DNA from: Halochromatium roseum
GTDB taxonomy: Bacteria > Pseudomonadota > Gammaproteobacteria > Chromatiales > Chromatiaceae
Direction: 5' to 3'
DNA length: 64,000 bases
Assembly: GCF_016653315.1 (NCBI RefSeq)
Contig: NZ_NHSH01000070.1
Coordinates: 130,472 to 194,471 of the forward strand
Part shown: positions 1 to 64,000 of the stretch, piece after piece
How the letters are laid out: every line of letters starts with the position of its first letter
Numbering within the stretch: position 1 is the first letter of the stretch
Program-made: the position numbers and the translations under genes
Notes under the pieces: model-generated
The model's database searches: none
What the model saw: only the letters and a program-made list of their open reading frames with translations
What the model was told of the DNA's origin: nothing

Positions 1-113
1 GCCTCACGCGGCAGGTTGCGCATCACCGTCAGTACGCGCTCATTGAGCACATCCCAAGGTCGCACCTGTTGCTCGATCATGTTGAAACGTGCGCGATCCA
101 TGGTCGGTTGCAT
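1..113 (-). CDS. pcm: Protein-L-isoaspartate O-methyltransferase family, N-terminal fragment
   Basis: Only the first 37 codons are in the window; the gene continues past position 1. The translation begins MQPTMDRARFNMIEQQVRPW, the opening typical of the short protein-L-isoaspartate methyltransferase-like proteins of Gammaproteobacteria. These are SAM-dependent enzymes that repair or modify isoaspartyl residues. The ATG at 113 is preferred over the in-frame ATG at 101 because a GAGGA ribosome binding site lies about nine bases upstream. It is transcribed in the same direction as proB but separated from it by 112 bases. The family call rests on the N-terminus alone, and the catalytic domain is not visible. 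Confidence 0.7.
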   Translation of the reverse strand, partial: MQPTMDRARFNMIEQQVRPWDVLNERVLTVMRNLPRE

Positions 114-225
114 CCGTTGGGGTCCTCATCTGGGGTCGGTGGTTGGGCCAGAGGTTCGGCATAAGCACCGACGAAGGGTATGGAATTTGGTCTGGGGTGG
201 CAAGCGTGCGGGTGACGCGCGAGCG

Positions 226-1347
226 CTAAATCAGTACCAGATTATCGCGGTGGATCAGCTCCTCGTCATTGATATAGCCGAGGATGCCAACGAAGGCCGA
301 GCTGGGCTGGCCCTGGATGCGCAAGGTATCTTGTACATCATAGTTGACCAGCCCGCGCGCGATCTCGCGGCCATGCTCGTCCACGCAGGCAACGACCTCG
401 CCGCGCTTGAACTGACCGCGCACGGCCTTGACGCCGACCGCGAGTAGGCTGCGCCCTTGCTCGCACAGCGCCCGTGCGGCGCCGTCATCGAGCACCAGCC
501 GACCGCTGACGCGCAGATGGCCGGCCAGCCATTGCTTGCGTGCTGCCTGTGGCTCTTGCACCGGGGTGAGCAGGGTGCCGATCGGCGCTCCCTTGCCGAG
601 CTGGCTGAGGCAGTCTTCACTGCGTCCGGGGGCAATGATGGTGGCACAGCCGGAGCGGGCGGCGAGCCTGGCCGCGCGAACCTTTGTCACCATGCCGCCG
701 CTGCCGAGGCCGCCGCTGCCACCGGCGACCTCATCGAGGCGATGATCGTTGATGCGGGCCTCAGCGATCAGATGGGCGCCTGGATGCTTGCGCGGATCGG
801 CGTCGAACAGGCCGTCCTGATCGGTCAGCAGCACCAAGAGCTCGGCCTCGATCAGGTTTGCGACCAGCGCCGCCAGGGTGTCGTTGTCGCCGAAGCGCAG
901 CTCGTCGGTGGCGACGGTGTCGTTCTCATTGATCACCGGCACCACGCCAAGCGAGAGCAGGGTCCGCAGGGTACTGCGGGCGTTGAGATAGCGCTCGCGG
1001 TTGGCGAGATCGTCGCGGGTGAGGAGCACCTGTGCGGTATGCAGGCCGCGCCGCGCGAAGCAGGTCTCCCAAGCGCGGATCAGCCCCATCTGACCGATCG
1101 CCGCGGCCGCCTGCAGGTCGTGTAGTGCGCGTGGTCGCTGGAGCCAGCCCATGCGTGCCATGCCTTGGGCGACGGCGCCAGACGAGACCAGAACCAGATC
1201 ATGGCCAGCAAGCCGACGCGCGCTGAGCTGGGCGACCCAGGGCTCGAGAACGTTGATATCCAGGCCAGCGCCGTCGCGCGTCAGCAGCGCACTGCCGATC
1301 TTGATGACCCAGCGCCGGGTCTGCGGAATCCGCTCGCGGTTGAACAT
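226..1347 (-). CDS. proB: Glutamate 5-kinase
   Basis: This 373-residue protein phosphorylates glutamate to gamma-glutamyl phosphate, the first step of proline synthesis, in the cytoplasm. The amino-acid-kinase domain occupies roughly residues 12-255, with the phosphate-binding IKIGSALLT, the SSGAVAQG loop and the substrate-binding INENDTVAT motif. A PUA domain follows at about 275-360. The length is normal for the two-domain enzyme. It is the fourth gene of the conserved order rplU-rpmA-obgE-proB and starts 62 bases after obgE. Proline feedback inhibition is usual for the family but is not shown by the sequence. Confidence 0.97.
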
Positions 1348-1409
1348 TTGAGTGGCGAGGCGTGAGGAGCGATTAGTGCGTTGTGAGAGGCGAGGCGTGA
1401 GGGGCGAGT

Positions 1410-2827
<1,418 letters not shown>

Positions 2828-2867
2828 TGTAGTGGTCTCCGTCGCGCTGCCGAATCCAGTGGGTCGG

Positions 2868-3182
2868 TCAGCCGTTGCTGATGCTGGTGATCTTGAGTTG
2901 GGTGAACAGCTGGCGATGGCCCTGCCGCTTCAGGTGGTGTTTACGGCGCTTGAATTTGACGATGCGGACTTTGTCATGCTTGCCGTGAGCGGCGACTTCA
3001 GCCGTGACCTTAGCGCCGTCCAGGTAAGGCTTGCCAACCTGAACAGAGTCACCGTCAGCGAGCATCAGCACGCGCGGGATATCCAAAGTCGAGCCTTGAT
3101 CGGCGTCGAGCTTCTCGACGGTCACGAGATCGCCCTCGGCGACGCGGTACTGTTTACCGCCGGTTTCGATGATTGCGTACAT
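2868..3182 (-). CDS. rplU: 50S ribosomal protein L21
   Basis: A 104-residue ribosomal protein that binds 23S rRNA in the 50S subunit. The start is the ATG at 3182 giving [14 protein letters not shown], which matches the family N-terminus exactly. The reading frame stays open 90 codons further upstream, but that extension has no L21 character and is leader DNA. It is the first gene of the rplU-rpmA-obgE-proB operon. Confidence 0.98.
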
Positions 3183-3557
3183 AACGGGGTCGAGATGCCT
3201 CGAAATAGAAGTATTTTCACCAAGCGAGGTGGGGCTGCGGTACAGTCGTTGAGTGACCTCCGCCGGACAATCCCTCGATCGCACAAGACCCCCTAGTATG
3301 CCCCCGCGATCGCTGGGCGTCAAAGGCATGAAAGGTCCGATTCGGCTTGCCGCCGCTAAGGCAGGGGCCTGAGTTGTCGGCAACGCCGGCTCAAGCCCCA
3401 ATTTCCGAAGGCATGGCGAGGTTAGGGCAAGGTCCTGGCGAGGCCTTGGCAACGGCGTAGAGGTTCTGGCAACGGCATGACTTTCAGCGAACGCTCTTGA
3501 CAGTCTTCTAGTGCGAACCTAGCATTTGCCGGCCCTATCAGCAGTAGATGCCGCTTC
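3183..3557. other. Divergent intergenic region between rplU and ispB
   Basis: These 375 bases hold no convincing gene. They must contain the promoters of both the ribosomal-protein operon and ispB. A strong sigma-70 promoter for ispB is visible at 3497-3525. I could not pick an equally clear promoter for rplU, and I saw no L21-type leader structure that I could support by eye. Confidence 0.6.
3497..3525 (+). promoter_or_regulatory. Sigma-70 promoter of ispB
   Basis: A perfect -35 box TTGACA at 3497-3502 is separated by exactly 17 bases from TAGCAT at 3520-3525 (four of six matches to TATAAT). The predicted start point would lie near 3532, giving a leader of about 25 bases before the ispB ATG at 3558. 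Confidence 0.65.
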
Positions 3558-4526
3558 ATGGACCTTTCTCAGATTCGGTCGCCCGTGGCCGATGACGTCA
3601 AGGCTGTCGACAAGCTCATCGTTGAGCGCCTGCAGTCTAACGTCGTACTCATCAACCAGATCGGCCACTATATCGTTAGTAGCGGCGGCAAGCGACTACG
3701 GCCCCTGCTCGTCCTCCTGGCGGCGCGCGCTTGCGGTTACTCGGGCCATCGACATCTGGATGCAGCGGCGATCGTGGAGTTCATCCACACCGCGACCTTG
3801 CTGCATGATGACGTCGTCGATGGCTCGGAGCTGCGCCGCAATCGCGATACGGCAAATACCGTATGGGGCAATGAAGCCAGCGTCCTGGTCGGCGATTTTC
3901 TCTATGCCCGCGCCTTCGAGATGATGGTCGATGTCGGCAATCTTCGCATCATGGAGGTGATGGCAGGGGCAACGGCCCGCATCGCCGAAGGTGAAGTGCT
4001 CCAGCTGCTCAATGCCAACGATGCTGACACCGACGAGTCGCGCTACATGGAGGTGATCCAGCGCAAGACCGCTACTCTGTTCGAGGCTGGCACGCGACTT
4101 GGCGCCGTTCTCACCGAGTCGAGCCCCGAGGTCGAGGCTGCAATGGCAAGCTACGGCCTGCATCTAGGCATCGCCTTCCAGCTGGTTGACGATGCGCTCG
4201 ATTACATCTCAGACGACGGCACCATTGGCAAGCAGGTCGGCGACGATCTCGACGAAGGCAAGCCGACGCTACCGGTGATTCGCGCGATGGAGGTCGGCAC
4301 CGACGCTCAGCGCAAGCGGCTCCGCCAAGCCATCGAAGAGGGCGGAAGGCAACATATCGACGATGTTATCGAAGCCATTGTCGCCACCAAAGCGATCGAC
4401 TATACTGTGGAGCTTGCTCGCTGGCATGCGGACGCGGCCAAACAAGCCTTAAACGCAGTAACAGAATCGCCCAGTCGAGCGTCCTTGGCGGCAACGGCAG
4501 ACTTCTCAGTCGCTCGGACCTATTAG
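3558..4526 (+). CDS. ispB: Octaprenyl (polyprenyl) diphosphate synthase
   Basis: A 322-residue trans-prenyltransferase that extends farnesyl diphosphate with isopentenyl diphosphate to make the side chain of ubiquinone or menaquinone. The first aspartate-rich motif DDVVD is at residues 84-88, preceded by the KRLRP motif. The second, near residue 208, reads VDDALDY followed by SDD. Chain length cannot be read with certainty; octaprenyl is the usual product in this group. It is transcribed divergently from rplU, a conserved arrangement, from the promoter at 3497-3525. Confidence 0.96.
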   Translation: MDLSQIRSPVADDVKAVDKLIVERLQSNVVLINQIGHYIVSSGGKRLRPLLVLLAARACGYSGHRHLDAAAIVEFIHTATLLHDDVVDGSELRRNRDTANTVWGNEASVLVGDFLYARAFEMMVDVGNLRIMEVMAGATARIAEGEVLQLLNANDADTDESRYMEVIQRKTATLFEAGTRLGAVLTESSPEVEAAMASYGLHLGIAFQLVDDALDYISDDGTIGKQVGDDLDEGKPTLPVIRAMEVGTDAQRKRLRQAIEEGGRQHIDDVIEAIVATKAIDYTVELARWHADAAKQALNAVTESPSRASLAATADFSVARTY

Positions 4527-4771
4527 TACAGGCCAAATCTACTCGCTAGCGAACCCAGGGGGTTCGATGAGTAACGAGTCGAGCTGAAAGTGGCGCTGAG
4601 AAGATACTTATCAAAGTAAGTAGCCGAGCAAGCTAATGAGGCAAGCTCAGAAAAAGCAGGCCAAGAGTTGCAAGACGAGCAGGTATAAACTGACGAAGCG
4701 GATAGCTGCAACGGCCATCCGCGCGATAAGCGAACCATCAATTGGCGCACCAGGCGATTGATGAAGAACAT

Positions 4772-4848
4772 CGGGGTGTAGCTCAGCCTGGTAGAGCACT
4801 GCCTTCGGGAGGCAGGGGCCGGAGGTTCGAATCCTCTCACCCCGACCA
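4772..4848 (+). tRNA. tRNA-Pro (anticodon CGG)
   Basis: The acceptor stem CGGGGTG pairs with CACCCCG, and the discriminator A and CCA are encoded (CCA at 4846-4848). The anticodon arm CTGCC-TTCGGGA-GGCAG gives anticodon CGG. The T arm GGAGG-TTCGAAT-CCTCT is intact. The length is 77 nt. The BREX island begins about 200 bases downstream, so this tRNA is a plausible integration site. However, I did not see a second copy of its 3' end elsewhere in the window. Confidence 0.97.
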
Positions 4849-5055
4849 TTTACGTCAATTCGTTGCTTGATTCCCGCAGTCCTCGTTGTTGATCGCTGTG
4901 CGAATGCGCTGACGCGGGACGATCGAGAATCGCCGCGCAGCGAGGCTGCCTAGGTCGTCGCCGTCACACGACACCGCATCCACCTCGCCGCTTCGCCTGG
5001 CCCTTCGCGTCTCTGGACGACAATCAGCATTTGCCGAGCATGATGAGGACCTTCG

Positions 5056-5370
5056 TTGATCACCATTGAGTTTAAATTTCCGTGGTCAATGATGCCTCTG
5101 GAGAGCGCGGGCAAATGGAGCGAGGCGGTGTCTGGTGCATTGCAAAGCACGGACCCGCTGTTTGGCAAGCAGCTGTTTGTGTCTGCCAGGCATGACTTAA
5201 AGAACTGCCTGTTGGTCGAGAACGACACCGACAACACCTACGCGATTGTCAATTATTCCTTAAAGGATGAGGCGATGGAGTGCGCAACCAGCGAAATCAT
5301 TGTGTCGCGGCAAGCGCTTGCGGATCACTTGCGTCGGGACTATGAGGAGCAAAGGGAAAAGCGCAAGTAA
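5056..5370 (+). CDS. Unknown protein upstream of brxA
   Basis: A 104-residue protein I do not recognise. It has no transmembrane segment or signal peptide, a mixed alpha/beta look, and a highly charged C-terminal helix ending DYEEQREKRK. The start is TTG at 5056, supported by a GAGGA ribosome binding site about eight bases upstream; there is no better in-frame ATG. It runs in the same direction as brxA and ends 61 bases before it. The gap contains a perfect inverted repeat. The place where many BREX loci carry the WYL-type regulator brxR is taken here by this protein, but nothing in it looks like a DNA-binding domain. Confidence 0.6.
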   Translation: MITIEFKFPWSMMPLESAGKWSEAVSGALQSTDPLFGKQLFVSARHDLKNCLLVENDTDNTYAIVNYSLKDEAMECATSEIIVSRQALADHLRRDYEEQREKRK

Positions 5371-5371
5371 T

Positions 5372-5400
5372 TGATCGTCCGATCTAAACGGAGACGATCA
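5372..5400. promoter_or_regulatory. Inverted repeat upstream of brxA, possible operator
   Basis: TGATCGTC at 5372-5379 and GACGATCA at 5393-5400 form a perfect 8-bp inverted repeat around a 13-base spacer, just after the stop of the 104-residue gene and 31 bases before brxA. No run of T follows, so a Rho-independent terminator is unlikely. A regulator binding site or an RNA hairpin before brxA fits better. No cognate regulator is identified. Confidence 0.4.
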
Positions 5401-5431
5401 GTGGGACGATGAGGGGCACGAAGACCAGCCG

Positions 5432-6046
5432 ATGGGCGTTGAGCGATACAACATGGCGTTCACGACAGGCGGTCTCCTGTTGCGCGAGACGCTCCTGGTG
5501 CTTGCGCGCTTCCAGCAACTCGGGGACTGGCATGCGGCGCGCGCCGAGGCCCTTCGCGACAACCTGCTTCAAGCCCGCAAGGCCAGCACGGCCAAGCGCT
5601 TGGTCGGAGAGGTCATCTCCCGTCTGCAGCACCTGACGTCCGAGGAGATCGCGTTCTTCGACTCCGCGGACGCGCAAGACCAAGCCATGCTGGTGTGGGT
5701 CGCGATCTGCCGTCGGTTCAGGTTTATCGCGGATTTCATGGCCGATGTCGTCAGGGAGCGCTACCTGGCGTTGCGCAACGACCTCAGCGGCTCCGACTTT
5801 GACGCCTTCCTCGACGCCAAGCAGGCGCAGCATCCCGAGCTGGCCGGAATCACTCCGTCCACCCGCGCTAAGCTCCGTCAGGTGCTGTTCAAGATGCTGC
5901 GCGAGGCCCGGCTGCTGAGCAAGGACAACATCATCTTGGCGCCCACGCTGAGCCGCGAGCTGACAACGCTCCTGTTGACGCATCAGGCCGCAGCGGCACG
6001 CTACTTCCCAATCACCGAGCAGGACCTCAGGGGGATCGCCGCATGA
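5432..6046 (+). CDS. brxA: BREX protein BrxA
   Basis: A 204-residue DUF1819-family protein, the first gene of type 1 BREX. BrxA is a small, mostly helical protein reported to bind DNA. Its exact role in BREX is unsettled. The N-terminus GVERYNMAFTTGGLLLRET matches the family opening and supports the ATG at 5432 over the internal ATG at 5453. It overlaps brxB by four bases (ATGA). Confidence 0.92.
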   Translation: MGVERYNMAFTTGGLLLRETLLVLARFQQLGDWHAARAEALRDNLLQARKASTAKRLVGEVISRLQHLTSEEIAFFDSADAQDQAMLVWVAICRRFRFIADFMADVVRERYLALRNDLSGSDFDAFLDAKQAQHPELAGITPSTRAKLRQVLFKMLREARLLSKDNIILAPTLSRELTTLLLTHQAAAARYFPITEQDLRGIAA

Positions 6047-6654
6047 CCGCCGACATCGCAACCCTGCCGATGCAAGCGCGCTACAACCACCTGCTTGAGG
6101 TGATCTCCGGTCAGCGTTTTCTCAGAAAGCAGGGGCTCGGCAACGAGGTGCCCTTCTTCATCTGCCCGTTCAAGCCTGACGAGGCGGTCGCCATGGCCCG
6201 GCTGCAACGGCAACTGCACAACACACTCGATCAATCCGGCGTGCGCCCGCTCGAGATCAACCTCTACGACATCGCGATTGACCTGCTCAAGACGCGCGGC
6301 ATCTGGGATCAAATCCTGGAGATGGAGGCCTCGGTCTCGAAGGCCGAGCTGAAAGAACTGCTGCAAGGCGTGCTGGACCCTGAAGCGCACCTGGTCCCAG
6401 CCATCGCAGCACGCATGCAGGCTGCTGAGTTCGACGTCATGTTCATCAGCGGCGTCGGCGAGGTGTTTCCCTACATCCGCTCCCACAACGTGCTGAACAA
6501 CCTGCAAAGCGTTGCCAAAGAAAAGCCAACGCTGATGTTTTTCCCCGGCGCCTATACCCACTCACTGGAGGCCGGGGCCTCTTTGGACCTGTTTGGCCGC
6601 CTGCGCGACGACAAATACTACCGCGCCTTCAACATTTACCTTTACGAGGCATGA
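6043..6654 (+). CDS. brxB: BREX protein BrxB
   Basis: A 203-residue DUF1788-family protein. Residues around 45-75 (NEVPFFICPFKPDEA followed by an RLQRQLHNTL helix) and the C-terminal MFFPGAYTHSLEAGASLDLF are typical. BrxB is a core type 1 BREX component that is thought to connect PglZ and BrxC. It is translationally coupled to brxA and followed by a 132-base gap before brxC. Confidence 0.92.
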   Translation: MTADIATLPMQARYNHLLEVISGQRFLRKQGLGNEVPFFICPFKPDEAVAMARLQRQLHNTLDQSGVRPLEINLYDIAIDLLKTRGIWDQILEMEASVSKAELKELLQGVLDPEAHLVPAIAARMQAAEFDVMFISGVGEVFPYIRSHNVLNNLQSVAKEKPTLMFFPGAYTHSLEAGASLDLFGRLRDDKYYRAFNIYLYEA

Positions 6655-6786
6655 CCGGGTGTTCGTCGGCACCCGCTCGGTGGCTCGCTAGATGGATTGA
6701 TTTTTGTATTGACGGCATGCCTTGGCGGAGCAGCTGTCTCCGTCAGCAAACGATTGGACAACCAGGGCGTTTGGACCGACTCAGTG

Positions 6787-9700
6787 ATGACGACACTCAA
6801 GCATATTTTTGCCAAACCGATCGATCGCGCCATCGAGGGTGTGATCAAGGCCGATGACGACGCCAGCCTGCGCTTGGAGGTCGAAGAGTACGTCCTGACC
6901 AACGAGGTCGAGAAGCGCCTCGAGAGCTTCCTCGACGCCTACAACAACTACGCAGGTGCCAACGGCGTCTGGGTGTCCGGCTTCTTCGGCTCCGGTAAGT
7001 CGCACCTGCTCAAGATGCTCGCCCTCCTGCTAGAGAACCGCGAGATCGATGGCGCCAAGACGCTCGATCTGTTCCTTCCCAAGTGTCGCGACAACGAGAT
7101 CCTGCGCGGCGATATCACACGCGCGGTCGCCATCCCCTCGCGCAGCATCCTGTTCAACATCGACCAAAAGGCCGATGTCATCAGCAAGACCCAGATCGAC
7201 GCCCTGCTCGCGGTGTTCATGAAGGTCTTCGATGAGATGTGCGGCTACTATGGCAAGCAGGGGCATATCGCCCAGTTCGAGCGCGACCTCGACGCACGCG
7301 GGCTGTATGCCGATTTTAAGCACGCCTATCAAAAGGCCTCCGGCCGCACCTGGGAGGCCGGGCGTGAGCAGGCACTGCTGGAATCCCGAAACATCGCCAA
7401 CGCCTATGCCGAGGTCACCGGCGGGGACGCGGCCGACGCCACTGGCATCCTGGACAAGTACCGCAGCCAGTACCGCGTCTCCATCGAGGACTTTGCCGAG
7501 AAGGTTCAAGCCTACCTGGACCAGCAATCGCCGGCCTTTCGCCTGAACTTCTTCGTCGATGAGGTCGGTCAGTACATCGCCGACAACGTCAAGCTGATGA
7601 CCAACCTGCAGACCATCGCCGAGAGCCTGGCGACCCGCAGTCGGGGCCGCGCCTGGGTGATCGTCACCGCGCAGGAGGACATGAACACCGTGGTCGGGGA
7701 GATGACCCAGCAGCAGGGCAACGACTTCACCAAGATCCAGGCACGATTCGCCAACCGGATGAAGCTGACCAGTGCCGATGTCGCCGAGGTGATTCAAAAG
7801 CGCCTGCTGGCCAAGAACGACGCCGGTGTCGCACAGCTCTCCGACACCTATCACGCCGAGGTCAACAACTTTAAGACCCTGTTCGGCTTCGCCGACGGCT
7901 CCCAGACCTACCGCAACTTCCAGGACCGCGACCACTTCATCCACAGCTACCCGTTCATCCCGTACCAGTTTGCGCTGTTCCAGGCCGCGATCCAGAACCT
8001 CTCTCAGCACAATGCCTTCGAGGGCAAGCACAGCTCGGTCGGGGAGCGCTCGATGCTCGGGGTGTTCCAGCAGGTCGCGCTGCAGATCGCCGACCGGCCC
8101 GTCGGGCAGCTGGCCACCTTCGACCTGATGTTCGAAGGCATCCGCACGGTGGTGAAGGCCAACATCCAGCGCGCCATTCTGCAGGCCGAGCATCACCTCG
8201 ACGATGCCTTTGCGATCCGCGTGCTCAAGGCGCTGTTCCTGGTCAAGTACGTCAAGGAGTTCAAGCCGACCATCCGCAACCTCTGCGTGCTGATGCTCGA
8301 GGACCTCGATGCCGACCTGTCCAAGCTGACCAAGCAGGTCGAGGGCGCACTGAACCTGCTCGAACAGCAAACCTACATCCAGCGCAACGGCGAGCTGTAC
8401 GCGTACCTCACCGACGAAGAAAAGGACATCGAGCAGGAGATCAAGAACACCGAGGTCGAAACCACGGACGTCGCCGACGAGCTACAGAAGCTGATCTTCG
8501 ATCAGGTGCTGCGGGCGAAGAAGATCCGCTATGACAAGAATGGCCAGGACTACGCCTATTCACGCAAGCTCGACGACCGCTTGCACGGGCGTGAGCAAGA
8601 GCTGGCCATCCACATCGTCAGCCCCTTCCACGAGCACGCCGACAACGAGTCGATGCTGCGCACCCACTCGACCTACCAACAGGACCAGCTGTTCGTCGTG
8701 CTGCCGCAGGAAGACCGCCTGATGCGCGACCTCCTGATGTTCAAGAAGACCGAGAAATACATCCAGCAGAACGTCTCGGTCACCCAGCAGGAGACCGTCA
8801 AGCGCATCCTGACCGACAAGGGCTTCCAAAACCGCGACCGCTACAACCAGCTCAAGGACCTGGTCGGCACGCTGTTGGGCAAGGCCAAGTTGCTGGTCGC
8901 CGGTGGCGATGTCGAGGTCGGCTCGGAAGACCCGGAAACCCGCATCAGCAAAGGGTTCCATGAGCTGATCGGGCGCGCCTACCCCAATCTGCGGATGCTG
9001 CGCGGCATCACCCTGACCGAAGCCGATGTCGGCAACTACCTGCGCCATGCCCAGGACGGCCTGTTCGGTGGCGATGCGACCAACCTGGCCGAATCCGAGC
9101 AGGAGCTGCTCGCCTTCATCCAGAGCAACAACCGGGGCGGGGTGCGCACCACCCTGAAGGGCCTGCTCGAGAAGTTTGAGCGCAAGCCCTACGGCTGGTA
9201 CTACGCCGCCATCCTATGCAACCTCGCCAACCTCTGCGCCCGCGGCAAGCTCGAGGTCCGTGCCGACGGCAACCTGCTGGAAGACGACGCGCTGGAACGG
9301 GCGCTGCTCAACACCCAGGGCACCAACAACGTCGTGCTCGAGCCCACGGTCGAGTTCACCGCCGCCCAAGTGCGACGGCTGAAGGAATTCGTCGGCGACT
9401 TCTTCGATGCACCCCCGTCAGCCAACGAGGCCAAGGCGCTCGGCCAGGAAACCAGTGCCAAGGTCCAGGCGTTGCTGGCCGATCTCGAGCAGCTCCAGGC
9501 CCAGGCCGATCGCTATCCGTTCCTGAACGGGCTCGATGCCGTCATCGACAAACTCAAGGACCTCGCGGCCAAGCCCTACACCTGGTACCTCAGCGAGCTC
9601 TCCCGCGAGGAAGATGCGCTGCTGGACCTGAAGGAAGGCGTGATCGATCCGATCCGCAAGTTCATGGGCGGCCCCCAAAACGCCATCTACGACGATGCCA

Positions 9701-10311
9701 AGGCCTTCCTCAAGGACCAGGACGCGAATTTCGCCTACATCGAAACCCCAGAGCTGGACGAGATACGCCAGACGCTCTACGACCCGCACTGCTTCAAGGG
9801 CAATCGCATCCAGCAGCTCAAGGCCAAGCTCGATGCCCTTAAGCAGCGGGTGGAGCAGCAGGTCAGCGAGGCGCGGAGCAGGGCGCAGGGCCTGCTCGAT
9901 GAACTGCAGCAACGCCTGCACAACATGGCCGAATACCAAAGGCTCCCGACCGCACGCACCGACGAGCTGAATGCGCCGTTTCAGGAGCTGAAGGCGCACA
10001 TCGCCCAGCAGAGGCTGATCGCCGTCATCAATGATCGGCTGCGCTACTTTGAAGAGCAGGGCTACCAGAAGTTGCTCGACCGCATGTTTGCGCTGCTAGA
10101 GCCCCCTAAGCCAGACCCGGAGACGGACGCCGACAATGGCAAACCCACGGGCATCAAGGAACCTCGGCGAGAATACGTGGCGGCCAAGCAACTGCGCGTT
10201 CCCTTCGACAAGCCGCTGTTGACCACGGCCCAAGATATCGATCAGTACCTGGAGCAGCTTCGTACGGTCCTTCTAGAGCAGATCAACGCAGGAAAGCGGG
10301 TACAAATATGA
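6787..10311 (+). CDS. brxC: BREX P-loop ATPase BrxC (PglY family)
   Basis: A 1174-residue ATPase, the size normal for type 1 BrxC. The Walker A motif GFFGSGKS is at residues 65-72, and VDEVGQYI, at about residue 258, is the likely Walker B. The C-terminal half is rich in helical, coiled-coil-like segments. The ATG at 6787 (MTTLKHIFAKPIDRAIEGV) is chosen because the open frame upstream to 6697 lacks family character. BrxC is an essential BREX core protein that forms large assemblies with PglZ and BrxB. It overlaps the following ATPase gene by four bases. Confidence 0.95.
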   Translation: MTTLKHIFAKPIDRAIEGVIKADDDASLRLEVEEYVLTNEVEKRLESFLDAYNNYAGANGVWVSGFFGSGKSHLLKMLALLLENREIDGAKTLDLFLPKCRDNEILRGDITRAVAIPSRSILFNIDQKADVISKTQIDALLAVFMKVFDEMCGYYGKQGHIAQFERDLDARGLYADFKHAYQKASGRTWEAGREQALLESRNIANAYAEVTGGDAADATGILDKYRSQYRVSIEDFAEKVQAYLDQQSPAFRLNFFVDEVGQYIADNVKLMTNLQTIAESLATRSRGRAWVIVTAQEDMNTVVGEMTQQQGNDFTKIQARFANRMKLTSADVAEVIQKRLLAKNDAGVAQLSDTYHAEVNNFKTLFGFADGSQTYRNFQDRDHFIHSYPFIPYQFALFQAAIQNLSQHNAFEGKHSSVGERSMLGVFQQVALQIADRPVGQLATFDLMFEGIRTVVKANIQRAILQAEHHLDDAFAIRVLKALFLVKYVKEFKPTIRNLCVLMLEDLDADLSKLTKQVEGALNLLEQQTYIQRNGELYAYLTDEEKDIEQEIKNTEVETTDVADELQKLIFDQVLRAKKIRYDKNGQDYAYSRKLDDRLHGREQELAIHIVSPFHEHADNESMLRTHSTYQQDQLFVVLPQEDRLMRDLLMFKKTEKYIQQNVSVTQQETVKRILTDKGFQNRDRYNQLKDLVGTLLGKAKLLVAGGDVEVGSEDPETRISKGFHELIGRAYPNLRMLRGITLTEADVGNYLRHAQDGLFGGDATNLAESEQELLAFIQSNNRGGVRTTLKGLLEKFERKPYGWYYAAILCNLANLCARGKLEVRADGNLLEDDALERALLNTQGTNNVVLEPTVEFTAAQVRRLKEFVGDFFDAPPSANEAKALGQETSAKVQALLADLEQLQAQADRYPFLNGLDAVIDKLKDLAAKPYTWYLSELSREEDALLDLKEGVIDPIRKFMGGPQNAIYDDAKAFLKDQDANFAYIETPELDEIRQTLYDPHCFKGNRIQQLKAKLDALKQRVEQQVSEARSRAQGLLDELQQRLHNMAEYQRLPTARTDELNAPFQELKAHIAQQRLIAVINDRLRYFEEQGYQKLLDRMFALLEPPKPDPETDADNGKPTGIKEPRREYVAAKQLRVPFDKPLLTTAQDIDQYLEQLRTVLLEQINAGKRVQI

Positions 10312-11360
10312 TCGAGCGTCTTGAACTGAAAAACTTTACGGTCTTCAAAGACCTGACACTGGACCTCTCGCCCAAAATCAACCTGATCATCGGCGAGAAC
10401 GGGACCGGCAAGACCCATCTGCTCAAGGCAGCCTATGGGCTTTGCGCCGGTGCGCCCCTCTTTAAGAACAAGCCTAAGCGCGGCGACGATGAACTCGAAG
10501 CGGCGCTGACCGCCAAGCTGCTGCGCCTCTTCATGCCGCTGGACGACAAACTCGGCAAGATGCATCGCCAGGGTGCGACCGAGCAGGCCTATCTGTCAGC
10601 CCGATTCTCGGGAGGGCAGAAGATCGCCGCGACCTTCTTCAACAACTCCAAGGCGGTAGCCATCCAGGATCGCGCCAACTACGAGCAGTACCAGGCCGAG
10701 GCGGTATTCATCCCGACCAAGGAAGTCCTCTCGTTCATGAAGGGGTTCAACAGCCTGTATGAGAGATACGGCCTCTCCTTTGACCAGACCTATCAGGATA
10801 TCTGCCTGCTGCTCGATCTACCCGAGGTCCGTTCGGAAAGCCTGCACGAAAAATCTAAATGGGCCATGGCCGAGATCGAAGGCATCTGCGGCGGTCGCTT
10901 CCTGTTCCATGGCGGCGGCAAGGTCACCTTCAAAACCGAGCATGCTGAATACTCCGCCAACTCCATGGCCGAGGGTTTCCGCAAGGCGGGGATACTGTCA
11001 CGCCTACTGGAAACCGGCGCGATCCAGCCCGGTGTCAGTGGCCCGCTGTTCTGGGACGAGCCCGAATCCAATCTGAACCCCAAGCTGATGAAGCTGCTCG
11101 TGCAGATCCTGCTAGAGCTGTCACGAATCGGCCAGCAGATCATTCTGGCAACCCATGACTATGTGCTGCTCAAATGGTTTGATCTCCTCGTCAACCCTGA
11201 TGTAGGGCATCACATTAGATTTCATGCGCTTTCCTGGGAAAATGGGGATCTGTGTGTCCAGTCCGCCGATGATTATCGACAGCTGCACAGCAATGCTATC
11301 GCCAATACATTCAGTGATCTTTACGATGAAGAGATCAAGCGCTCATTGGGAGGTGCTTGA
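10308..11360 (+). CDS. ABC/OLD-like AAA ATPase nested in BREX
   Basis: A 350-residue single ABC-type ATPase domain of the RecF/OLD-like AAA_15/AAA_21 class. Walker A GENGTGKT is at 29-36, a signature-like NSMAEGFRK at 218-226, Walker B LFWDEPESNLNP at 247-258, and the H-loop LATHD at about 280-284. There is no Toprim domain at the C-terminus, so it is not a full OLD nuclease. It overlaps brxC by four bases and the next gene by one base, so it is in the BREX transcript. It resembles the ATPase half of two-gene abortive-infection systems (PARIS AriA is the best-known case inside BREX clusters), but its partner differs. Function is inferred: a sensor ATPase controlling the nuclease-like partner. 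Confidence 0.85.
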   Translation: MIERLELKNFTVFKDLTLDLSPKINLIIGENGTGKTHLLKAAYGLCAGAPLFKNKPKRGDDELEAALTAKLLRLFMPLDDKLGKMHRQGATEQAYLSARFSGGQKIAATFFNNSKAVAIQDRANYEQYQAEAVFIPTKEVLSFMKGFNSLYERYGLSFDQTYQDICLLLDLPEVRSESLHEKSKWAMAEIEGICGGRFLFHGGGKVTFKTEHAEYSANSMAEGFRKAGILSRLLETGAIQPGVSGPLFWDEPESNLNPKLMKLLVQILLELSRIGQQIILATHDYVLLKWFDLLVNPDVGHHIRFHALSWENGDLCVQSADDYRQLHSNAIANTFSDLYDEEIKRSLGGA

Positions 11361-11857
11361 TGACGGTTTTGACTGAGAATGATCTGGAGTTTGACTTTAG
11401 CTCAGCCATGGAAGCGATCATCTTTGACGATGATGCTTTACATAATCCCAGTAGCCTGAAGAGGGTGGACTTCATTGCCGAATTCGACGACCGATTTGTC
11501 TTTCTCGAAATCAAAGATCCCGATATGCCTGGGGCGGTCAATCCAGAGGCATTCAAAACAAAGCTGCTGACCGGAAACCTCATTCCTGATTTAGCGGGGA
11601 AGTACCGGGACAGTTCATGGTTTTGGTCCCTCAGTGGGAAGGCGACAAAACCCGTCTACTATATTGTATTAATCTCTATGGCCAGTCTGGACCCAGCTTT
11701 GTTGCTTGCAAAACAGGATGAGCTGAAGCGGTCTCTACCGATCACGCATAAAGATTGGTCAGCACCCTGTGCCGCCGGCTGCGCGGTTTTGAATCTGGAT
11801 CAGTATAAAAAACACTTCGGCGCAAATTCGGTCCGGCGTTTGAGTGCGGGAGGCTAA
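11360..11857 (+). CDS. Small PD-(D/E)XK-like protein, partner of the ATPase
   Basis: A 165-residue protein of no family I can name. The segment RVDFIAEFDDRFVFLEIKD (residues 35-53) has the shape of a PD-(D/E)XK nuclease core: Asp37 in one strand, then Glu50-Ile-Lys52 in the next, with a candidate upstream Glu10 and a following helix. No Toprim or DUF4435 feature is seen, so it is not AriB. The ATG at 11360 overlaps the ATPase stop (TGATG) and has the ribosome binding site GGGAGG six bases upstream; pglX starts two bases after its stop. Base composition is more AT-rich than in brxC. The likely role is the effector nuclease of the pair; this is inference. Confidence 0.6.
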   Translation: MTVLTENDLEFDFSSAMEAIIFDDDALHNPSSLKRVDFIAEFDDRFVFLEIKDPDMPGAVNPEAFKTKLLTGNLIPDLAGKYRDSSWFWSLSGKATKPVYYIVLISMASLDPALLLAKQDELKRSLPITHKDWSAPCAAGCAVLNLDQYKKHFGANSVRRLSAGG

Positions 11858-11859
11858 GG

Positions 11860-14800
11860 ATGGAAACGCATAAGCTAAAGCGATTTGCTCAATATGCCCG
11901 GCGCGCTCTGATTGAACAGGTGGACGCCAAGTTGAAGCTGGTGTTAGCGGCAGAAAGTTTGGCGCGTCGTGAGCATTCGGGGGCGGTTAAAAAACTGGAA
12001 GAAGCGATCCAAAAAAGCGATAAGGAACAGGTCATCGAACGGGTGGCCTATATCTGGTTCAACCGCTTCTGCGCCCTGCGCTTCATGGATGTGAACCGCT
12101 ATAACCGGATGAATGTGGTTTCTCCCGCTGACCCCGGACAGTTTCAGCCGGAGATTTTGACCGAAGCCAAGATGGGCCACATCAACGAGGAGATGGTTCA
12201 CGACAAGGTCCGGCAGCAGATTTTTGCCCTGCTCGATGGCAAAGCGTCTAGCCGCGACCCGCAGGGTGAGGCTTACCGCCTGTTGGTGGTGGCGGTCTGC
12301 AACTTCTGGAACGAGGCGATGCCGTTCCTGTTCCAGCGCATCGACGACTACACGGAGCTGCTGATGCCCGACGATCTGCTCTCGGGCAACTCCATCCTTA
12401 GCCTTATCCGCGAGGCGATGACGCCGGATGCCTGCGAGGATGTCGAGGTGATCGGCTGGCTTTACCAGTTCTACATCTCTGAGAAGAAGGACGAGGTGTT
12501 CGACGGGCTGAAGAAGAATAAGAAGATCACGCCTGAGAACATTCCTGCTGCGACACAGTTGTTTACGCCGCATTGGATTGTGCGCTATCTGGTGGAAAAT
12601 TCGCTTGGGCGGTTGTGGATGCTCAATCGTCCCGGTTCCAGGCTCAGGGAGCGTATGGATTACTACATTGAACCAGGAGAAGAGTTAACCACGGAATACA
12701 CGGAAGGCACGGAAAAAGAAAATAAGAGTAATGATTCCGTGTCGTCCGTGTGTTCCGTGGTTGAAAAGGATTTTCTGGTTGTTTCTTCGCCGGAGGAGAT
12801 CAAGATTTGTGATCCAGCTTGTGGTTCTGGTCACATGCTTACTTATGCCTTTGATCTGCTTTATGCCATCTACGAGGAGGAAGGCTATGAGCCGGCTGAG
12901 ATTCCGGAGAAGATTCTTACGAACAATCTCTTTGGCATCGAGATCGACGAACGCGCCGGGGAGCTGGCGGCCTTTGCGCTGACCATGAAGGCTCGCGCCA
13001 AGCAGCGCCGGTTCTTCAATAAGGGGGTCAAGCCGAACATCTGCGTGCTGGAAAATGTTCGGTTCGATGAGGATGAGCTGAAGGAGTACATGGACTTTGT
13101 CGGGCGCGACCTGTTCACCGCACCGCTGCAAACCACCCTGCGCCAGTTTGAAGAGGCCGACAATTTCGGCTCGCTGATCCGTCCCGATCTCACCGACGTG
13201 GACGGGATGCTGAGAATACTGGAGTCAAAGAACGTCTCTGGGCAGTTGTTTATCAGCATGACCCATCAGAAGGTGCTGCAAGCCCTTCGGCAGGCCGATT
13301 ACCTGAGTCCCAAATACCAAGTGGTGATTGCCAATCCGCCGTATATGGGAGCTAGAAGCATGGCGGGGCGTTTGCAGACATTCGCTAAAGATAGCTATCA
13401 AAACAGTAAGTCCGACCTATTTGCCATGTTCATCGAACGCAATCTAGACCTTGCACAGAAACATGGGGCGATTGCGATGATAACGATGCAAAGTTGGATG
13501 TTCTTGTCATCCTTCGAGGCACTGCGCGCACGGCTTCTGGATCAGAATACACTGCTATCAATGGCTCACCTTGGTGCCAGGGCTTTTGACAGCATTGGCG
13601 GCGAAGTGGTTTCAACCACCACCTTTGTTTTGGAGAATGCTAACCGTCTGGATTACCAGGGTTCCTATCTGAGGTTAGTTGATGGCAATTCTGAAGCAGA
13701 GAAAGATAACGCCATCCGAGAGGCAGTTACGAACCCTTACTGTGGCTGGTTCTATCGTGCCTCAGCTGCTGACTTTAAAAAGATTCCTGGAAGCACAATT
13801 GCGTATTGGGCTACAGATCAAATGCGCCGGGCTTTTGATAGTGGAAAATACCTTTATAATGTTGCAAGTCCTCGGCAAGGAATTGCAACTGCGAATAACG
13901 ACTTGTTTCTCAGGCGTTGGCATGAGCTTTCTTTCGAAAGGATTAACTTTAGCTTGAATAATATAAGAGAAGCTTTGGAGAACGAGGCCAAGTGGCTTCC
14001 ATACAACAAAGGTGGCGACTTTCGGAAATGGTACGGAAATAACGAGTTTGTCATCAATTGGGAGGAAGATGGAAGAGATATTCGTAATTTCCGCGATGAA
14101 AATGGCAAGCAACGATCAGCAATCCGGAACCCTAGCTACTTTTTCCGACCTTCCGTGACATGGACGGACATAAGCGCTTCGGCTTTTGGTGTCCGGAGAT
14201 CGGAAAGAGGTTTTTTGTTTGATGGTTCAAGCCATTCAGCTTTTCCCCCTAAATCCGACCTTGATTTGATTGCCGGTCTGCTGGGATCAAAGACCACATT
14301 CGAGTTCTTGAAAATCATCAATCCGACGATGCATTTCCAGGTTGGAAACGTGGCTTCTGTTCCTGTGAATGAACCGGAAATCAAGGCACAAAGACAGCGG
14401 ATAGAAGAAACCGTTGGAAAACTGGTAGGCTGCGTGAGATGGGACTGGGACTCCTACGAAACCTCTTGGGACTTCACCAGCCTCCCACTACTGAATCCCG
14501 ACTACCACCAACCAACCCTAAGAGCCGCCTTCCAAAACCTCCGCGCTCACTGGCGGGAGATGACGCTGGAGATGCAGCGGCTGGAGCAAGAAAACAACCG
14601 CATTTTCATCGACGCCTACGGCCTGCAGGACGAGCTGCCCCCCGAAGTCCCACTCAACGAAATCACCCTGACCTGCAACCCGCACTACCGCTACGGCAAC
14701 GACAAAAGCGAGGACGAGCTGGAGGCGCTGCTGCTGGCCGACACCATGCGCGAGCTGGTTTCCTATGCGGTGGGATGTATGTTCGGTCGTTACGCGCTGG

Positions 14801-15570
14801 ACAAGCCGGGACTGATCCTCGCCAACCAAGGCGAGACCATCGAGGACTACCACAGAAAGATTCAAACCACGGAACACACGGAACACACGGAAAAAGAAAA
14901 TATTCAAAATCCCCCTTCCGTGTCATCCGTGTATTCCGTGGTTAAAAATGCCTTTCCCGCGGACGAGAACAACGTCATCCCCATACTCGACGGCGACTGG
15001 TTCACCGACGACATCACCGAACGCTTCCGCCAATTCCTCCGCGTCACCTTCGGCAACGACCATTACGAAGAAAACCTCCGCTTCGTCGAGCAAGCCCTGA
15101 ACGTCAAGGGCAAGCGCAACTACAGCATCCGCGACTACTTCCTCGGCGAGTTCTACAACGACCATGTGAAGCGCTACAAAAAGCGGCCCATCTACTGGCT
15201 CTTCTCCAGCCCCAAGGGCAGCTTCAACGCGCTGATCTACATGCACCGCTATCGCCCGGATACGGTCAGCGTGGTACTCAACGACTACCTGCGCGAGTTC
15301 CGCGGCAAACTCAGTACCCGCCTCGACCACCTCCGCGGTGTCGAAGCCAGCGCCGATGCCACCAAGGGCGAGAAGACCAAGGCGCTGAAAGAGATCGAGA
15401 AGCTCAAGAAGACCATCGAAGAGCTCGATGCCTGGGAGCGCGAGGTGATGTACCCCCTGGCCACCGAGCAGGTGGAGATCGACCTCGACGACGGGGTGAA
15501 GGTCAACTATCCAAAGTTCGGCGCGGCGCTGAAGAAGATTCCGGGGCTAGAAGCCAAGAGCGAGGATTGA
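11860..15570 (+). CDS. pglX: BREX adenine-N6 methyltransferase PglX, with two in-frame repeat insertions
   Basis: A 1236-residue SAM-dependent DNA methyltransferase that marks host DNA at the BREX site. Motif I DPACGSGH starts at residue 318 and the catalytic NPPY at 492. The C-terminal lysine-rich helical region is typical. Two peptides foreign to the family interrupt it at about residues 276-301 and 1002-1028. Both are translations of palindromic DNA elements (12687-12762 and 14865-14943) and both keep the frame. The central part, about 13330-14450, covering the target-recognition region, is clearly more AT-rich than the flanks and suggests domain exchange. The start ATG at 11860 has an AGGCTAAGGA ribosome binding site. 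Whether the enzyme tolerates the insertions is unknown. The first lies just before motif I. Confidence 0.93.
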   Translation: METHKLKRFAQYARRALIEQVDAKLKLVLAAESLARREHSGAVKKLEEAIQKSDKEQVIERVAYIWFNRFCALRFMDVNRYNRMNVVSPADPGQFQPEILTEAKMGHINEEMVHDKVRQQIFALLDGKASSRDPQGEAYRLLVVAVCNFWNEAMPFLFQRIDDYTELLMPDDLLSGNSILSLIREAMTPDACEDVEVIGWLYQFYISEKKDEVFDGLKKNKKITPENIPAATQLFTPHWIVRYLVENSLGRLWMLNRPGSRLRERMDYYIEPGEELTTEYTEGTEKENKSNDSVSSVCSVVEKDFLVVSSPEEIKICDPACGSGHMLTYAFDLLYAIYEEEGYEPAEIPEKILTNNLFGIEIDERAGELAAFALTMKARAKQRRFFNKGVKPNICVLENVRFDEDELKEYMDFVGRDLFTAPLQTTLRQFEEADNFGSLIRPDLTDVDGMLRILESKNVSGQLFISMTHQKVLQALRQADYLSPKYQVVIANPPYMGARSMAGRLQTFAKDSYQNSKSDLFAMFIERNLDLAQKHGAIAMITMQSWMFLSSFEALRARLLDQNTLLSMAHLGARAFDSIGGEVVSTTTFVLENANRLDYQGSYLRLVDGNSEAEKDNAIREAVTNPYCGWFYRASAADFKKIPGSTIAYWATDQMRRAFDSGKYLYNVASPRQGIATANNDLFLRRWHELSFERINFSLNNIREALENEAKWLPYNKGGDFRKWYGNNEFVINWEEDGRDIRNFRDENGKQRSAIRNPSYFFRPSVTWTDISASAFGVRRSERGFLFDGSSHSAFPPKSDLDLIAGLLGSKTTFEFLKIINPTMHFQVGNVASVPVNEPEIKAQRQRIEETVGKLVGCVRWDWDSYETSWDFTSLPLLNPDYHQPTLRAAFQNLRAHWREMTLEMQRLEQENNRIFIDAYGLQDELPPEVPLNEITLTCNPHYRYGNDKSEDELEALLLADTMRELVSYAVGCMFGRYALDKPGLILANQGETIEDYHRKIQTTEHTEHTEKENIQNPPSVSSVYSVVKNAFPADENNVIPILDGDWFTDDITERFRQFLRVTFGNDHYEENLRFVEQALNVKGKRNYSIRDYFLGEFYNDHVKRYKKRPIYWLFSSPKGSFNALIYMHRYRPDTVSVVLNDYLREFRGKLSTRLDHLRGVEASADATKGEKTKALKEIEKLKKTIEELDAWEREVMYPLATEQVEIDLDDGVKVNYPKFGAALKKIPGLEAKSED
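12687..12762. repeat. Palindromic MITE-like element inside pglX (copy 1)
   Basis: The left arm at 12687-12714 starts AACCACGGAATACACGG. The right arm at 12735-12762 ends GTGTTCCGTGGTT. The arms are 28 bases each, imperfectly inverted, with about 20 AT-rich bases between them. The element is read in the pglX frame as TTEYTEGTEKE...SVSSVCSVV, with no stop codon. The same arms occur at 14865-14943 and around the GxxExxY gene. Confidence 0.9.
14865..14943. repeat. Palindromic MITE-like element inside pglX (copy 2)
   Basis: The left arm from 14865 (AACCACGGAACACACGG...) and the right arm 14916-14943 (ending GTATTCCGTGGTT) form a second 79-base palindromic element in the same orientation and reading frame as copy 1, giving TTEHTEHTEKE...SVSSVYSVV. 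The sequence differs from copy 1 at several arm positions, so it is not a recent duplicate of it. Confidence 0.9.
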
Positions 15571-15825
15571 GATCGCCATGCGCCCCGGTCCATCAGCCTC
15601 GTTCCGGACGCTCACGATTTTGCCGGCTTCGCAGCCGCCAAGGCTGCGGCGCTCGCTCAACACGGGGTGGCATGACAAGCAAGACCGCAGCATTCACCGA
15701 TTACCAAGATTGGCTGAACGGAAAAGAACCATCGCGGTGCCTATATGCGATTAGTCGATGGCAACTCCAAAGCAGAGAGTATGGAAGTGCTGACCCAGGC
15801 GATTGCACAAGGCGAAGCAGCATGA
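15571..15825 (+). pseudogene. Gene wreckage including a pglX-like fragment
   Basis: Between pglX and the next intact gene lie three broken pieces. First, the pglX frame after its stop stays open to 15675 (...ISLVPDAHDFAGFAAAKA...), resembling the C-terminus of an unknown protein. Second, an ATG at 15672 overlaps that stop and opens MTSKTAAFTDYQDWLNG, which resembles the start of DUF1016/YhcG-type nucleases (weak call). Third, 15721-15825 encodes KNHRGAYMRLVDGNSKAES and ends in TGA. This aligns with QGSYLRLVDGNSEAEK of the intact PglX at about residue 600. The last piece shows that a second PglX-like methyltransferase gene once stood here. Confidence 0.65.
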
Positions 15826-17300
15826 CGCTTGCCAACGATAACCCCATCGCCCTATTGCTCCAGGAACCCGAAGGCAAGCGACTGGAGTTCAAACGCGATG
15901 CAAGATCGCCGCGTCCGTGGCTTAAGTCAATCGTGGCGTTTGCCAATTCTGCGGGTGGTCGCTTGGTTTTCGGTGTCACGGATGATCGTCAGGTGGTGGG
16001 GATTGAAAATCCGCTCGATGAAGAGGAGCGCCTTGCCAATCTGATTGCTGACTCGATCGCTCCACGTCTGGTGCCGAATATCGAGATGACTACCGTGGAC
16101 GCTAAGACCTTGCTCATGATCGAGGTGTTTCTGAGCGGCGCTCGTCCGCACTTCATCAAGGCGGAAGGCATGGAAGGCGGCACCTATGTGCGTCTTGGCT
16201 CGACCAACCGTCAGGCCGATGCGGCACTGATTGGCGAATTAAAGCGATCAGTAAACGGCGGCTCATTTGACGAGCTGCCCATGCCCAGCCTCACGCTGGA
16301 GGATCTCGATCGGGCAGCGATCATACAAGCCTTTGGTACGCAACGAATATTGGATGATCAGGCGCTACTCAGCCTGAAACTGATCAGCCACGATCAGGGG
16401 CGGATGGTGCCGACCCGTGGCGGTATCTTGCTGTTTGGTAAAGATCGCACTCAGCACTTTTCCGATGCCTGGGTGCAGTGTGGCCGCTTTTATGGCCGTG
16501 AAAAGCTCGATATCCTCGACCATGCCGAGATCATCGCGCCGCTGCCGCAAACCGTCGATCAGGTGATACTGTTTCTACAAAAGCACGCCTACCGTGGAGC
16601 CGATCTCAGCGCAATACGACGCAAGGATCGCTGGAGCATACCCCTCTCTATTTTGCGCGAAGCGATTATCAATGCCTTGGTACATGGCGACTATGCCCAG
16701 CGGGGTGCGCCAATCCGCGTGGTCTTTCTCGACAACCGCATCGAAATTGAAAGTCCCGGCATTCTTCTGCCCGGTCTCACCATCGACGAGATCAAACAGG
16801 GCACCTCACGCATTCGCAACCATGTGATCGCCCGCGTCTTTCGTGAGCTTCATCTGATCGAGCAATGGGGCACCGGCGTGCGCCGCATCTTTGCCGAAGC
16901 TAAAGCCGAAGGACTCCCTGAGCCGATCATTGAAGAGATCGGTATGCGCCTGCGCCTGACCATCTATCTTGCTGTCGAGCACCGTAGCACAAGAAGTGGC
17001 GAACACACCGCAGCGCAGCAGGAGCCAGGGGACCAGTCAAGGGACCAGTCAAGGGACCAGTCGGTGCGAGTTCTTCAGTCGCTATCCGATTCTGAACTTT
17101 CCGCGAGCGAAATCGCACGAAGTCTCGATATGCCAAAGAAATCAGGCGCACTCAAACGCGCGATCAAAGCGCTGTTGGAAGAAGGAATGGTGGAATATAC
17201 CCTCCCCGACAAACCTAACAGTCGGCTGCAAACATACCGCCTTACGGAGAAAGGATTCAAGGCGATCACCGAGAAGAGCGCGAAAAAAGAGCAGACATAA
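15822..17300 (+). CDS. AlbA_2 / HATPase domain protein with winged helix, BREX accessory
   Basis: A 492-residue COG2865-type protein. The AlbA_2 (Schlafen-like, nucleic-acid-binding) domain is at residues 10-130, with the characteristic LEFKRD and IVAFANSAGGRLVFGVTDD. A GHKL/HATPase_c_4-like domain lies at about 280-400 (REAIINALVHGDY, then IEIESPGILLPG). A C-terminal winged helix is at about 420-480. A hydrophilic linker carries a 12-base tandem repeat (DQSR units, 17029-17064). The ATG at 15822 is chosen because the open frame upstream runs through gene remnants. Such proteins are annotated as transcriptional regulators, and Schlafen-like members have been linked to phage defence. Its role here, regulator or extra effector, is not shown. 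Confidence 0.8.
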   Translation: MTLANDNPIALLLQEPEGKRLEFKRDARSPRPWLKSIVAFANSAGGRLVFGVTDDRQVVGIENPLDEEERLANLIADSIAPRLVPNIEMTTVDAKTLLMIEVFLSGARPHFIKAEGMEGGTYVRLGSTNRQADAALIGELKRSVNGGSFDELPMPSLTLEDLDRAAIIQAFGTQRILDDQALLSLKLISHDQGRMVPTRGGILLFGKDRTQHFSDAWVQCGRFYGREKLDILDHAEIIAPLPQTVDQVILFLQKHAYRGADLSAIRRKDRWSIPLSILREAIINALVHGDYAQRGAPIRVVFLDNRIEIESPGILLPGLTIDEIKQGTSRIRNHVIARVFRELHLIEQWGTGVRRIFAEAKAEGLPEPIIEEIGMRLRLTIYLAVEHRSTRSGEHTAAQQEPGDQSRDQSRDQSVRVLQSLSDSELSASEIARSLDMPKKSGALKRAIKALLEEGMVEYTLPDKPNSRLQTYRLTEKGFKAITEKSAKKEQT

Positions 17301-17382
17301 CGTCCAACGCCACCGGATGTGGCAGCAGAGGTTAGACCAGACGCGCTTCTTCCATGATGTCTTTGAGCAGCGTTGACGAGCG

Positions 17383-19095
17383 ATGAATTTCAACACAACC
17401 AATTCAACCTTTCGGCAGCTGCTCGGCAACGGGCTAAACTACCGAGTGCCGCCTTTTCAGCGCGACTATTCATGGACCGAAGATGAATGGGACGATCTTT
17501 GGCAGGATATGACCGCGCTTTTCGAGTCTGATGGAGAGCCTGCCCATTATATGGGCTATCTTGTGCTCCAGTCATCGGATAGCAAACAATTCGATATCAT
17601 TGACGGTCAGCAGCGACTTACAACGATCAGTGTCATGATCTTGGCGGGCCTTGGGCACCTCCAAGATCTGATCAATGGCAATCTCGATGCGGACAACAAT
17701 GTAAAGCGTAAGCAGCAGCTGCAGAATAGCTATATTGGTTATCTGGACCCCGTCAGCTTGGTGCCCCGTTCCAAACTTGAACTCAATCGGCACAACAACC
17801 GATTCTATCAAACATACCTTGTGCCTCTAGACAAGCTACCACAACGAGGATTAAATGCCTCTGAACATCAACTGCGCAAAGCATTTAATTGGTTCAAGGA
17901 CAGGATAAAGTCACGAACCGGCAACCTGGAAGAAAGTGGAAAATTGCTGACAGCCTTTGTCGAGGCGCTGGTTGATAAGCTCTTTTTTACTGTTATTACT
18001 GTAACGGATGAGCTGAACGCTTTTAAGGTCTTTGAAACTTTGAATGCACGAGGCGTCAGGCTTTCTTCCACTGATCTGCTGAAAAACTACCTATTTTCCG
18101 TCATTAGCACGCAGGAAACTCATGAATCGGAACTGCTGGCGCTTGAGGAGCGATGGGAGCGGATCGTGGGACTGCTGGGTAGCGAAAGCTTCCCTGAGTT
18201 TCTGCGCGTGTTTTGGAATAGCCGCAACAAGCTTGTGCGAAAGTCTGACTTGTTCAAGACGATACGCAGGTGCATTACAACGCGCGACGCAGCATTCGGA
18301 CTCCTGAGAAACCTTGATCAATCAGCCGCTGTCTACGCGGCCCTTCGAGACCCACAAGATCCATCTTGGGGTAGCGAGGAGAGGCGTGCGCTTGAGCAAC
18401 TGCTCATGTTCAATGTGCGGCAGCCGCTAGCCATGCTGTTAGCCTGTCATGGAAGGTTCTACGAGTCCGAGAGAAGCGGTTTCACGCGTATCATGAAGGC
18501 GGTTGCCGTTGTTTCGTTTCGATATAATGTGATCTGCAACCTGCAGACTCATGAGCAGGAGCGTTTATACAACGATATCGCTTGGAAAGTGTCTGCCGGA
18601 ACGTACTCGCGTATGACGGACGTGATCTCTGCGTTCCGCGAGGTCTATCCGGACGACAGTCAATTCAGAGTGGCCTTCACAGAGAAGGAGCTACGCACGA
18701 CAAACAGCCGGAACAAGAAGGTGGTGCGCTACATTCTGTTTGAGATTGAACGGCAGCGGTCACGAAAAAGCTTCGATTTCGAGAGCGCAACCTACAATCT
18801 TGAGCACATCCTGCCGGAGCATCCATCGGAGGCCTGGTCATACATTGATGAGCCAAAACAGGATCGGCTCATTTATCGCATCGGCAATATGACTCCCCTG
18901 GAGACCAATCGAAACCGTGACCTTAGTAATGCGGATTACCCGGTAAAACGAGAGGTCTACTCGCAAAGCGACTTTGAGATTACCCGTGCAGTTGCTGAGC
19001 ACTATGATCACTGGGATGCACAGAAGATCGAGTCTCGGCAGCAGCAACTCGCAAAGATCGCGACCGGCATCTGGAAGGTCGATTTTGGAGCCTGA
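17383..19095 (+). CDS. brxU: BrxU-like GmrSD-family type IV restriction enzyme
   Basis: A 570-residue two-domain protein. The N-terminal DUF262 domain has RVPPFQRDYSW (21-31) and the nucleotide-site motif DGQQRLT (74-80). The C-terminal DUF1524 domain carries the His-Asn-His-type nuclease motif LEHILPEH (473-480) followed by RIGNMTPLE and a downstream Asn-rich segment. This is the architecture of BrxU, the GmrSD-type enzyme that cuts modified phage DNA and lies between pglX and pglZ in the Escherichia fergusonii BREX cluster. The same position is seen here. Lower GC than brxC suggests separate acquisition. Whether it cleaves modified DNA in this host is inference from the family. Confidence 0.85.
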   Translation: MNFNTTNSTFRQLLGNGLNYRVPPFQRDYSWTEDEWDDLWQDMTALFESDGEPAHYMGYLVLQSSDSKQFDIIDGQQRLTTISVMILAGLGHLQDLINGNLDADNNVKRKQQLQNSYIGYLDPVSLVPRSKLELNRHNNRFYQTYLVPLDKLPQRGLNASEHQLRKAFNWFKDRIKSRTGNLEESGKLLTAFVEALVDKLFFTVITVTDELNAFKVFETLNARGVRLSSTDLLKNYLFSVISTQETHESELLALEERWERIVGLLGSESFPEFLRVFWNSRNKLVRKSDLFKTIRRCITTRDAAFGLLRNLDQSAAVYAALRDPQDPSWGSEERRALEQLLMFNVRQPLAMLLACHGRFYESERSGFTRIMKAVAVVSFRYNVICNLQTHEQERLYNDIAWKVSAGTYSRMTDVISAFREVYPDDSQFRVAFTEKELRTTNSRNKKVVRYILFEIERQRSRKSFDFESATYNLEHILPEHPSEAWSYIDEPKQDRLIYRIGNMTPLETNRNRDLSNADYPVKREVYSQSDFEITRAVAEHYDHWDAQKIESRQQQLAKIATGIWKVDFGA

Positions 19096-19097
19096 TC

Positions 19098-21611
19098 ATG
19101 GAATCCCGCATCGAGCAGGCGCTACGCCGACTTTTCGACAAGCACCGGATCGTCTTTTGGTACGACGCCAAGCGCGAGCTGCGCGCCGATTTCGAAGCCG
19201 TCTCGCTCGAAGGCGTCGGCAAGCTCGAGATCGCGAACAACGAGTTCGGCATCAAGCACCGCATCTTGCGTGAACAGCCGGATGAGAAGTTCCTGCTGTA
19301 TCGCGATGGGCCGCAGCCGGAGGACCTCGACAACTGGCTGCTCGACGTGCAGCTGGCACAAGGGGAGTTTCGCACCGACCAAGTAGCCATCTGGCTGGCC
19401 GAGCTGGACCTGGGGCTAGAGTTTGCCGATGTCGTTCAGCAGCACCTCGAGTTCTTTCATGCCGCCAAGCGCAAAGAGGCACTGAAGAAGCTGCTCAAGC
19501 CGGACGACACGGCGGGTGTGATCCGGCTCAAGATGGTCGCGGTCTGCGCGGGTGCCGAGCCGCGCATGGACAGCATCCTGGAGAGCCTGCTGCAGGATGT
19601 GGCGGAGAACGCCGACGACCGATTTTCACTGATCACAGGGTGCGCGCTCGATGGGTTTGTCTGGACCCAGTTGACCCGGCACTACGGCTATGCGTCGCCC
19701 GAGCCCAGCATCCGAGACTTTGCGGTCACGCTGTTTAAGGATTGTTACTTCCAGCATTTCACTAGCCACGGGCCACTGACCACAGGCCACCTATCCTCCG
19801 ACGCCTTGGTGTTCCTTAAACGCTGGAAGGACAGCCGCGCGCACGAAGACAGCTTCGAGAAGCTCTCCAACGAATGTGCGGGCGTGCTGGGTATCGAGGC
19901 GGACCTCAGCAAGCGTGATGTTCGCGATCTGATTGAGATCGATTACTTCGAGCTGATCGACCGCAAGATCCTCAGCGATCTGGTCAAGGCGGTGGTCGGT
20001 CGCACGGTCAGCGCCGGTGATGTGGCTTTGTGGGTGCGCCAGCGCCGGCAAGGGCACTGGTACGCCGACTATCGTGATCTCTACGACGCCATCGAGTACG
20101 CCGCCGGCTTCATCCAGCTGCTCGGCGAGGCCAACCTGGAGATGAACAGCCTGGCCGATGGGGTGCAACGCTACTGTGCCACCTGGTACCAGCTCGATCA
20201 GCGTTATCGCAAATTCATCTACCACGTGCGGAAGTCCGGCCAGTCCTCGCTCCTGGAGGCGTTGGCGGAGCAGGTCGAGAACCTGTATTCGACCGCGTAT
20301 CTGCTCAAGGTGAACGATCGCTGGCAGGCGTATGTTGATGCAGTATCGACCTGGGGCATCCCCAGGCTGCGGCCGCAACGCCGGTTCTTCGAGCACTGGA
20401 TACAACCCTTCTTGAGCAAAGGGGTCAAGGTCTGCGTGGTGATTTCGGACGCGCTGCGCTATGAGATCGGCGAGGAGCTGCTGACCCTGATCCGCCAAGA
20501 GGACCGCTACAGCGCGGAGCTGGAGCCGGCACTCTCGACGCTGCCCAGTTACACCCAGCTCGGCATGGCCGCACTCTTGCCCCATCGCGAGCTGACCATC
20601 ACTGACAACGCCGCGGCGGCGGTGCTGGTGGATGGCCTGAGCTCTCAGGGCACGACCAATCGGGACAAGATCCTCAAGACGGCGCTGGACGGGGCGGGGG
20701 CTGCCGTGACGGCGGAGCAATTCATGGCGATGAATCGCGATGATAGCCGCGACCTGCTCAAGTCCAACACGGTCGTCTACGTCTACCACAACTGCATCGA
20801 CCACACCGGAGACAAGATCCATTCGGAAGGTCAGGCGTTCGAGGCGGCCGAGCAGACGCTCCAGGAGCTGCTGCGTTTGGTGAAGAAGCTGACGGCGGCG
20901 AATGCCTCCAACATCCTGATCACGGCCGATCATGGCTTCATCTACCAACACCGGGCGATCGACGATAGCGACTTTTCGGCTGAGGAGCCTGAAGGCGACG
21001 CGATCAGCTACCGGGATCGACGCTTCGTGATCGGCAAGGGATTGCGGCAGAAGCCGGGTCTGAAGCACTTCAGCTCGCAGGCGCTGGGCCTTGCCGGTGA
21101 TCTTGAAGTACAACTGTCCAAGTCGATCAACCGGCTGCGGCTGAAGGGCTCCGGTAGCCGCTTTGTGCATGGCGGTGCCTCATTGCAGGAGGTCATCATC
21201 CCGGTGCTGAAGGTGAACAAGAAGCGCCAGAGTGACGTGACGCAGGTCGAGGTGGACATCCTGCGAGGCGCCAGCTCGGTGATCACCTCCGGGCAGCTTG
21301 CCGTGGTGCTCTACCAGGCCCAGCCGGTGACGGACAAGGTCCAGCCGCGGGCACTGCGAGCCGGCATCTATACCGAAGCCGGTGAGCTGATCTCCGACAG
21401 CCATGAGCTGATCTTCGACCTGACCTCGGACAACCCGCGCGAGCGAGAGCTACAGGTGCGTTTCGTGCTGTCGCGGGCGGCGGATGCTGCCAACAGCAAG
21501 GAGGTAGTGTTGAGGCTCGAGGAGCGGCACGCGGGAACGACGCACTACAAGGAGTACAAGGCGGTGCGCTACCTGATGCGGCGGTCGTTTACCAGCGACT
21601 TTGATTTTTGA
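19098..21611 (+). CDS. pglZ: BREX alkaline-phosphatase-superfamily protein PglZ
   Basis: An 837-residue PglZ, the signature BREX protein. The metal-binding alkaline-phosphatase fold is visible from about residue 455 (VCVVISDALRYEIGEELL), with a nearby TLPSYTQLGM motif, YVYHNCIDHTGDK at about 557, and ILITADHGFIYQ at about 612. The N-terminal half is helical. PglZ is required for both methylation and phage restriction and forms complexes with PglX and BrxB. It starts two bases after the brxU-like stop and is followed directly by the 60-bp repeat array. Confidence 0.95.
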   Translation: MESRIEQALRRLFDKHRIVFWYDAKRELRADFEAVSLEGVGKLEIANNEFGIKHRILREQPDEKFLLYRDGPQPEDLDNWLLDVQLAQGEFRTDQVAIWLAELDLGLEFADVVQQHLEFFHAAKRKEALKKLLKPDDTAGVIRLKMVAVCAGAEPRMDSILESLLQDVAENADDRFSLITGCALDGFVWTQLTRHYGYASPEPSIRDFAVTLFKDCYFQHFTSHGPLTTGHLSSDALVFLKRWKDSRAHEDSFEKLSNECAGVLGIEADLSKRDVRDLIEIDYFELIDRKILSDLVKAVVGRTVSAGDVALWVRQRRQGHWYADYRDLYDAIEYAAGFIQLLGEANLEMNSLADGVQRYCATWYQLDQRYRKFIYHVRKSGQSSLLEALAEQVENLYSTAYLLKVNDRWQAYVDAVSTWGIPRLRPQRRFFEHWIQPFLSKGVKVCVVISDALRYEIGEELLTLIRQEDRYSAELEPALSTLPSYTQLGMAALLPHRELTITDNAAAAVLVDGLSSQGTTNRDKILKTALDGAGAAVTAEQFMAMNRDDSRDLLKSNTVVYVYHNCIDHTGDKIHSEGQAFEAAEQTLQELLRLVKKLTAANASNILITADHGFIYQHRAIDDSDFSAEEPEGDAISYRDRRFVIGKGLRQKPGLKHFSSQALGLAGDLEVQLSKSINRLRLKGSGSRFVHGGASLQEVIIPVLKVNKKRQSDVTQVEVDILRGASSVITSGQLAVVLYQAQPVTDKVQPRALRAGIYTEAGELISDSHELIFDLTSDNPRERELQVRFVLSRAADAANSKEVVLRLEERHAGTTHYKEYKAVRYLMRRSFTSDFDF

Positions 21612-21757
21612 CCACGGAATACACGGAAGGCACGGAAATGGTGGTTGAAATATGAAGAAGAGAGTTTTTGACTACGGAATACACGGAGGGCACGGAAATG
21701 GTGGTTGAAATATGAAGAAGAGAGTTTTTGACTACGGAATACACGGAGGACACGGAA
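21607..21757 (+). repeat. 60-bp tandem repeat array carrying arm sequence and ribosome binding sites
   Basis: Three copies with an exact 60-base period start at 21607, 21667 and 21727. Each begins with the palindrome arm (ACCACGGAATACACGG or ACTACGGAATACACGG), then a purine-rich GGAAGG, GGAGGG or GGAGGA, then CACGGAAATG. In copies 1 and 2 the ATG opens a five-codon frame ending in TGA. In copy 3 it is the start of the GxxExxY gene. The array starts at the very end of pglZ (stop 21609-21611). Confidence 0.9.
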
Positions 21758-22135
21758 ATGGGTAAATTGAAATATGAAGAAGAGAGTTATCGGATACGAG
21801 GTGCTGTTTTTGAGGTGTACCGCGAAATGGGGTGCGGTTTTCTCGAAGCTGTTTATCAAGAGTGCTTGGAGAAAGAGTTAAGGAGAGCGAGTATCCCATA
21901 TGTTGCACAGCAGGAGATTGTGCTTCATTACAAAAATGAGACATTAAAGCAAACTTATCGGCCCGACTTCATCTGTTATTCAAAAATTATTGTTGAGCTG
22001 AAAGCCGTTAAAGAACTCGGCAACGAGCATCGTGCTCAAACACTCAATTACCTAAAAGCGACTGGGCATGAGCTAGCATTGCTAGTCAATTTCGGTTACT
22101 ACCCAAAGGCCGAAATAGAAAGAATCGTTCTATGA
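21758..22135 (+). CDS. GxxExxY protein (PD-(D/E)XK-like), carried between repeat arms
   Basis: A 125-residue GxxExxY family protein: the name motif GFLEAVY is at 27-33, and a PD-(D/E)XK-like core is formed by RPDF (68-71) and VELK (79-82). The biochemical function is unknown; the motif pattern suggests a nuclease fold. I choose the ATG at 21758 because the repeat supplies GGAGGA seven bases upstream. A TTG ten codons earlier would only add arm-encoded residues. GC content is much lower than that of its neighbours. It is flanked on the left by the palindrome arm array and on the right by the inverse arm at 22201-22228. It is not a core BREX gene and separates pglZ from brxL. Confidence 0.85.
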   Translation: MGKLKYEEESYRIRGAVFEVYREMGCGFLEAVYQECLEKELRRASIPYVAQQEIVLHYKNETLKQTYRPDFICYSKIIVELKAVKELGNEHRAQTLNYLKATGHELALLVNFGYYPKAEIERIVL

Positions 22136-22200
22136 ACCTTTGCGCTTATTCTGTATGTTATTAATATTCCAATTCCCAAATTTCCCACATAATTCATTTT

Positions 22201-22228
22201 TTCCGTGTATTCAGTGTATTCCGTGGTT
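22201..22228 (-). repeat. Right inverted arm after the GxxExxY gene
   Basis: TTCCGTGTATTCAGTGTATT followed by CCGTGGTT is the inverse partner of the arm at the start of the 60-bp array. Together the arms enclose the GxxExxY gene. They match both arms of the two short elements inside pglX. A further partial arm (TTCCGTAGTT) follows at about 22242, and brxL begins at 22260. Confidence 0.85.
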
Positions 22229-22259
22229 AAAAATCTTCATCTTCCGTAGTTAAACTCAA

Positions 22260-24329
22260 GTGAATGTTCTTGATAAAAAAATAACCCAGTGGTTTCCCGG
22301 CCTCGTCGTGCGAAAGGACCTGGTCAAGGCCGTCAAGGGCAATGCCATCGTTCCATCCTACGTGCTCGAATATCTCCTTGGCCAGTACTGCGCGACCAGT
22401 GACGAGCCAACCATTCAGACCGGCATCGAGACGGTCAAGGAGATCCTGCGCAAACACTTCGTGCACCGCAACGAGGCCGGCTTGGTCCGCTCCAACATCA
22501 AGGAGAAGGGACGCTACAAGGTCATCGATAAGGTCAGTGTCGCGCTGAACGAGAAGACCGATGCCTATGAGGCCGAGTTTTCCAACCTGGGCATCAAGAA
22601 GGTGCTGGTGGACTCGGACACCGTTAAGGCGCACCCGAAACTGCTGGTCAGTGGCGTCTGGTGCATCTGCGACATCGAGTACCAGTTCACCGAGGACAAT
22701 CGTGCTACGCCCTGGATGCTCTCGACCCTGAAGCCGATCCAGCTCTCGCACTTTGATTTTGACGCCTACCTGGAGGCGCGACGGCAGTTTTCGCTGGATG
22801 AGTGGATCGACCTCTTGGTTCAGAGCATGGGCTTTAACCCGGAGCTGTTCGGTCGCCGCAGCAAGCTGACCCAACTGATCCGGCTGATCCCGTTCTGCGA
22901 GCGCAACTACAACCTGATCGAGCTGGGACCCAAGGGAACCGGTAAGTCACACATCTTCTCCGAGTTCTCCCCGCACGGGATATTGATCTCCGGTGGCGAG
23001 GTGACGGTGCCGAAGCTGTTCGTCAACAACTCGACCGGCAAGATCGGGCTGGTGGGCTACTGGGACGTGGTGGCCTTTGACGAGTTTGCCGGTAAGCAGA
23101 AGCGTGCGGATAAGGCGCTGGTCGATATCCTGAAGAACTACATGGCGAACAAGTCGTTCTCCCGCGGGATCGAGACCTTGGGCGCGGAGGCGTCGATGGT
23201 ATTCGTCGGCAACACCCGTCATGCCGTGCCCTACATGCTCAAGCACTCGGACCTGTTCGAGGAGCTGCCGGACAGGTTTTACGACTCAGCCTTCCTGGAC
23301 CGATTGCATTGTTATGTGCCGGGCTGGGAGGTCGATATCATCCGCAACGAGATGTTCTCGAACGGCTATGGCTTTGTCGTCGACTACCTGGCCGAGATCC
23401 TGCGCTCCTTGCGCGATCACGACTTCTCAGACCGATACAAGCCGCATTTCAGCCTGTCCTCCGACATCTCGACCCGGGATCGCGACGGCATTCACAAGAC
23501 CTTCTCCGGGTTGATGAAGATCCTGTTTCCGCATGACGGCGCGACCAGCGAGGAGGTCGAGGAGTTGCTGCGCTTCTCGATGGAGGGGCGAAAACGCGTC
23601 AAGGATCAGTTGATGCGCATCGATTCCACCTATGCCGCGGTGGCGTTCCACTACAGCGACGCGCAAGGCACCGAGAAGGTCGTGACCACGCTTGAGGAGG
23701 TCGAGTACCCACACCACTACCACCGAACCATTGCGGAAGCGGAACCGGATGTCGCGGGAAGGCCGGCGCTGGCAGAGCAGGGGGCAGCCGCGTCGCAGAA
23801 CACACAGGACGCGGCTGGCGGCACAGACGATGCGGCTGGCCCGAAAGAAGGGCATCTGACCTTTATCGAGAACCAAAAGGGCGTGACCTACGACACGCTG
23901 TTCGGACCCTACGTTCGTGGCGCGAGCCGCATCACCGTCACCGATCCCTATATCCGGCTGTTCTATCAGGTCCGCAACTTTATGGAGTTCGTGGAAACCG
24001 TGGTTCGCCAGAAGGAGCCGGGCGAGGAGGTGTCGATCAGGCTCGTCACCGTCGAAGATGACTTCAGGGGCGAGCAGCAGCGCGACAATCTTGGCAAAAT
24101 CAAGGAGGCCTGCGAGGCCATCGACATCAACTTCGACTGGGAGTTTGACCAGTCAAAATCGATCCATGCCCGCCACATCGTCACCGACACGGGCTGGAAG
24201 ATCGCGCTCGACCGGGGCCTCGACATCTTCCAGCACTACGAGATGAACGAGGCCTTTGCCTTCGCGAACCGCCTGCAGCAGTTACGGCCGTGCAAGGCGT
24301 TTGAGGTGACTTATCTTCGGCAGAAATGA
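22260..24329 (+). CDS. brxL: BREX Lon-like AAA+ protein BrxL with MITD1-like C-terminal domain
   Basis: A 689-residue protein of the TIGR-type BrxL family. The Walker A motif GPKGTGKS is at residues 223-230, with VVAFDEFAGK as Walker B at about 272. BrxL forms an MCM-like DNA-binding ring in characterised systems and is needed for phage restriction. After a low-complexity Ala/Gly linker (about 495-528), residues 530-689 resemble the phospholipase-D-like C-terminal domain of eukaryotic MITD1: SIHARHI, GWKIALDRGLDIF and a final RPC motif match in order. The start is GTG at 22260, just after repeat arms. Whether the C-terminal domain binds membranes here is unknown. Confidence 0.9.
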   Translation: MNVLDKKITQWFPGLVVRKDLVKAVKGNAIVPSYVLEYLLGQYCATSDEPTIQTGIETVKEILRKHFVHRNEAGLVRSNIKEKGRYKVIDKVSVALNEKTDAYEAEFSNLGIKKVLVDSDTVKAHPKLLVSGVWCICDIEYQFTEDNRATPWMLSTLKPIQLSHFDFDAYLEARRQFSLDEWIDLLVQSMGFNPELFGRRSKLTQLIRLIPFCERNYNLIELGPKGTGKSHIFSEFSPHGILISGGEVTVPKLFVNNSTGKIGLVGYWDVVAFDEFAGKQKRADKALVDILKNYMANKSFSRGIETLGAEASMVFVGNTRHAVPYMLKHSDLFEELPDRFYDSAFLDRLHCYVPGWEVDIIRNEMFSNGYGFVVDYLAEILRSLRDHDFSDRYKPHFSLSSDISTRDRDGIHKTFSGLMKILFPHDGATSEEVEELLRFSMEGRKRVKDQLMRIDSTYAAVAFHYSDAQGTEKVVTTLEEVEYPHHYHRTIAEAEPDVAGRPALAEQGAAASQNTQDAAGGTDDAAGPKEGHLTFIENQKGVTYDTLFGPYVRGASRITVTDPYIRLFYQVRNFMEFVETVVRQKEPGEEVSIRLVTVEDDFRGEQQRDNLGKIKEACEAIDINFDWEFDQSKSIHARHIVTDTGWKIALDRGLDIFQHYEMNEAFAFANRLQQLRPCKAFEVTYLRQK

Positions 24330-24333
24330 GCAG

Positions 24334-24615
24334 ATGCAGATGAAAAGACGACCACTGAATGTGCTGCGGAACACCGTTCGTGCCTTCGTCGGCGCAGGAG
24401 TCGTCATGCTGCTGTTGCCAACGGCAGCACTGGCGGATCAGGACAAGACGCCCATCCCGAAGGTGGGCCACTGCCCGGTCGGGTACCGTACCAGCGGCGA
24501 GTACTGTGTGCCGCTTGAGCGCACCGACAGCGGCGACAACGACGTCATTATCAAGCTTAAGCACTGTCCGAAGGGATATCGAACCAGCGGAAACTACTGT
24601 GTCAAGCTGAAGTAG
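24334..24615 (+). CDS. Small secreted protein with two Cys repeats
   Basis: A 93-residue protein beginning four bases after the brxL stop. It has a basic N-terminus, a hydrophobic stretch and an ALA-D cleavage site near residue 35, so it is probably exported by Sec. The mature part is two copies of a 15-residue unit, HCPVGYRTSGEYCVPL and HCPKGYRTSGNYCVKL, each with two cysteines that could form a disulfide in the periplasm. I know no function for it. The close spacing suggests co-transcription with brxL, which would be unusual for a BREX locus; chance adjacency is possible. An ATG at 24340 is an alternative start. Confidence 0.6.
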   Translation: MQMKRRPLNVLRNTVRAFVGAGVVMLLLPTAALADQDKTPIPKVGHCPVGYRTSGEYCVPLERTDSGDNDVIIKLKHCPKGYRTSGNYCVKLK

Positions 24616-24928
24616 GGCGCTGTTGTCGCCCGCGCTCTTCTGCGAGGATTTCTCGGAAGAGATCGCCAGGACAGGCTCGGATTCATCGGTCGTTAGCGCT
24701 GTGTGAGAAAAGATGAGCAGTGTGGCGCAGCCGGCTATTTGGAGATACAAGCCGATATCGACGCCTACTAACGACACTAAGGTCGATAGGGAGGTGGAAT
24801 CGGGTATGCTGGCGGGATATCTCTACAGCGAGCCCGTTGCCGCTGACAAGGCGGCGCAGTTGATCTTTCCGCGGACGGTCGGAGCAGATCAGTCTGGCGA
24901 CGCACCGACATCAGAGTAGGTGTTCTCC
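24616..24928. other. Non-coding stretch at the right edge of the BREX island
   Basis: About 310 bases without a supported gene. A GGGCG...CGCCC hairpin lies at about 24615-24631, without a T run. A 68-codon open frame at 24713-24919 has no recognisable features. I see no attachment site or tRNA remnant. Confidence 0.4.
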
Positions 24929-25615
24929 ATGCATCTAACAGCCCAGGGCCGACGTATTCAAGCGCCGTTCATCATGCTGTTCGCATACATGATGGTGCAG
25001 ATGGCGGTACTGCCGATTTTCGAGAACAACCTCTACCTCGGCGCGATCGGAGACCTGACCTATTTTGTCTTGATCTTCTATATTCTGGTGCTGATCCAGC
25101 ATGGGCGGTTGTTCTGGCTCAGCGCCGCGCTTTTTGGACTCACTGTCGTTGCCTACGGCATCCTGCTGTTGTCGCCGAACCGGCTCATGACCGTTGTCCT
25201 CGGTGTCGTCAGTGGGGCGTTCATGGTCGCGACCATCCTGTCCATCGTCTCGTATATCTTGCAACGCGACCGGATCACCTTAGACGCCGTGTTGGGCGGT
25301 CTGTGCGTCTACTTGCTGATCGGCGCGACCTTCACGGTCGTCTTCCTCAATATCGAACTGCTCGTCCCCGGCTCCTTCGACTTCGGCCCGCATGGTACTG
25401 ATCTCGAGATGCTGCAACTGTATGACCTGCTGTACTTCTACAGCTTCGTCTCGCTGCTGACGATCGGCTATGGGGACATCGTCCCGATGTCGCATCTGGC
25501 GCAGACGCTGACGGTGCTCGAAGGCATGATCGGCCAGTTCTATATCGTGTTCTGCGTCGCCGTCTTGGTCGGGATGTACCTGTCCGAGCGTCATACTGAG
25601 AGCAGGGGGGCGTGA
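24929..25615 (+). CDS. Two-pore-helix type potassium channel family protein
   Basis: A 228-residue inner-membrane protein with about six hydrophobic segments. The last two flank a pore loop with the K+ selectivity filter TIGYGD near residue 180. This matches the Ion_trans_2 family, a probable K+-selective channel. No ligand-binding RCK domain is attached. The ATG at 24929 is preferred over the GTG at 24920 because AGAGTAGG lies eight bases before it. It is outside the BREX operon, about 310 bases after the small secreted protein. Confidence 0.85.
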   Translation: MHLTAQGRRIQAPFIMLFAYMMVQMAVLPIFENNLYLGAIGDLTYFVLIFYILVLIQHGRLFWLSAALFGLTVVAYGILLLSPNRLMTVVLGVVSGAFMVATILSIVSYILQRDRITLDAVLGGLCVYLLIGATFTVVFLNIELLVPGSFDFGPHGTDLEMLQLYDLLYFYSFVSLLTIGYGDIVPMSHLAQTLTVLEGMIGQFYIVFCVAVLVGMYLSERHTESRGA

Positions 25616-25694
25616 ACGCGGACACCCGAGTCAGCGTGAATCGGTGGCCGATCGTCAGCTTCGCCGGGCGAGGTTGGGCTTTTATGAGCGGCCG

Positions 25695-26546
25695 TCATGT
25701 CAGCTGGCTTTGTGCTGGCCGTCGCCCACCGGCACACAATCCCTCAAGGTCATCGAGTTCGGCGCCATCAAAGCCGGCCCTCAAGCGGTCTGCGCGATTC
25801 AGCGGACAGCGAACCTGGCCGTGCAGATGAAGCCGGATCATCGCTAGGGAGGTTGCACGCGGCTCCAGGCCTCGCTCTTGACAGAGGTGATGAAACCACC
25901 GGCTGCCAATCGCGACATGGCCGACTTCGTCGCGCAGAATGATCTCGAGCCGATCCGCGGTGTCATGATCCCCGCTCTGGCGCAGCCGCTCGATCATCCC
26001 CGGTGTGACGTCGAGTCCGCGTGCCTCCAGCACCCGTGGCACGAGCGCCATGCGTTCGAGGACATCGCCCGCCGTGCGGTGTGCCATGTCCCAGAGACCA
26101 TCGTGGGCGGGGAGGTCGCCATAGTCGTAGCCTAAGGCTTGGAGCCGATCGCGCATCAAGACGAAATGTTCGGCCTCCTCGGCGGCGACCTTCACCCAGT
26201 CGGCTTGGTAGGCCGTTGGCATCTGTGTGAAGCGCTGCACCGCGTCCCAAGCGAGGTTGATGGCGTTGAACTCGATGTGGGCGACGGCGTGGACCAGTGA
26301 GGCCAGTCCGGCTGGGTTGTTGAGCTTGCGTTTAGGGAGTTCGCGGGCTGAGACCAGCCGTGGTCGGGCAGGGCGACCCGAGGTTTGCAGGGGATGCCAA
26401 TCGGCCGGCGCTCCGGGTGCGATCTCCCCAGCTGCCCAACGCGCCGAAACCTGGCGCGTCAGTGCGACCTTGGTATCGGGTTCGGTTGCGGCCAGACAAG
26501 CAGCGGCGGCGCTGACAAGCGTTTGTTTTGCTGTTTGGTTAGTCAA
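25695..26546 (-). CDS. DUF455 ferritin-like protein
   Basis: A 283-residue DUF455 family protein of the ferritin-like superfamily. Helical segments carry candidate di-metal ligands: HAVAHIEFNAI (about 87-97), EEAEHF (about 123-128) and RDEVGHVAIG (about 205-214). The biological role of the family is not established. The start is TTG at 26546, and no clear ribosome binding site is seen, so the true start may differ. Convergent with the channel gene. Confidence 0.8.
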   Translation of the reverse strand: MTNQTAKQTLVSAAAACLAATEPDTKVALTRQVSARWAAGEIAPGAPADWHPLQTSGRPARPRLVSARELPKRKLNNPAGLASLVHAVAHIEFNAINLAWDAVQRFTQMPTAYQADWVKVAAEEAEHFVLMRDRLQALGYDYGDLPAHDGLWDMAHRTAGDVLERMALVPRVLEARGLDVTPGMIERLRQSGDHDTADRLEIILRDEVGHVAIGSRWFHHLCQERGLEPRATSLAMIRLHLHGQVRCPLNRADRLRAGFDGAELDDLEGLCAGGRRPAQSQLT

Positions 26547-26725
26547 GATACAGTTGTTTTGTTTTTGAACAGGCTATATGCTTTTCAGAACAAGACGACC
26601 AGGATGGTTGATTTCCAATCTGGGCTCGTGGTTGTCGTCGTCAGCCGAGAGTTCGGCTATGCTTATCAAGTATTCGACCAAAAACTTAAAAACAGGTCGC
26701 GTTTGTGCGCCCGAGGATGGTTGTG

Positions 26726-26986
26726 ATGAAACTGTGCAAGACGTGTTTTTCGTCGATGTGGCCGTTCGTGCTCATGACTGTAATCGCTGGGATCACCGGA
26801 TTTGTCACTTGGCTGACACTTGGCCTGTCACAGCCGGAGCCCGAGACGCGAATTGCGATTGGCCTGATCGTGTTTGTCGCGGTCGAGGTAACCTTGATCC
26901 ACTATGTTGTGAGCTGTATGCGTCGCCACTGCCGCCATCACGCCCCGAAGATGGGCCGCGGCCACCACCTGAGCCCGGAAGCCTGA
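26726..26986 (+). CDS. Small two-helix membrane protein of unknown function
   Basis: An 86-residue protein with two transmembrane helices (about residues 10-33 and 45-67) and a His/Cys/Arg-rich tail, HCRHHAPKMGRGHH, that could bind metal. I do not recognise a family. The ATG at 26726 has GAGGA about eight bases upstream and is preferred to a GTG seven codons earlier. Confidence 0.5.
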   Translation: MKLCKTCFSSMWPFVLMTVIAGITGFVTWLTLGLSQPEPETRIAIGLIVFVAVEVTLIHYVVSCMRRHCRHHAPKMGRGHHLSPEA

Positions 26987-27021
26987 GGCTCTCTTGGGTT
27001 CTAAGCCCGGCTCGCCCAGAC

Positions 27022-27765
27022 CTAGCTTGATTCAGCGGGCTTCGGTCGAACGTCGGTGACCCGATTCCGAAGGTAGACCGGAAGCGCCTGATCCGGCCGC
27101 TGCGCGTTCTGTGCGGTGGCGCGGGCTAGCCAGGCGATATCTTCGGCCTGTGGGCCACTGTCTGCGAGCAGGCGTACTCGCGTTGGCTCTGACTCAGGGT
27201 CAGGGTCAGGGTCAGGATTAGCATCACTCATAAGCGACGCTTGATGGCGTTCGGCGAGGGTTGGATAGGCTTCCCAGCCGCTTCCGGCGCCACACCAACC
27301 CGAGCCATCCAGGGCGGGCGTGCGATCGGGTGTAACGACCGATTCCAGATCGAGGAGCCTGGTCTGATCATTGTCGTCGATCCGGTAACATCCCCAATAG
27401 ACCTCACCCATGCGGGCGTCGAGTGCGCAGGCGATCTTGCGTTGTCCGGTCTGCCGGTAAGCGGCGCGAGCGGTGGCGGCAAGGGTTGAGACGCCAATCA
27501 CCGGTCGATTGGCGCCAAAGGCGATACCCTGTGCGACCGCGGTGGCAATACGCACGCCGGTGAACGAGCCCGGGCCGCGGCCGTAGGCGATCGCGTCCAG
27601 CGCTGAAAGGGGCAGATGTGCTTCCTGTAGCAGCGCTTCTAGCATCCCGAGGATCAGATCGGCGTGCCGTCGTGGCGCAGTCTCGCAGCGTTGCTCAAGC
27701 TGGTCGTCGATCAGCAAGGCGGCTGAGCAGTCGTTGCCTGAGGTTTCTAGGGCCAGGATCTTCAT
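27022..27765 (-). CDS. tsaB: tRNA threonylcarbamoyladenosine biosynthesis protein TsaB
   Basis: A 247-residue protein of the ASKHA fold that partners TsaD and TsaE in making t6A37 in tRNAs reading ANN codons. The N-terminus MKILALETSGNDCSAALL and the YGRGPGSFTGVRI motif (about 70-82) are diagnostic. The ATG at 27765 is the family start; the frame is open 56 codons further without family character. A 6-base tandem repeat (GGGTCA, about 27196-27217) encodes an acidic DP run that is not part of the family core. Divergent from the SNF2 helicase gene. Confidence 0.95.
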   Translation of the reverse strand: MKILALETSGNDCSAALLIDDQLEQRCETAPRRHADLILGMLEALLQEAHLPLSALDAIAYGRGPGSFTGVRIATAVAQGIAFGANRPVIGVSTLAATARAAYRQTGQRKIACALDARMGEVYWGCYRIDDNDQTRLLDLESVVTPDRTPALDGSGWCGAGSGWEAYPTLAERHQASLMSDANPDPDPDPESEPTRVRLLADSGPQAEDIAWLARATAQNAQRPDQALPVYLRNRVTDVRPKPAESS

Positions 27766-27948
27766 ATCGGAATGTGGCGGCCAAGTGGACGTTGGACGTG
27801 CAGACTGTACCATGGGGGACTTTCCCCAGCTCAAGATCCCGTCAGTGCACGAACCGAAGGATATGCTCGCGATCCGCATCTTAGACCAAACTCGCTGCCG
27901 CCGGTCCGCCGAGCTAACCTTGCCAGCCCGCACCCGCGAGCGTCGAGC

Positions 27949-30900
27949 ATGAGCGATCGCCGCGCCGCCTATCAGTCGTTGATCGCCGACGAGCGCCGAA
28001 TCCTGCGCGTGCTCTCGGTGGTCTGCGAGCCGATTAGTCAGACGACACTTGGCGGGGTGTTGGATGCGCTAGGCTGGAAGAACCGGCGCGGCGCTCCGCT
28101 CAAGGAGCGTCTTGGCAAGCTGTGGCGCGATCGCATGCTCAATGCAGGCCTGATGGAGCAGCGACGCAACTTGCTGGTCTGCCATCCTGACCTGCTCGAG
28201 CCGCTGACCCGCGAGACCCTCACCGATGGCAACTTCGAGGCCATCGTCAGTGCGGCTGAGCAGGTGGTGCCGGTGGCGATGCGCAACGCCTGGGATCGGC
28301 CTAGCGATGAACGACGTTTTCGGCAGCTGCGTATTGCCGTTTACGCTGGGCGTGAGGATGAGGTCCTGAAGATGCTCTCGTTGCAGGGCGTCGAGTCGTT
28401 TGCTCAGGTGCGTTATCGGCAGGTCGAGCTGCTTGCCCGCATCTGCACGCGTTCTGCTGATCCGGCCTGGCTCGAGACCTTGCCCGCGCGGCTGAAGGTG
28501 CTGGCGCTGGCGCCGATGCTGCGCGAGGCAGCCCTTGATCTCAACGCCAAGCCAAGCTCGTACCGGCTGATGGAACGCCTGCTCGCGCCGCTGGTGCCAA
28601 GCTGCCCGGATGCTGCTGATGCGCTCGCCGAACAGCGTCTGCTCCGGGGTCAGCTCGATCAGGTTGCGGAGCTGTTGACCGGACGCGAGCATCCGCAGGC
28701 GCTGATCCTGACCGGCTGGCTGTCGATGCTGCAGGGCGCCTATCCGGCGGCCATCGAGGCTTTCGAGGCAGCGCTGCAATGGCAACGTCGGCGTACCCGC
28801 AAGCGCAATCTCTATGTCCCTGGTATCCCTGGCGTCTTGCATCTGCTGGCGTTGTTGCAGCGTGGCGAACCCGCTGATCTGGAGTATGTCCGGCAGCAGG
28901 TGGCCATCTGTCTGAAGGCGAGCGTCACCGACCTGCTCGAGCCGGTGTTCCGGCTGATCGATGATCTCGCGGCCGTGCTCGCTGGGCAGACGCGCGTCGC
29001 CGAGAGCGCCTGGCTGCTGCAGAGCCTGGCCCCACGTGGCGCCTTCCCGGCACTGTTTCAGGCGCTCTGTTTGCACTGGCTTGGCAAGCGGCCCTCTGCG
29101 GAGAGTCTGATCGCGCTCCGCCACAGCGCCGCGGAGGCGGCCCGGGCGGGGCTTGATTGGTATGCGCGTGAGGCGGTGGTCTTGCTCCAGCGGTTTGGCG
29201 TCGAGGATGAGCTGCCTGCGTTGGCGGAGCCTCCGAGCAGCCAGGTGCTGCTGACCGATCTGCTGGCACCTAAGCCGACCTGGGAGATTGCGCTCGAGGC
29301 GCTCAAGGGCCTGGCAGCACAGCGCGACACGGGTGCTGATCGGGTCGGGCAGCGGCAGGATGCGAACCGCCGCATGGCTTGGCTTCTGACCCTGTATGGC
29401 GGCGGCATTGCCCAGCTCGAGCCGCGGGAGCAAAAGCGGACCAAGCGTGGTGGCTGGACCCAGGGCCGCGCGGTCTCGCTACAACGTCTGGCCGAGGAGC
29501 CGGAGCGTTTCCCGTATCTGACGCCAAAGGATCGGGCGATTTGCGAGGCGATCACATGCGAGCAGCAGGTCGGTTGGTCCGGTGGCTATGGACGCAGCAG
29601 CTATAATATGGATCTCGATCGGGCGCTGTTGGCCGCGATTGGCCATCCGCTGGTGTTCCGGCCCGATGCGCCGGAGGTGCCGGTCGAGCTGATCCGTGGC
29701 GCCCCGGCGCTGAGCGTGATCCGTCGTGACCAGGACATCCTCGTCAGCCTTGAGCCCTTTCCGCCGGACGGTCGCTCATTGCTGCCGGTGCAGGAGACCC
29801 CGCAGCGACTGCGGGTGATCCAGTTTGATGCCGGTCATCGCGAGATCGCGCGCATCCTTGGGTCTGAAGGCCTGGCGATCCCGCGCGCTGGCGAAAAGGC
29901 GTTGTTGGACAGTCTCACCGCGGTCGCGCCGATGCTTCCCGTGCACTCGGATATCGGCGGCGGAGACGGCCAGGCGGAGGCGATTCAGGCCGATCTCCGC
30001 CCGCACATGCATTTAATGCCCTGCGATGAGGGGCTAAGGCTGGATCTTTTCATCCATCCGTTCGGTGACATCGGTCCACAGCTGCGGCCAGGCGCTGGCC
30101 GCGCGATCCTGTTCACTGAACACGAGGGACGGCCACTGCGCTGCACCCGCGATCTGTCGGCAGAGAAAGCGGCGGCTCAGACTGTCATTGCGGCCTGTCC
30201 AGTGTTGCGCTCAGCGCTCGATCCGGCCCTCGATGCGATGCTGGATGCGGGTCTGGCGCTGGACCCTGAGTTCGGGCCAGACTGGGACGACGCGCAGGAC
30301 TGGACCTGGACTCTGCCCGATCCCGCAGAGGCGCTGGCGGCGCTCGAGCAACTGCATGCGCTGGGCGATCAGGTGCAGCTGGATTGGCCGCAGGGGCGGC
30401 GCATCGCGTTGAGTGAAGAGATCGGGCTGAGCCGCCTGCAGGTGAAGGTCCGACAGAAGAACGACTGGTTCGATGTCGCCGGCGGGCTGCAGCTCGATGA
30501 CGGTCGGGTGCTGGCGATGCGCGAGCTGATCGAGCGCGTTGCATCGGCGCAGGGCCGCTACGTGCGGCTTGGCGAGGGCGATTTCCTGGTTCTGAGCAGC
30601 GCCTTGCGACGGCGCTTGCAAGGGCTCGCGAGCCTAGTCGATGACGGCCGTTTCCATCCGCTGGCGGCGCCGGCGGTGCATGAGTTGATCGACGGCATGC
30701 AGGTCGAGGCCAGTCAGGAGTGGCTCGGTCTGCTCGATCGCTTGGCGCAGATCGAGGCCTTCGAGCCGGAGCTGCCATCGACCCTGCAGGCCGAGCTACG
30801 CGACTATCAGCATGAAGGCTTCCGTTGGCTGGCACGGCTGGCGCATTGGGGCGCCGGCGCTTGCTTGGCCGACGATATGGGGCTGGGCAAGACCATTCAG

Positions 30901-32169
30901 GCATTGGCCTTGATTCTGACCCGGGCGCCGCGGGGTCCGACCCTGGTGCTGGCGCCCACCTCGGTCTGCGGTAACTGGCTCAACGAGGCCGAGCGTTTTG
31001 CGCCAACCTTAAGCCCGCTGCGCTTCGGAGACGGCGACCGCGGTGCCATGCTGGAGGCGGCAGGCCCGTTTGATTTGGTGGTCTGCAGCTACGGACTGCT
31101 GCAGACTGAGCGTGAGCGCCTCAGCCAGGTCGAATGGCAGACCATCGTCGCCGACGAGGCGCAGGCGTTCAAGAACGCGATGACCAAGCGCTCGCAGGCC
31201 ATCATGGCGCTCAAGGGTGGTTTTCGCATGATCACCACCGGCACCCCGATCGAGAATCATCTCGGCGAGCTGTGGAACCTGTTCCGGTTCATCAATCCGG
31301 GCCTGTTGGGTTCGATGCAGCGCTTCAACCAGCGCTTCGCGACCCCGATCGAGCAAGACAAGGATCAGGGCGCGCGACAGCGACTGCGGCAGTTGCTCAA
31401 GCCCTTCATCCTGCGGCGCCTGAAGACCGATGTGCTGGCTGAGCTGCCGCCGCGCACCGAGATCAACCTGCAGCTCGAGCTCAGCGCTGGCGAGATGGCG
31501 CTCTACGAGGCGCTGCGGCGCGAGGCCATGGAGCGCCTGGATAGCGAGGGCAACAAGGCCGGACCGGGCCACAAGCGCTTGCTGCTGCTGGCCGAGATCA
31601 TGCGTCTGCGGCGCGTCTGTTGCCATCCGCGTCTCGCGCTGCCGGAGACCGAGCTGCCGAGTGCCAAGCTCGAGGCCTTTGCCGAGATCGTCGACGAACT
31701 CTTGGATAACCGCCACAAGGCGCTGGTGTTCAGCCAGTTCGTCGATCATCTGAGCCTGATCCGAGAACATCTCGATCGGCGCCAGATCCGCTATCAGTAT
31801 CTCGACGGATCGACCCCGGAGGCGCAGCGGCGCGCGGCGGTGGATGCCTTCCAGGCCGGCGAGGGCGATCTGTTCCTGATCAGCCTGCGTGCCGGCGGTG
31901 CCGGTTTGAATCTCACCGCGGCTGACTATGTGATTCACATGGACCCCTGGTGGAATCCCGCGGTCGAGGATCAGGCCTCGGATCGTGCCCACCGCATCGG
32001 TCAGGAGCGGCCGGTGACGGTTTATCGGCTTGTGGCCAAAGACACCATCGAGGAGCGTATCCTCAAACTGCACGCGAGCAAGCGTGATCTGGCCGATGGT
32101 CTGCTCAGTGGCGCCGATGATGGTGGCAAACTGAGCTATGAGCAGATGCTGGCATTGGTGCAGGGTTGA
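27949..32169 (+). CDS. SNF2-family DEAD/DEAH-box helicase
   Basis: A 1406-residue protein. The C-terminal third is a complete SNF2 motor: motif I DDMGLGKT at about 973, DEAQ box at about 1067, TGTPIENHLGELW, then the helicase C domain with the SLRAGGAGLNLT and QASDRAHRIGQ motifs. The N-terminal 900 residues contain helical repeat-like segments and a bacterial-SNF2-type module. The ATG at 27949 gives MSDRRAAYQSLIADERR; the 59 upstream codons overlap the tsaB leader and look non-coding. Bacterial Swi2/Snf2 proteins of this size remodel RNA polymerase or act in DNA repair or defence. No defence partner is adjacent, so I leave the role open. Confidence 0.85.
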   Translation: MSDRRAAYQSLIADERRILRVLSVVCEPISQTTLGGVLDALGWKNRRGAPLKERLGKLWRDRMLNAGLMEQRRNLLVCHPDLLEPLTRETLTDGNFEAIVSAAEQVVPVAMRNAWDRPSDERRFRQLRIAVYAGREDEVLKMLSLQGVESFAQVRYRQVELLARICTRSADPAWLETLPARLKVLALAPMLREAALDLNAKPSSYRLMERLLAPLVPSCPDAADALAEQRLLRGQLDQVAELLTGREHPQALILTGWLSMLQGAYPAAIEAFEAALQWQRRRTRKRNLYVPGIPGVLHLLALLQRGEPADLEYVRQQVAICLKASVTDLLEPVFRLIDDLAAVLAGQTRVAESAWLLQSLAPRGAFPALFQALCLHWLGKRPSAESLIALRHSAAEAARAGLDWYAREAVVLLQRFGVEDELPALAEPPSSQVLLTDLLAPKPTWEIALEALKGLAAQRDTGADRVGQRQDANRRMAWLLTLYGGGIAQLEPREQKRTKRGGWTQGRAVSLQRLAEEPERFPYLTPKDRAICEAITCEQQVGWSGGYGRSSYNMDLDRALLAAIGHPLVFRPDAPEVPVELIRGAPALSVIRRDQDILVSLEPFPPDGRSLLPVQETPQRLRVIQFDAGHREIARILGSEGLAIPRAGEKALLDSLTAVAPMLPVHSDIGGGDGQAEAIQADLRPHMHLMPCDEGLRLDLFIHPFGDIGPQLRPGAGRAILFTEHEGRPLRCTRDLSAEKAAAQTVIAACPVLRSALDPALDAMLDAGLALDPEFGPDWDDAQDWTWTLPDPAEALAALEQLHALGDQVQLDWPQGRRIALSEEIGLSRLQVKVRQKNDWFDVAGGLQLDDGRVLAMRELIERVASAQGRYVRLGEGDFLVLSSALRRRLQGLASLVDDGRFHPLAAPAVHELIDGMQVEASQEWLGLLDRLAQIEAFEPELPSTLQAELRDYQHEGFRWLARLAHWGAGACLADDMGLGKTIQALALILTRAPRGPTLVLAPTSVCGNWLNEAERFAPTLSPLRFGDGDRGAMLEAAGPFDLVVCSYGLLQTERERLSQVEWQTIVADEAQAFKNAMTKRSQAIMALKGGFRMITTGTPIENHLGELWNLFRFINPGLLGSMQRFNQRFATPIEQDKDQGARQRLRQLLKPFILRRLKTDVLAELPPRTEINLQLELSAGEMALYEALRREAMERLDSEGNKAGPGHKRLLLLAEIMRLRRVCCHPRLALPETELPSAKLEAFAEIVDELLDNRHKALVFSQFVDHLSLIREHLDRRQIRYQYLDGSTPEAQRRAAVDAFQAGEGDLFLISLRAGGAGLNLTAADYVIHMDPWWNPAVEDQASDRAHRIGQERPVTVYRLVAKDTIEERILKLHASKRDLADGLLSGADDGGKLSYEQMLALVQG

Positions 32170-32345
32170 ATCTCTCCGTTAGCACAGCGCGCTGGGCGTT
32201 GTCGGCATCGCCCATCGGGTGGATGTCCGGGGGCGATCGAGTCGATCCTGTCGCGCTAAAGCTCACTGGATCAGGATCGGTTATCCTGCTTGTCCTCAGT
32301 GCTCGCCACTCGAAACGCATGTTTGCCACCCTGCCGGAGTCGCCG

Positions 32346-33113
32346 ATGTCTTCGCTAGCCCAGCCCGTCCGCGAATCCTATCCGTCCTCGCCCGCCGAGA
32401 TCGCGCGCGCGCGGCTGTGTCGGCAGCCCTTTCCGCCTGAGGCCACGATTGGCATCCCCTATTACGACGACGAATTCGACATGGCGCAATCGACGGCTCA
32501 CTCCGCCATGATCCGCGACCTGGGAGCATTTTTGGATCAGCTCGCCGACTGGACTGGTTTGCGGGTGTTGAGCGACAACCCGATTTGGTACTGGGTCCAG
32601 GAGGACGACAAGCAGCGCATTCTCTATCCGGACTACGCGCTGGCGGACACCACTGACCCGGAGCGGGCGTTGGCCACGGATCTGCGGCTGGCGCTGGAGG
32701 TGGTGAGCACCGAGCGCGCGGAGAAGGAGCGCAAGGACAGCGAGCGGATGCGCGACCGCAATGCCACCAACGGCGTTCCGGAATTCGGACTGCTCTATCC
32801 GGAGTTGAAGGACCCGCGCGCGCTGCGTTGGTTTAGGCTCGATGCGGACGCCAGCCGCTATCGGGAGGCGACACTGCGCGCGGATCGGCGCTTTCGCAGT
32901 CAGGCCGTGCCGGGTCTAGAGCTGGAGGTGCTGGAGCCGGATCTGTGGCGGCTGGGTCGAAAGGTACGGCTCTGGTATCAGGGCCAACGGATTCCGTGCG
33001 CTCGGGAGGAGGGGCGCCGGGCCGAGGATGAGGCACGCCGGGCCGATGCGGCCGAGGCCGAAAACGCCCGTCTGCGGGCACTGCTGCGCCAGGCCGGGCT
33101 GGCGCAGGACTGA
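32346..33113 (+). CDS. Uma2-family endonuclease-like protein
   Basis: A 255-residue protein of the Uma2/DUF820 class, a PD-(D/E)XK-fold family of unknown function common in cyanobacteria and purple bacteria. Core residues are visible in YPDYALADT (a PD motif) and the LALEVVSTERAEKER strand (E-V-V-S). The C-terminal helix is Ala/Arg/Glu-rich and coiled-coil-like, as usual for this class. The ATG at 32346 has GGAG six bases upstream. Confidence 0.75.
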   Translation: MSSLAQPVRESYPSSPAEIARARLCRQPFPPEATIGIPYYDDEFDMAQSTAHSAMIRDLGAFLDQLADWTGLRVLSDNPIWYWVQEDDKQRILYPDYALADTTDPERALATDLRLALEVVSTERAEKERKDSERMRDRNATNGVPEFGLLYPELKDPRALRWFRLDADASRYREATLRADRRFRSQAVPGLELEVLEPDLWRLGRKVRLWYQGQRIPCAREEGRRAEDEARRADAAEAENARLRALLRQAGLAQD

Positions 33114-33172
33114 TCACCCGTCGGATTGATTATCCCAATCCCCTGTTTTTCGGCTTGTGCTGAGCCGCTGCG

Positions 33173-35308
33173 TCAGGGTGACGGGGTAAAGAAGGCCTCC
33201 AGCTCCGTCAGATCATCGGTGCGCCGCATCGGCGGCAGGCTGTTGAGAAAGATTCGGCCATAACCGCGGCTGTTCAGGCGCGGGTCGCAAACCACCAGCA
33301 CGCCACGATCTTGGTGGTCGCGGATCAACCGGCCGGCGCCCTGTTTAAGGGCGATGACGGCTTGCGGGAGCTGAAAATCCCGGAACGGATTGCCGCCTTG
33401 GCGCTTCAGCGCATCAGCACGCGCCTGCAGGATCGGATCGGCCGGGGAGCTGAACGGCAGTTTGTCGATGATCACGCAGGAGAGCGCCTCGCCGCGCACA
33501 TCGACGCCTTCCCAAAAGCTCGAGGTGCCGAGCAGCACGGCATTGCCGAGCTGGCGAAAGCGCTCGATCAGCTCTGCCCGTGGCGCATGGCCTTGGACCA
33601 GCAAAGGGTAACTGATGCGGGATTCGAGCTGGGCGGCGGCCTGGCGCAAGGCGCGGTGGCTGGTGAAGAGTAGAAAGGCGCGGCCTTGGCTGAGTCTGAT
33701 GACCTCGTGGGCGATCTCGATCACCCGCGTCGTGTAGCCGCTCTGGGATGGCTCTGGCATGCCTGAGGGGCAATAGAGCAGGGCCTGCTGGGCGTAATCA
33801 AAGGGGCTGTCCCATTGCGCGGTCTCGGCATCCTCGCAGCCGACGCGGCCGGCGAAATGGGCAAATGAGCGGCCAACCGCAAGCGTTGCCGAGGTGAAGA
33901 CCCAGGCCGCTTGGTGCCGATGGCGCTGCTCGCGGAACACCTCCGAGACATCAAGCGGCGTCTGATGGAAGCGGAAGCTTCGCCCCTGGAGGTCAAACCA
34001 GCGCACGCGGGTTGGTTCGCTGCCACGCTCGCCACCGGGCTGAACAGCGCCATGCGCGCCGATCTGGTCTCGGCTGGCATCAGGCGCGGACGCTTGGTGC
34101 TCAGGATCGCGCTCGTACCTGAGTGGCTCAGCGGGGTGATTGTCGCGCCCGTATCCGGGCTGATCTTCAGGCCCTTGCTGAGTCTCAGGCGTTGGCTCAT
34201 CGGCGAGCAGCAGCTCCAGCCGGGCGCGCATCGCCGTCACCCGCGCGGCCGCCTGCTCCAGACCGCGCGAGCGATCGGCAATCGGCTCTAGGGTGCTGGC
34301 GAGCGCGTCCAGTGCCTCCGTGAGACCATCGAGCGCCATTTGGACGCCTTGGGCCTCGGCGATCTGTTGCCAAGGGCCGCGGCGGTCTTCATAGCCAAGG
34401 TCTTGGCTCAGGCTGAGGCGTAGCTCGGCGACGGCCTGTTGCAGTGCGTCGCAGGCGAGCGGCAGGTCTGGCACGTCGCCGGCATCGCGCCGATCGCAAG
34501 CAGCGACATCGCGTGCTAGCTCGATCAGCTGGCGCGCGCTGATCGAGACGCCGAAGAAGCTGGCGGCGACCTCGGGCAGTTGATGCGCCTCGTCGATGAT
34601 GAAGACATCGGCGGCGGGCAAGACCTCGCCAAAGCCTTCGTCGCGCAGCGCCAGATCGGCGCAGAGTAGATGATGGTTGACGACGACGATCTCGGCCGCC
34701 TGCGCGCGGCGGCGGGCCTCGAGCAGATGGCAATCGTTGAAGACCGGACAGCCTTGGCCAAGGCAGTTATCGGCGGTGGAAGTGACCGCGGGCCAGACCG
34801 GATCGTTTTCCGGGATTGGCAGCTCGGCGATGTCGCCTTGCAGGGTATGACTGCTCCAGTCGCGCACCTGTTGTAGGTGCGCTCTGACCTCGGGTCGATG
34901 CCGCGTTGGCTCCTCGAAGGCGAGCTCGAGCCGATAGCGACAGAGATAGTTGGCGCGTCCCTTCAGCAGTGCGATCTCGATCGGCGCGCCAAGCGCGGCG
35001 CGGATCAACGGGATGTCACGCTGAAACAGTTGATCTTGGAGGTTGCGGGTGCCGGTGGAGATGACCGCCTTGCGCCCACTCAACAGCGCTGGCACCAGGT
35101 AAGCGAAGGTCTTGCCGGTGCCGGTGCCGGCTTCGCAGATCAGGGCACCGCCGCGCCCGATGATGTCGGCCACACGCTGCGCCATGTCCTGCTGTTGCGG
35201 GCGCGGATGAAACTGCTGCAGCCGCTCGGCGAGCGGCCCATCGGCCGCCAGCGCCAGGTGCACGGCCTGCTGAATCGGGTTCGCGGGGGTTGATGGGGTT
35301 TGATCCAC
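33173..35308 (-). CDS. DinG/YoaA-type ATP-dependent DNA helicase
   Basis: A 711-residue XPD-like superfamily 2 helicase. Walker A EAGTGTGKT is at about 59-67. Four cysteines (YLC..., then NCLGQGCPVFNDC) fit a 4Fe-4S cluster, and the DEAH box IIDEAHQLPE follows. C-terminal motifs GTSSFWEGVD and QGAGRLIRDHQD close the motor. It probably unwinds DNA or R-loops during repair. The GTG start at 35308 follows the lipoprotein gene by 19 bases, placing it third in the mrcB-lipoprotein-helicase operon. A low-complexity hydrophilic insert of about 60 residues near position 380 is unusual. The YoaA versus DinG assignment is not certain. Confidence 0.88.
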   Translation of the reverse strand: MDQTPSTPANPIQQAVHLALAADGPLAERLQQFHPRPQQQDMAQRVADIIGRGGALICEAGTGTGKTFAYLVPALLSGRKAVISTGTRNLQDQLFQRDIPLIRAALGAPIEIALLKGRANYLCRYRLELAFEEPTRHRPEVRAHLQQVRDWSSHTLQGDIAELPIPENDPVWPAVTSTADNCLGQGCPVFNDCHLLEARRRAQAAEIVVVNHHLLCADLALRDEGFGEVLPAADVFIIDEAHQLPEVAASFFGVSISARQLIELARDVAACDRRDAGDVPDLPLACDALQQAVAELRLSLSQDLGYEDRRGPWQQIAEAQGVQMALDGLTEALDALASTLEPIADRSRGLEQAAARVTAMRARLELLLADEPTPETQQGPEDQPGYGRDNHPAEPLRYERDPEHQASAPDASRDQIGAHGAVQPGGERGSEPTRVRWFDLQGRSFRFHQTPLDVSEVFREQRHRHQAAWVFTSATLAVGRSFAHFAGRVGCEDAETAQWDSPFDYAQQALLYCPSGMPEPSQSGYTTRVIEIAHEVIRLSQGRAFLLFTSHRALRQAAAQLESRISYPLLVQGHAPRAELIERFRQLGNAVLLGTSSFWEGVDVRGEALSCVIIDKLPFSSPADPILQARADALKRQGGNPFRDFQLPQAVIALKQGAGRLIRDHQDRGVLVVCDPRLNSRGYGRIFLNSLPPMRRTDDLTELEAFFTPSP

Positions 35309-35327
35309 AGGCTCCGATCGCTGCGCA

Positions 35328-36260
35328 TTAGCCGCCGGCAGCCTTACGCTCGGCCTCCACCGCCCCCTCGATGTCGCCGGATTGGCGGCGGGCGGTCGCG
35401 ATGATCTCCCAATTGTTGGTCTTCAGGGCCGGTGCGTCGCCGGTCAGCGCGTTCGAGCGGGAAGCCAGCTTGGCCGCCGAATCGCTCATCCCTTGTTCCA
35501 GCCTGACCCGCGCGAGCCGATTCCACAGGTAGGCCTCTTGCGGTTGGATGCGCAGCGCGCGCTCTAGGGTAGCGGCCGCGCCGCCGGCATCGCCAGACTG
35601 GCGCTGCTGCTCGGCGCGCTGGGCGAGGGAGGCGACGGCGGGTGGCATGTCGTTCGGTGCAAGACCGCCTGCGGGCGCCGCGCTGGCGACCTCAGGTGCC
35701 GGTGGGGCGGCCGCTGGCGGGGTGGCTGCCGCGGGCTCAGGTGTCGCCGGGGGAGTGGACTCTTGGGGCGGTGTCGGTGGCGTGTCGGCGCTGGCCTGAG
35801 CCGTTTGCGATGGCGTTGAGCTTGGTTGTGCCGTCTCGGCTGGCGGACGGCTGGCTGGACTCGGCGTTGCCGGTGTTCGGTCTACGCTGGTGGTCTGCGT
35901 CTGCCGCGTCTGCTGCGTCCGCGTTTGAGTGGCTGGCTTCTGGGCCGCTGGCGTCGGTGCGGCAGCAGCCGATGGCGCAGCAGCCGATGTCGCAGCAGCT
36001 GATGGCGCCGAGCTGCTGCTGGGCGGCGCTGGCTCAGTAGGGGTGTCGCTGATCGATTCAGGTGGCGTATAGGCGTAGACCCGGGTCGGTTCTGGTGCTG
36101 GCGGCGCTGGTGGTTTTACTTCGGCTGGAGGTGTGTCGACAACGGGCTTGGGCGCCTCTTGCACGGCGACGATGGGTGCCGGTGGTCCGCTGCGCTCCAT
36201 CGAGGTACAGGCGGTGAGCAGAAGCGGTAAGAGCATCAGCAGGATCAGGTGCTTGTACAT
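35328..36260 (-). CDS. Outer-membrane lipoprotein with Pro/Thr/Ala linker and TPR-like end (LpoP-like)
   Basis: A 310-residue lipoprotein: signal MYKHLILLMLLPLLLTACTS with lipobox LTAC, lipid on Cys18. Residues 30-200 are a low-complexity Pro/Ala/Thr/Ser linker. The final 100 residues form TPR-like helices (ATLERALRIQPQEAYLWNRL). Pseudomonas LpoP, which activates PBP1b, has the same layout of lipid anchor, disordered linker and TPR, and is encoded beside its PBP gene. This gene starts two bases after the mrcB stop. Activation of the neighbouring PBP1b is therefore a reasonable inference. The sequence identity of the TPR part to LpoP could not be measured here. Confidence 0.7.
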   Translation of the reverse strand: MYKHLILLMLLPLLLTACTSMERSGPPAPIVAVQEAPKPVVDTPPAEVKPPAPPAPEPTRVYAYTPPESISDTPTEPAPPSSSSAPSAAATSAAAPSAAAAPTPAAQKPATQTRTQQTRQTQTTSVDRTPATPSPASRPPAETAQPSSTPSQTAQASADTPPTPPQESTPPATPEPAAATPPAAAPPAPEVASAAPAGGLAPNDMPPAVASLAQRAEQQRQSGDAGGAAATLERALRIQPQEAYLWNRLARVRLEQGMSDSAAKLASRSNALTGDAPALKTNNWEIIATARRQSGDIEGAVEAERKAAGG

Positions 36261-36261
36261 A

Positions 36262-38691
36262 TCAGTTGCCGTAAAAATCGCTCATGAAAGGGCTGTTCTG
36301 AGGCCGCTCATTGCGCTCGCGGCGTGGCGGTTGCGGATCGGGCGTGTTCGCAGGCGAGCCTTGGGCCAGCTTCGGTTCGTCATTGTCATTGGCCGCGGGT
36401 TCTGACCTTGAGCGGCCGCCGCCGCCACCACCGCCGCCACAGGCCGCGCTGCCGCCGGTATGGCCACGGCTAAAGGGGATGTTGCTGCTTCCGCAAGCGC
36501 TGGCGATCTCGATCGTGTCGGGGAAAGCGTCGCTCAGCGGCTCGCTGCCAATCTCGGCCATGATGTCACCCCAGACCCGCAACGCACCGCTCGAGCCACT
36601 CAGGCCCATCGGTTTGTTGTCATCACGTCCGACCCAGACCACCAGCACGCGGTCGGCGCTGAAGCCGGCGAACCAGCTGTCGCGCATGTCATTCGTGGTT
36701 CCGGTCTTGCCGGCGACAGTCATTCCATCCGGTAGGCGTTGCTTGAGCCAGGTCGCGGTGCCTTGCTCGACCACCTGACGCATGGCCCATTGGGTGAGAT
36801 AGGCGGCATCGCTGCTGACCACCGGCTCGACCGCGAGCGGATAGCGGTTGAGTGGCTGGCCGGAGGCGTCGAGCACCTCGCGAATGGCGCGCAATGGGGC
36901 GCGAAAGCCACCGGCGGCGATGGTCTGATAGACCTGGGCGAGTTCGATCGGTGGCAGTGAGGCCGAGCCGAGCAGCATCGCCGGTACCTCGCTGACCGGG
37001 CGCACCGCACCGAGCTTCCGCAGTGTTTTGGCGACCTCGCCGACACCAACCTGGAGGCCGAGGTTGACGGTCGCGAGGTTGTAGGACTTGGCTAGTGCTT
37101 TGTACAGCGGCACCGTGCCATGCACTCGATGATCGTAGTTTTTCGGCGTCCACAGCTCGCCGCCGGCGCGCAGGCTGATCGGTTTGTCGGCGATCGGGCT
37201 GACCAGCGAGAAGCGTTCGGGCTGCGCCAATGCGGTCAGATAGATCACCGGCTTGATCGCCGAGCCGATCGAGCGGACGGCGTCGAGGGCGCGATTGAAA
37301 CCCGCATACTCGGTGTCGCGGCCGCCGACGATCGCCAGCACTTCTCCTTGAGCGACCGAGGTGACCACCGCTGCGGTCTCGAGCGTGCCGGGTGCATATC
37401 CGCGCTGCTTATCAAGCTGCGGCATGCGCTCGTCGATGGCGGCCTCGGTCTGGCTCTGGATCAATGGGTCCAGGGTGGTAAAGATGCGCAGCCCCTCGGA
37501 GCGCAGGTCCGCTTCACGATAGTCGCGCTGGAGCTGGCGGCGCACGAGTTGTACGAAGGCGGGGTACACGCCGGACGGCTTGGCACCGCCGTCCTTGATG
37601 CCGAGCGGGCTGTTCTTGGCCGCCTCAGCTTGGTCAGCGGTGATGATCTGGTGGAAGGCCATGACGTCGATGACCAGGTTGCGACGCGCGGTTGCCTGCT
37701 CCGGGTTGCGGCGTGGGTTGTATTCACCCGGGCCTTTCAGGATGCCGACCAGTAGCGCGATCTGCGGCACCGTCAGTTCATCGATGTCGCGGTCGAAATA
37801 GAACCGACTCGCGAGACCAAAGCCGTGGATTGCGCGACTGCCATCCTGACCGAGATAGACCTCATTGGCATAAGTAGTCAGGATCTCGTCCTTCGAGTAG
37901 CGCTGGTCTAGCAGCACGGCCATGTAGGCCTCTTTGGCCTTGCGCTCGAGGGTCTGCTCTTGGGTGAGATAGAAATTCTTCACCAGCTGCTGCGTCAGCG
38001 TACTGGCGCCCTGCACCGTGCGGCCCGCCATCAGGTTCTCGTAGGCGGCGCGGATGATGCCCCTTGGGTCGATCCCCTGGTGCTTGTAGAAGCTCCGGTC
38101 CTCGACCGCGAGCAAGGTCTTGATCAGCAGCGGTGGCAGCTGCTTGCGCTGCAGCAGAACCCGGTCTTCGTTGTGGGTCGGATAGATGCTGGCGATGAGG
38201 GCGGGGTCGAGCCGGACCAGGGCCAGGTCGCGGCCGTTAGCGCCAGAGCGCATGTCGGTGACCACCCCATCGGCGATGCGAATCTCGACCCGCTGTTCCG
38301 GCTCAGAGCCGTCCCAGAATCGGAACGGGCGGGTGCGAATCAGGACCCGATCGCCTTCGGCCTGGAAGCTACCGGCGCGCTCGAGGCCGGCGCTGCGTCG
38401 ATACTTGAGTCGTTCGAGCTCACCGATGAGGGCATCTTGGGTGATGGGGCGGCCAACATAGAGTTCGAGCGGTCGCGCGAAGACGCGCGCGGGAAGTGCC
38501 CAGCGTTGGCCCTCGAACTTCTCGCGGACTACCTTGTCGAGCTGGACCCCGTACAGCCCGAGGCCTAAGGCGCCGATGAGGGCTAACAGTAGGACAGAAC
38601 TGAAGAAAAAGGCCCAGAGTCCGAGCCCACGGCGACGCCGGCGTGGTGGCCTGCGTTTGGGCGAAGGAGCGGTGATTTTGGCTTTGGCCAC
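36262..38691 (-). CDS. mrcB: Penicillin-binding protein 1B, bifunctional transglycosylase/transpeptidase
   Basis: An 809-residue class A PBP that polymerises and cross-links peptidoglycan in the periplasm. There is an N-terminal basic segment and one transmembrane helix (about 24-46), a UB2H-like region (about 65-150), and the GT51 transglycosylase with EDRSFYKHQGIDPRG (about 196-210). The transpeptidase domain contains SAIK (SxxK), SYN and KTGTT motifs. The C-terminus is Gly/Pro-rich. GTG start at 38691. It heads a three-gene transcript with the LpoP-like lipoprotein and a helicase. Confidence 0.95.
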   Translation of the reverse strand: MAKAKITAPSPKRRPPRRRRRGLGLWAFFFSSVLLLALIGALGLGLYGVQLDKVVREKFEGQRWALPARVFARPLELYVGRPITQDALIGELERLKYRRSAGLERAGSFQAEGDRVLIRTRPFRFWDGSEPEQRVEIRIADGVVTDMRSGANGRDLALVRLDPALIASIYPTHNEDRVLLQRKQLPPLLIKTLLAVEDRSFYKHQGIDPRGIIRAAYENLMAGRTVQGASTLTQQLVKNFYLTQEQTLERKAKEAYMAVLLDQRYSKDEILTTYANEVYLGQDGSRAIHGFGLASRFYFDRDIDELTVPQIALLVGILKGPGEYNPRRNPEQATARRNLVIDVMAFHQIITADQAEAAKNSPLGIKDGGAKPSGVYPAFVQLVRRQLQRDYREADLRSEGLRIFTTLDPLIQSQTEAAIDERMPQLDKQRGYAPGTLETAAVVTSVAQGEVLAIVGGRDTEYAGFNRALDAVRSIGSAIKPVIYLTALAQPERFSLVSPIADKPISLRAGGELWTPKNYDHRVHGTVPLYKALAKSYNLATVNLGLQVGVGEVAKTLRKLGAVRPVSEVPAMLLGSASLPPIELAQVYQTIAAGGFRAPLRAIREVLDASGQPLNRYPLAVEPVVSSDAAYLTQWAMRQVVEQGTATWLKQRLPDGMTVAGKTGTTNDMRDSWFAGFSADRVLVVWVGRDDNKPMGLSGSSGALRVWGDIMAEIGSEPLSDAFPDTIEIASACGSSNIPFSRGHTGGSAACGGGGGGGGRSRSEPAANDNDEPKLAQGSPANTPDPQPPRRERNERPQNSPFMSDFYGN

Positions 38692-38865
38692 TCGGCGTGT
38701 TTCCTGAAGGGGGCGGTTCGGTGTGCCTGCTGCACCGTCACGGCCGGGCTGAGACCCGTCTCGGCGGTGCAGTGTGTTTCAGCAGGCGAAATCAGAAGTT
38801 AATCATCCCATTGCGGGCATCGGGTCACAAGCAGGGATCGTCTGATCTAGACGCGAGCCGCGGCC

Positions 38866-39681
38866 TCACTGCTTGATGCCAATGCCTCGTCGCAACAGGC
38901 TCAGGCTGTAGTAGCCGAGGGCCGCGATGAAGATGGCGATGATGAGGAAGGCTAAGCCGAGCGGGATATCGCTGACGCCGAGTAGGCCATAGCGAAAGGC
39001 GTTGATCATGTACAGGATCGGGTTCGCAAGAGAGAGGGTTTGCCAGGGCTGCGGCAGCAGCTCGATCGAGTAGAAGACACCGCCGAGATAGGTGAGTGGC
39101 GCCAGCACGAAGGTTGGTACGATCGAGATATCGTCGAAGCTGTTGGCATAGATGGCGTTGATGAAGCCACCGAGCGAGAACAGGATGGCGGTGAGCAGCA
39201 GGATCAAAAAGGTCACGCCGAGATTGTGGATGCTGAAGCGGGTAAAGAAGGCGGCCACGATCAAGACCACGCTGCCGACGGCGAGGCCGCGGGCAACGCC
39301 GCCGGCCACGTATCCAGCGAGGATGACCCAGTTTGGCGCCGGCGAGACCAGTAATTCCTCGATGTAGCGCGAGAATTTGCTGCTGTAGAACGAGGAGACG
39401 ACGTTGCTGTACGCATTGGTGATCACCGCCATCAGCACTAGCCCGGGGACGATGAAATCGATGTAGGCGAGACCTTCCATGGGGCCGATACGATCGCCGA
39501 TCAGGCGGCCGAAGATGACGAAATAGAGCGTGGTGGTGATCGCCGAGGGCAGGATGGTCTGGATCCAGATGCGCGAGAAGCGCGTCACCTCCTTGCTGAA
39601 CAGGGTGGTGAAGGTGATCTGATAGCGACGCCAGCGGTTGGCGTCGATCAGCGGTCCTTTGTTTGCGGCGTTGATGTTCAT
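38866..39681 (-). CDS. yadH: ABC-2 type transporter permease (YadH-like)
   Basis: A 271-residue inner-membrane permease with about six transmembrane helices and the ABC-2 family segment near GLVLMAVITNAYSNVVSSFY. It pairs with the ATPase encoded immediately upstream, overlapping by four bases. The substrate is unknown; this YadGH-like pair is placed near drug or polysaccharide exporters. Confidence 0.9.
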   Translation of the reverse strand: MNINAANKGPLIDANRWRRYQITFTTLFSKEVTRFSRIWIQTILPSAITTTLYFVIFGRLIGDRIGPMEGLAYIDFIVPGLVLMAVITNAYSNVVSSFYSSKFSRYIEELLVSPAPNWVILAGYVAGGVARGLAVGSVVLIVAAFFTRFSIHNLGVTFLILLLTAILFSLGGFINAIYANSFDDISIVPTFVLAPLTYLGGVFYSIELLPQPWQTLSLANPILYMINAFRYGLLGVSDIPLGLAFLIIAIFIAALGYYSLSLLRRGIGIKQ

Positions 39682-40604
39682 GGGGTTGCTCCTCGGCCCG
39701 CCTCGACCCGATCGAGAAACAGCTTTTCCAGCCGGTTCTGCTTATTGCGTAGGCTTAATACCTCGATGCCATTGCGCGAAAGCGCCTCGAACAGCCCGTT
39801 GATGGTGTGCTCGCGGCTGATCTGCACCTCGAGTGTGCTCTCGTCGATGTGCTCGAGCACGAAGCCACCGAGCGACGGCAGCTGGCAGACGCGTCCCTTG
39901 AGGTTCAGCACGAAGGTTTCGGTGTCGAGTTCACTGAGTAAGGTGGCGATATCGGTACGCGACTGGATGCGTCCATGGTCGATGATGGCGATGTTGCGGC
40001 AGAGGCTTTCGGCCTCTTCCAGATAATGCGTGGTGAGGATAATGGTGGTGCCTTCGGCGTTGATCTCGCGCATGAAGCCCCACATGGTGCGGCGAATCTC
40101 GATATCGACGCCCGCGGTGGGCTCATCGAGGATCACCAGGCGCGGGCGGTGCACCAGTGCTCGCGCAATCATCAAACGCCGTTTCATGCCGCCGGAGAGT
40201 CGGCGCATCTCGGTCTCACGCCGGTCCCAGAGATCGAGCTTGCGCAGCAGCATCTCGGCCCGGCCGCGGGCCTCTTTGCGCGGTACCCCGAAGTACCCGG
40301 CCTGGTTCAGCACGACTTCGATCGCGGGCAGGAACAGGTTAAAATTGAACTCTTGCGGGACCACGCCGATGTTCGCACGCACCGCCTCTGGCTCGCGATC
40401 CAGATCGTGGCCGAAGACCTCGACGCGACCGCCGCTCTTACGCACCAGCGAGGTGACGATGCCGATCAGCGTCGATTTGCCAGCACCGTTCGGGCCAAGC
40501 AGGGCGAAGAAATCGCCTGCCTCGACCTGGAGATCGACAGCGTTGAGGGCCTGGAGGCCGTTGGCATAGGTCTTACTGAGCTGGTGGACGCTGAGTGCGA
40601 GCAT
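39678..40604 (-). CDS. yadG: ABC transporter ATP-binding protein (YadG-like)
   Basis: A 308-residue ABC ATPase: Walker A GPNGAGKST (about 37-45), signature LSGGMKRRL, Walker B LVILDEPTAGVD and the H-loop LTTHYLEEAE. The length equals that of E. coli YadG. It couples ATP hydrolysis to export through the downstream permease. Confidence 0.92.
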   Translation of the reverse strand: MLALSVHQLSKTYANGLQALNAVDLQVEAGDFFALLGPNGAGKSTLIGIVTSLVRKSGGRVEVFGHDLDREPEAVRANIGVVPQEFNFNLFLPAIEVVLNQAGYFGVPRKEARGRAEMLLRKLDLWDRRETEMRRLSGGMKRRLMIARALVHRPRLVILDEPTAGVDIEIRRTMWGFMREINAEGTTIILTTHYLEEAESLCRNIAIIDHGRIQSRTDIATLLSELDTETFVLNLKGRVCQLPSLGGFVLEHIDESTLEVQISREHTINGLFEALSRNGIEVLSLRNKQNRLEKLFLDRVEAGRGATP

Positions 40605-40739
40605 ACGAGATGGGAACGGCGTGAAAAACCCACTACGCTAGCACGTTCAGCTCGGCTGTTGGCAACTGATGCCTCGCTCGCGTCGGGCAAGCTTCGGTTT
40701 GGCGGGCTGGCGGCGCGGGTTGTTTATCGTTAGGTCTTG

Positions 40740-41276
40740 CTAGGCGTTGGATCGGCTCGGTGGCAGAGCGTGGTCGCGCGATGCGGTGAAGAAGCCGCTG
40801 ATGAGGCCGCCGTAGAAGAAGAGGGCAGCGATCGGGATCGCATTCAGGCTCCACATCCAGGCGAGCGCAGCCGCCGAGACGCCAAGGCTGACCGCGTAGC
40901 CGAGCAGCGGCAGTCGCGCGACAGGCTGGCCCAGCCGCCAGGTCAGGAGACTCAGGGCGGCGAGCAGGATGATGCCCTTCACCAGGACCATGCTCCGCAC
41001 TAAGCCGGCGAGCTCGGCATCCTGCTGCAGGCGCTCTGGGGCCGGTCCTGCGAGTGCAAGCATCAGTAGGGTACCGAGGCCGAGCCCACCCAAGACGCTC
41101 ATGATCGCGATCGCACGGGCAGCGATCTGATCCATCTGGCTGACCTGAATGCGGCTAGGCTCGAGTTGCTCCGTTAGGGTTGTTCCGGGTGTCGTTTCAG
41201 CTACAGTCGTAGGACTAGAAGTCGTGGGGCTTGAAGTTGCAGGACTTGAAAAGGTGTCGGGGGCATGGCGTGCCAT
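40740..41276 (-). CDS. Hypothetical four-helix membrane protein
   Basis: A 178-residue protein with a Ser/Thr/Pro-rich N-terminus of about 45 residues and four hydrophobic helices (about 54-75, 92-112, 120-141, 146-165). I recognise no family. The tandem ATSSPTTSSPTT at the N-terminus suggests slippage or a flexible linker. It lies 135 bases upstream of the yadG-like gene in the same direction. Confidence 0.55.
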   Translation of the reverse strand: MARHAPDTFSSPATSSPTTSSPTTVAETTPGTTLTEQLEPSRIQVSQMDQIAARAIAIMSVLGGLGLGTLLMLALAGPAPERLQQDAELAGLVRSMVLVKGIILLAALSLLTWRLGQPVARLPLLGYAVSLGVSAAALAWMWSLNAIPIAALFFYGGLISGFFTASRDHALPPSRSNA

Positions 41277-41382
41277 CGAAGAATCCTCTTGGTGAAGCGC
41301 AGCAGGCGCTGGCGCAGGGTGTCTGGGACCGCGTCATAGGCCATCAACGACAATCGATTCGATAGAGAAGACAGACGACCAG

Positions 41383-41865
41383 ATGCTTTGTTACCACGAC
41401 TGCCGTCCTGAGATCGATGCATTACTGCGCCGGTTCAAGCCGCTGTGCACGGCGCGCGTCGAGTCTGCGGCACCGATCCCAGGCTCTTATTGGGGCGCGC
41501 CGGAGGCGGGGCTGATCGGCTCAGTGATCTATCTGCGCGACGATACCCCGGTGCATTCGGCGCTGCATGAGGCCGCGCATTTCGTCTGCATGGATGCGGA
41601 GCGCCGTGCCGCTTTGCATACCGACGCCGGTGGCGGCTTTGCCGAGGAAGATGCGGTCTGCTATCTGCAGATCTTAATGGCCAACCAGCTCGTGACGGTT
41701 GGTGCTGAGCGTCTCTTTGTTGATATGGACGCCTGGGGCTACAGTTTTAGGCTCGGCAGTACAGCGGCTTGGTTCGAGCGAGACGCGGCCGATGCGCGCG
41801 ACTGGCTGCTGCGGCATGGGCTCATTGATACGGCCGGCTGTCCGACCTGGAAGCTGCGTGCCTGA
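41383..41865 (+). CDS. Conserved hypothetical protein with HExxH motif
   Basis: A 160-residue soluble protein with ALHEAAHFVCMDAERR at about residues 60-75. HEAAH is the gluzincin-type HExxH zinc signature, and a possible third ligand lies in the GGFAEEDAVCYLQ segment. No signal peptide is seen, so it would act in the cytoplasm. Proteolytic activity is inference from the motif only. It is divergent from the preceding membrane protein gene. Confidence 0.6.
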   Translation: MLCYHDCRPEIDALLRRFKPLCTARVESAAPIPGSYWGAPEAGLIGSVIYLRDDTPVHSALHEAAHFVCMDAERRAALHTDAGGGFAEEDAVCYLQILMANQLVTVGAERLFVDMDAWGYSFRLGSTAAWFERDAADARDWLLRHGLIDTAGCPTWKLRA

Positions 41866-41932
41866 GGTTGCGACAATGGCTTATCGTCCAACAAACACTT
41901 CATCGTCAGGGTTGGCGGCGCGATGAGCCTAA

Positions 41933-41989
41933 ACCTGGATCTCGTGCGATTCATCTGCCGGGGTGGCGCGGCGCCATGAGCGTTAGGAC
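41933..41989 (+). repeat. 57-bp dispersed repeat, copy A
   Basis: This intergenic sequence (core GCGATTCATCTGCCGGGG, then a GCGCGGCGCCA block and TTAGGA) recurs in inverted orientation at 52742-52797 with about 48 of 56 positions identical. Both copies are upstream of genes on their own strand (the Hsp20-like gene here, the amidoligase there). Function unknown. Confidence 0.75.
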
Positions 41990-42073
41990 GAGCTCGGCTG
42001 CTTGCGTAAGCTGGCCCGCCTATAATTGAAGTTGTGCTGAATCCCCTTTGCTCACCTGTAGAGGACTGGTCCA

Positions 42074-42592
42074 ATGAAACCATGTTTAGCTAATGGGTCG
42101 ATGGCCCGCTTAACGGCTGCTGCGCTCGGCATCAGCCTATTGGTGGCGCTCACCAGTAGCTTCGCCGCACCGCCTCAAGGGCCGGTCGGCGCGCAGCCTA
42201 TGCCGGCGCCGGCGATGCCTTATCGCGCGCCATTACCTGATTCCGGCGCCGGGCATCGCTGGAGTACGGGGCAGGTGCGGATGACGCAGGAGCGCACCGA
42301 GGAGGCCTACATCCTGATCATCGATCTCAATGGGCTGGCGCCAGACAATGTGCAGGTACGGCCGTTCGGACAAAATGTGCTCGTGCGGACGCGGCGCGAT
42401 GCGCATACCCGCCGCTCAGAGACGTTCGATGATGGTCGCGGCTATCGCGAGAGCTATCGTGTCTCGACCGGCAGCAGCACGCGTCGGCTGCCGGTGCCGC
42501 CTGATGGCGATGTCTTGGGTCTGACGCGTGAAGACGGCGCTGAGCAGGTGCGCGTCCTGATCCCGCGTCGCCAGATGCCTGGCTGGCGCTAA
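42074..42592 (+). CDS. Exported Hsp20/alpha-crystallin-like protein
   Basis: A 172-residue protein with an N-terminal signal (hydrophobic LTAAALGISLLVALTSSFA, likely cleavage near residue 32), a Pro-rich linker, then an alpha-crystallin-like beta-sandwich: TEEAYILIIDLNGLAPDNVQV, NVLVRTRR, and a final VRVLIPRR. Small heat-shock proteins are normally cytoplasmic; the signal suggests a periplasmic chaperone. A GAGGA ribosome binding site precedes the ATG at 42074. It lies 16 bases before mtaB, but a functional link is not apparent. Confidence 0.7.
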   Translation: MKPCLANGSMARLTAAALGISLLVALTSSFAAPPQGPVGAQPMPAPAMPYRAPLPDSGAGHRWSTGQVRMTQERTEEAYILIIDLNGLAPDNVQVRPFGQNVLVRTRRDAHTRRSETFDDGRGYRESYRVSTGSSTRRLPVPPDGDVLGLTREDGAEQVRVLIPRRQMPGWR

Positions 42593-42608
42593 TCCTTGGT
42601 AAGACGGC

Positions 42609-43952
42609 GTGCGGGTCAAGCTGCGCACTCTAGGCTGTCGGCTCAATGAAGCCGAGCTGACCGGCTGGTCGCGGGAGCTGGAGGCCCGCGGCTGCCGGAT
42701 CAGCGGCGAGGGCGATGCGGCGGATCTGGTAGTGGTCAACACCTGTGCCGTCACTGCCGAGGCGGTGCGTAAATCACGCAAACTGTTGCGTCGGCTGCAG
42801 CGCGAAAACCCCCGTGCCCGCTTGGTCGTGAGTGGCTGTGCAGTGTCGCTCGAGGCCAATCAGCTAGGTGAGCTCGGGATCGACTTGGTGGTGCCTAACC
42901 AGGACAAGGATCGCTTGGTCGCCATCGCCGAGGAAGCCCTGCAGCTGCCGTTGATGCCCGAGGCGGCGACCGAGCCCGGCGCGGCGGCGCTGTTTGCGCG
43001 CGGTCGGCAGCGTGCGTTCGTCAAGATCCAGGATGGTTGTCGTTATCAGTGCAGCTTTTGCATCACGACCCGCGCGCGCGGCGAGGAGCGCAGCCGACCG
43101 ATCGCCGAGGTCTGTGCCGAGATCAACCAGTTGGTCGCCGATGGCATTCAAGAGGTGGTGCTGACCGGGGTGCATGCCGCGGGCTATGGCAGCGATTGCG
43201 ACTCCAGCCTCAGCGAGCTGCTGGCGGCCGTGCTGACCGAGACTGATGTGGCACGGGTCCGGCTAGGCTCGGTCGAGCCTTGGGATCTGCCGGAGCGGTT
43301 TTGGCGGCTGTTTGAACATCCGCGCCTGATGCCGCATCTGCACTTGCCGCTCCAGAGCGGCGCCGACAGTGTGCTCAAGCGGATGGCGCGGCGCTGCAAG
43401 ACGGCGGAATTTGCGCGGCTGGCCGAGCTGGCGCGCAGCACGCATCCGAACTTCAACCTCACCACCGACATCATCGTCGGCTTTCCCGGCGAGACCGAGT
43501 CAGAATGGATGCAAACCCTGGCCTTCGTCGAGCAGATGGACTTCGGTGGCTTGCATATCTTCAGCTACTCGCCACGCCAAGGCACCCGCGCTGCCGAGAT
43601 GGCGGATCAGGTGCCAACGTCGGTCAAGCGCGCCCGGAGTCGCGCGCTGCATGTGCTCGCCCAGCGCCTCAAACGTGCTTGGCTGCAGCGCCAGGTTGGA
43701 TCGGTTCAGGAGGTTCTGATCGAGGGCTTCGTCAGCGGCCAGCAAGACGACGCCTCGCTCGACGTCTCAGTGCAGGTAGGCTACACGCCGGGCTACCTCC
43801 TGGCGCATATCCCGACCTCTGGAGTGGATCTGAGCAACCGTCTCCTCCCCGTGCGGATCAAAGGCGTGATCGACCCCGATGAGGTCGATCAGCGGCCTGG
43901 GCTGCAGGCCGATCCCGTGCTTGATGCCGACCTGGTGACGCCTGTGCTATAG
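42609..43952 (+). CDS. mtaB: tRNA t6A37 methylthiotransferase MtaB
   Basis: A 447-residue radical-SAM enzyme that adds a methylthio group to t6A37 of tRNA. The N-terminal UPF0004 domain carries conserved cysteines (LGCRLNEAE, VVNTCAVTAEAV). The radical-SAM motif CRYQCSFC is at about 144-151, and a C-terminal TRAM-like region follows. GTG start at 42609. It acts on the product of the TsaB pathway encoded elsewhere in this window. Confidence 0.92.
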   Translation: MRVKLRTLGCRLNEAELTGWSRELEARGCRISGEGDAADLVVVNTCAVTAEAVRKSRKLLRRLQRENPRARLVVSGCAVSLEANQLGELGIDLVVPNQDKDRLVAIAEEALQLPLMPEAATEPGAAALFARGRQRAFVKIQDGCRYQCSFCITTRARGEERSRPIAEVCAEINQLVADGIQEVVLTGVHAAGYGSDCDSSLSELLAAVLTETDVARVRLGSVEPWDLPERFWRLFEHPRLMPHLHLPLQSGADSVLKRMARRCKTAEFARLAELARSTHPNFNLTTDIIVGFPGETESEWMQTLAFVEQMDFGGLHIFSYSPRQGTRAAEMADQVPTSVKRARSRALHVLAQRLKRAWLQRQVGSVQEVLIEGFVSGQQDDASLDVSVQVGYTPGYLLAHIPTSGVDLSNRLLPVRIKGVIDPDEVDQRPGLQADPVLDADLVTPVL

Positions 43953-43986
43953 CCCGACGCCGCGAGGCGGCACATGGGCCGATGAT

Positions 43987-44052
43987 GCTCTGGACGAGGC
44001 TCTCGACGAGGCTCTCGATGAGGCTCTCGATGAGGCTCTCGATGAGGCTCTA
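43987..44052. repeat. 12-bp tandem repeat (DEAL-type), locus 1
   Basis: Five and a half copies of a 12-base unit, GCTCTCGATGAG with GCTCTCGACGAG variants. Read in one frame, the unit gives Ala-Leu-Asp-Glu. No start codon precedes it in that frame, so it appears non-coding. It lies between mtaB and the convergent CDGSH gene. The same peptide repeat is coded with different third bases at 62347-62409. Confidence 0.85.
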
Positions 44053-44134
44053 AGGATTCAGATGAACATCGGGCACATTGACGGGCGATTTTCCCGCATC
44101 CGCCTTTGCCGGTCTCAAGCACAGCGTCTTAGAG

Positions 44135-44785
44135 CTAGTCTGACTTGAACCCCGCCTCGCGATGGCTGGCATCGCAGAAGGGTTTGTTCTTCGATGCGCC
44201 ACAGCGACAGAGCGCGGTCTTGGTGCCCTGCCAAGCGATGCGTCCACTGGCCGCTCGCAGCGTGAGATTGCCCTCGACCTTGAGAGGTCCGTCCGGGATG
44301 GCCTTGATCTTCAGCGGCCCACCGCTGGCCTCGAGGCCTGGCCCGCTCTTGCCGATGGCGCCGAAATCCTCGAATCCGGCCTCGATGTGGCTGTTGTCGC
44401 AGAAGGGCTTGTTCTTCGACGCCCCGCAGCGACAGAGTGCGGCACGGAAGCGAACCCCCGGCATATCCTCCGGTGCGCCCTCGATGTCGAGTTCGCCAGT
44501 CAGGTAGAGCGGGCCGTTGTAGACGACTTGGCCGCTGTTCTCAGCCGCGGGCTGCTCAGCCGAGCCGTCTTTGTCGATGTAGCTCAACGCCCCGCTCGGG
44601 CAGCGCTCGCAGACCTCGCGGACCTCGGCCTTGGAGACCTGGTCCGGAACGCACCAGGGCTCGCGGCCGCCCTCAAACAGGCTGTTGTCGGCCTGTCCAC
44701 ATTCACCGATGTGGATGCACAGGCGCTGGTCCCAGTGCACATCGATCTCGTTGCCTTCGAATGCGTGGATCTTGTTTTCGCTCAT
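44135..44785 (-). CDS. CDGSH iron-sulfur protein with divergent Fer4 N-terminus
   Basis: A 216-residue protein with three modules. The N-terminal Fer4_19-type domain has cysteines in LCIHIGECGQ and VCERCPSGAL. Two CDGSH-type 2Fe-2S sites follow, each reading CRCGASKNKPFCDxSH (about 152-167 and 193-208). Fused Fer4_19 and paired CDGSH proteins are known in Proteobacteria, with a proposed electron-transfer role. The ATG at 44785 (MSENKIHAFEG) is chosen because it opens the conserved region. Cytoplasmic. Confidence 0.85.
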   Translation of the reverse strand: MSENKIHAFEGNEIDVHWDQRLCIHIGECGQADNSLFEGGREPWCVPDQVSKAEVREVCERCPSGALSYIDKDGSAEQPAAENSGQVVYNGPLYLTGELDIEGAPEDMPGVRFRAALCRCGASKNKPFCDNSHIEAGFEDFGAIGKSGPGLEASGGPLKIKAIPDGPLKVEGNLTLRAASGRIAWQGTKTALCRCGASKNKPFCDASHREAGFKSD

Positions 44786-44858
44786 CGTGGTCTCCTGGCT
44801 AGTGCGGCCGGTTGGCGCAGTGGCTGACGGTCGGCAAAGAATGGGGTCGGCCTGTCCG

Positions 44859-45674
44859 TTAATCGATGTCGATCCACACCGGGCAGTGATCCGACGGCCG
44901 CTCGAGCGCGCGGATGTCATAGTCGATGCCGGCGTCGCGCAGTCGCTGGCGCACCGGTGCCGAGACCAGGATCAGATCGATCCGCAGTCCGCGCTTGGGC
45001 TCGCGCTCGAAGCCGCGCGAGCGGTAATCGAACCAGCTGAAGCTGTCGTCGCAGTTTGGATGAATGCAGCGATAGGCGTCGTGTAAGCCCCAGTCCATCA
45101 GGGTTTGCAGCCATTCGCGCTCCTCGGGCAGGAAGCTGCATTTGCCGCTGCGCAGCCAACGCTTGGCATTGTCGGCGCCGATGCCGATGTCCGCGTCCTG
45201 TGGCGCGACATTCATGTCGCCCATCAGCACGAGCGGTTGATCAGGGCTGAAATGTTCGCGCAGGTAGCTTGCCAGATCGGCGTAGTACTTCTGCTTGCCG
45301 GGAAACTTGGTCGGGTGCGCGCGGCTCTCCCCTTGCGGGAAATAGCCATTGATGACTGCCAGCTCGGCCCCGTCATCGAGCTCGTAGAAGCCAGTAATGG
45401 CGCGTCTCTGTGCCTCTGCGCCATCCTCTGGGAAGCCCTTGATCACCCGCAGCGGATCGCGCTTGCTAAGCAGTGCAACGCCGTAGTGGCCCTTTTGGCC
45501 ATGGTAGGCCGCGCGCCAGCCAAGGGTGCTGATGGCGGCGGCGGGAAAGGCCTCATCGGCGACCTTCGACTCCTGGATGCCGACCACATCCGGATCATGC
45601 CGCGCCTTCAGCGCCTCGAGTTGGTGCGGACGGCTGCGGATGCCGTTGACGTTAAACGAAATCAGTCGAGTCAT
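44859..45674 (-). CDS. xthA: Exodeoxyribonuclease III
   Basis: A 271-residue AP endonuclease and 3'-5' exonuclease of base-excision repair. The N-terminus MTRLISFNVNGIRSR, the catalytic GIQESKV glutamate, GDMNVAPQD and the C-terminal PSDHCPVW histidine motif are all present. The ATG at 45674 is the family start; the frame upstream is repetitive non-coding DNA. The length matches E. coli Xth. Confidence 0.95.
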   Translation of the reverse strand: MTRLISFNVNGIRSRPHQLEALKARHDPDVVGIQESKVADEAFPAAAISTLGWRAAYHGQKGHYGVALLSKRDPLRVIKGFPEDGAEAQRRAITGFYELDDGAELAVINGYFPQGESRAHPTKFPGKQKYYADLASYLREHFSPDQPLVLMGDMNVAPQDADIGIGADNAKRWLRSGKCSFLPEEREWLQTLMDWGLHDAYRCIHPNCDDSFSWFDYRSRGFEREPKRGLRIDLILVSAPVRQRLRDAGIDYDIRALERPSDHCPVWIDID

Positions 45675-45917
45675 TCCGGTTCCTGAATCGGGTCGAGCGA
45701 GTGGGTCGAGCGAGTGGTTCGAGCAAGTGAGTGAAAGTAAGTGAGTGAAAGTAAGTGGCTGCCTTTTTCTATTTCCCGATAATCGCCCACCCTGGGTCCT
45801 CAAATCGGGAAGGAGTTGGTGGACAGTTTCTAAGTCAAGAAAGCAGGTTGAGCGAGGCGATACGCTGCGGATCGGCGCGCTCGACCAGAGTGATCCTGTT
45901 GGATTGCGCCTTGCCGG
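45675..45917. other. Intergenic stretch with short tandem repeats
   Basis: No gene is seen. Short imperfect direct repeats (GTGGGTCGAGCGA units and GTGAGTGAAAGTAA units) occupy about 45695-45757, between xthA and the following operon, both read on the minus strand. Confidence 0.5.
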
Positions 45918-46250
45918 CTAGCCCGGTTGCGTTGACTCAGGTGGGTGATGCCCCGTGACTTGGTAGGTTTCGCCGATCCCCATCTCGCGACCGTGCTCGT
46001 AGGCCTTGCCCCAAGCGAGGTGGGCTTGGTCGCGGGCAGCATCGTAGCAGTCCGGTTCGACCGCGGCATCCGCCTCCGCGCCATAGCCTAGCCTGTGGAG
46101 CGCGGCAAGCATGCCATTGGCGTAGCCGCGGTTGTACCAGAGCTGGGGGTCGTCCTGGCGCTCGAGATAGCCCTCGGAACCCTCAGAGAGTTCGCGGGCC
46201 AACTCAAGCAGGCGGGTGATCAGTGGGTCGTCAGATCTCTGGGTCGTCAT
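45918..46250 (-). CDS. Conserved hypothetical protein
   Basis: A 110-residue acidic soluble protein (MTTQRSDDPLITRLLELARE...). It has Tyr/Trp-rich helical segments (LWYNRGYANGML, HLAWGKAYEHGREMG). I do not recognise a domain. It overlaps the upstream gene by 20 bases, which suggests that the two proteins are translated together. Confidence 0.6.
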   Translation of the reverse strand: MTTQRSDDPLITRLLELARELSEGSEGYLERQDDPQLWYNRGYANGMLAALHRLGYGAEADAAVEPDCYDAARDQAHLAWGKAYEHGREMGIGETYQVTGHHPPESTQPG

Positions 46251-46569
46251 ACAATTCGGCGGACCAGCCCAACTCGCGGGCCTGTTGGATAGCGGCTTGA
46301 TAGATGCGGCGATGACGCTCGCGCAAGTCTTCTGGTAGGCGCGATGCGAGGTGGCCATACGGGTGCCAGGCCTGGCTGACCTGATCATAGAGGGCCTCGA
46401 CGCGCGACACCGTCCAGCCCTTGCAGGTCTCATCCTCCGGGATCAGGCCAAAGACCTGGGCGTCGCGAATAATGGTGCCGGTGGGCGTCATGCCACCGTA
46501 GCTGTCAGCCTTTAGGCCGACGTAGGTCTTGTCTCGTTTCAGCATTAAGATACTCTCATCACGCAACAC
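46231..46569 (-). CDS. Conserved hypothetical protein
   Basis: A 112-residue soluble protein with a distinctive middle (KRDKTYVGLKADSYGGMTPT) that seems conserved in related proteobacteria, but with no function known to me. An ATG eight codons later (46545) is an alternative start. It forms a two-gene unit with the overlapping downstream gene and is divergent from the histidine phosphatase. Confidence 0.6.
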   Translation of the reverse strand: MLRDESILMLKRDKTYVGLKADSYGGMTPTGTIIRDAQVFGLIPEDETCKGWTVSRVEALYDQVSQAWHPYGHLASRLPEDLRERHRRIYQAAIQQARELGWSAELYDDPEI

Positions 46570-46611
46570 CTAGGAGCGGCTGCTGGCCGCTGCATCGCCA
46601 AGGAGATCCTT

Positions 46612-47232
46612 GTGCCCGGTCAAGATACCATTGTCGACCTGATCCGCCACGGTGAGCCGCTCGGTGGCCGCATGATCCGCGGCCAGGGCGTCGATCATCC
46701 ACTCAGCGCCCTCGGCTGGCAGCAGATGCGCGCTGCCGTTGGCGACGACAACCCCTGGGATCTCATCCTCAGCTCACCCATGGCCCGCGCGCGCGACTTC
46801 GCCTGCGAGCTGGCATCGCGGCACGGCCTACCGTTAGCGGTCGACCCTGAGTTGCGAGAGGTCGCCATGGGCGCTTGGGAAGGTCGCAGGCCAACCGATC
46901 TCGCGCAACAAGAGCCGGCCGTCTTCAGCGCATTCCGACGCGATCCGGTCGCCAACCGGCCGCCAGGTGGCGAGCGCCTCGATGCCTTGCAGGCGCGCAT
47001 TGGTCGCGCCTACGATCGCCAAGTCGCCAGCTATCCAGGACGGCACTTACTCATCGTCTGTCACGCTGGCGTCAGCCGAGCCATCGTCGGTCATGTCATG
47101 GACGCCGACCCCCGGCATTGGTACCGCATCCGCATCGACTATGCTGGCCTGACTCGCATACGGCACGAGCAACATGGCATCAGCCTCGAGTTCGTCAACG
47201 CCCAGCGGCTGCGGACTTGGCGTCACCCCTGA
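46612..47232 (+). CDS. Histidine phosphatase family protein
   Basis: A 206-residue phosphoglycerate-mutase-like phosphatase. The catalytic RHG is in LIRHGEP (about 10-16), followed by LSSPMARARDFA and the second histidine in LIVCHAGVSR. The cobC/alpha-ribazole-phosphatase type is possible, but no cobalamin gene is adjacent, so the substrate is left open. GTG start at 46612 with AGGAGA eight bases upstream. Confidence 0.85.
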   Translation: MPGQDTIVDLIRHGEPLGGRMIRGQGVDHPLSALGWQQMRAAVGDDNPWDLILSSPMARARDFACELASRHGLPLAVDPELREVAMGAWEGRRPTDLAQQEPAVFSAFRRDPVANRPPGGERLDALQARIGRAYDRQVASYPGRHLLIVCHAGVSRAIVGHVMDADPRHWYRIRIDYAGLTRIRHEQHGISLEFVNAQRLRTWRHP

Positions 47233-47405
47233 CCACGCCTTCGACGGACTGCGCACACAGTCAGGCAGCGCAGCGGCGTTGGATGCGGCCTGTGATGAGC
47301 CGGCGCGTGCTACGCCAGAAATTGCAGCAATCCGTTGGTCTCTGCAACTTGAAATGATATAGTAACTGGCCGTCTTGCGACTACCGGTCGTAAAGATCGG
47401 CCCTA

Positions 47406-47495
<90 letters not shown>

Positions 47496-47946
47496 TTCAA
47501 TGCTCGATAAAACCATTAAAAACAATCACTAATGGTGCTTTCTTTCATCGGTTCGGTGGTTTGACCCCTCAAAATCCCCACAAGGGTATACCTGGTCAAA
47601 TGGGCTAATCGCCCAAATCCCTACCTGGGATCGATATCCCTCAAATGATCCCGTCGTCCTGCGCTCAGCTGCAGCGCAGATGATCCATGAATCTCGTTGG
47701 CGCGTCTTCGTGTCGTCCTTCAGCCTCGCCCTCGTGGATTACGGGACAATTGGAGTGCAAGTGGTGCAGGAACGCTCCGGGACACCCCGAGCAATGCCGT
47801 ATCGCTTTGGATGCCCCTATACTGAGCGCGTGCCGACGATCGGTGCCCAGCGTGACACCCGCCGCGCATCGTCACCTTTCGCCTACGCGACGCCGAGCGC
47901 GAGGTCGAGGCGGTGCTTTAAGACCCCTGATGAGGTGCAAACGACC
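47496..47946. other. Non-coding stretch between tRNA-Ser and the toxin-antitoxin genes
   Basis: No supported gene in 451 bases. The frame of the downstream antitoxin is open back to 47680 but has no protein character. In another frame, PRIVTFRLRDAEREVEAVL ends in a stop at about 47921 and may be the tail of a lost gene. I did not find a repeat of the tRNA 3' end here. Confidence 0.45.
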
Positions 47947-48228
47947 ATGACCATCCTGCAAAGCCAGATCGACGATGCGCCCAGACAACTCTGCATCGAC
48001 TTGCCCCCGGAATGGGAACACCAAGCTGTGGAAGTCATTGTGCGTCCGCTTAAGGCTCGCGACCCTCAGACCACAGCGATTGCGACGCCCCGCGAATCGG
48101 CGAACTTTTGGCAATCCTTGCTGGAGATGCGAGCCGCGCCCGATTTTGAACCGATTGACTGGACACATGATGAGATCGACGGTTGGCGTGATCGTTCTAC
48201 TCAGGAGCCTTTTCAGTGGCCCGACTGA
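47947..48228 (+). CDS. Antitoxin of a VapBC-type pair
   Basis: A 93-residue protein: an N-terminal beta-type segment (APRQLCIDLPPEWEHQAVEV, as in small antitoxins that begin with a DNA-binding strand) and a C-terminal acidic Trp-rich tail (WTHDEIDGWRDRS) of the kind that wraps a PIN toxin. The ATG at 47947 has GAGGTG nine bases upstream. Its last 13 bases overlap the toxin start. Confidence 0.7.
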   Translation: MTILQSQIDDAPRQLCIDLPPEWEHQAVEVIVRPLKARDPQTTAIATPRESANFWQSLLEMRAAPDFEPIDWTHDEIDGWRDRSTQEPFQWPD

Positions 48229-48644
48229 GTTATTTGCTCGACACCAATGTCGTCTCCGAGCCTGTGGCGAAAAAGCCAGATCCCGGGGTGATGCGGAAAC
48301 TTGAAGCCCATGGCTCAACAGCGGCGCTGGCAAGCGTCACCTGGCAAGAGCTGCTTTTTGGGATGTTGATCCTGGAGCCAGGCCGACGCCGCGCACAACT
48401 CCAAGATTACCTCTTCTCGCGCGTGCAACCCGGTCTGCCAGTGCTACCGTTCGATACCGAAGCGGCGACCTGGCAGGCGAATGAGCGCGCCCGCTTGCGG
48501 CGGCTGGGTCAACCGCCCGCCTACGCAGACTCGCAAATAGCCGCCATTGCTGCCACCAATGGTTTGGTGCTGGTCACGCGCAACCTGGACGACTTTCGCG
48601 CGTTTGAAGGGCTGGCTATGGAAAACTGGTTCTCAACGCCATGA
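48216..48644 (+). CDS. PIN-domain toxin (VapC/FitB-like)
   Basis: A 142-residue PIN ribonuclease: the first acidic residue is in LLDTNVVSE (7-15), a middle Glu in VTWQELLFG, and the third and fourth acids are in PPAYADSQIAAIA and VTRNLDDFRAFEG. GTG start within the antitoxin 3' end. As in other VapC toxins, it likely cleaves RNA when freed from its antitoxin. Confidence 0.85.
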   Translation: MARLSYLLDTNVVSEPVAKKPDPGVMRKLEAHGSTAALASVTWQELLFGMLILEPGRRRAQLQDYLFSRVQPGLPVLPFDTEAATWQANERARLRRLGQPPAYADSQIAAIAATNGLVLVTRNLDDFRAFEGLAMENWFSTP

Positions 48645-48877
48645 CTTCGCTCACCGTGACGCTACCCGACGACACCTATCGACGCCTCGACGAGATCGCC
48701 CAAGGCCGCGGCCAGAGCATCGATGCTTTGTTTGATGCGATGGCGAGTCAGATGGTCACCGAAGCCGAAGCCGAAGCCGAAGCCCTCTTTCGCGTCCGTG
48801 CCCAGCGCGGCCAAGGCCAGAACGCCCGCGGACTCGCACTGCTCGCCAAGGCCATGGGCAATGACCTTTCTCGCTGA
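48641..48877 (+). CDS. Ribbon-helix-helix type small protein
   Basis: A 78-residue protein with an N-terminal strand and two helices (SLTVTLPDDTYRRLDEIAQG...), as in CopG/RHH antitoxins. A Glu-Ala repeat (48763-48782) lies in the middle. It overlaps the PIN toxin stop (ATGA). It may be an orphan antitoxin or a regulator of the toxin-antitoxin operon. Confidence 0.6.
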   Translation: MTSLTVTLPDDTYRRLDEIAQGRGQSIDALFDAMASQMVTEAEAEAEALFRVRAQRGQGQNARGLALLAKAMGNDLSR

Positions 48878-50850
48878 AGCCGACATCGAGCAAGCCCTGC
48901 TCGCCGATCTCGCGGCACTCGGCTACCAAACCACCACCGAGGCCCAGGCCGGCCCCGATGGCAGCGCCCCGGAGCGTGAGGCCTACGCCGATGTGCTGCT
49001 GTTCATCAACGGCCTGCCGCTGGTGGTCATCGAGCTGAAAAGCCCGAGCAGCGAGCAAGCGACCCTTCAAACTGCCTACACCCAGTTACAGACCTACAAG
49101 GCCGAGATCCCCAGCCTGTTCCGCACCAACGCCGCACTGGTGATCTCCGACGGCCAGCTGGCCCGCATCGAACTGCCCGAGGCAAGAAGCCTGAGCTGGA
49201 CGCGGAGCTGGATGAGCTGACCGGCGACGCCGATGATGATCAGGTCGAGGAGATCCTCAAGCGCAAATGGTCGCGCATCAAGGCCCTGGTCGGCGCCGAG
49301 GATCGGGTCAACCGCATCGCCGCCGACCTCGTCGAACACCTTGAGCGCCGCCTGGAGGCACTCGATGGGAAAGCGATGCTCGTCTGCATGAGCCGGCGCA
49401 TCTGCGTGGCGATGTACCAGGCCATCGTCGCCCTGCGGCCCGACTGGCACAACGACCAAGAGGACCAGGGCGCGGTCAAGGTGGTGATGACCGGCTCCGC
49501 CGCTGATCCCGAGCACTGGCAGCCGCACATCGCCAGCTTGTCCCAACGCAAGCGCTTGGCCAGCCGCGCCAAGCACCCGAACGATCCGCTCCGGCTAGTG
49601 ATCGTGCGCGACATGTGGCTGACCGGCTTCGATGCCCCGGCGCTGCACACGCTCTATGTCGACAAGCCGATGCGCGGTCACGGGCTGATGCAGGCCATCG
49701 CGCGGGTCAACCGCGTCTTCCGCGACAAGCCCGCCGGGCTGATGGTGGATTACATCGGCATCGCCCAGCGTCTGAAGGAGGCCCTCGGCCAATACTCACG
49801 CTCGGATCAGGAGCGCACCGGCATCGACACCGCCGAGGCCGTCGCGGTGATGCTGGAGAAGGTCGAGATCGTGCAGGCCATGTTCCATGGGTTCGGTTCC
49901 CACGGCCTTGACTATCGGGCCGCGCTCACCGGCACCCCAGCGAGCGCCTGGCACTGATGGGCCAGTCCATCGAGTGGATTCTCAGCCAGCAACAAGCCGC
50001 CGCCGCGCGCGAGTGCGACGAGACCGCCAAGCAGCGCGCCCACCGCCGCTATCAAGACGCCGTGCTGCAACTGTCCAAGGCCTATGCCCTGGCCTCCGCC
50101 AGCGAAGAGGCCAAGGCGATCCGCGATGAGGTCGGTTTCTTCCAGGCGATCCGCGCCGCCTTGGTCAAGTCGAGCAGCGGTGGCGGTCACGGCAGCGCCG
50201 AGCGTGATGCGGCCATTGCCCAACTGATCGATCGCTCGGTGGTCTCCACCGAGATCGTCGACATCCGCGGTGCCGCTGGCATCCGCTCGCCAGACATCTC
50301 GATCCTCTCCGATGAGTTCCTGGCCGAGATCGCCCAGACCCCGCAGAAGCACCTGGCGCTCGAGGCCTTGCGCAAGCTGCTCAACGATCAGGTGCGCTTA
50401 CGCAGTTGCAGCAATGTCAGCGAAAGCCGCCGCTTCTCCGAACGGCTCGAGGCCGCCATCGCCCGCTATCACAGCAACGCCATCAGTACGGTCGAAGTCC
50501 TGCAGGAACTGATCGAGATCGCCAAGGAGCTACGCGCGGCCCAGGCGCGTGGTGAGGAAGCAGGCCTAAGCGAGGATGAGTTGGCCTTCTACGATGCCCT
50601 GGCCGAGAATCAAAGCGCGGTCGAGGTGATGGGCAACGCTCAGCTCAAGGTGATCGCCCATGAGTTGCTGGTGCAGCTGCAAGGCAACATTACCGTCGAC
50701 TGGGCACATCGTGAGAATGCGCGCGCCAAGATGCGGGTGCTGGTGAAGCGCATCCTGCGCAAGTATGGCTATCCGCCTGATCTGCAGGCGGCGGCGGTGC
50801 AGACGGTGTTGGCGCAGGCATGGAGGTTTGGTCGTGAGGCGCTGCTCACC
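48861..50850 (+). pseudogene. hsdR: Broken type I restriction subunit HsdR
   Basis: An intact hsdR would be about 3 kb. Here the N-terminal nuclease domain is present (MTFLAEADIEQALLADLAAL, with IELKSPSSEQ as part of the PD-(D/E)XK core). At about 49190 the frame shifts and the whole first helicase half is missing: the next frame enters at DELTGDADDDQVEEILK and continues through the second helicase motifs ([28 protein letters not shown]). A single-base deletion near 49941 shifts it again; the DUF3387 C-terminal region follows from 49957 (MGQSIEWILSQQ) to about 50830. No hsdM or hsdS is present. Clearly non-functional. Confidence 0.9.
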
Positions 50851-50972
50851 CACTTGCAGCTGGCCGAACTGGATGCGCATCTGCAGCCTCGGGCAAGGCT
50901 CCTGATCCCTAGGTTCAGGAGGACTTCCTCGCATCCTACAAGGCGCTTAAGGCCAACAAAGGCGAGCACGAA

Positions 50973-51707
50973 TCAATGCTGGCCTTTTGGTCGCGCAGTC
51001 GCTAGGAGGGCGTTTCTGAGCCGAGCTGCGGCGACAAGGCTGTTGAAGAGTTGGCGTTGGCCGCGGTTGTAGAGGAGAAATTCTGGGTGCCATTGAACGC
51101 CGCGGACGCTGTGGCGCAAGGGGGCTTCGATCGCTTGCACGATACCGTCGAGATCACGACCGGCGACGATCAGGCCTTCGCCTAGGCGGTCAATGCCTTG
51201 ATTGTGCAGGCTGTTGATACGGGCGCGGTCGCTATCGATTAGGCGCCGCAGCTCGGTGCCGGGCTCGATGCAGAGGGTTTTGAGCGGGAAGATGGTCCAG
51301 CGGTTGGAGGTGTGCTTGCGGCGTGAGCGGAGTTCTTGGAAGAGGTTTCCTCCGAGGCGCACGTTGAGCAGCTGCGCGCCACGGCAGATGCCGAGTAGGG
51401 GTAGGCCGCGTTTCAAGGCGCGATCGATAACGGCCGATTCGAGCGCGTCGCGTTCTGGATCGTATTTCGGCTTCACCTCGGGAGCGGCGGCATAGAGGAC
51501 GGGGTCGACATCATGCCCTCCGGTGATCACGAACCCATCCGCCTTGGCCTGGAACTCTGGCTTTGGATTCACCGGCGTGAGTAGCTCAGTGCGCGCACCG
51601 GCGAGGCGCAAAGCCAGCTGCACGAGGAATTTGGGCGCGTGCGAGCCGCGCGTCGGGCCGGTGACGCCAATTAGAGGAGGTCGTTCTCGCTCAGCCATTG
51701 CTGACAC
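50973..51707 (-). CDS. Gamma-glutamyl-GABA hydrolase-type amidotransferase (peptidase C26)
   Basis: A 244-residue class I glutamine-amidotransferase-like protein: TGGHDVDPVLY, the nucleophile elbow GICRGAQLLNV with the catalytic Cys (about 108), and the histidine motif VQWHPEF. It overlaps the amidoligase gene by 37 bases, so the two are co-translated. In predicted amidoligase operons the partner amidotransferase either supplies ammonia or cleaves the gamma-glutamyl-type bond made by the ligase. Confidence 0.85.
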   Translation of the reverse strand: MSAMAERERPPLIGVTGPTRGSHAPKFLVQLALRLAGARTELLTPVNPKPEFQAKADGFVITGGHDVDPVLYAAAPEVKPKYDPERDALESAVIDRALKRGLPLLGICRGAQLLNVRLGGNLFQELRSRRKHTSNRWTIFPLKTLCIEPGTELRRLIDSDRARINSLHNQGIDRLGEGLIVAGRDLDGIVQAIEAPLRHSVRGVQWHPEFLLYNRGQRQLFNSLVAAARLRNALLATARPKGQH

Positions 51708-52696
51708 TCCTGCCTCCAGTCTCCGGTGAGGCGTCCAAGGGGATTGTTGAGATAGTCGCTATAGGTGGCGCAGAGCCGCTCCAGCTGCGCCGGGTCTGCA
51801 GCCAAGCGCTCGACCATCAGCCAGTCTTGCCAGGGGCCGCTGAGATCCCAGCCTGGTTGGTCGACCTCGCTGTTCGGCAATCGATAGTGCAAGGCCGGTC
51901 GTGCTTTGACCCGTTCGTCTTGCACCCGCTCACGCACTCGCGCTTCATCGAGGTGGGTAAACAGGGGCAGCATGTCGAGCGCGCGGTTGCGGGTTGGGTT
52001 CGCATCGAGATAGTCGTCGATCAATTGCGTGCGATTGGGCGAGTAGCTAGGCGCGACCGTGGTGCGCACATAGCCCTTCGGGAAGGGGTCGGCGAAGAAG
52101 GTGAGCCGCCGGGTCAGATCGACCGCAGCGCGCTCGCGCAGCCAGTCTTCGATGCAAAGGAAGGCCTGCAGATATTGGCGGATGCTGTCGACATCGGTGG
52201 CCGGCATCTCAGGATTGAGCTGCATGCCGAAGGCGTAGGTGGGGTCGTCGCTGGTGCCGCGCGCGCCAGCGGCGCGCAGGCGCTCGATGACGGCGTTGAA
52301 TTCGGCCAGTCGCGAGAGCGGTAGCGGTGGGCTGATGACCTCGACCGGTACGATGCGCTCGGCAACCAGGCGCAGGAGATCTTCGGCGAGTCCTTCGACC
52401 GCATTGCCGAGGTCAGCCTCGCTGCGCTCACGCCGCCCGAGCGCCTTCAGGTAGGCGAAGTCCAGCTCGATCTCCCAGTCGCCTGCGGGGTCACCGCGCA
52501 ACGCGATCTCGTAGCGTCCGGGATGCAGCACTTCACCTGCATCGGTGCCGAAGAGCGTGTCTTGCACCAGGTCTGCGGTTTCGCTGATGCTGAGTCCGCT
52601 CAGCTCGATTTCGACCCCGACGCGCCGCTCCTGACCGGCGCTGGTCTTGATCAGCGGTGGCATCGCGAGCGTGTTTGTCGTTGTCAGCATGGACAC
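51671..52696 (-). CDS. Amidoligase family protein
   Basis: A 341-residue protein of the amidoligase (COOH-NH2 ligase) family, related to glutamine synthetase and ATP-grasp-like enzymes. The N-terminal GVEIELSG strand holds the acidic metal site; further conserved elements are WEIELDF, ELISPP-like VEVISPPLP and GMQLNPE. Such enzymes are predicted to form amide bonds on peptides or small metabolites. Its partner amidotransferase overlaps it. No precursor peptide or transporter was recognised nearby. Confidence 0.8.
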   Translation of the reverse strand: MSMLTTTNTLAMPPLIKTSAGQERRVGVEIELSGLSISETADLVQDTLFGTDAGEVLHPGRYEIALRGDPAGDWEIELDFAYLKALGRRERSEADLGNAVEGLAEDLLRLVAERIVPVEVISPPLPLSRLAEFNAVIERLRAAGARGTSDDPTYAFGMQLNPEMPATDVDSIRQYLQAFLCIEDWLRERAAVDLTRRLTFFADPFPKGYVRTTVAPSYSPNRTQLIDDYLDANPTRNRALDMLPLFTHLDEARVRERVQDERVKARPALHYRLPNSEVDQPGWDLSGPWQDWLMVERLAADPAQLERLCATYSDYLNNPLGRLTGDWRQECQQWLSENDLL

Positions 52697-52741
52697 CCCT
52701 GGTGCGTCATTTGAACCCGGGCCGGGCCTTCCTTGAACATG

Positions 52742-52797
52742 ATCCTAACTTCGTGGCGCCGCGCGACCCCGGCAGATGAATCGCTCGAGATTCATGT
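52742..52797 (-). repeat. 57-bp dispersed repeat, copy B
   Basis: The inverse of the repeat at 41933-41989. This copy also contains a perfect 7-bp inverted repeat ATGAATC-GCTCGA-GATTCAT at 52776-52795. It sits 45 bases upstream of the amidoligase start. Confidence 0.75.
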
Positions 52798-52813
52798 AAA
52801 TAAAGCGCATTTG

Positions 52814-52948
52814 AACTGCAGATGACACAGATGAACGCAGCGATTCCAATACCCTACTACGCATCCCTGCTCCACCTGTTGGGAATGCCTTGCTAAAACT
52901 TTTTAGGGCCTTGTTTTTTATAATTTAATCTGCGTGCATCTGCGGTTT
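52814..52948. repeat. Palindromic element of a second family
   Basis: The left arm at 52814-52840 (AACTGCAGATGACACAGATG...) and the inverse right arm at 52927-52948 (AATCTGCGTGCATCTGCGG) enclose about 86 AT-rich bases with no gene. The design parallels the ACCACGG family in the BREX island, but the sequence is different. Confidence 0.7.
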
Positions 52949-52976
52949 CAACGTGCGGTTTCAACGATGCCTCAGC

Positions 52977-53738
52977 CTAAGGTGCTTTGGCATTGGCTGC
53001 AACCCGCGGCATGGCCAGCAACGCAGCGATGGCTGGCTCGATGTCGGCGAGGCAGTGTGCTGCCCGCAGCTGGGCTTGGAGTGGCTGTGGCAAACTGGGC
53101 GAGCCCGCGCAGAGCGCGAGTCCATAGCCGGGCAGGGTTGGGTAGGAGCGCAGGAACCAGCGTTGCCCGCGATGGTCGATCTCAATCTCAACATCGTCTT
53201 CGGCGATGGCGCAGAAGCTGCTGAGGCCACCGGCGACGCCTTCGCCGGTGGCCTTGAGCAGGCTCTCTTTGCGGCTCCAGAGGGTGACGAAGCGGTGTCT
53301 GCGCTCGGCGTGATCGAAACGGGCGAGCCACTGCTGTTCTTCGACCGCGAAAAAGCGCTTGGCGATGGCATCCCAGTCCCTGATCGGGCGCATCTGCTCG
53401 ACGTCGACGCCGACTGGCGAGGCGCTGAATGCGAGGGCGACAAAGCGCCCTGAGTGTGAGAGGTTGAAGTGGAGCTTGGGATCGTCCGGGTAAAATGGCT
53501 TCCCGGTCGGGCCGCGCTCGACCTGGATCTGCGCTAAAGGCTGTTGGTGCCGATGGCTGATCAGGAGGCGCGGCAGCAGCGCCGCAATGAGGCTGCGGTA
53601 GCGGTCGGCATCGCGTCGATAGCGCAGGATCCGGGATTGCTCTTCAGCCGGTAGCTGCTCTAGCAGCGCCGCCTGAGCCGCCGCCCAGGACTCAAGCGCC
53701 AACTCGACGACCAAGAGTCCGGTTTGGATGGTTGCCAT
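52977..53738 (-). CDS. 4'-Phosphopantetheinyl transferase (Sfp type)
   Basis: A 253-residue enzyme that moves phosphopantetheine from CoA to carrier proteins. Diagnostic motifs: FNLSHSG (about 91-97), VGVDVEQ (metal-binding), and WSRKESLLKATGEG (about 155-168). The length fits the two-fold Sfp type, usually active on PKS/NRPS or lipid carrier proteins; no such synthase is in the window. Confidence 0.92.
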   Translation of the reverse strand: MATIQTGLLVVELALESWAAAQAALLEQLPAEEQSRILRYRRDADRYRSLIAALLPRLLISHRHQQPLAQIQVERGPTGKPFYPDDPKLHFNLSHSGRFVALAFSASPVGVDVEQMRPIRDWDAIAKRFFAVEEQQWLARFDHAERRHRFVTLWSRKESLLKATGEGVAGGLSSFCAIAEDDVEIEIDHRGQRWFLRSYPTLPGYGLALCAGSPSLPQPLQAQLRAAHCLADIEPAIAALLAMPRVAANAKAP

Positions 53739-53829
53739 GCGTACCGTCGTCGTCTGAACTAGGGTTGGCGCGATTCCCCGCGACCCCCGAGGTGGATAGC
53801 ATACTATCGACAGATCATGAGGTCAGGCT

Positions 53830-55059
53830 ATGGCACGCATCCGGTTCGATTTTAACAATCCCGAGGGCCACCGGCTCGCGGGACTGCTGGAGACGCCGCC
53901 GGCGGGCGTCGAGACGCAGCGTTATGCGTTGTTCGCGCATTGCTTCACCTGCGGTAAGGATCTCGCGGCGGCAACCCGGATCGCCCGTGCCCTGGCAGCG
54001 CGTGGCATTGCGGTGCTGCGTTTCGATTTTACCGGTCTCGGCAATAGCGATGGCGACTTCGCTAATACCAGCTTTTCATCGAATGTCCAGGATCTGCTCG
54101 CGGCGGCGGCAGCGCTTGAGGCTGAATACTCGGCGCCAGCGCTGCTGATCGGTCATAGCCTGGGCGGTGCCGCCGTACTCGCCGCGGCGGGGCGTCTGCC
54201 GTCGGTCGAGGCGGTAGTGACGATCGCCGCGCCGGCGACGCCGGATCATATCGAGCACCTGTTCAGCGGCGTGCGCGGCGAGATGGAGTCGACCGGTGAG
54301 GCCGAGGTGCGGGTGGGTCGACGCCGGTTTCGCATCCGTCGCCAGTTCCTCGACGACCTCAAACAGTATGCCGATGCGGAGCATATCCGCCGGCTGAAGC
54401 GCCCGCTGTTGGTATTCCATTCGCCTGTCGACGAGATCGTTGAGGTTGAGGAGGCGGCCAAGATCTACCACGCGGCACTGCATCCGAAGAGCTTCATCTC
54501 GCTCGATCGGGCCGACCATCTGTTGACCGACCGAGAGGATTCCGAGTACGTCGCAGAGACGCTGGTCGCCTGGGCGAGTCGTTATCTGGGCCTGCATCGC
54601 CATCATGAGGAGGCTGGCGGTGGCACTGCGCCCGCTGTGGAGCCCGGCGAGGTGTTGGTGACCGAGCGCGATCAGGCCTTCCTGCGTGGGCTCTATGCGG
54701 CGCGGCATCAGTTGCTGGCGGATGAGCCGGAGTCAGCCGGCGGCACGGATCTGGGGCCGAATCCGTATGAGCTGCTGCTGATGGCCTTAGGGGCCTGTAC
54801 CTCGATGACGCTGCGCATGGTGGCAAGCCGGAAAGGTCTGGCACTCGATGACATCGAGGTGCGGCTTCGGCATCAGGAGCGTCCGGCCGCGGAGGGCGCT
54901 CGGCAGGGTCCGCAGCAGATTGTGCAGCGGATCACGCTGGTCGGAGCGCTCAGCGAGCGGGAACGTGCGCTGCTGCTGGAGATTGCCGAACGCTGCCCGG
55001 TGCATCGGACGCTCGTGCATGCGCAGCTGCAGATCGTCACCGAGGGCGATGAGCCCTGA
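53830..55059 (+). CDS. Alpha/beta hydrolase-OsmC fusion protein
   Basis: A 409-residue bifunctional protein known in many Proteobacteria. The N-terminal hydrolase domain contains RFDFTGLGNSDG, the nucleophile elbow GHSLGG (about 107-112) and a catalytic His in RADHLLTD. The C-terminal OsmC domain contains NPYELLLMALGACTSMTLRM with its redox Cys and a second Cys in ERCPVHRT, fitting a thiol peroxidase. It probably detoxifies organic hydroperoxides or thioesters. Confidence 0.9.
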   Translation: MARIRFDFNNPEGHRLAGLLETPPAGVETQRYALFAHCFTCGKDLAAATRIARALAARGIAVLRFDFTGLGNSDGDFANTSFSSNVQDLLAAAAALEAEYSAPALLIGHSLGGAAVLAAAGRLPSVEAVVTIAAPATPDHIEHLFSGVRGEMESTGEAEVRVGRRRFRIRRQFLDDLKQYADAEHIRRLKRPLLVFHSPVDEIVEVEEAAKIYHAALHPKSFISLDRADHLLTDREDSEYVAETLVAWASRYLGLHRHHEEAGGGTAPAVEPGEVLVTERDQAFLRGLYAARHQLLADEPESAGGTDLGPNPYELLLMALGACTSMTLRMVASRKGLALDDIEVRLRHQERPAAEGARQGPQQIVQRITLVGALSERERALLLEIAERCPVHRTLVHAQLQIVTEGDEP

Positions 55060-55135
55060 TATCCGACCCATTGACCGTCGCTTTACCCCCAATTGACCCT
55101 CAATCTAACTCAATCTCACCGAACAGCTGAGGACG

Positions 55136-55849
55136 ATGAAACGCTCGCGAACAGACCTGGAAACGACGTCGAACCGGAACGAGGTTGATGCCTTCCTAGC
55201 GCAGGTGGCGGCGGTGCCCAAGCGAGCGCCGTCGGGTTCGCGCGGGCGGTTGATCTTTTCAATGGATGCGACCGCGAGCCGCGAGCCGAGCTGGGATCAG
55301 GCCGCCAGTCTGCAGGCGGCGATGTTCCAAGAGACGAACGACTTGGGCGGGCTGGACGTGCAGCTGGTCCATTACCGCGGTTTTCAGGAGCTGCACGCCT
55401 CGCCTTGGTGCAGTCATGCGGATCAGCTCTTGCCGCGGATGACGGCGGTGCGCTGCGCGGCTGGCATCACCCAGATCGGTCGCGTACTGGATCACGCCAT
55501 CGCCGAAACAGGGCGCAAGCGCGTCAATGCGCTGGTCTTCGTCGGTGATTGCGTCGAGGAGCCGCTTGATAGCCTGGCCGGGTTGGCGGGTCAGCTCGGC
55601 CTGCTCGGGGTGCCGGCCTTCGTGTTCCAGGAGGGGCGCGATCCGACCGCCGAGCGTGCGTTAAAGGAGCTTGCGCGCCTCAGCGGTGGCGCTTGGTGTC
55701 CGTTCGACGCCTCGAGCCCAGGCACCCTGAAGGACCTTCTCAGTGCGGTCGCGGTCTATGCCACTGGCGGTCGCAAGGCGTTGGCTGACTTTGGTCGCCG
55801 GCGCGGGGGTGATGTCCTGCGGTTGAGCCAGCAGCTGAGAGGCAAGTGA
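55136..55849 (+). CDS. VWA-domain protein
   Basis: A 237-residue protein with a von Willebrand A fold: the MIDAS is SMDATASRE (about 41-49), with supporting Thr and Asp residues in AGITQIGRVLD and FVGDCVEE. No membrane anchor is seen, so it is probably cytoplasmic. It runs 23 bases ahead of the DnaJ-like gene. The role is unknown; tellurite/stress-type VWA proteins have this size. Confidence 0.8.
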   Translation: MKRSRTDLETTSNRNEVDAFLAQVAAVPKRAPSGSRGRLIFSMDATASREPSWDQAASLQAAMFQETNDLGGLDVQLVHYRGFQELHASPWCSHADQLLPRMTAVRCAAGITQIGRVLDHAIAETGRKRVNALVFVGDCVEEPLDSLAGLAGQLGLLGVPAFVFQEGRDPTAERALKELARLSGGAWCPFDASSPGTLKDLLSAVAVYATGGRKALADFGRRRGGDVLRLSQQLRGK

Positions 55850-55872
55850 ATGATGATGCTGGAGTCTGAGCA

Positions 55873-56718
55873 ATGGCGCGGCTGCTGATCCTGCTGATCA
55901 TCGTTGGTGGTGCGCTGTGGTTTCTCTACTGGTTTAGCCGCACACCAGCGACACAGGTCGCGCGCGTGCTGCGCCGCGCCGCGCTCTGGGGTGGCATTGG
56001 GCTGCTTGTGATCGCCACCCTCAGCGGGCGCCTGAACCCGATCTTTGCGGCGCTGGCCGCGGCGATTCCAGTCGGCTTTCGCATCCTCAATCTGCTGCAT
56101 ATGCTGCCGATGCTGCAACGGCTGCTGCGCTCGCTTGGGCTCAGTGGCCTGGCTGGCAGTATCCCGAGTGGTGGACTCGGTGGTGGGCTTGGCGGCGGTC
56201 TCGGTGGCGCGGCAGGCGCCGGCGGCGAGAGCGGACAGCGCTCCGCCATCCGCACCCGCTATCTGGCGATGAGCCTCGATCATGCGAGCGGTGCGATGGA
56301 TGGCGAGGTGCGCGAAGGTCCATTCCAGGGCCGGCAGCTCTCTGAGCTAGTCCTCGACCAACTGTTGCGCATGCTCGAGCTCTATCAGGACAACGATGAG
56401 CAGTCAGCGGCGGTGCTGACAGCCTATCTGGAACGCGAGCACCCAGATTGGCGCGAGCAGGCCGCCGAGGGCGGTGCGGATTGGGATGGGGATGCTCGCG
56501 ATGGGCGCAAGGCGTCCGGCTCGGGCGGGCAGGGCATGACGCGCGACGATGCCTTGGCCATTCTTGGTCTCGACGCGGGCGGCGGGGCCGAGCCCGAGCC
56601 TGAGCAGATTCGCGCCGCGCATCGTCGCCTGATGCAAAAGCTGCATCCGGATCGGGGTGGCTCTGATTATCTGGCAGCCCAGATCAATGCTGCTAAGACG
56701 CTGCTGCTAGGCGATTGA
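55873..56718 (+). CDS. Membrane-anchored DnaJ-like (J-domain) protein
   Basis: A 281-residue protein with an N-terminal transmembrane helix (about 4-22), further hydrophobic segments near 36-60, a Gly-rich linker (about 97-118), and a C-terminal J domain ending with the HPD motif in KLHPDRGGSDY (about 254-264). This layout resembles TIM14/DjlC-like cochaperones that recruit DnaK to a membrane. It may be co-transcribed with the VWA gene. Confidence 0.85.
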   Translation: MARLLILLIIVGGALWFLYWFSRTPATQVARVLRRAALWGGIGLLVIATLSGRLNPIFAALAAAIPVGFRILNLLHMLPMLQRLLRSLGLSGLAGSIPSGGLGGGLGGGLGGAAGAGGESGQRSAIRTRYLAMSLDHASGAMDGEVREGPFQGRQLSELVLDQLLRMLELYQDNDEQSAAVLTAYLEREHPDWREQAAEGGADWDGDARDGRKASGSGGQGMTRDDALAILGLDAGGGAEPEPEQIRAAHRRLMQKLHPDRGGSDYLAAQINAAKTLLLGD

Positions 56719-56843
56719 GCATGCTCACCCATCCGCTCAAAGCATTGCTGCTCGCCGACTGAGCCCGCTTGACCATCCGTTCAACGCGATGCCGCTCGAC
56801 AACTTCAGGTGATCGACACCTAAGGTGAGCGCGCGGCTTCTGG

Positions 56844-57872
56844 TCAAGGGCTGGTGAGCTTGATCTCGATACGCCGGTTGCGTCGATAGGCCGTGGCATC
56901 ATTGCCGGCAACGGCGGGACGATGCTCGCCGAAGCCGGCCGCGACCATGCGCTCGGGCGGTAGGCCACGGCTGGCGAGGAACTCGACGACCGACAGCGCG
57001 CGCGCGGTCGAGAGTTCCCAATTCGAGGCGTAGCGGTGTCCCTCGCGCAGCGGCTGCGGGTCGGTGTGGCCGTCGATACGCAGCACCCAGTCGATCTCAT
57101 CGGGGATCAGCTTGGCCACCTCGAGCAAGGTCTCGGCAAGCTGCTCGAGCTGCGCGCGGCCGGCCGGATTCAGCGCCGCTTCGCCGGACGGGAACAGCAG
57201 CTCGGACTGGAACACGAAGCGATCCCCGGTGATGCGCACATCGGGAGTCTCGCCCAGCGCCTCCTTCACCCGACCGAAGAACTCGGAGCGATAGCGCTCG
57301 AGCTCGTTGACCTGTCGCGCGAGCGCCAGATTCAGTCGCTCGCCAAGATCAGTGATCTCCTCGGCCTGCTCAGCCTTGTCGCGCTCGGCCGCTGCCAAGG
57401 CTCCGGCGACCTCCTGCAGTTGGGTGCGCAAGGCGGCGATCTGCAGATTGAGCAGGGCGACCTGATCGCGCTGCTCCGCGGTCAATTCCTGTTCTTGCGC
57501 GAGCGCCTCTTGCTGTGAGGCGACCAGCGCATCCAGCGCCAGCAGACGCAGCTGGTCCTGGTCGCGTGCCGCAGCCAGACTGTCGCGCTCGTCGGTGACC
57601 TCGCCTAGCTGCTCCGAGAACAGGGCCACCTGTGCGTTCAGCGCCTCGGCGCGTTCTTCGCTGAGGCCTAGGGCCTCGCTGACCTCAGCGAGACGGTTGC
57701 TGAGCAGATCCAGTGCGAATTCCTGATCCGAGACCACCTGGCGGAGCAGGAACTGCGCCAGCGTGAAGATCAGCAGCACGAAGAACACCACCATCAACAG
57801 CGCCGAGAGCGCGTCGACATAGCCCGGCCAGACGTTGACGGTGCGGGAGCTGCGGCGGATTCCGGTGAACAC
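56844..57872 (-). CDS. MotB/OmpA-like peptidoglycan-binding protein
   Basis: A 342-residue protein: one transmembrane helix (about 23-46), a long coiled coil (about 60-190), and a C-terminal OmpA-like domain (FPSGEAALNP..., LRIDGHTDPQPL, NWELSTARALSVVEFL). It forms a proton-channel-type pair with the MotA-like protein encoded upstream. No flagellar gene is near. Such MotAB-like pairs use ion flow for other envelope or defence tasks. The role here is unknown. Confidence 0.82.
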   Translation of the reverse strand: MFTGIRRSSRTVNVWPGYVDALSALLMVVFFVLLIFTLAQFLLRQVVSDQEFALDLLSNRLAEVSEALGLSEERAEALNAQVALFSEQLGEVTDERDSLAAARDQDQLRLLALDALVASQQEALAQEQELTAEQRDQVALLNLQIAALRTQLQEVAGALAAAERDKAEQAEEITDLGERLNLALARQVNELERYRSEFFGRVKEALGETPDVRITGDRFVFQSELLFPSGEAALNPAGRAQLEQLAETLLEVAKLIPDEIDWVLRIDGHTDPQPLREGHRYASNWELSTARALSVVEFLASRGLPPERMVAAGFGEHRPAVAGNDATAYRRNRRIEIKLTSP

Positions 57873-57879
57873 TGGGATT

Positions 57880-57915
57880 TAAGTGGTTAGTGGTTAGTGG
57901 TTAGTGGTTAGTTGT
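57880..57915. repeat. 8-bp tandem repeat GTGGTTAG
   Basis: Four units of GTGGTTAGTG-type sequence lie between the MotA- and MotB-like genes. Probably a slippage product; it could shift spacing or expression between the two genes. Confidence 0.7.
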
Positions 57916-57923
57916 GAGTTGGG

Positions 57924-58829
57924 TCAGCGTTTGTGGGTTGCGGTCACCTCTGCGGTCGCATCGGGGGCTGGCGCTCGTGGACCAGCTTGGGCGGCGAGTA
58001 GGGCTTCGAGGACCTGACGCTGGGCGCGGAGTTCGTCGAGCAGGGCGGCGGTGTCGGCGTTGGGTGTTGCGGTGGTCTTGGCGGCAGCTTCGACGAGGCG
58101 TGCGGATGAGTGGGTTGCACCACCCATCTCGGGCTCGTCGATGAGCTGCGTGAGGCCGGAGAGCCATTCCTCGAGTTCGTTGAAGAAGCGATTCTGCGCG
58201 TGTCCGGCCTGCAGGTCCAGAAAGCCCAGGATCAGTGAGCCGCCGAGCCCGAACAGCGACGAGCTGAAGGCGGTGCCCATGCCGTCCAGCGGCGCCTCCA
58301 GTCCCTCTTTCAGCGTCGCGAAGACCTCGTTGACCGCGCCGCCGGAGACATCCAGCCCGGCGATCACACGCCCGACCGAGCCGACCGTGTCCAGCAGGCC
58401 CCAGAAGGTGCCGAGCAGGCCGAGGAAGATCAGCAGCCCGATCATATAGCGCGAGATCTCGCGCGACTCGTCAAGTCGCGAGCGGATGCCATCGAGCACC
58501 GTGCGCAACGACAGCGCCGAGAGCCGAAAGCGATCTTTGCGCCGACCGTGCAGATGGCGCGCCAGCGGCTTCATCAGTCGCGGATGCTCCTCGAGCAGCT
58601 CAATATTGCCGGTACGGAAATGCCTGATCCAGGCGATCTCGGGGTGCAATGCCAAGACCTGCTGCAGGTTGATGATGAGTCCGATCGCGAGCACGCCGAG
58701 GATCAGGCTATTGAAGCCCCAGTTGGCGAGAAAGGCGTCTTGGAGCGGCACGAAGAGAACGGCGATCAAGGCGCCGACCAGCGCCAGGTAGACCGCCATC
58801 CAGAAGAGTGAATGATTTGGATGACTCAT
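57924..58829 (-). CDS. MotA/TolQ/ExbB-like proton channel protein
   Basis: A 301-residue inner-membrane protein with four helices (about 9-30, 35-55, 128-155 and 178-205), including the conserved GLLGTFWGLLDTVGSVG and GMGTAFSSSLFGLGGS segments of the MotA/ExbB family. It is encoded just before the MotB/OmpA-like gene in the same direction. The C-terminal 90 residues are soluble. Confidence 0.85.
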   Translation of the reverse strand: MSHPNHSLFWMAVYLALVGALIAVLFVPLQDAFLANWGFNSLILGVLAIGLIINLQQVLALHPEIAWIRHFRTGNIELLEEHPRLMKPLARHLHGRRKDRFRLSALSLRTVLDGIRSRLDESREISRYMIGLLIFLGLLGTFWGLLDTVGSVGRVIAGLDVSGGAVNEVFATLKEGLEAPLDGMGTAFSSSLFGLGGSLILGFLDLQAGHAQNRFFNELEEWLSGLTQLIDEPEMGGATHSSARLVEAAAKTTATPNADTAALLDELRAQRQVLEALLAAQAGPRAPAPDATAEVTATHKR

Positions 58830-58923
58830 GGCGGTGAGCTTAGGCTAGTTCTGTCTTGAAGTGCCGACTGTAGGGTAAGCGCATAACGCCTTGCGGGTTA
58901 ACGCCTTGCGGGTTGCCATCGTC

Positions 58924-60243
58924 TCAGCTGTTGCGCTCGGCGATGCGATCGCGCCAGCGATGGGCGGCGGTGAGGATGCTGTCCGGCTCTAGGGTCAGGG
59001 GCTCGCCGTCGCGGATCAGCTGGCGACCTGCGATCCAGACGTGCTGGACCTGGTTGCTGCTGGCCGCATACACCATCTGCGAGCAGGCATGGTAGAGCGG
59101 TTGCGTATGCGGGTTGCCAAGGTCGACCGCGACCACATCTGCCGCCTTGCCGACCTCCAACGAACCGGTCTCGTCGTTGATCCCGAGCGCCTTGGCACCG
59201 TTCAGGGTGGCCATGCGCAAGGCGGTTTCGGCGGGTACCGCGGCAGCAGAACCGGCGACCCCTTTTGCCAGCAGCGCTGCCGTGCGCATCTCCGCGAGCA
59301 GGTTCAGATCGTTGTTGCTGGCGGCACCGTCGGTGCCGAGGGCGACATTCACGCCCGCATCCAACAGGTCCGCGACCCGGCAGAACCCACTTGCCAGCTT
59401 CAGATTCGATTCCGGGCAGTGCACCAGATGCGCGCCGCTCGCGGCGACGCGGGCGATCTCTTCATCCTCGAGTTGCGTCATGTGCACGGCAATCAGCTGC
59501 GGCCCCAGGAGGCCGAGGCGATCCAGTCGCGCCAGCGGCCGCTCGCCGTGCGTGCCGAGCGATTGCATCACCTCATCGCGCGTCTCATGCAGATGCATGT
59601 GCACCTGCACCTCAAGCTCATCGCTCAGGGTGCGGATGCGCGCGAGCGGCTCCTCTGAGACCGCATAGGTCGAATGCGGCGCAAAACCGATACGTGCCAG
59701 TGGATGGTCGCGATATTGCTCATACAACTCGAGACCGCGTCGCAGATAGTCATCGGCGTCCTGCGCATAGCGGGTGGGCAAGTCGACCACGATCATCCCG
59801 GCTAGCACCCGCATCCCGGCCTCGGCGCTGATGCGCGCCGTGACCTCGGGGTAAAAATACATATCGTTGAAGCAGGTGATGCCGCCGCGCAGCATCTCCA
59901 GCACCGCGAGCCGGGTGCCATCGGCGACGAATTCGGTATCCACCCAGCGTCCCTCGGCGGGCCAGATGTGCTCATGCAGCCAGGTCATCAGTGGTAGATC
60001 GTCGGCGAGACCGCGCAACAGCGTCATCGCCGCATGGGTGTGGGCGTTGATCAGGCCGGGGATCAGCGCATGGCCGGGCAGCTCGAGCACGCGCTGAGCT
60101 TGGATCTGCTGCTCCGCCTCGGTGCGCGGCAAAAGTGCGCTGATGCGCCCGCGATCGATACAGAGGCTATGCCGCTCCAGCGTGCTATCCGCCGCATCCA
60201 CTGGCAGAATCCAGTCGGCATGAATCAGGATCTCGGCTTGCAT
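58924..60243 (-). CDS. mtaD: 5-Methylthioadenosine/S-adenosylhomocysteine deaminase-type amidohydrolase
   Basis: A 439-residue TRZ/ATZ-family metal-dependent hydrolase. The zinc ligands are visible in [15 protein letters not shown] (about 63-77), [10 protein letters not shown], and [11 protein letters not shown]; the metal Asp is in [13 protein letters not shown]. The deaminated substrate is most likely MTA or SAH, given the divergent mtnA neighbour of methionine salvage. The ATG at 60243 is the family start. Confidence 0.85.
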
Positions 60244-60328
60244 GAAGGGGTCCTCGGCGTGTTGCCACTTGAGCGAAGGGCCAAAAAGGCCAAGAATGCA
60301 CCAGAACTTTGCCACAAGGGATCGCGTC

Positions 60329-61417
60329 ATGGAAACGTCCCAAGCTATGAAGCAAGCTATAAAGCCGCATGCACTGGTTGCCCATCCAGACAACGCCATC
60401 GTCTGGCATGAGGATCAGCTATTCCTGCTCGACCAACGCGCGCTGCCCGCCGAAACGCGGTTCGTAGTCTGCGAGAATGCCGCCGAAACCGCCCGTGCAA
60501 TCAAAGACATGGTGGTGCGGGGTGCGCCCGCGATCGGGGTGACGGCCGCCTACGGGGTGGTGCTCTCGGTGCGCGATCATTTCCAGCGCAGTCCGGCCGA
60601 CTGGCGTCCCGGCGTTGACCAGGATCTGAAGGTGCTCGCCGCGGCGCGGCCCACCGCCATCAACCTGTTCTGGGCGCTCGAGCGCATGCGTGAGCTGCTC
60701 GATCAGCTTGACCAGCTCGATCCGGTGCCGGCGCTGTTGATCGAGGCGCTGCGTATTCACCGCGAGGACGTCGCGGCGAATCAGGCGATGGGTGACCTGG
60801 GTGCGGCGCTGATCGAGGGTCCTACCGACGTCATCACCCATTGCAACGCTGGCGCCTTGGCTACCGGCGGCTACGGCACCGCGCTCGGCGTGGTGCGCAG
60901 TGCCTATGCCGCGGGCAAGATCGGACGCGTCTATGCTGACGAGACTCGCCCTTGGTTACAGGGCTCGCGGCTGACCGCCTGGGAGCTTGACCAATCCGGC
61001 ATTCCGGTGACGGTGCAGGCGGACAACGTCGCCGCGAGTCTGATGGCACGCGGGGGGATTGGCTGGGTCATCGTCGGTTCCGATCGTATTGCTGCAAACG
61101 GTGATGTTTGCAATAAGATCGGCACCTATGGGCTTGCGGTGTTGGCCCGCTATCACGGCGTGCGTTTCATGGTGGCCGCGCCAACCTCGACCATCGATCT
61201 GAGCGTCGCGCGCGGTGCCGATATCCCGATCGAGGAGCGGGCCGCCGATGAGGTGCTCAGTTGTGGTGGGACGCCTGTCGGACCCGAGGGTGTTAGCGCG
61301 CACAACCCGGTGTTCGATGTTACGCCGGCCGAGTTGGTCGATGTGATCGTCACCGAGCGTGGGGTGATCGAACAGCCCACCGCGGAGAAGGTGGCGGCCT
61401 TGATGGCACAGTGCTAA
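60329..61417 (+). CDS. mtnA: S-methyl-5-thioribose-1-phosphate isomerase
   Basis: A 362-residue isomerase of methionine salvage that converts MTR-1-P to MTRu-1-P. Typical segments: [18 protein letters not shown] (about 58-75), [18 protein letters not shown] with the catalytic Cys, and [20 protein letters not shown] with the catalytic Asp. The ATG at 60329 has AAGGGA seven bases upstream and is preferred to an upstream in-frame ATG. It is divergent from the deaminase gene. Confidence 0.93.
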
Positions 61418-61556
61418 TCGCTTGCTGCCAATTGGTCGTGCCCTGCCCATGAGCCCTGTGCGGCCGATCGATCGATAAATCGCGACGACAAATGGTCGTG
61501 AGTCAAGCAAGATCGGTTGTTCTGTGCACCTGCGAGTCAGTCTATCGGGGAAGTCT

Positions 61557-62150
61557 GTGAGCCCAAACACCACCCTATGGAACATTCCGAACATCCTGAC
61601 GCTGCTGCGGATCGCGCTGATTCCGGTGTTCGTGGTGGTGTTTTATCTGCCAGTGCCCTGGGCGCGCCTGGTTTGTGCGCTGATCTTCACGGTCGCTGCC
61701 ATCACCGATTGGCTTGACGGCTACCTCGCGCGGCGCTGGAGCCAGACCTCGCCGCTCGGGGCCTTCCTGGACCCTGTTGCTGATAAGCTGATGGTGGCCG
61801 TCGCCCTGGTGCTCTTGGTGCAGGCGGAGGCCAGCATCCTGTTTGTGCTGCCTGCCGCCGTCATCATTGGCCGAGAGATCACCGTCTCCGCGCTGCGTGA
61901 GTGGATGGCCGAGATCGGCGCCCGGGCCAAGGTCAAGGTGTCGATGGCCGGTAAGGTGAAGACCACGCTGCAGATGATCTCGATCGTCTTGCTCATCCTC
62001 GGCAGCCCGTTTCTGGGTATACCGATCTACTGGCCCGCGGTGATCCTGCTGTACATTGCCGCGCTCCTCACGCTCTGGTCGATGATCCTCTACCTGCAAG
62101 CGGCCTGGCCGAGCCTCGCCAATAGCGACAAAGACCAGAATGCCCACTGA
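61557..62150 (+). CDS. pgsA: CDP-diacylglycerol-glycerol-3-phosphate 3-phosphatidyltransferase
   Basis: A 197-residue inner-membrane enzyme that makes phosphatidylglycerol phosphate. The CDP-alcohol phosphatidyltransferase signature D-G-x2-A-R-x8-G-x3-D-x3-D is present (DWLDGYLARRWSQ then GAFLDPVADK). There are about five hydrophobic helices. GTG start at 61557 with GGGGAAG just upstream. Confidence 0.94.
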   Translation: MSPNTTLWNIPNILTLLRIALIPVFVVVFYLPVPWARLVCALIFTVAAITDWLDGYLARRWSQTSPLGAFLDPVADKLMVAVALVLLVQAEASILFVLPAAVIIGREITVSALREWMAEIGARAKVKVSMAGKVKTTLQMISIVLLILGSPFLGIPIYWPAVILLYIAALLTLWSMILYLQAAWPSLANSDKDQNAH

Positions 62151-62187
62151 TTACCATAAACCGTGATCACAAACGGGCATCAAAAAC

Positions 62188-62250
62188 CGGAACAGACCAC
62201 GATTGACGCTGATCATAACCCGGGACAGACCACTATTTACGCTGATCATC
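62188..62250 (+). repeat. Two direct repeats upstream of the antitoxin
   Basis: The unit CGGAACAGACCACGATTGAC... (33 bases) is followed by a diverged second copy from 62221. The second copy ends right at the antitoxin ATG (62251). It may supply the promoter or operator region of the toxin-antitoxin operon. Confidence 0.65.
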
Positions 62251-62610
62251 ATGCAAGTTGAAGCCATCTATCGCCAGGGCAGACTCGAATTTCTGACGCC
62301 GTTGAGGCTCAAGCAAGACCCACTGCGGGTGGTCGTCGAGGTGCCTGACGAGGCGCTTGATGAGGCGCTTGATGAGGCGCTTGATGAGGCGCTTGATGAG
62401 GCGCTTGATAAAGGGGGGCGCATCGATACAGCCTCAGCCTCATCCATGACCTCCGACGCCGAGGACGCCGAGGCTTTTCGCCAAGCGGGTGCGCCGACCC
62501 TGTCAGCGATTCGCCAACTCTTAGGACCGCTGTCCCGGGCAAGGCCTGTCGCAAGTCCTGCAGAGGATAAAGCCGCATTGACTGAAGCCTTGGCGGACAA
62601 GTACAGCTGA
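62251..62610 (+). CDS. Antitoxin (AF2212/DUF104-like) with DEAL repeat
   Basis: A 119-residue protein. The N-terminus MQVEAIYRQGRLEFLTPLRL matches the beta-strand dimer domain of AF2212-like antitoxins. An in-frame 12-base tandem repeat (62347-62409) encodes five DEAL units, inserting an acidic helix between the DNA-binding part and the C-terminal toxin-binding part. The ATG at 62251 is the family start; upstream codons come from the direct repeats. Its stop overlaps the toxin start (TGATG). Confidence 0.75.
   Translation: MQVEAIYRQGRLEFLTPLRLKQDPLRVVVEVPDEALDEALDEALDEALDEALDKGGRIDTASASSMTSDAEDAEAFRQAGAPTLSAIRQLLGPLSRARPVASPAEDKAALTEALADKYS
62347..62409 (+). repeat. 12-bp tandem repeat (DEAL-type), locus 2
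   Basis: Five copies of GATGAGGCGCTT (first copy GAC) inside the antitoxin gene, coding (Asp-Glu-Ala-Leu)5. The same peptide unit is spelled GATGAGGCTCTC in the non-coding locus at 43987-44052. Confidence 0.9.
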
Positions 62611-64000
62611 TGAAGAATCTGGTCTTTGATGTCAACGTCGTCTTGGATCTCTGGCTGGAGCGTCAGCCCGAGGATCGCCTTTTGGACATCGCAGCGTTGG
62701 TCTCAAGCCGACAACGCGGTGACGCCTTTACCTGGATCGCAAGTCCAAGTCTGCATGTGCTGCAATCTGTGGCGAATCGGCAGTTCAAGCGGGAGGGAAT
62801 GGAGCCAACTCAGGCGAAGAAGACGGTCAAGCAATTGCTGTTGAATCTACTCGACAATCTTCAACCGCTGAGTGCATTCGGGTTTGACCAAGATCGGACT
62901 CTATTGCTCCATGACGATCTGGAAGATGCCCAAATCGTCAAGGCGGCGAGTGCGTTGCAGGGAGAGACGGCGATCCTGACCAACGACAAAGGTTACGATA
63001 CGGCTGGCACCTCGCTGCTTCAGCTTTCGCCGTCAGAGGCGGTTGTCTGGCTGCGGGAGCAGGCTGCTGAGGCCCCCATGGCATTTATCGACCTGAAGAC
63101 CCAGCAGGACGCCCTGCGTCCGCAGTTGGAGCAAGGCATCCACCGCGTCCTCCATCATGGCCAATACATCTTGGGCCCCGAGGTGACTGAGCTGGAGCAG
63201 CGCCTCGCGGCCTATACCGGCGCCCAGCATTGCATCACCGCGGCCAGCGGCACCGATGCACTGCTGATCAGCTTAATGGCGCTCGGCATTGGGCCGGGCG
63301 ATGAGGTGATCACAACGCCGTTCACCTTCGTCGCGACGGTTGAGGTGATCGTGCTGGTGGGCGCGACGCCGGTCTTCGTCGACATCGAGCCCGGGACCTG
63401 CAACATCAACGCCGCACTGATCGAAGCCAAGATTAGCGACAACACCAAGGCCATCATGCCCGTGAGTCTCTACGGGCAACCGGCAGATATGGATGAGATC
63501 AACGCCATCGCCGCCCGTCATGGCAATCTGCCGGTCATCGAAGACGCTGCCCAGAGCTTTGGCGCGGAATACAAAGGCCACAAGAGCTGCAACCTGAGCA
63601 CCATCGGCTGTACCAGCTTCTTCCCCAGCAAGCCGCTCGGTGGCTACGGCGATGGCGGCGCTATCTTCACCAGCGACGATGCTCTTGCGCAAGCCTGCCG
63701 CGAGATCCGTGTGCATGGCCAGAGCGCGCGCTATATCCACGGGCGCATCGGCATCGGTGGCCGCATGGATAGCCTGCAATGTGCGGTCGTGCTCGCTAAC
63801 CTGGAGCGTTTCGAGCAAGACATCGCCCAACGCCAAGCCGTTGCACGTCGCTATCATGCGCTGATCGAGAGGAAAACCGAAGCGAAAACCAGAGTGGAAA
63901 CCCAAGAGGAAAGGGGCCCAGATCAGGTTTTCAGCGGCAGGAAAGCCGCGACAGCCGAGGCGATCACCCTGCTGCCCTGGCCAGCGCCCGATCGAACCAG
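62610..64000 (+). CDS. PIN-domain toxin fused in frame to DegT/DnrJ/EryC1/StrS sugar aminotransferase (partial)
   Basis: One frame is open from the ATG at 62610 to the window end. Residues 1-155 are a PIN toxin: LVFDVNVVLDLWLERQP with its first acids, and DLEDAQIVKAASA with AILTNDKGYD. From residue 157 (ATG at 63078) starts a typical sugar aminotransferase N-terminus, MAFIDLKTQQDALRPQLEQG, followed by the PLP-site motifs IEDAAQSFGAEYKGHK and SFFPSKPLGGYGDGG (Schiff-base Lys). WbpE-like enzymes, which make 3-amino sugars for surface polysaccharides, start the same way. A GAGG five bases before 63078 may allow the aminotransferase to start on its own. The 3' end is outside the window. A charged insert of about 40 residues is present near the end. 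Confidence 0.85.
   Translation, partial: MKNLVFDVNVVLDLWLERQPEDRLLDIAALVSSRQRGDAFTWIASPSLHVLQSVANRQFKREGMEPTQAKKTVKQLLLNLLDNLQPLSAFGFDQDRTLLLHDDLEDAQIVKAASALQGETAILTNDKGYDTAGTSLLQLSPSEAVVWLREQAAEAPMAFIDLKTQQDALRPQLEQGIHRVLHHGQYILGPEVTELEQRLAAYTGAQHCITAASGTDALLISLMALGIGPGDEVITTPFTFVATVEVIVLVGATPVFVDIEPGTCNINAALIEAKISDNTKAIMPVSLYGQPADMDEINAIAARHGNLPVIEDAAQSFGAEYKGHKSCNLSTIGCTSFFPSKPLGGYGDGGAIFTSDDALAQACREIRVHGQSARYIHGRIGIGGRMDSLQCAVVLANLERFEQDIAQRQAVARRYHALIERKTEAKTRVETQEERGPDQVFSGRKAATAEAITLLPWPAPDRT

What the first reader, a model, noticed from the sequence alone, without database searches (positions are those of the whole stretch)
21607..22228. GxxExxY gene enclosed by the same inverted arms that form short palindromic elements inside pglX
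Seen directly: the arm (core ACCACGGAATACACGG) begins at 21609, and its inverse ends at 22228. Between them is one AT-rich GxxExxY gene with a PD-(D/E)XK-like core. The same arm pair, only 20-23 nt apart, forms 76-79 bp elements at 12687-12762 and 14865-14943. Inference: the long copy is an autonomous or helper element whose nuclease-like protein recognises the arms, and the short copies are internally deleted MITE-like derivatives. GxxExxY proteins have no assigned function, so this would give the family a role.
Basis: partly seen in the sequence, partly recalled or inferred. Interest (0 to 1): 0.85.

Follow-up and report, generated by a model that had tools for sequence, protein, structure and literature searches.

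The report
Nuclease gene with matching palindromic repeats
A small nuclease-like gene of unknown function sits between mirrored repeat arms in the window and in most of the relatives examined from many bacterial groups and some archaea, and nearby gene-less palindromes tend to carry the same repeat word, so gene and repeats look like one tiny mobile DNA system.

Summary
The GxxExxY gene (PF13366, catalytic residues almost invariant) is framed by inverted arms built of repeated 7-mers (CRCnRAx) every 8-10 nt. 59 of 75 GxxExxY genes from many phyla have strong inverted flanks against 11 of 1744 control ORFs; 166 of 199 unique elements reach a lower threshold. Unit letters differ between elements, but the 7th letter follows the protein subtype: 6 changes on the protein tree against 36 after shuffling; 34 of 37 concordant inside genomes with mixed types. 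Gene-less palindromes share the unit of the neighbouring gene more than by chance. In the window's BREX operon relatives show empty sites; one has another GxxExxY subtype with its own arms at the same pglZ/brxL junction, and arms of only its two resident types. Best reading: a REPIN/RAYT-like selfish element whose arm-recognising enzyme is a PD-(D/E)XK nuclease. Binding, cutting and movement are inferred. Against: arms occur in 12 of 267 genomes without the gene (one has 21), and short copies show no gene remnant. No paper describing this was found in ten searches of one open library.

The parts
21758..22135 (+). GxxExxY gene, 125 aa, PD-(D/E)XK nuclease fold; near-invariant residues E30, D70, E80, K82, Q94
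   Evidence: AF2 model mean pLDDT 95; residue counts in 203 relatives
21605..21784 (+). three tandem 60-bp copies, each carrying one left arm (21605-21664, 21665-21724, 21725-21784; the last runs into the gene start)
21611..21638 (+). outermost left arm, units CACGGAA at 9-nt spacing
22200..22228 (-). right arm, inverse of the left arm; inverted identity continues to 22235
   Evidence: I3
22242..22254 (-). short second right-arm-like remnant (inverse of TTTGACTACGGAA)
   Evidence: I7, I8
12687..12762 (.). gene-less palindrome, unit CACGGAA, in frame in pglX; the site is empty in 5 relatives and holds a CACGAAA palindrome in G410
14865..14943 (.). gene-less palindrome, unit CACGGAA, in frame in pglX; the site is empty in 7 relatives and holds CACGAAA palindromes in G410 and G480
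11860..15570 (+). pglX, host gene of both palindromes, open through both
19098..21611 (+). pglZ, left neighbour of the element
22260..24329 (+). brxL, right neighbour of the element

Best explanation
The gene and its arms are one selfish element. The GxxExxY protein is a small PD-(D/E)XK nuclease that recognises its own arms, which are inverted blocks of about three to four 7-mer units, and promotes copying of arm-bounded DNA to new places. Elements with the gene are the autonomous form; short palindromes made of two arms and a short loop are non-autonomous copies moved in trans, as REPINs are proposed to be by RAYTs. Shown: the gene/arm unit, arm type following protein type, gene-less palindromes sharing the local unit, empty and occupied sites, and an almost invariant catalytic set. 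Inferred: binding of the 7-mers, cutting of hairpin, cruciform or target, and copying by repair of the cut.
For: Flank test 59 of 75 against 11 of 1744 control ORFs; 26 of 29 at score 26 or more in a separate Pseudomonadota set; 166 of 199 overall at 26. The 7th unit letter changes 6 times on a 138-protein tree against a mean of 36 (minimum 31) in 200 shuffles. Inside 10 genomes with mixed types 34 of 37 elements are concordant, shuffle mean 19.7, p 5e-5. Gene-less palindromes have exactly the resident unit in 51% against 22% permuted, p 0.0006, n 35. In 31 genomes of one family T-type arms average 22.0 in 6 T-gene carriers (5 have any) and 0.96 in 25 others (6 have any), p 4e-4 (counts include the arms at the genes and tandem runs). 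A second protein family, PF05635, has its own different arms: 15 of 30 score 26 or more, all 15 with best lag 7 or 14, 0 with CRCnRAx pairs. Empty and occupied sites in the same operon. D70 in 203 of 203, E30 in 201 of 202, K82 in 199 of 203, E80 in 193 of 203. Nearest solved folds are PD-(D/E)XK nucleases.
Against: No cutting, binding or transposition is observed. Three-unit arms occur without the gene in 12 of 267 genomes, 21 in G089 (one of the 12, G238, is a direct tandem array). For G-type arms the carrier contrast inside one family is weak (p 0.06; the carrier mean includes 25 hits of tandem arrays in G082). Independent residue/arm switches are too few to separate recognition from joint inheritance. 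Exact insertion ends are unknown and no target duplication was seen. The window protein finds relatives in only 8 of 72,556 plasmid records and none of 50,697 phage records by tblastn, so spread between hosts is unexplained. In G410 one pair of arms brackets native pglZ sequence, which a simple internal-deletion model does not predict.
Confidence: 0.66

Rival explanations
1. The gene is a hitchhiker or domesticated guard: arms and palindromes are moved by another enzyme elsewhere in the cell, and the GxxExxY protein binds arms for another purpose such as restraining or resolving hairpins.
For: Arms exist in genomes without the gene (12 of 267); the fold also weakly resembles the resolvase ST1444 (E 0.03).
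Against: 38 of 43 convergent arm pairs 150-1800 bp apart in the 80 loci (loci chosen for holding the gene) contain it, and the longest ORFs of the other 5 are not GxxExxY and share no evident cargo; arm type follows this protein even inside one genome.
Confidence: 0.15
2. Homing-type element: the nuclease cuts the empty site and repair copies the element in; palindromes are by-products.
For: Repeated occupation of the same pglX linkers and the same pglZ/brxL junction; the homing endonuclease I-Bth0305I is among weak fold hits (E 0.05).
Against: The occupied sites share no obvious sequence by eye, and the pglZ/brxL slots used by the two subtypes differ by a few bases; permissive linkers can explain the reuse.
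Confidence: 0.12
3. The arms act on RNA or regulation (mRNA hairpin, terminator) and the protein is an RNA endonuclease acting on these hairpins; the association is operonic, not mobile.
For: The hairpins are strong (folded as DNA); tRNA splicing endonucleases are weak fold hits (E 0.04 and above).
Against: Empty sites in 4 to 7 relatives; palindromes sit inside open reading frames of pglX, and in G410 of pglX, pglZ and brxL.
Confidence: 0.05

Closest known systems
REPIN / RAYT system (REP doublets forming hairpins with REP-associated tyrosine transposases; PMC3116915, abstract and passages seen)
   Same: Gene flanked by palindromic repeats; gene-less inverted repeat doublets in the same genome; several types per genome, each next to its own enzyme.
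   Different: The enzyme is a PD-(D/E)XK nuclease, not a Y1 transposase; arms are blocks of 7-mer units every 8-10 nt; palindromes also lie inside coding genes.
Rickettsia palindromic elements (RPE; passages of the review PMC10969869)
   Same: Short palindromic elements inserted in frame in unrelated protein genes.
   Different: RPE are given as about 150 bp in Rickettsia; the passages seen name no enzyme. Sequence kinship was not tested.
MITEs (review PMC10969869, passages seen; general definition recalled)
   Same: Short, gene-less, inverted-repeat, multi-copy, presumably moved in trans.
   Different: No parent transposon with a known transposase, and no target-site duplication seen.
PF05635 23S_rRNA_IVP four-helix-bundle genes
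   Same: Small single gene framed by inverted periodic arms (found here).
   Different: A different Pfam family; heptad arms (lag 7 or 14) without CRCnRAx pairs.

Membership tests
GxxExxY / PDDEXK_3 protein family (TIGR04256, PF13366) | Score above the curated cut-off, whole domain matched | tested here: met
   139.6 bits against 35 and 141.2 against 22
GxxExxY / PDDEXK_3 protein family (TIGR04256, PF13366) | PD-(D/E)XK catalytic residues and fold | tested here: met
REPIN/RAYT | Y1 tyrosine transposase gene between the repeats | tested here: not met
   the gene matches only PF13366 and TIGR04256 at E 0.001
REPIN/RAYT | Inverted, gene-less repeat doublets sharing repeats with the flanks of the gene | tested here: met
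MITE | Target-site duplication | tested here: inconclusive
   both window pglX sites show a net gain of 26 codons (78 nt) against the M. koyamae protein, close to the 76 and 79 nt between arm ends, so little room for one; the ends are not exactly known
MITE | Same termini as an autonomous element of the genome | tested here: met
   same units as the GxxExxY element of the same operon and locus statistics; that the gene-bearing element is autonomous is inferred
Rickettsia palindromic elements | Palindrome inserted in frame in a protein gene | tested here: met
   two in pglX; in G410 also in pglZ and brxL
Rickettsia palindromic elements | Sequence kinship with RPE families of Rickettsia | not tested
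   no RPE sequence was compared
Homing endonuclease | Cuts the empty site | not testable with these tools
   needs the enzyme

The most novel reading that the evidence does not exclude
A distinct class of prokaryotic selfish element, present in many bacterial phyla and in archaea: one PD-(D/E)XK nuclease gene between arms of iterated 7-mer words, with a protein-to-word code (7th letter G with a serine, T mostly with a lysine, after the GxxE glutamate) and swarms of non-autonomous palindromes, paralleled by an unrelated four-helix-bundle family with its own heptad arms.
Probability: 0.5. Interest if true: 0.92.

Novelty: new variant of a known kind. Interest (0 to 1): 0.85.

Why it matters
It would give a role to a widespread protein family without one, name the likely enzyme behind a common kind of periodic palindrome in prokaryote genomes, and offer a protein/DNA word code that can be tested directly. 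It would also show a nuclease doing what transposases are thought to do for REPINs, and a natural source of in-frame peptide insertions in proteins such as PglX, PglZ and BrxL.

Tried and rejected
Chance or ordinary repeats: rejected by the control ORFs (these are six-frame ORFs of 300-1500 nt at least 800 nt away in the same loci, many overlapping, so not independent) and by 0 hits for the reversed 16-mer. In one search the reversed/complemented control gave 23 against 181 arms; it is not independent, because the motif read backwards partly matches itself. Swapping left and right flanks between loci still gave 300 of 2000 scores of 30 or more, because many loci share one unit.

Plasmid or phage carriage as the vehicle: 8 plasmid records, no phage record (one query protein, tblastn), one viral contig. 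Yet viral proteins of the same fold exist: the best BFVD hits are G8DDC4 (E 2e-11) and a nuclease of Halogranum tailed virus 1 (E 1e-9), and one algal virus paper lists a GxxExxY protein (passage).

Residue-to-letter code as proof of recognition: the independent-pairs test had 5 usable pairs and cannot decide.

Loss of the gene in G089, which has arms but no gene: the search of its family returned only that genome.

Literature: ten searches gave no paper linking this family to repeats; I saw listings, plus passages of PMC8934634, PMC12085832, PMC10969869 and PMC3116915. Only this open library was searched.

Full report
What is in the window. Between pglZ (19098-21611) and brxL (22260-24329) of a BREX-1 operon lies a 125-codon gene, 21758-22135, that matches PF13366 and TIGR04256 strongly. 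It is AT-rich (41.8% GC in a 61.4% window) and the only member found in its 5.17 Mb genome. It is framed by inverted arms of unit CACGGAA at 9-nt spacing. The left arm is present three times because of a 60-bp tandem triplication. Two gene-less palindromes with the same unit lie in pglX, in frame; three more, with near-identical flanks to each other, lie on another contig.

Is it general? Among the family matches in the window's relatives 18 of 23 loci (own and partial genes included) score 26 or more in the inverted-flank test (counted from the printed scores). Of 80 loci from the public genome collection (Cyanobacteria, Chloroflexota, Planctomycetota, Bacteroidota, Proteobacteria, Methanosarcinales and others), 75 had enough flank; 59 score 30 or more against 11 of 1744 ORFs elsewhere in the same loci. 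These 80 are the best matches to one subtype, not a random sample. A separate set of 29 loci from Pseudomonadota genomes gave 26 at 26 or more and 24 at 30 or more. After adding paralogs, 248 loci gave 203 unique elements, 199 with flanks; 166 reach 26 and 150 reach 30. Of the 33 below 26 several show arms by eye in the printed upstream stretch (for example L058, L064, L087, L160), others show none there (for example L181, L241, L248). Of 494 steps of up to 14 nt between neighbouring units 473 are 8, 9 or 10 nt.

Arm type goes with protein type. For 138 of the 199 elements a 7th unit letter could be called (99 G, 32 T, 6 A, 1 C); the rest were dropped. On the protein tree it changes 6 times, against a mean of 36 and a minimum of 31 in 200 shuffles. 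Of 134 elements with a readable motif the residue after the GxxE glutamate is serine in 95 of 97 with letter G and is not serine in 33 of 37 with another letter. The 2nd and 5th letters vary faster (35 and 24 changes). In 10 genomes that hold both residue types 34 of 37 elements agree, against 19.7 by shuffling inside genomes, p 5e-5. This speaks against a genome-wide repeat bias as the cause. It does not prove recognition, since gene and arms may simply be inherited together; the independent-pairs test had too few pairs.

Gene-less copies. In the 80 loci 37 convergent gene-less pairs were counted (some share an arm) in 17 loci, against 8 in the opposite orientation; of 35 with a resident consensus 51% have exactly the resident unit against 22% permuted, p 0.0006. 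Of 43 convergent arm pairs 150-1800 bp apart 38 hold the GxxExxY gene of the locus. In 299 Pseudomonadota genomes 32 have the gene and 26 have three-unit arms that begin with CACAGAG; 14 have both, Fisher p 6e-9, not corrected for kinship. Inside family f57 (which contains Mariprofundus sp. EBB-1, since G100 and G367 show the same places) this is 12 of 17 against 7 of 14, p 0.29. There T-type arms track T-type genes (mean 22.0 in 6 carriers, one of which has none, and 0.96 in 25 others, p 4e-4), while G-type arms do so weakly (7 of 11 carriers and 9 of 20 others have any, p 0.06). Subtypes were assigned from the fetched loci; partial genes were not typed; counts include arms at the genes and tandem runs. 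G089 has 21 arms and G346 five, without a gene.

Sites in the BREX operon. The pglX2 site is empty in seven relatives and holds CACGAAA palindromes in G410 and G480; pglX1 is empty in five and holds a CACGAAA palindrome in G410, with no clear site in two loci. Net gain at both window sites is 26 codons against M. koyamae. At pglX2 the arm is read in a different frame in the window and in G410, which speaks for separate insertions into one permissive linker. At pglZ/brxL four relatives are empty, two have no clear site, one has a different ORF of 171 aa without arms of this type (L314), and G410 has a GxxExxY gene of another subtype (GHGLLEKPYENALCV, read from the ORF) with CACAGAT arms. G410 has a second GxxExxY gene just upstream of pglX (PF13366, E 1e-43) with CACGAAA arms. 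In the 16 kb taken from G410 all arm hits are of these two types. They lie in frame in pglX (two), pglZ (one palindrome, and one arm pair that brackets about 170 nt of native pglZ) and brxL (one).

A parallel system. PF05635 four-helix-bundle genes, used as a control family, have inverted arms of their own: 15 of 30 reach 26, all 15 with best lag 7 or 14 and none with CRCnRAx pairs, against 130 of 166 PF13366 elements with such a pair in the left arm. Arm class therefore goes with the protein family.

The protein. The model is confident (mean pLDDT 95). Its nearest solved folds are SSO0001 (E 1e-4, TM about 0.6; a Cas4 nuclease, label recalled), the LHK exonuclease (E 1e-3) and, weakly, a Holliday resolvase. 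E30, D70, E80, K82 and Q94 are almost invariant in 203 relatives, so an active nuclease is likely. No solved structure matches by sequence at E 1.

Mechanism and precedent. The best reading is an autonomous nuclease element with trans-mobilised palindromes; arm binding, cutting and repair-based copying are inferred. The comparison with REPIN/RAYT rests on the abstract and passages of PMC3116915, and with RPE and MITEs on passages of PMC10969869. The word GxxExxY occurs in two held papers, neither on repeats as far as the passages show.

Noticed in passing
L127-L156 (own genome: L127, L146, L154): PF05635 four-helix-bundle genes: 15 of 30 are framed by inverted heptad arms (AGTTATC, AGTGGTT, GGGTTCG and the like), a second, unrelated gene-plus-arm system.
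   Followed up: partly
L313 6054-6283 (G410, inside pglZ): A CACGAAA left arm and right arm, both in frame, enclose about 170 nt of native pglZ instead of a loop or a gene: arms can bracket host DNA.
   Followed up: partly
window 57882-57912: AGTGGTT x 4.4 tandem heptads, the same word as the arms of the four-helix-bundle gene L127 of this genome.
   Followed up: no
L314 8583-9098 (G534) at the pglZ/brxL junction: A 171-aa ORF without arms of this type occupies the same junction in another relative, so this slot takes in different cargo.
   Followed up: partly
L073 3243-4068: CACAGAG arms frame a different ORF of 154 aa (looks like a GIY-YIG or T5orf172 type protein, label recalled).
   Followed up: no
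G089 (L229-L231), G346 (L232): Genomes with 21 and 5 CACAGAG arms but no PF13366 gene.
   Followed up: partly
window 21745-21760: The innermost left arm contains GGAGG 8 nt before the start codon, so the arm may supply the ribosome-binding site.
   Followed up: no
G000 C57 256853, 258860, 261319 (L020): Three CACGGAAGA palindromes share near-identical flanks, so one insertion was probably multiplied with a larger repeated segment.
   Followed up: no
G238 C1 3238629-3239262: CACAGAG-like units in direct tandem orientation, probably a coding repeat, unrelated to the palindromes.
   Followed up: no
G078 C1 232589-232695 and G070 C25 181640-181726: Long single-orientation runs of CACAGAT units at 10-nt spacing in two genomes: arms can expand as tandem arrays.
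   Followed up: no
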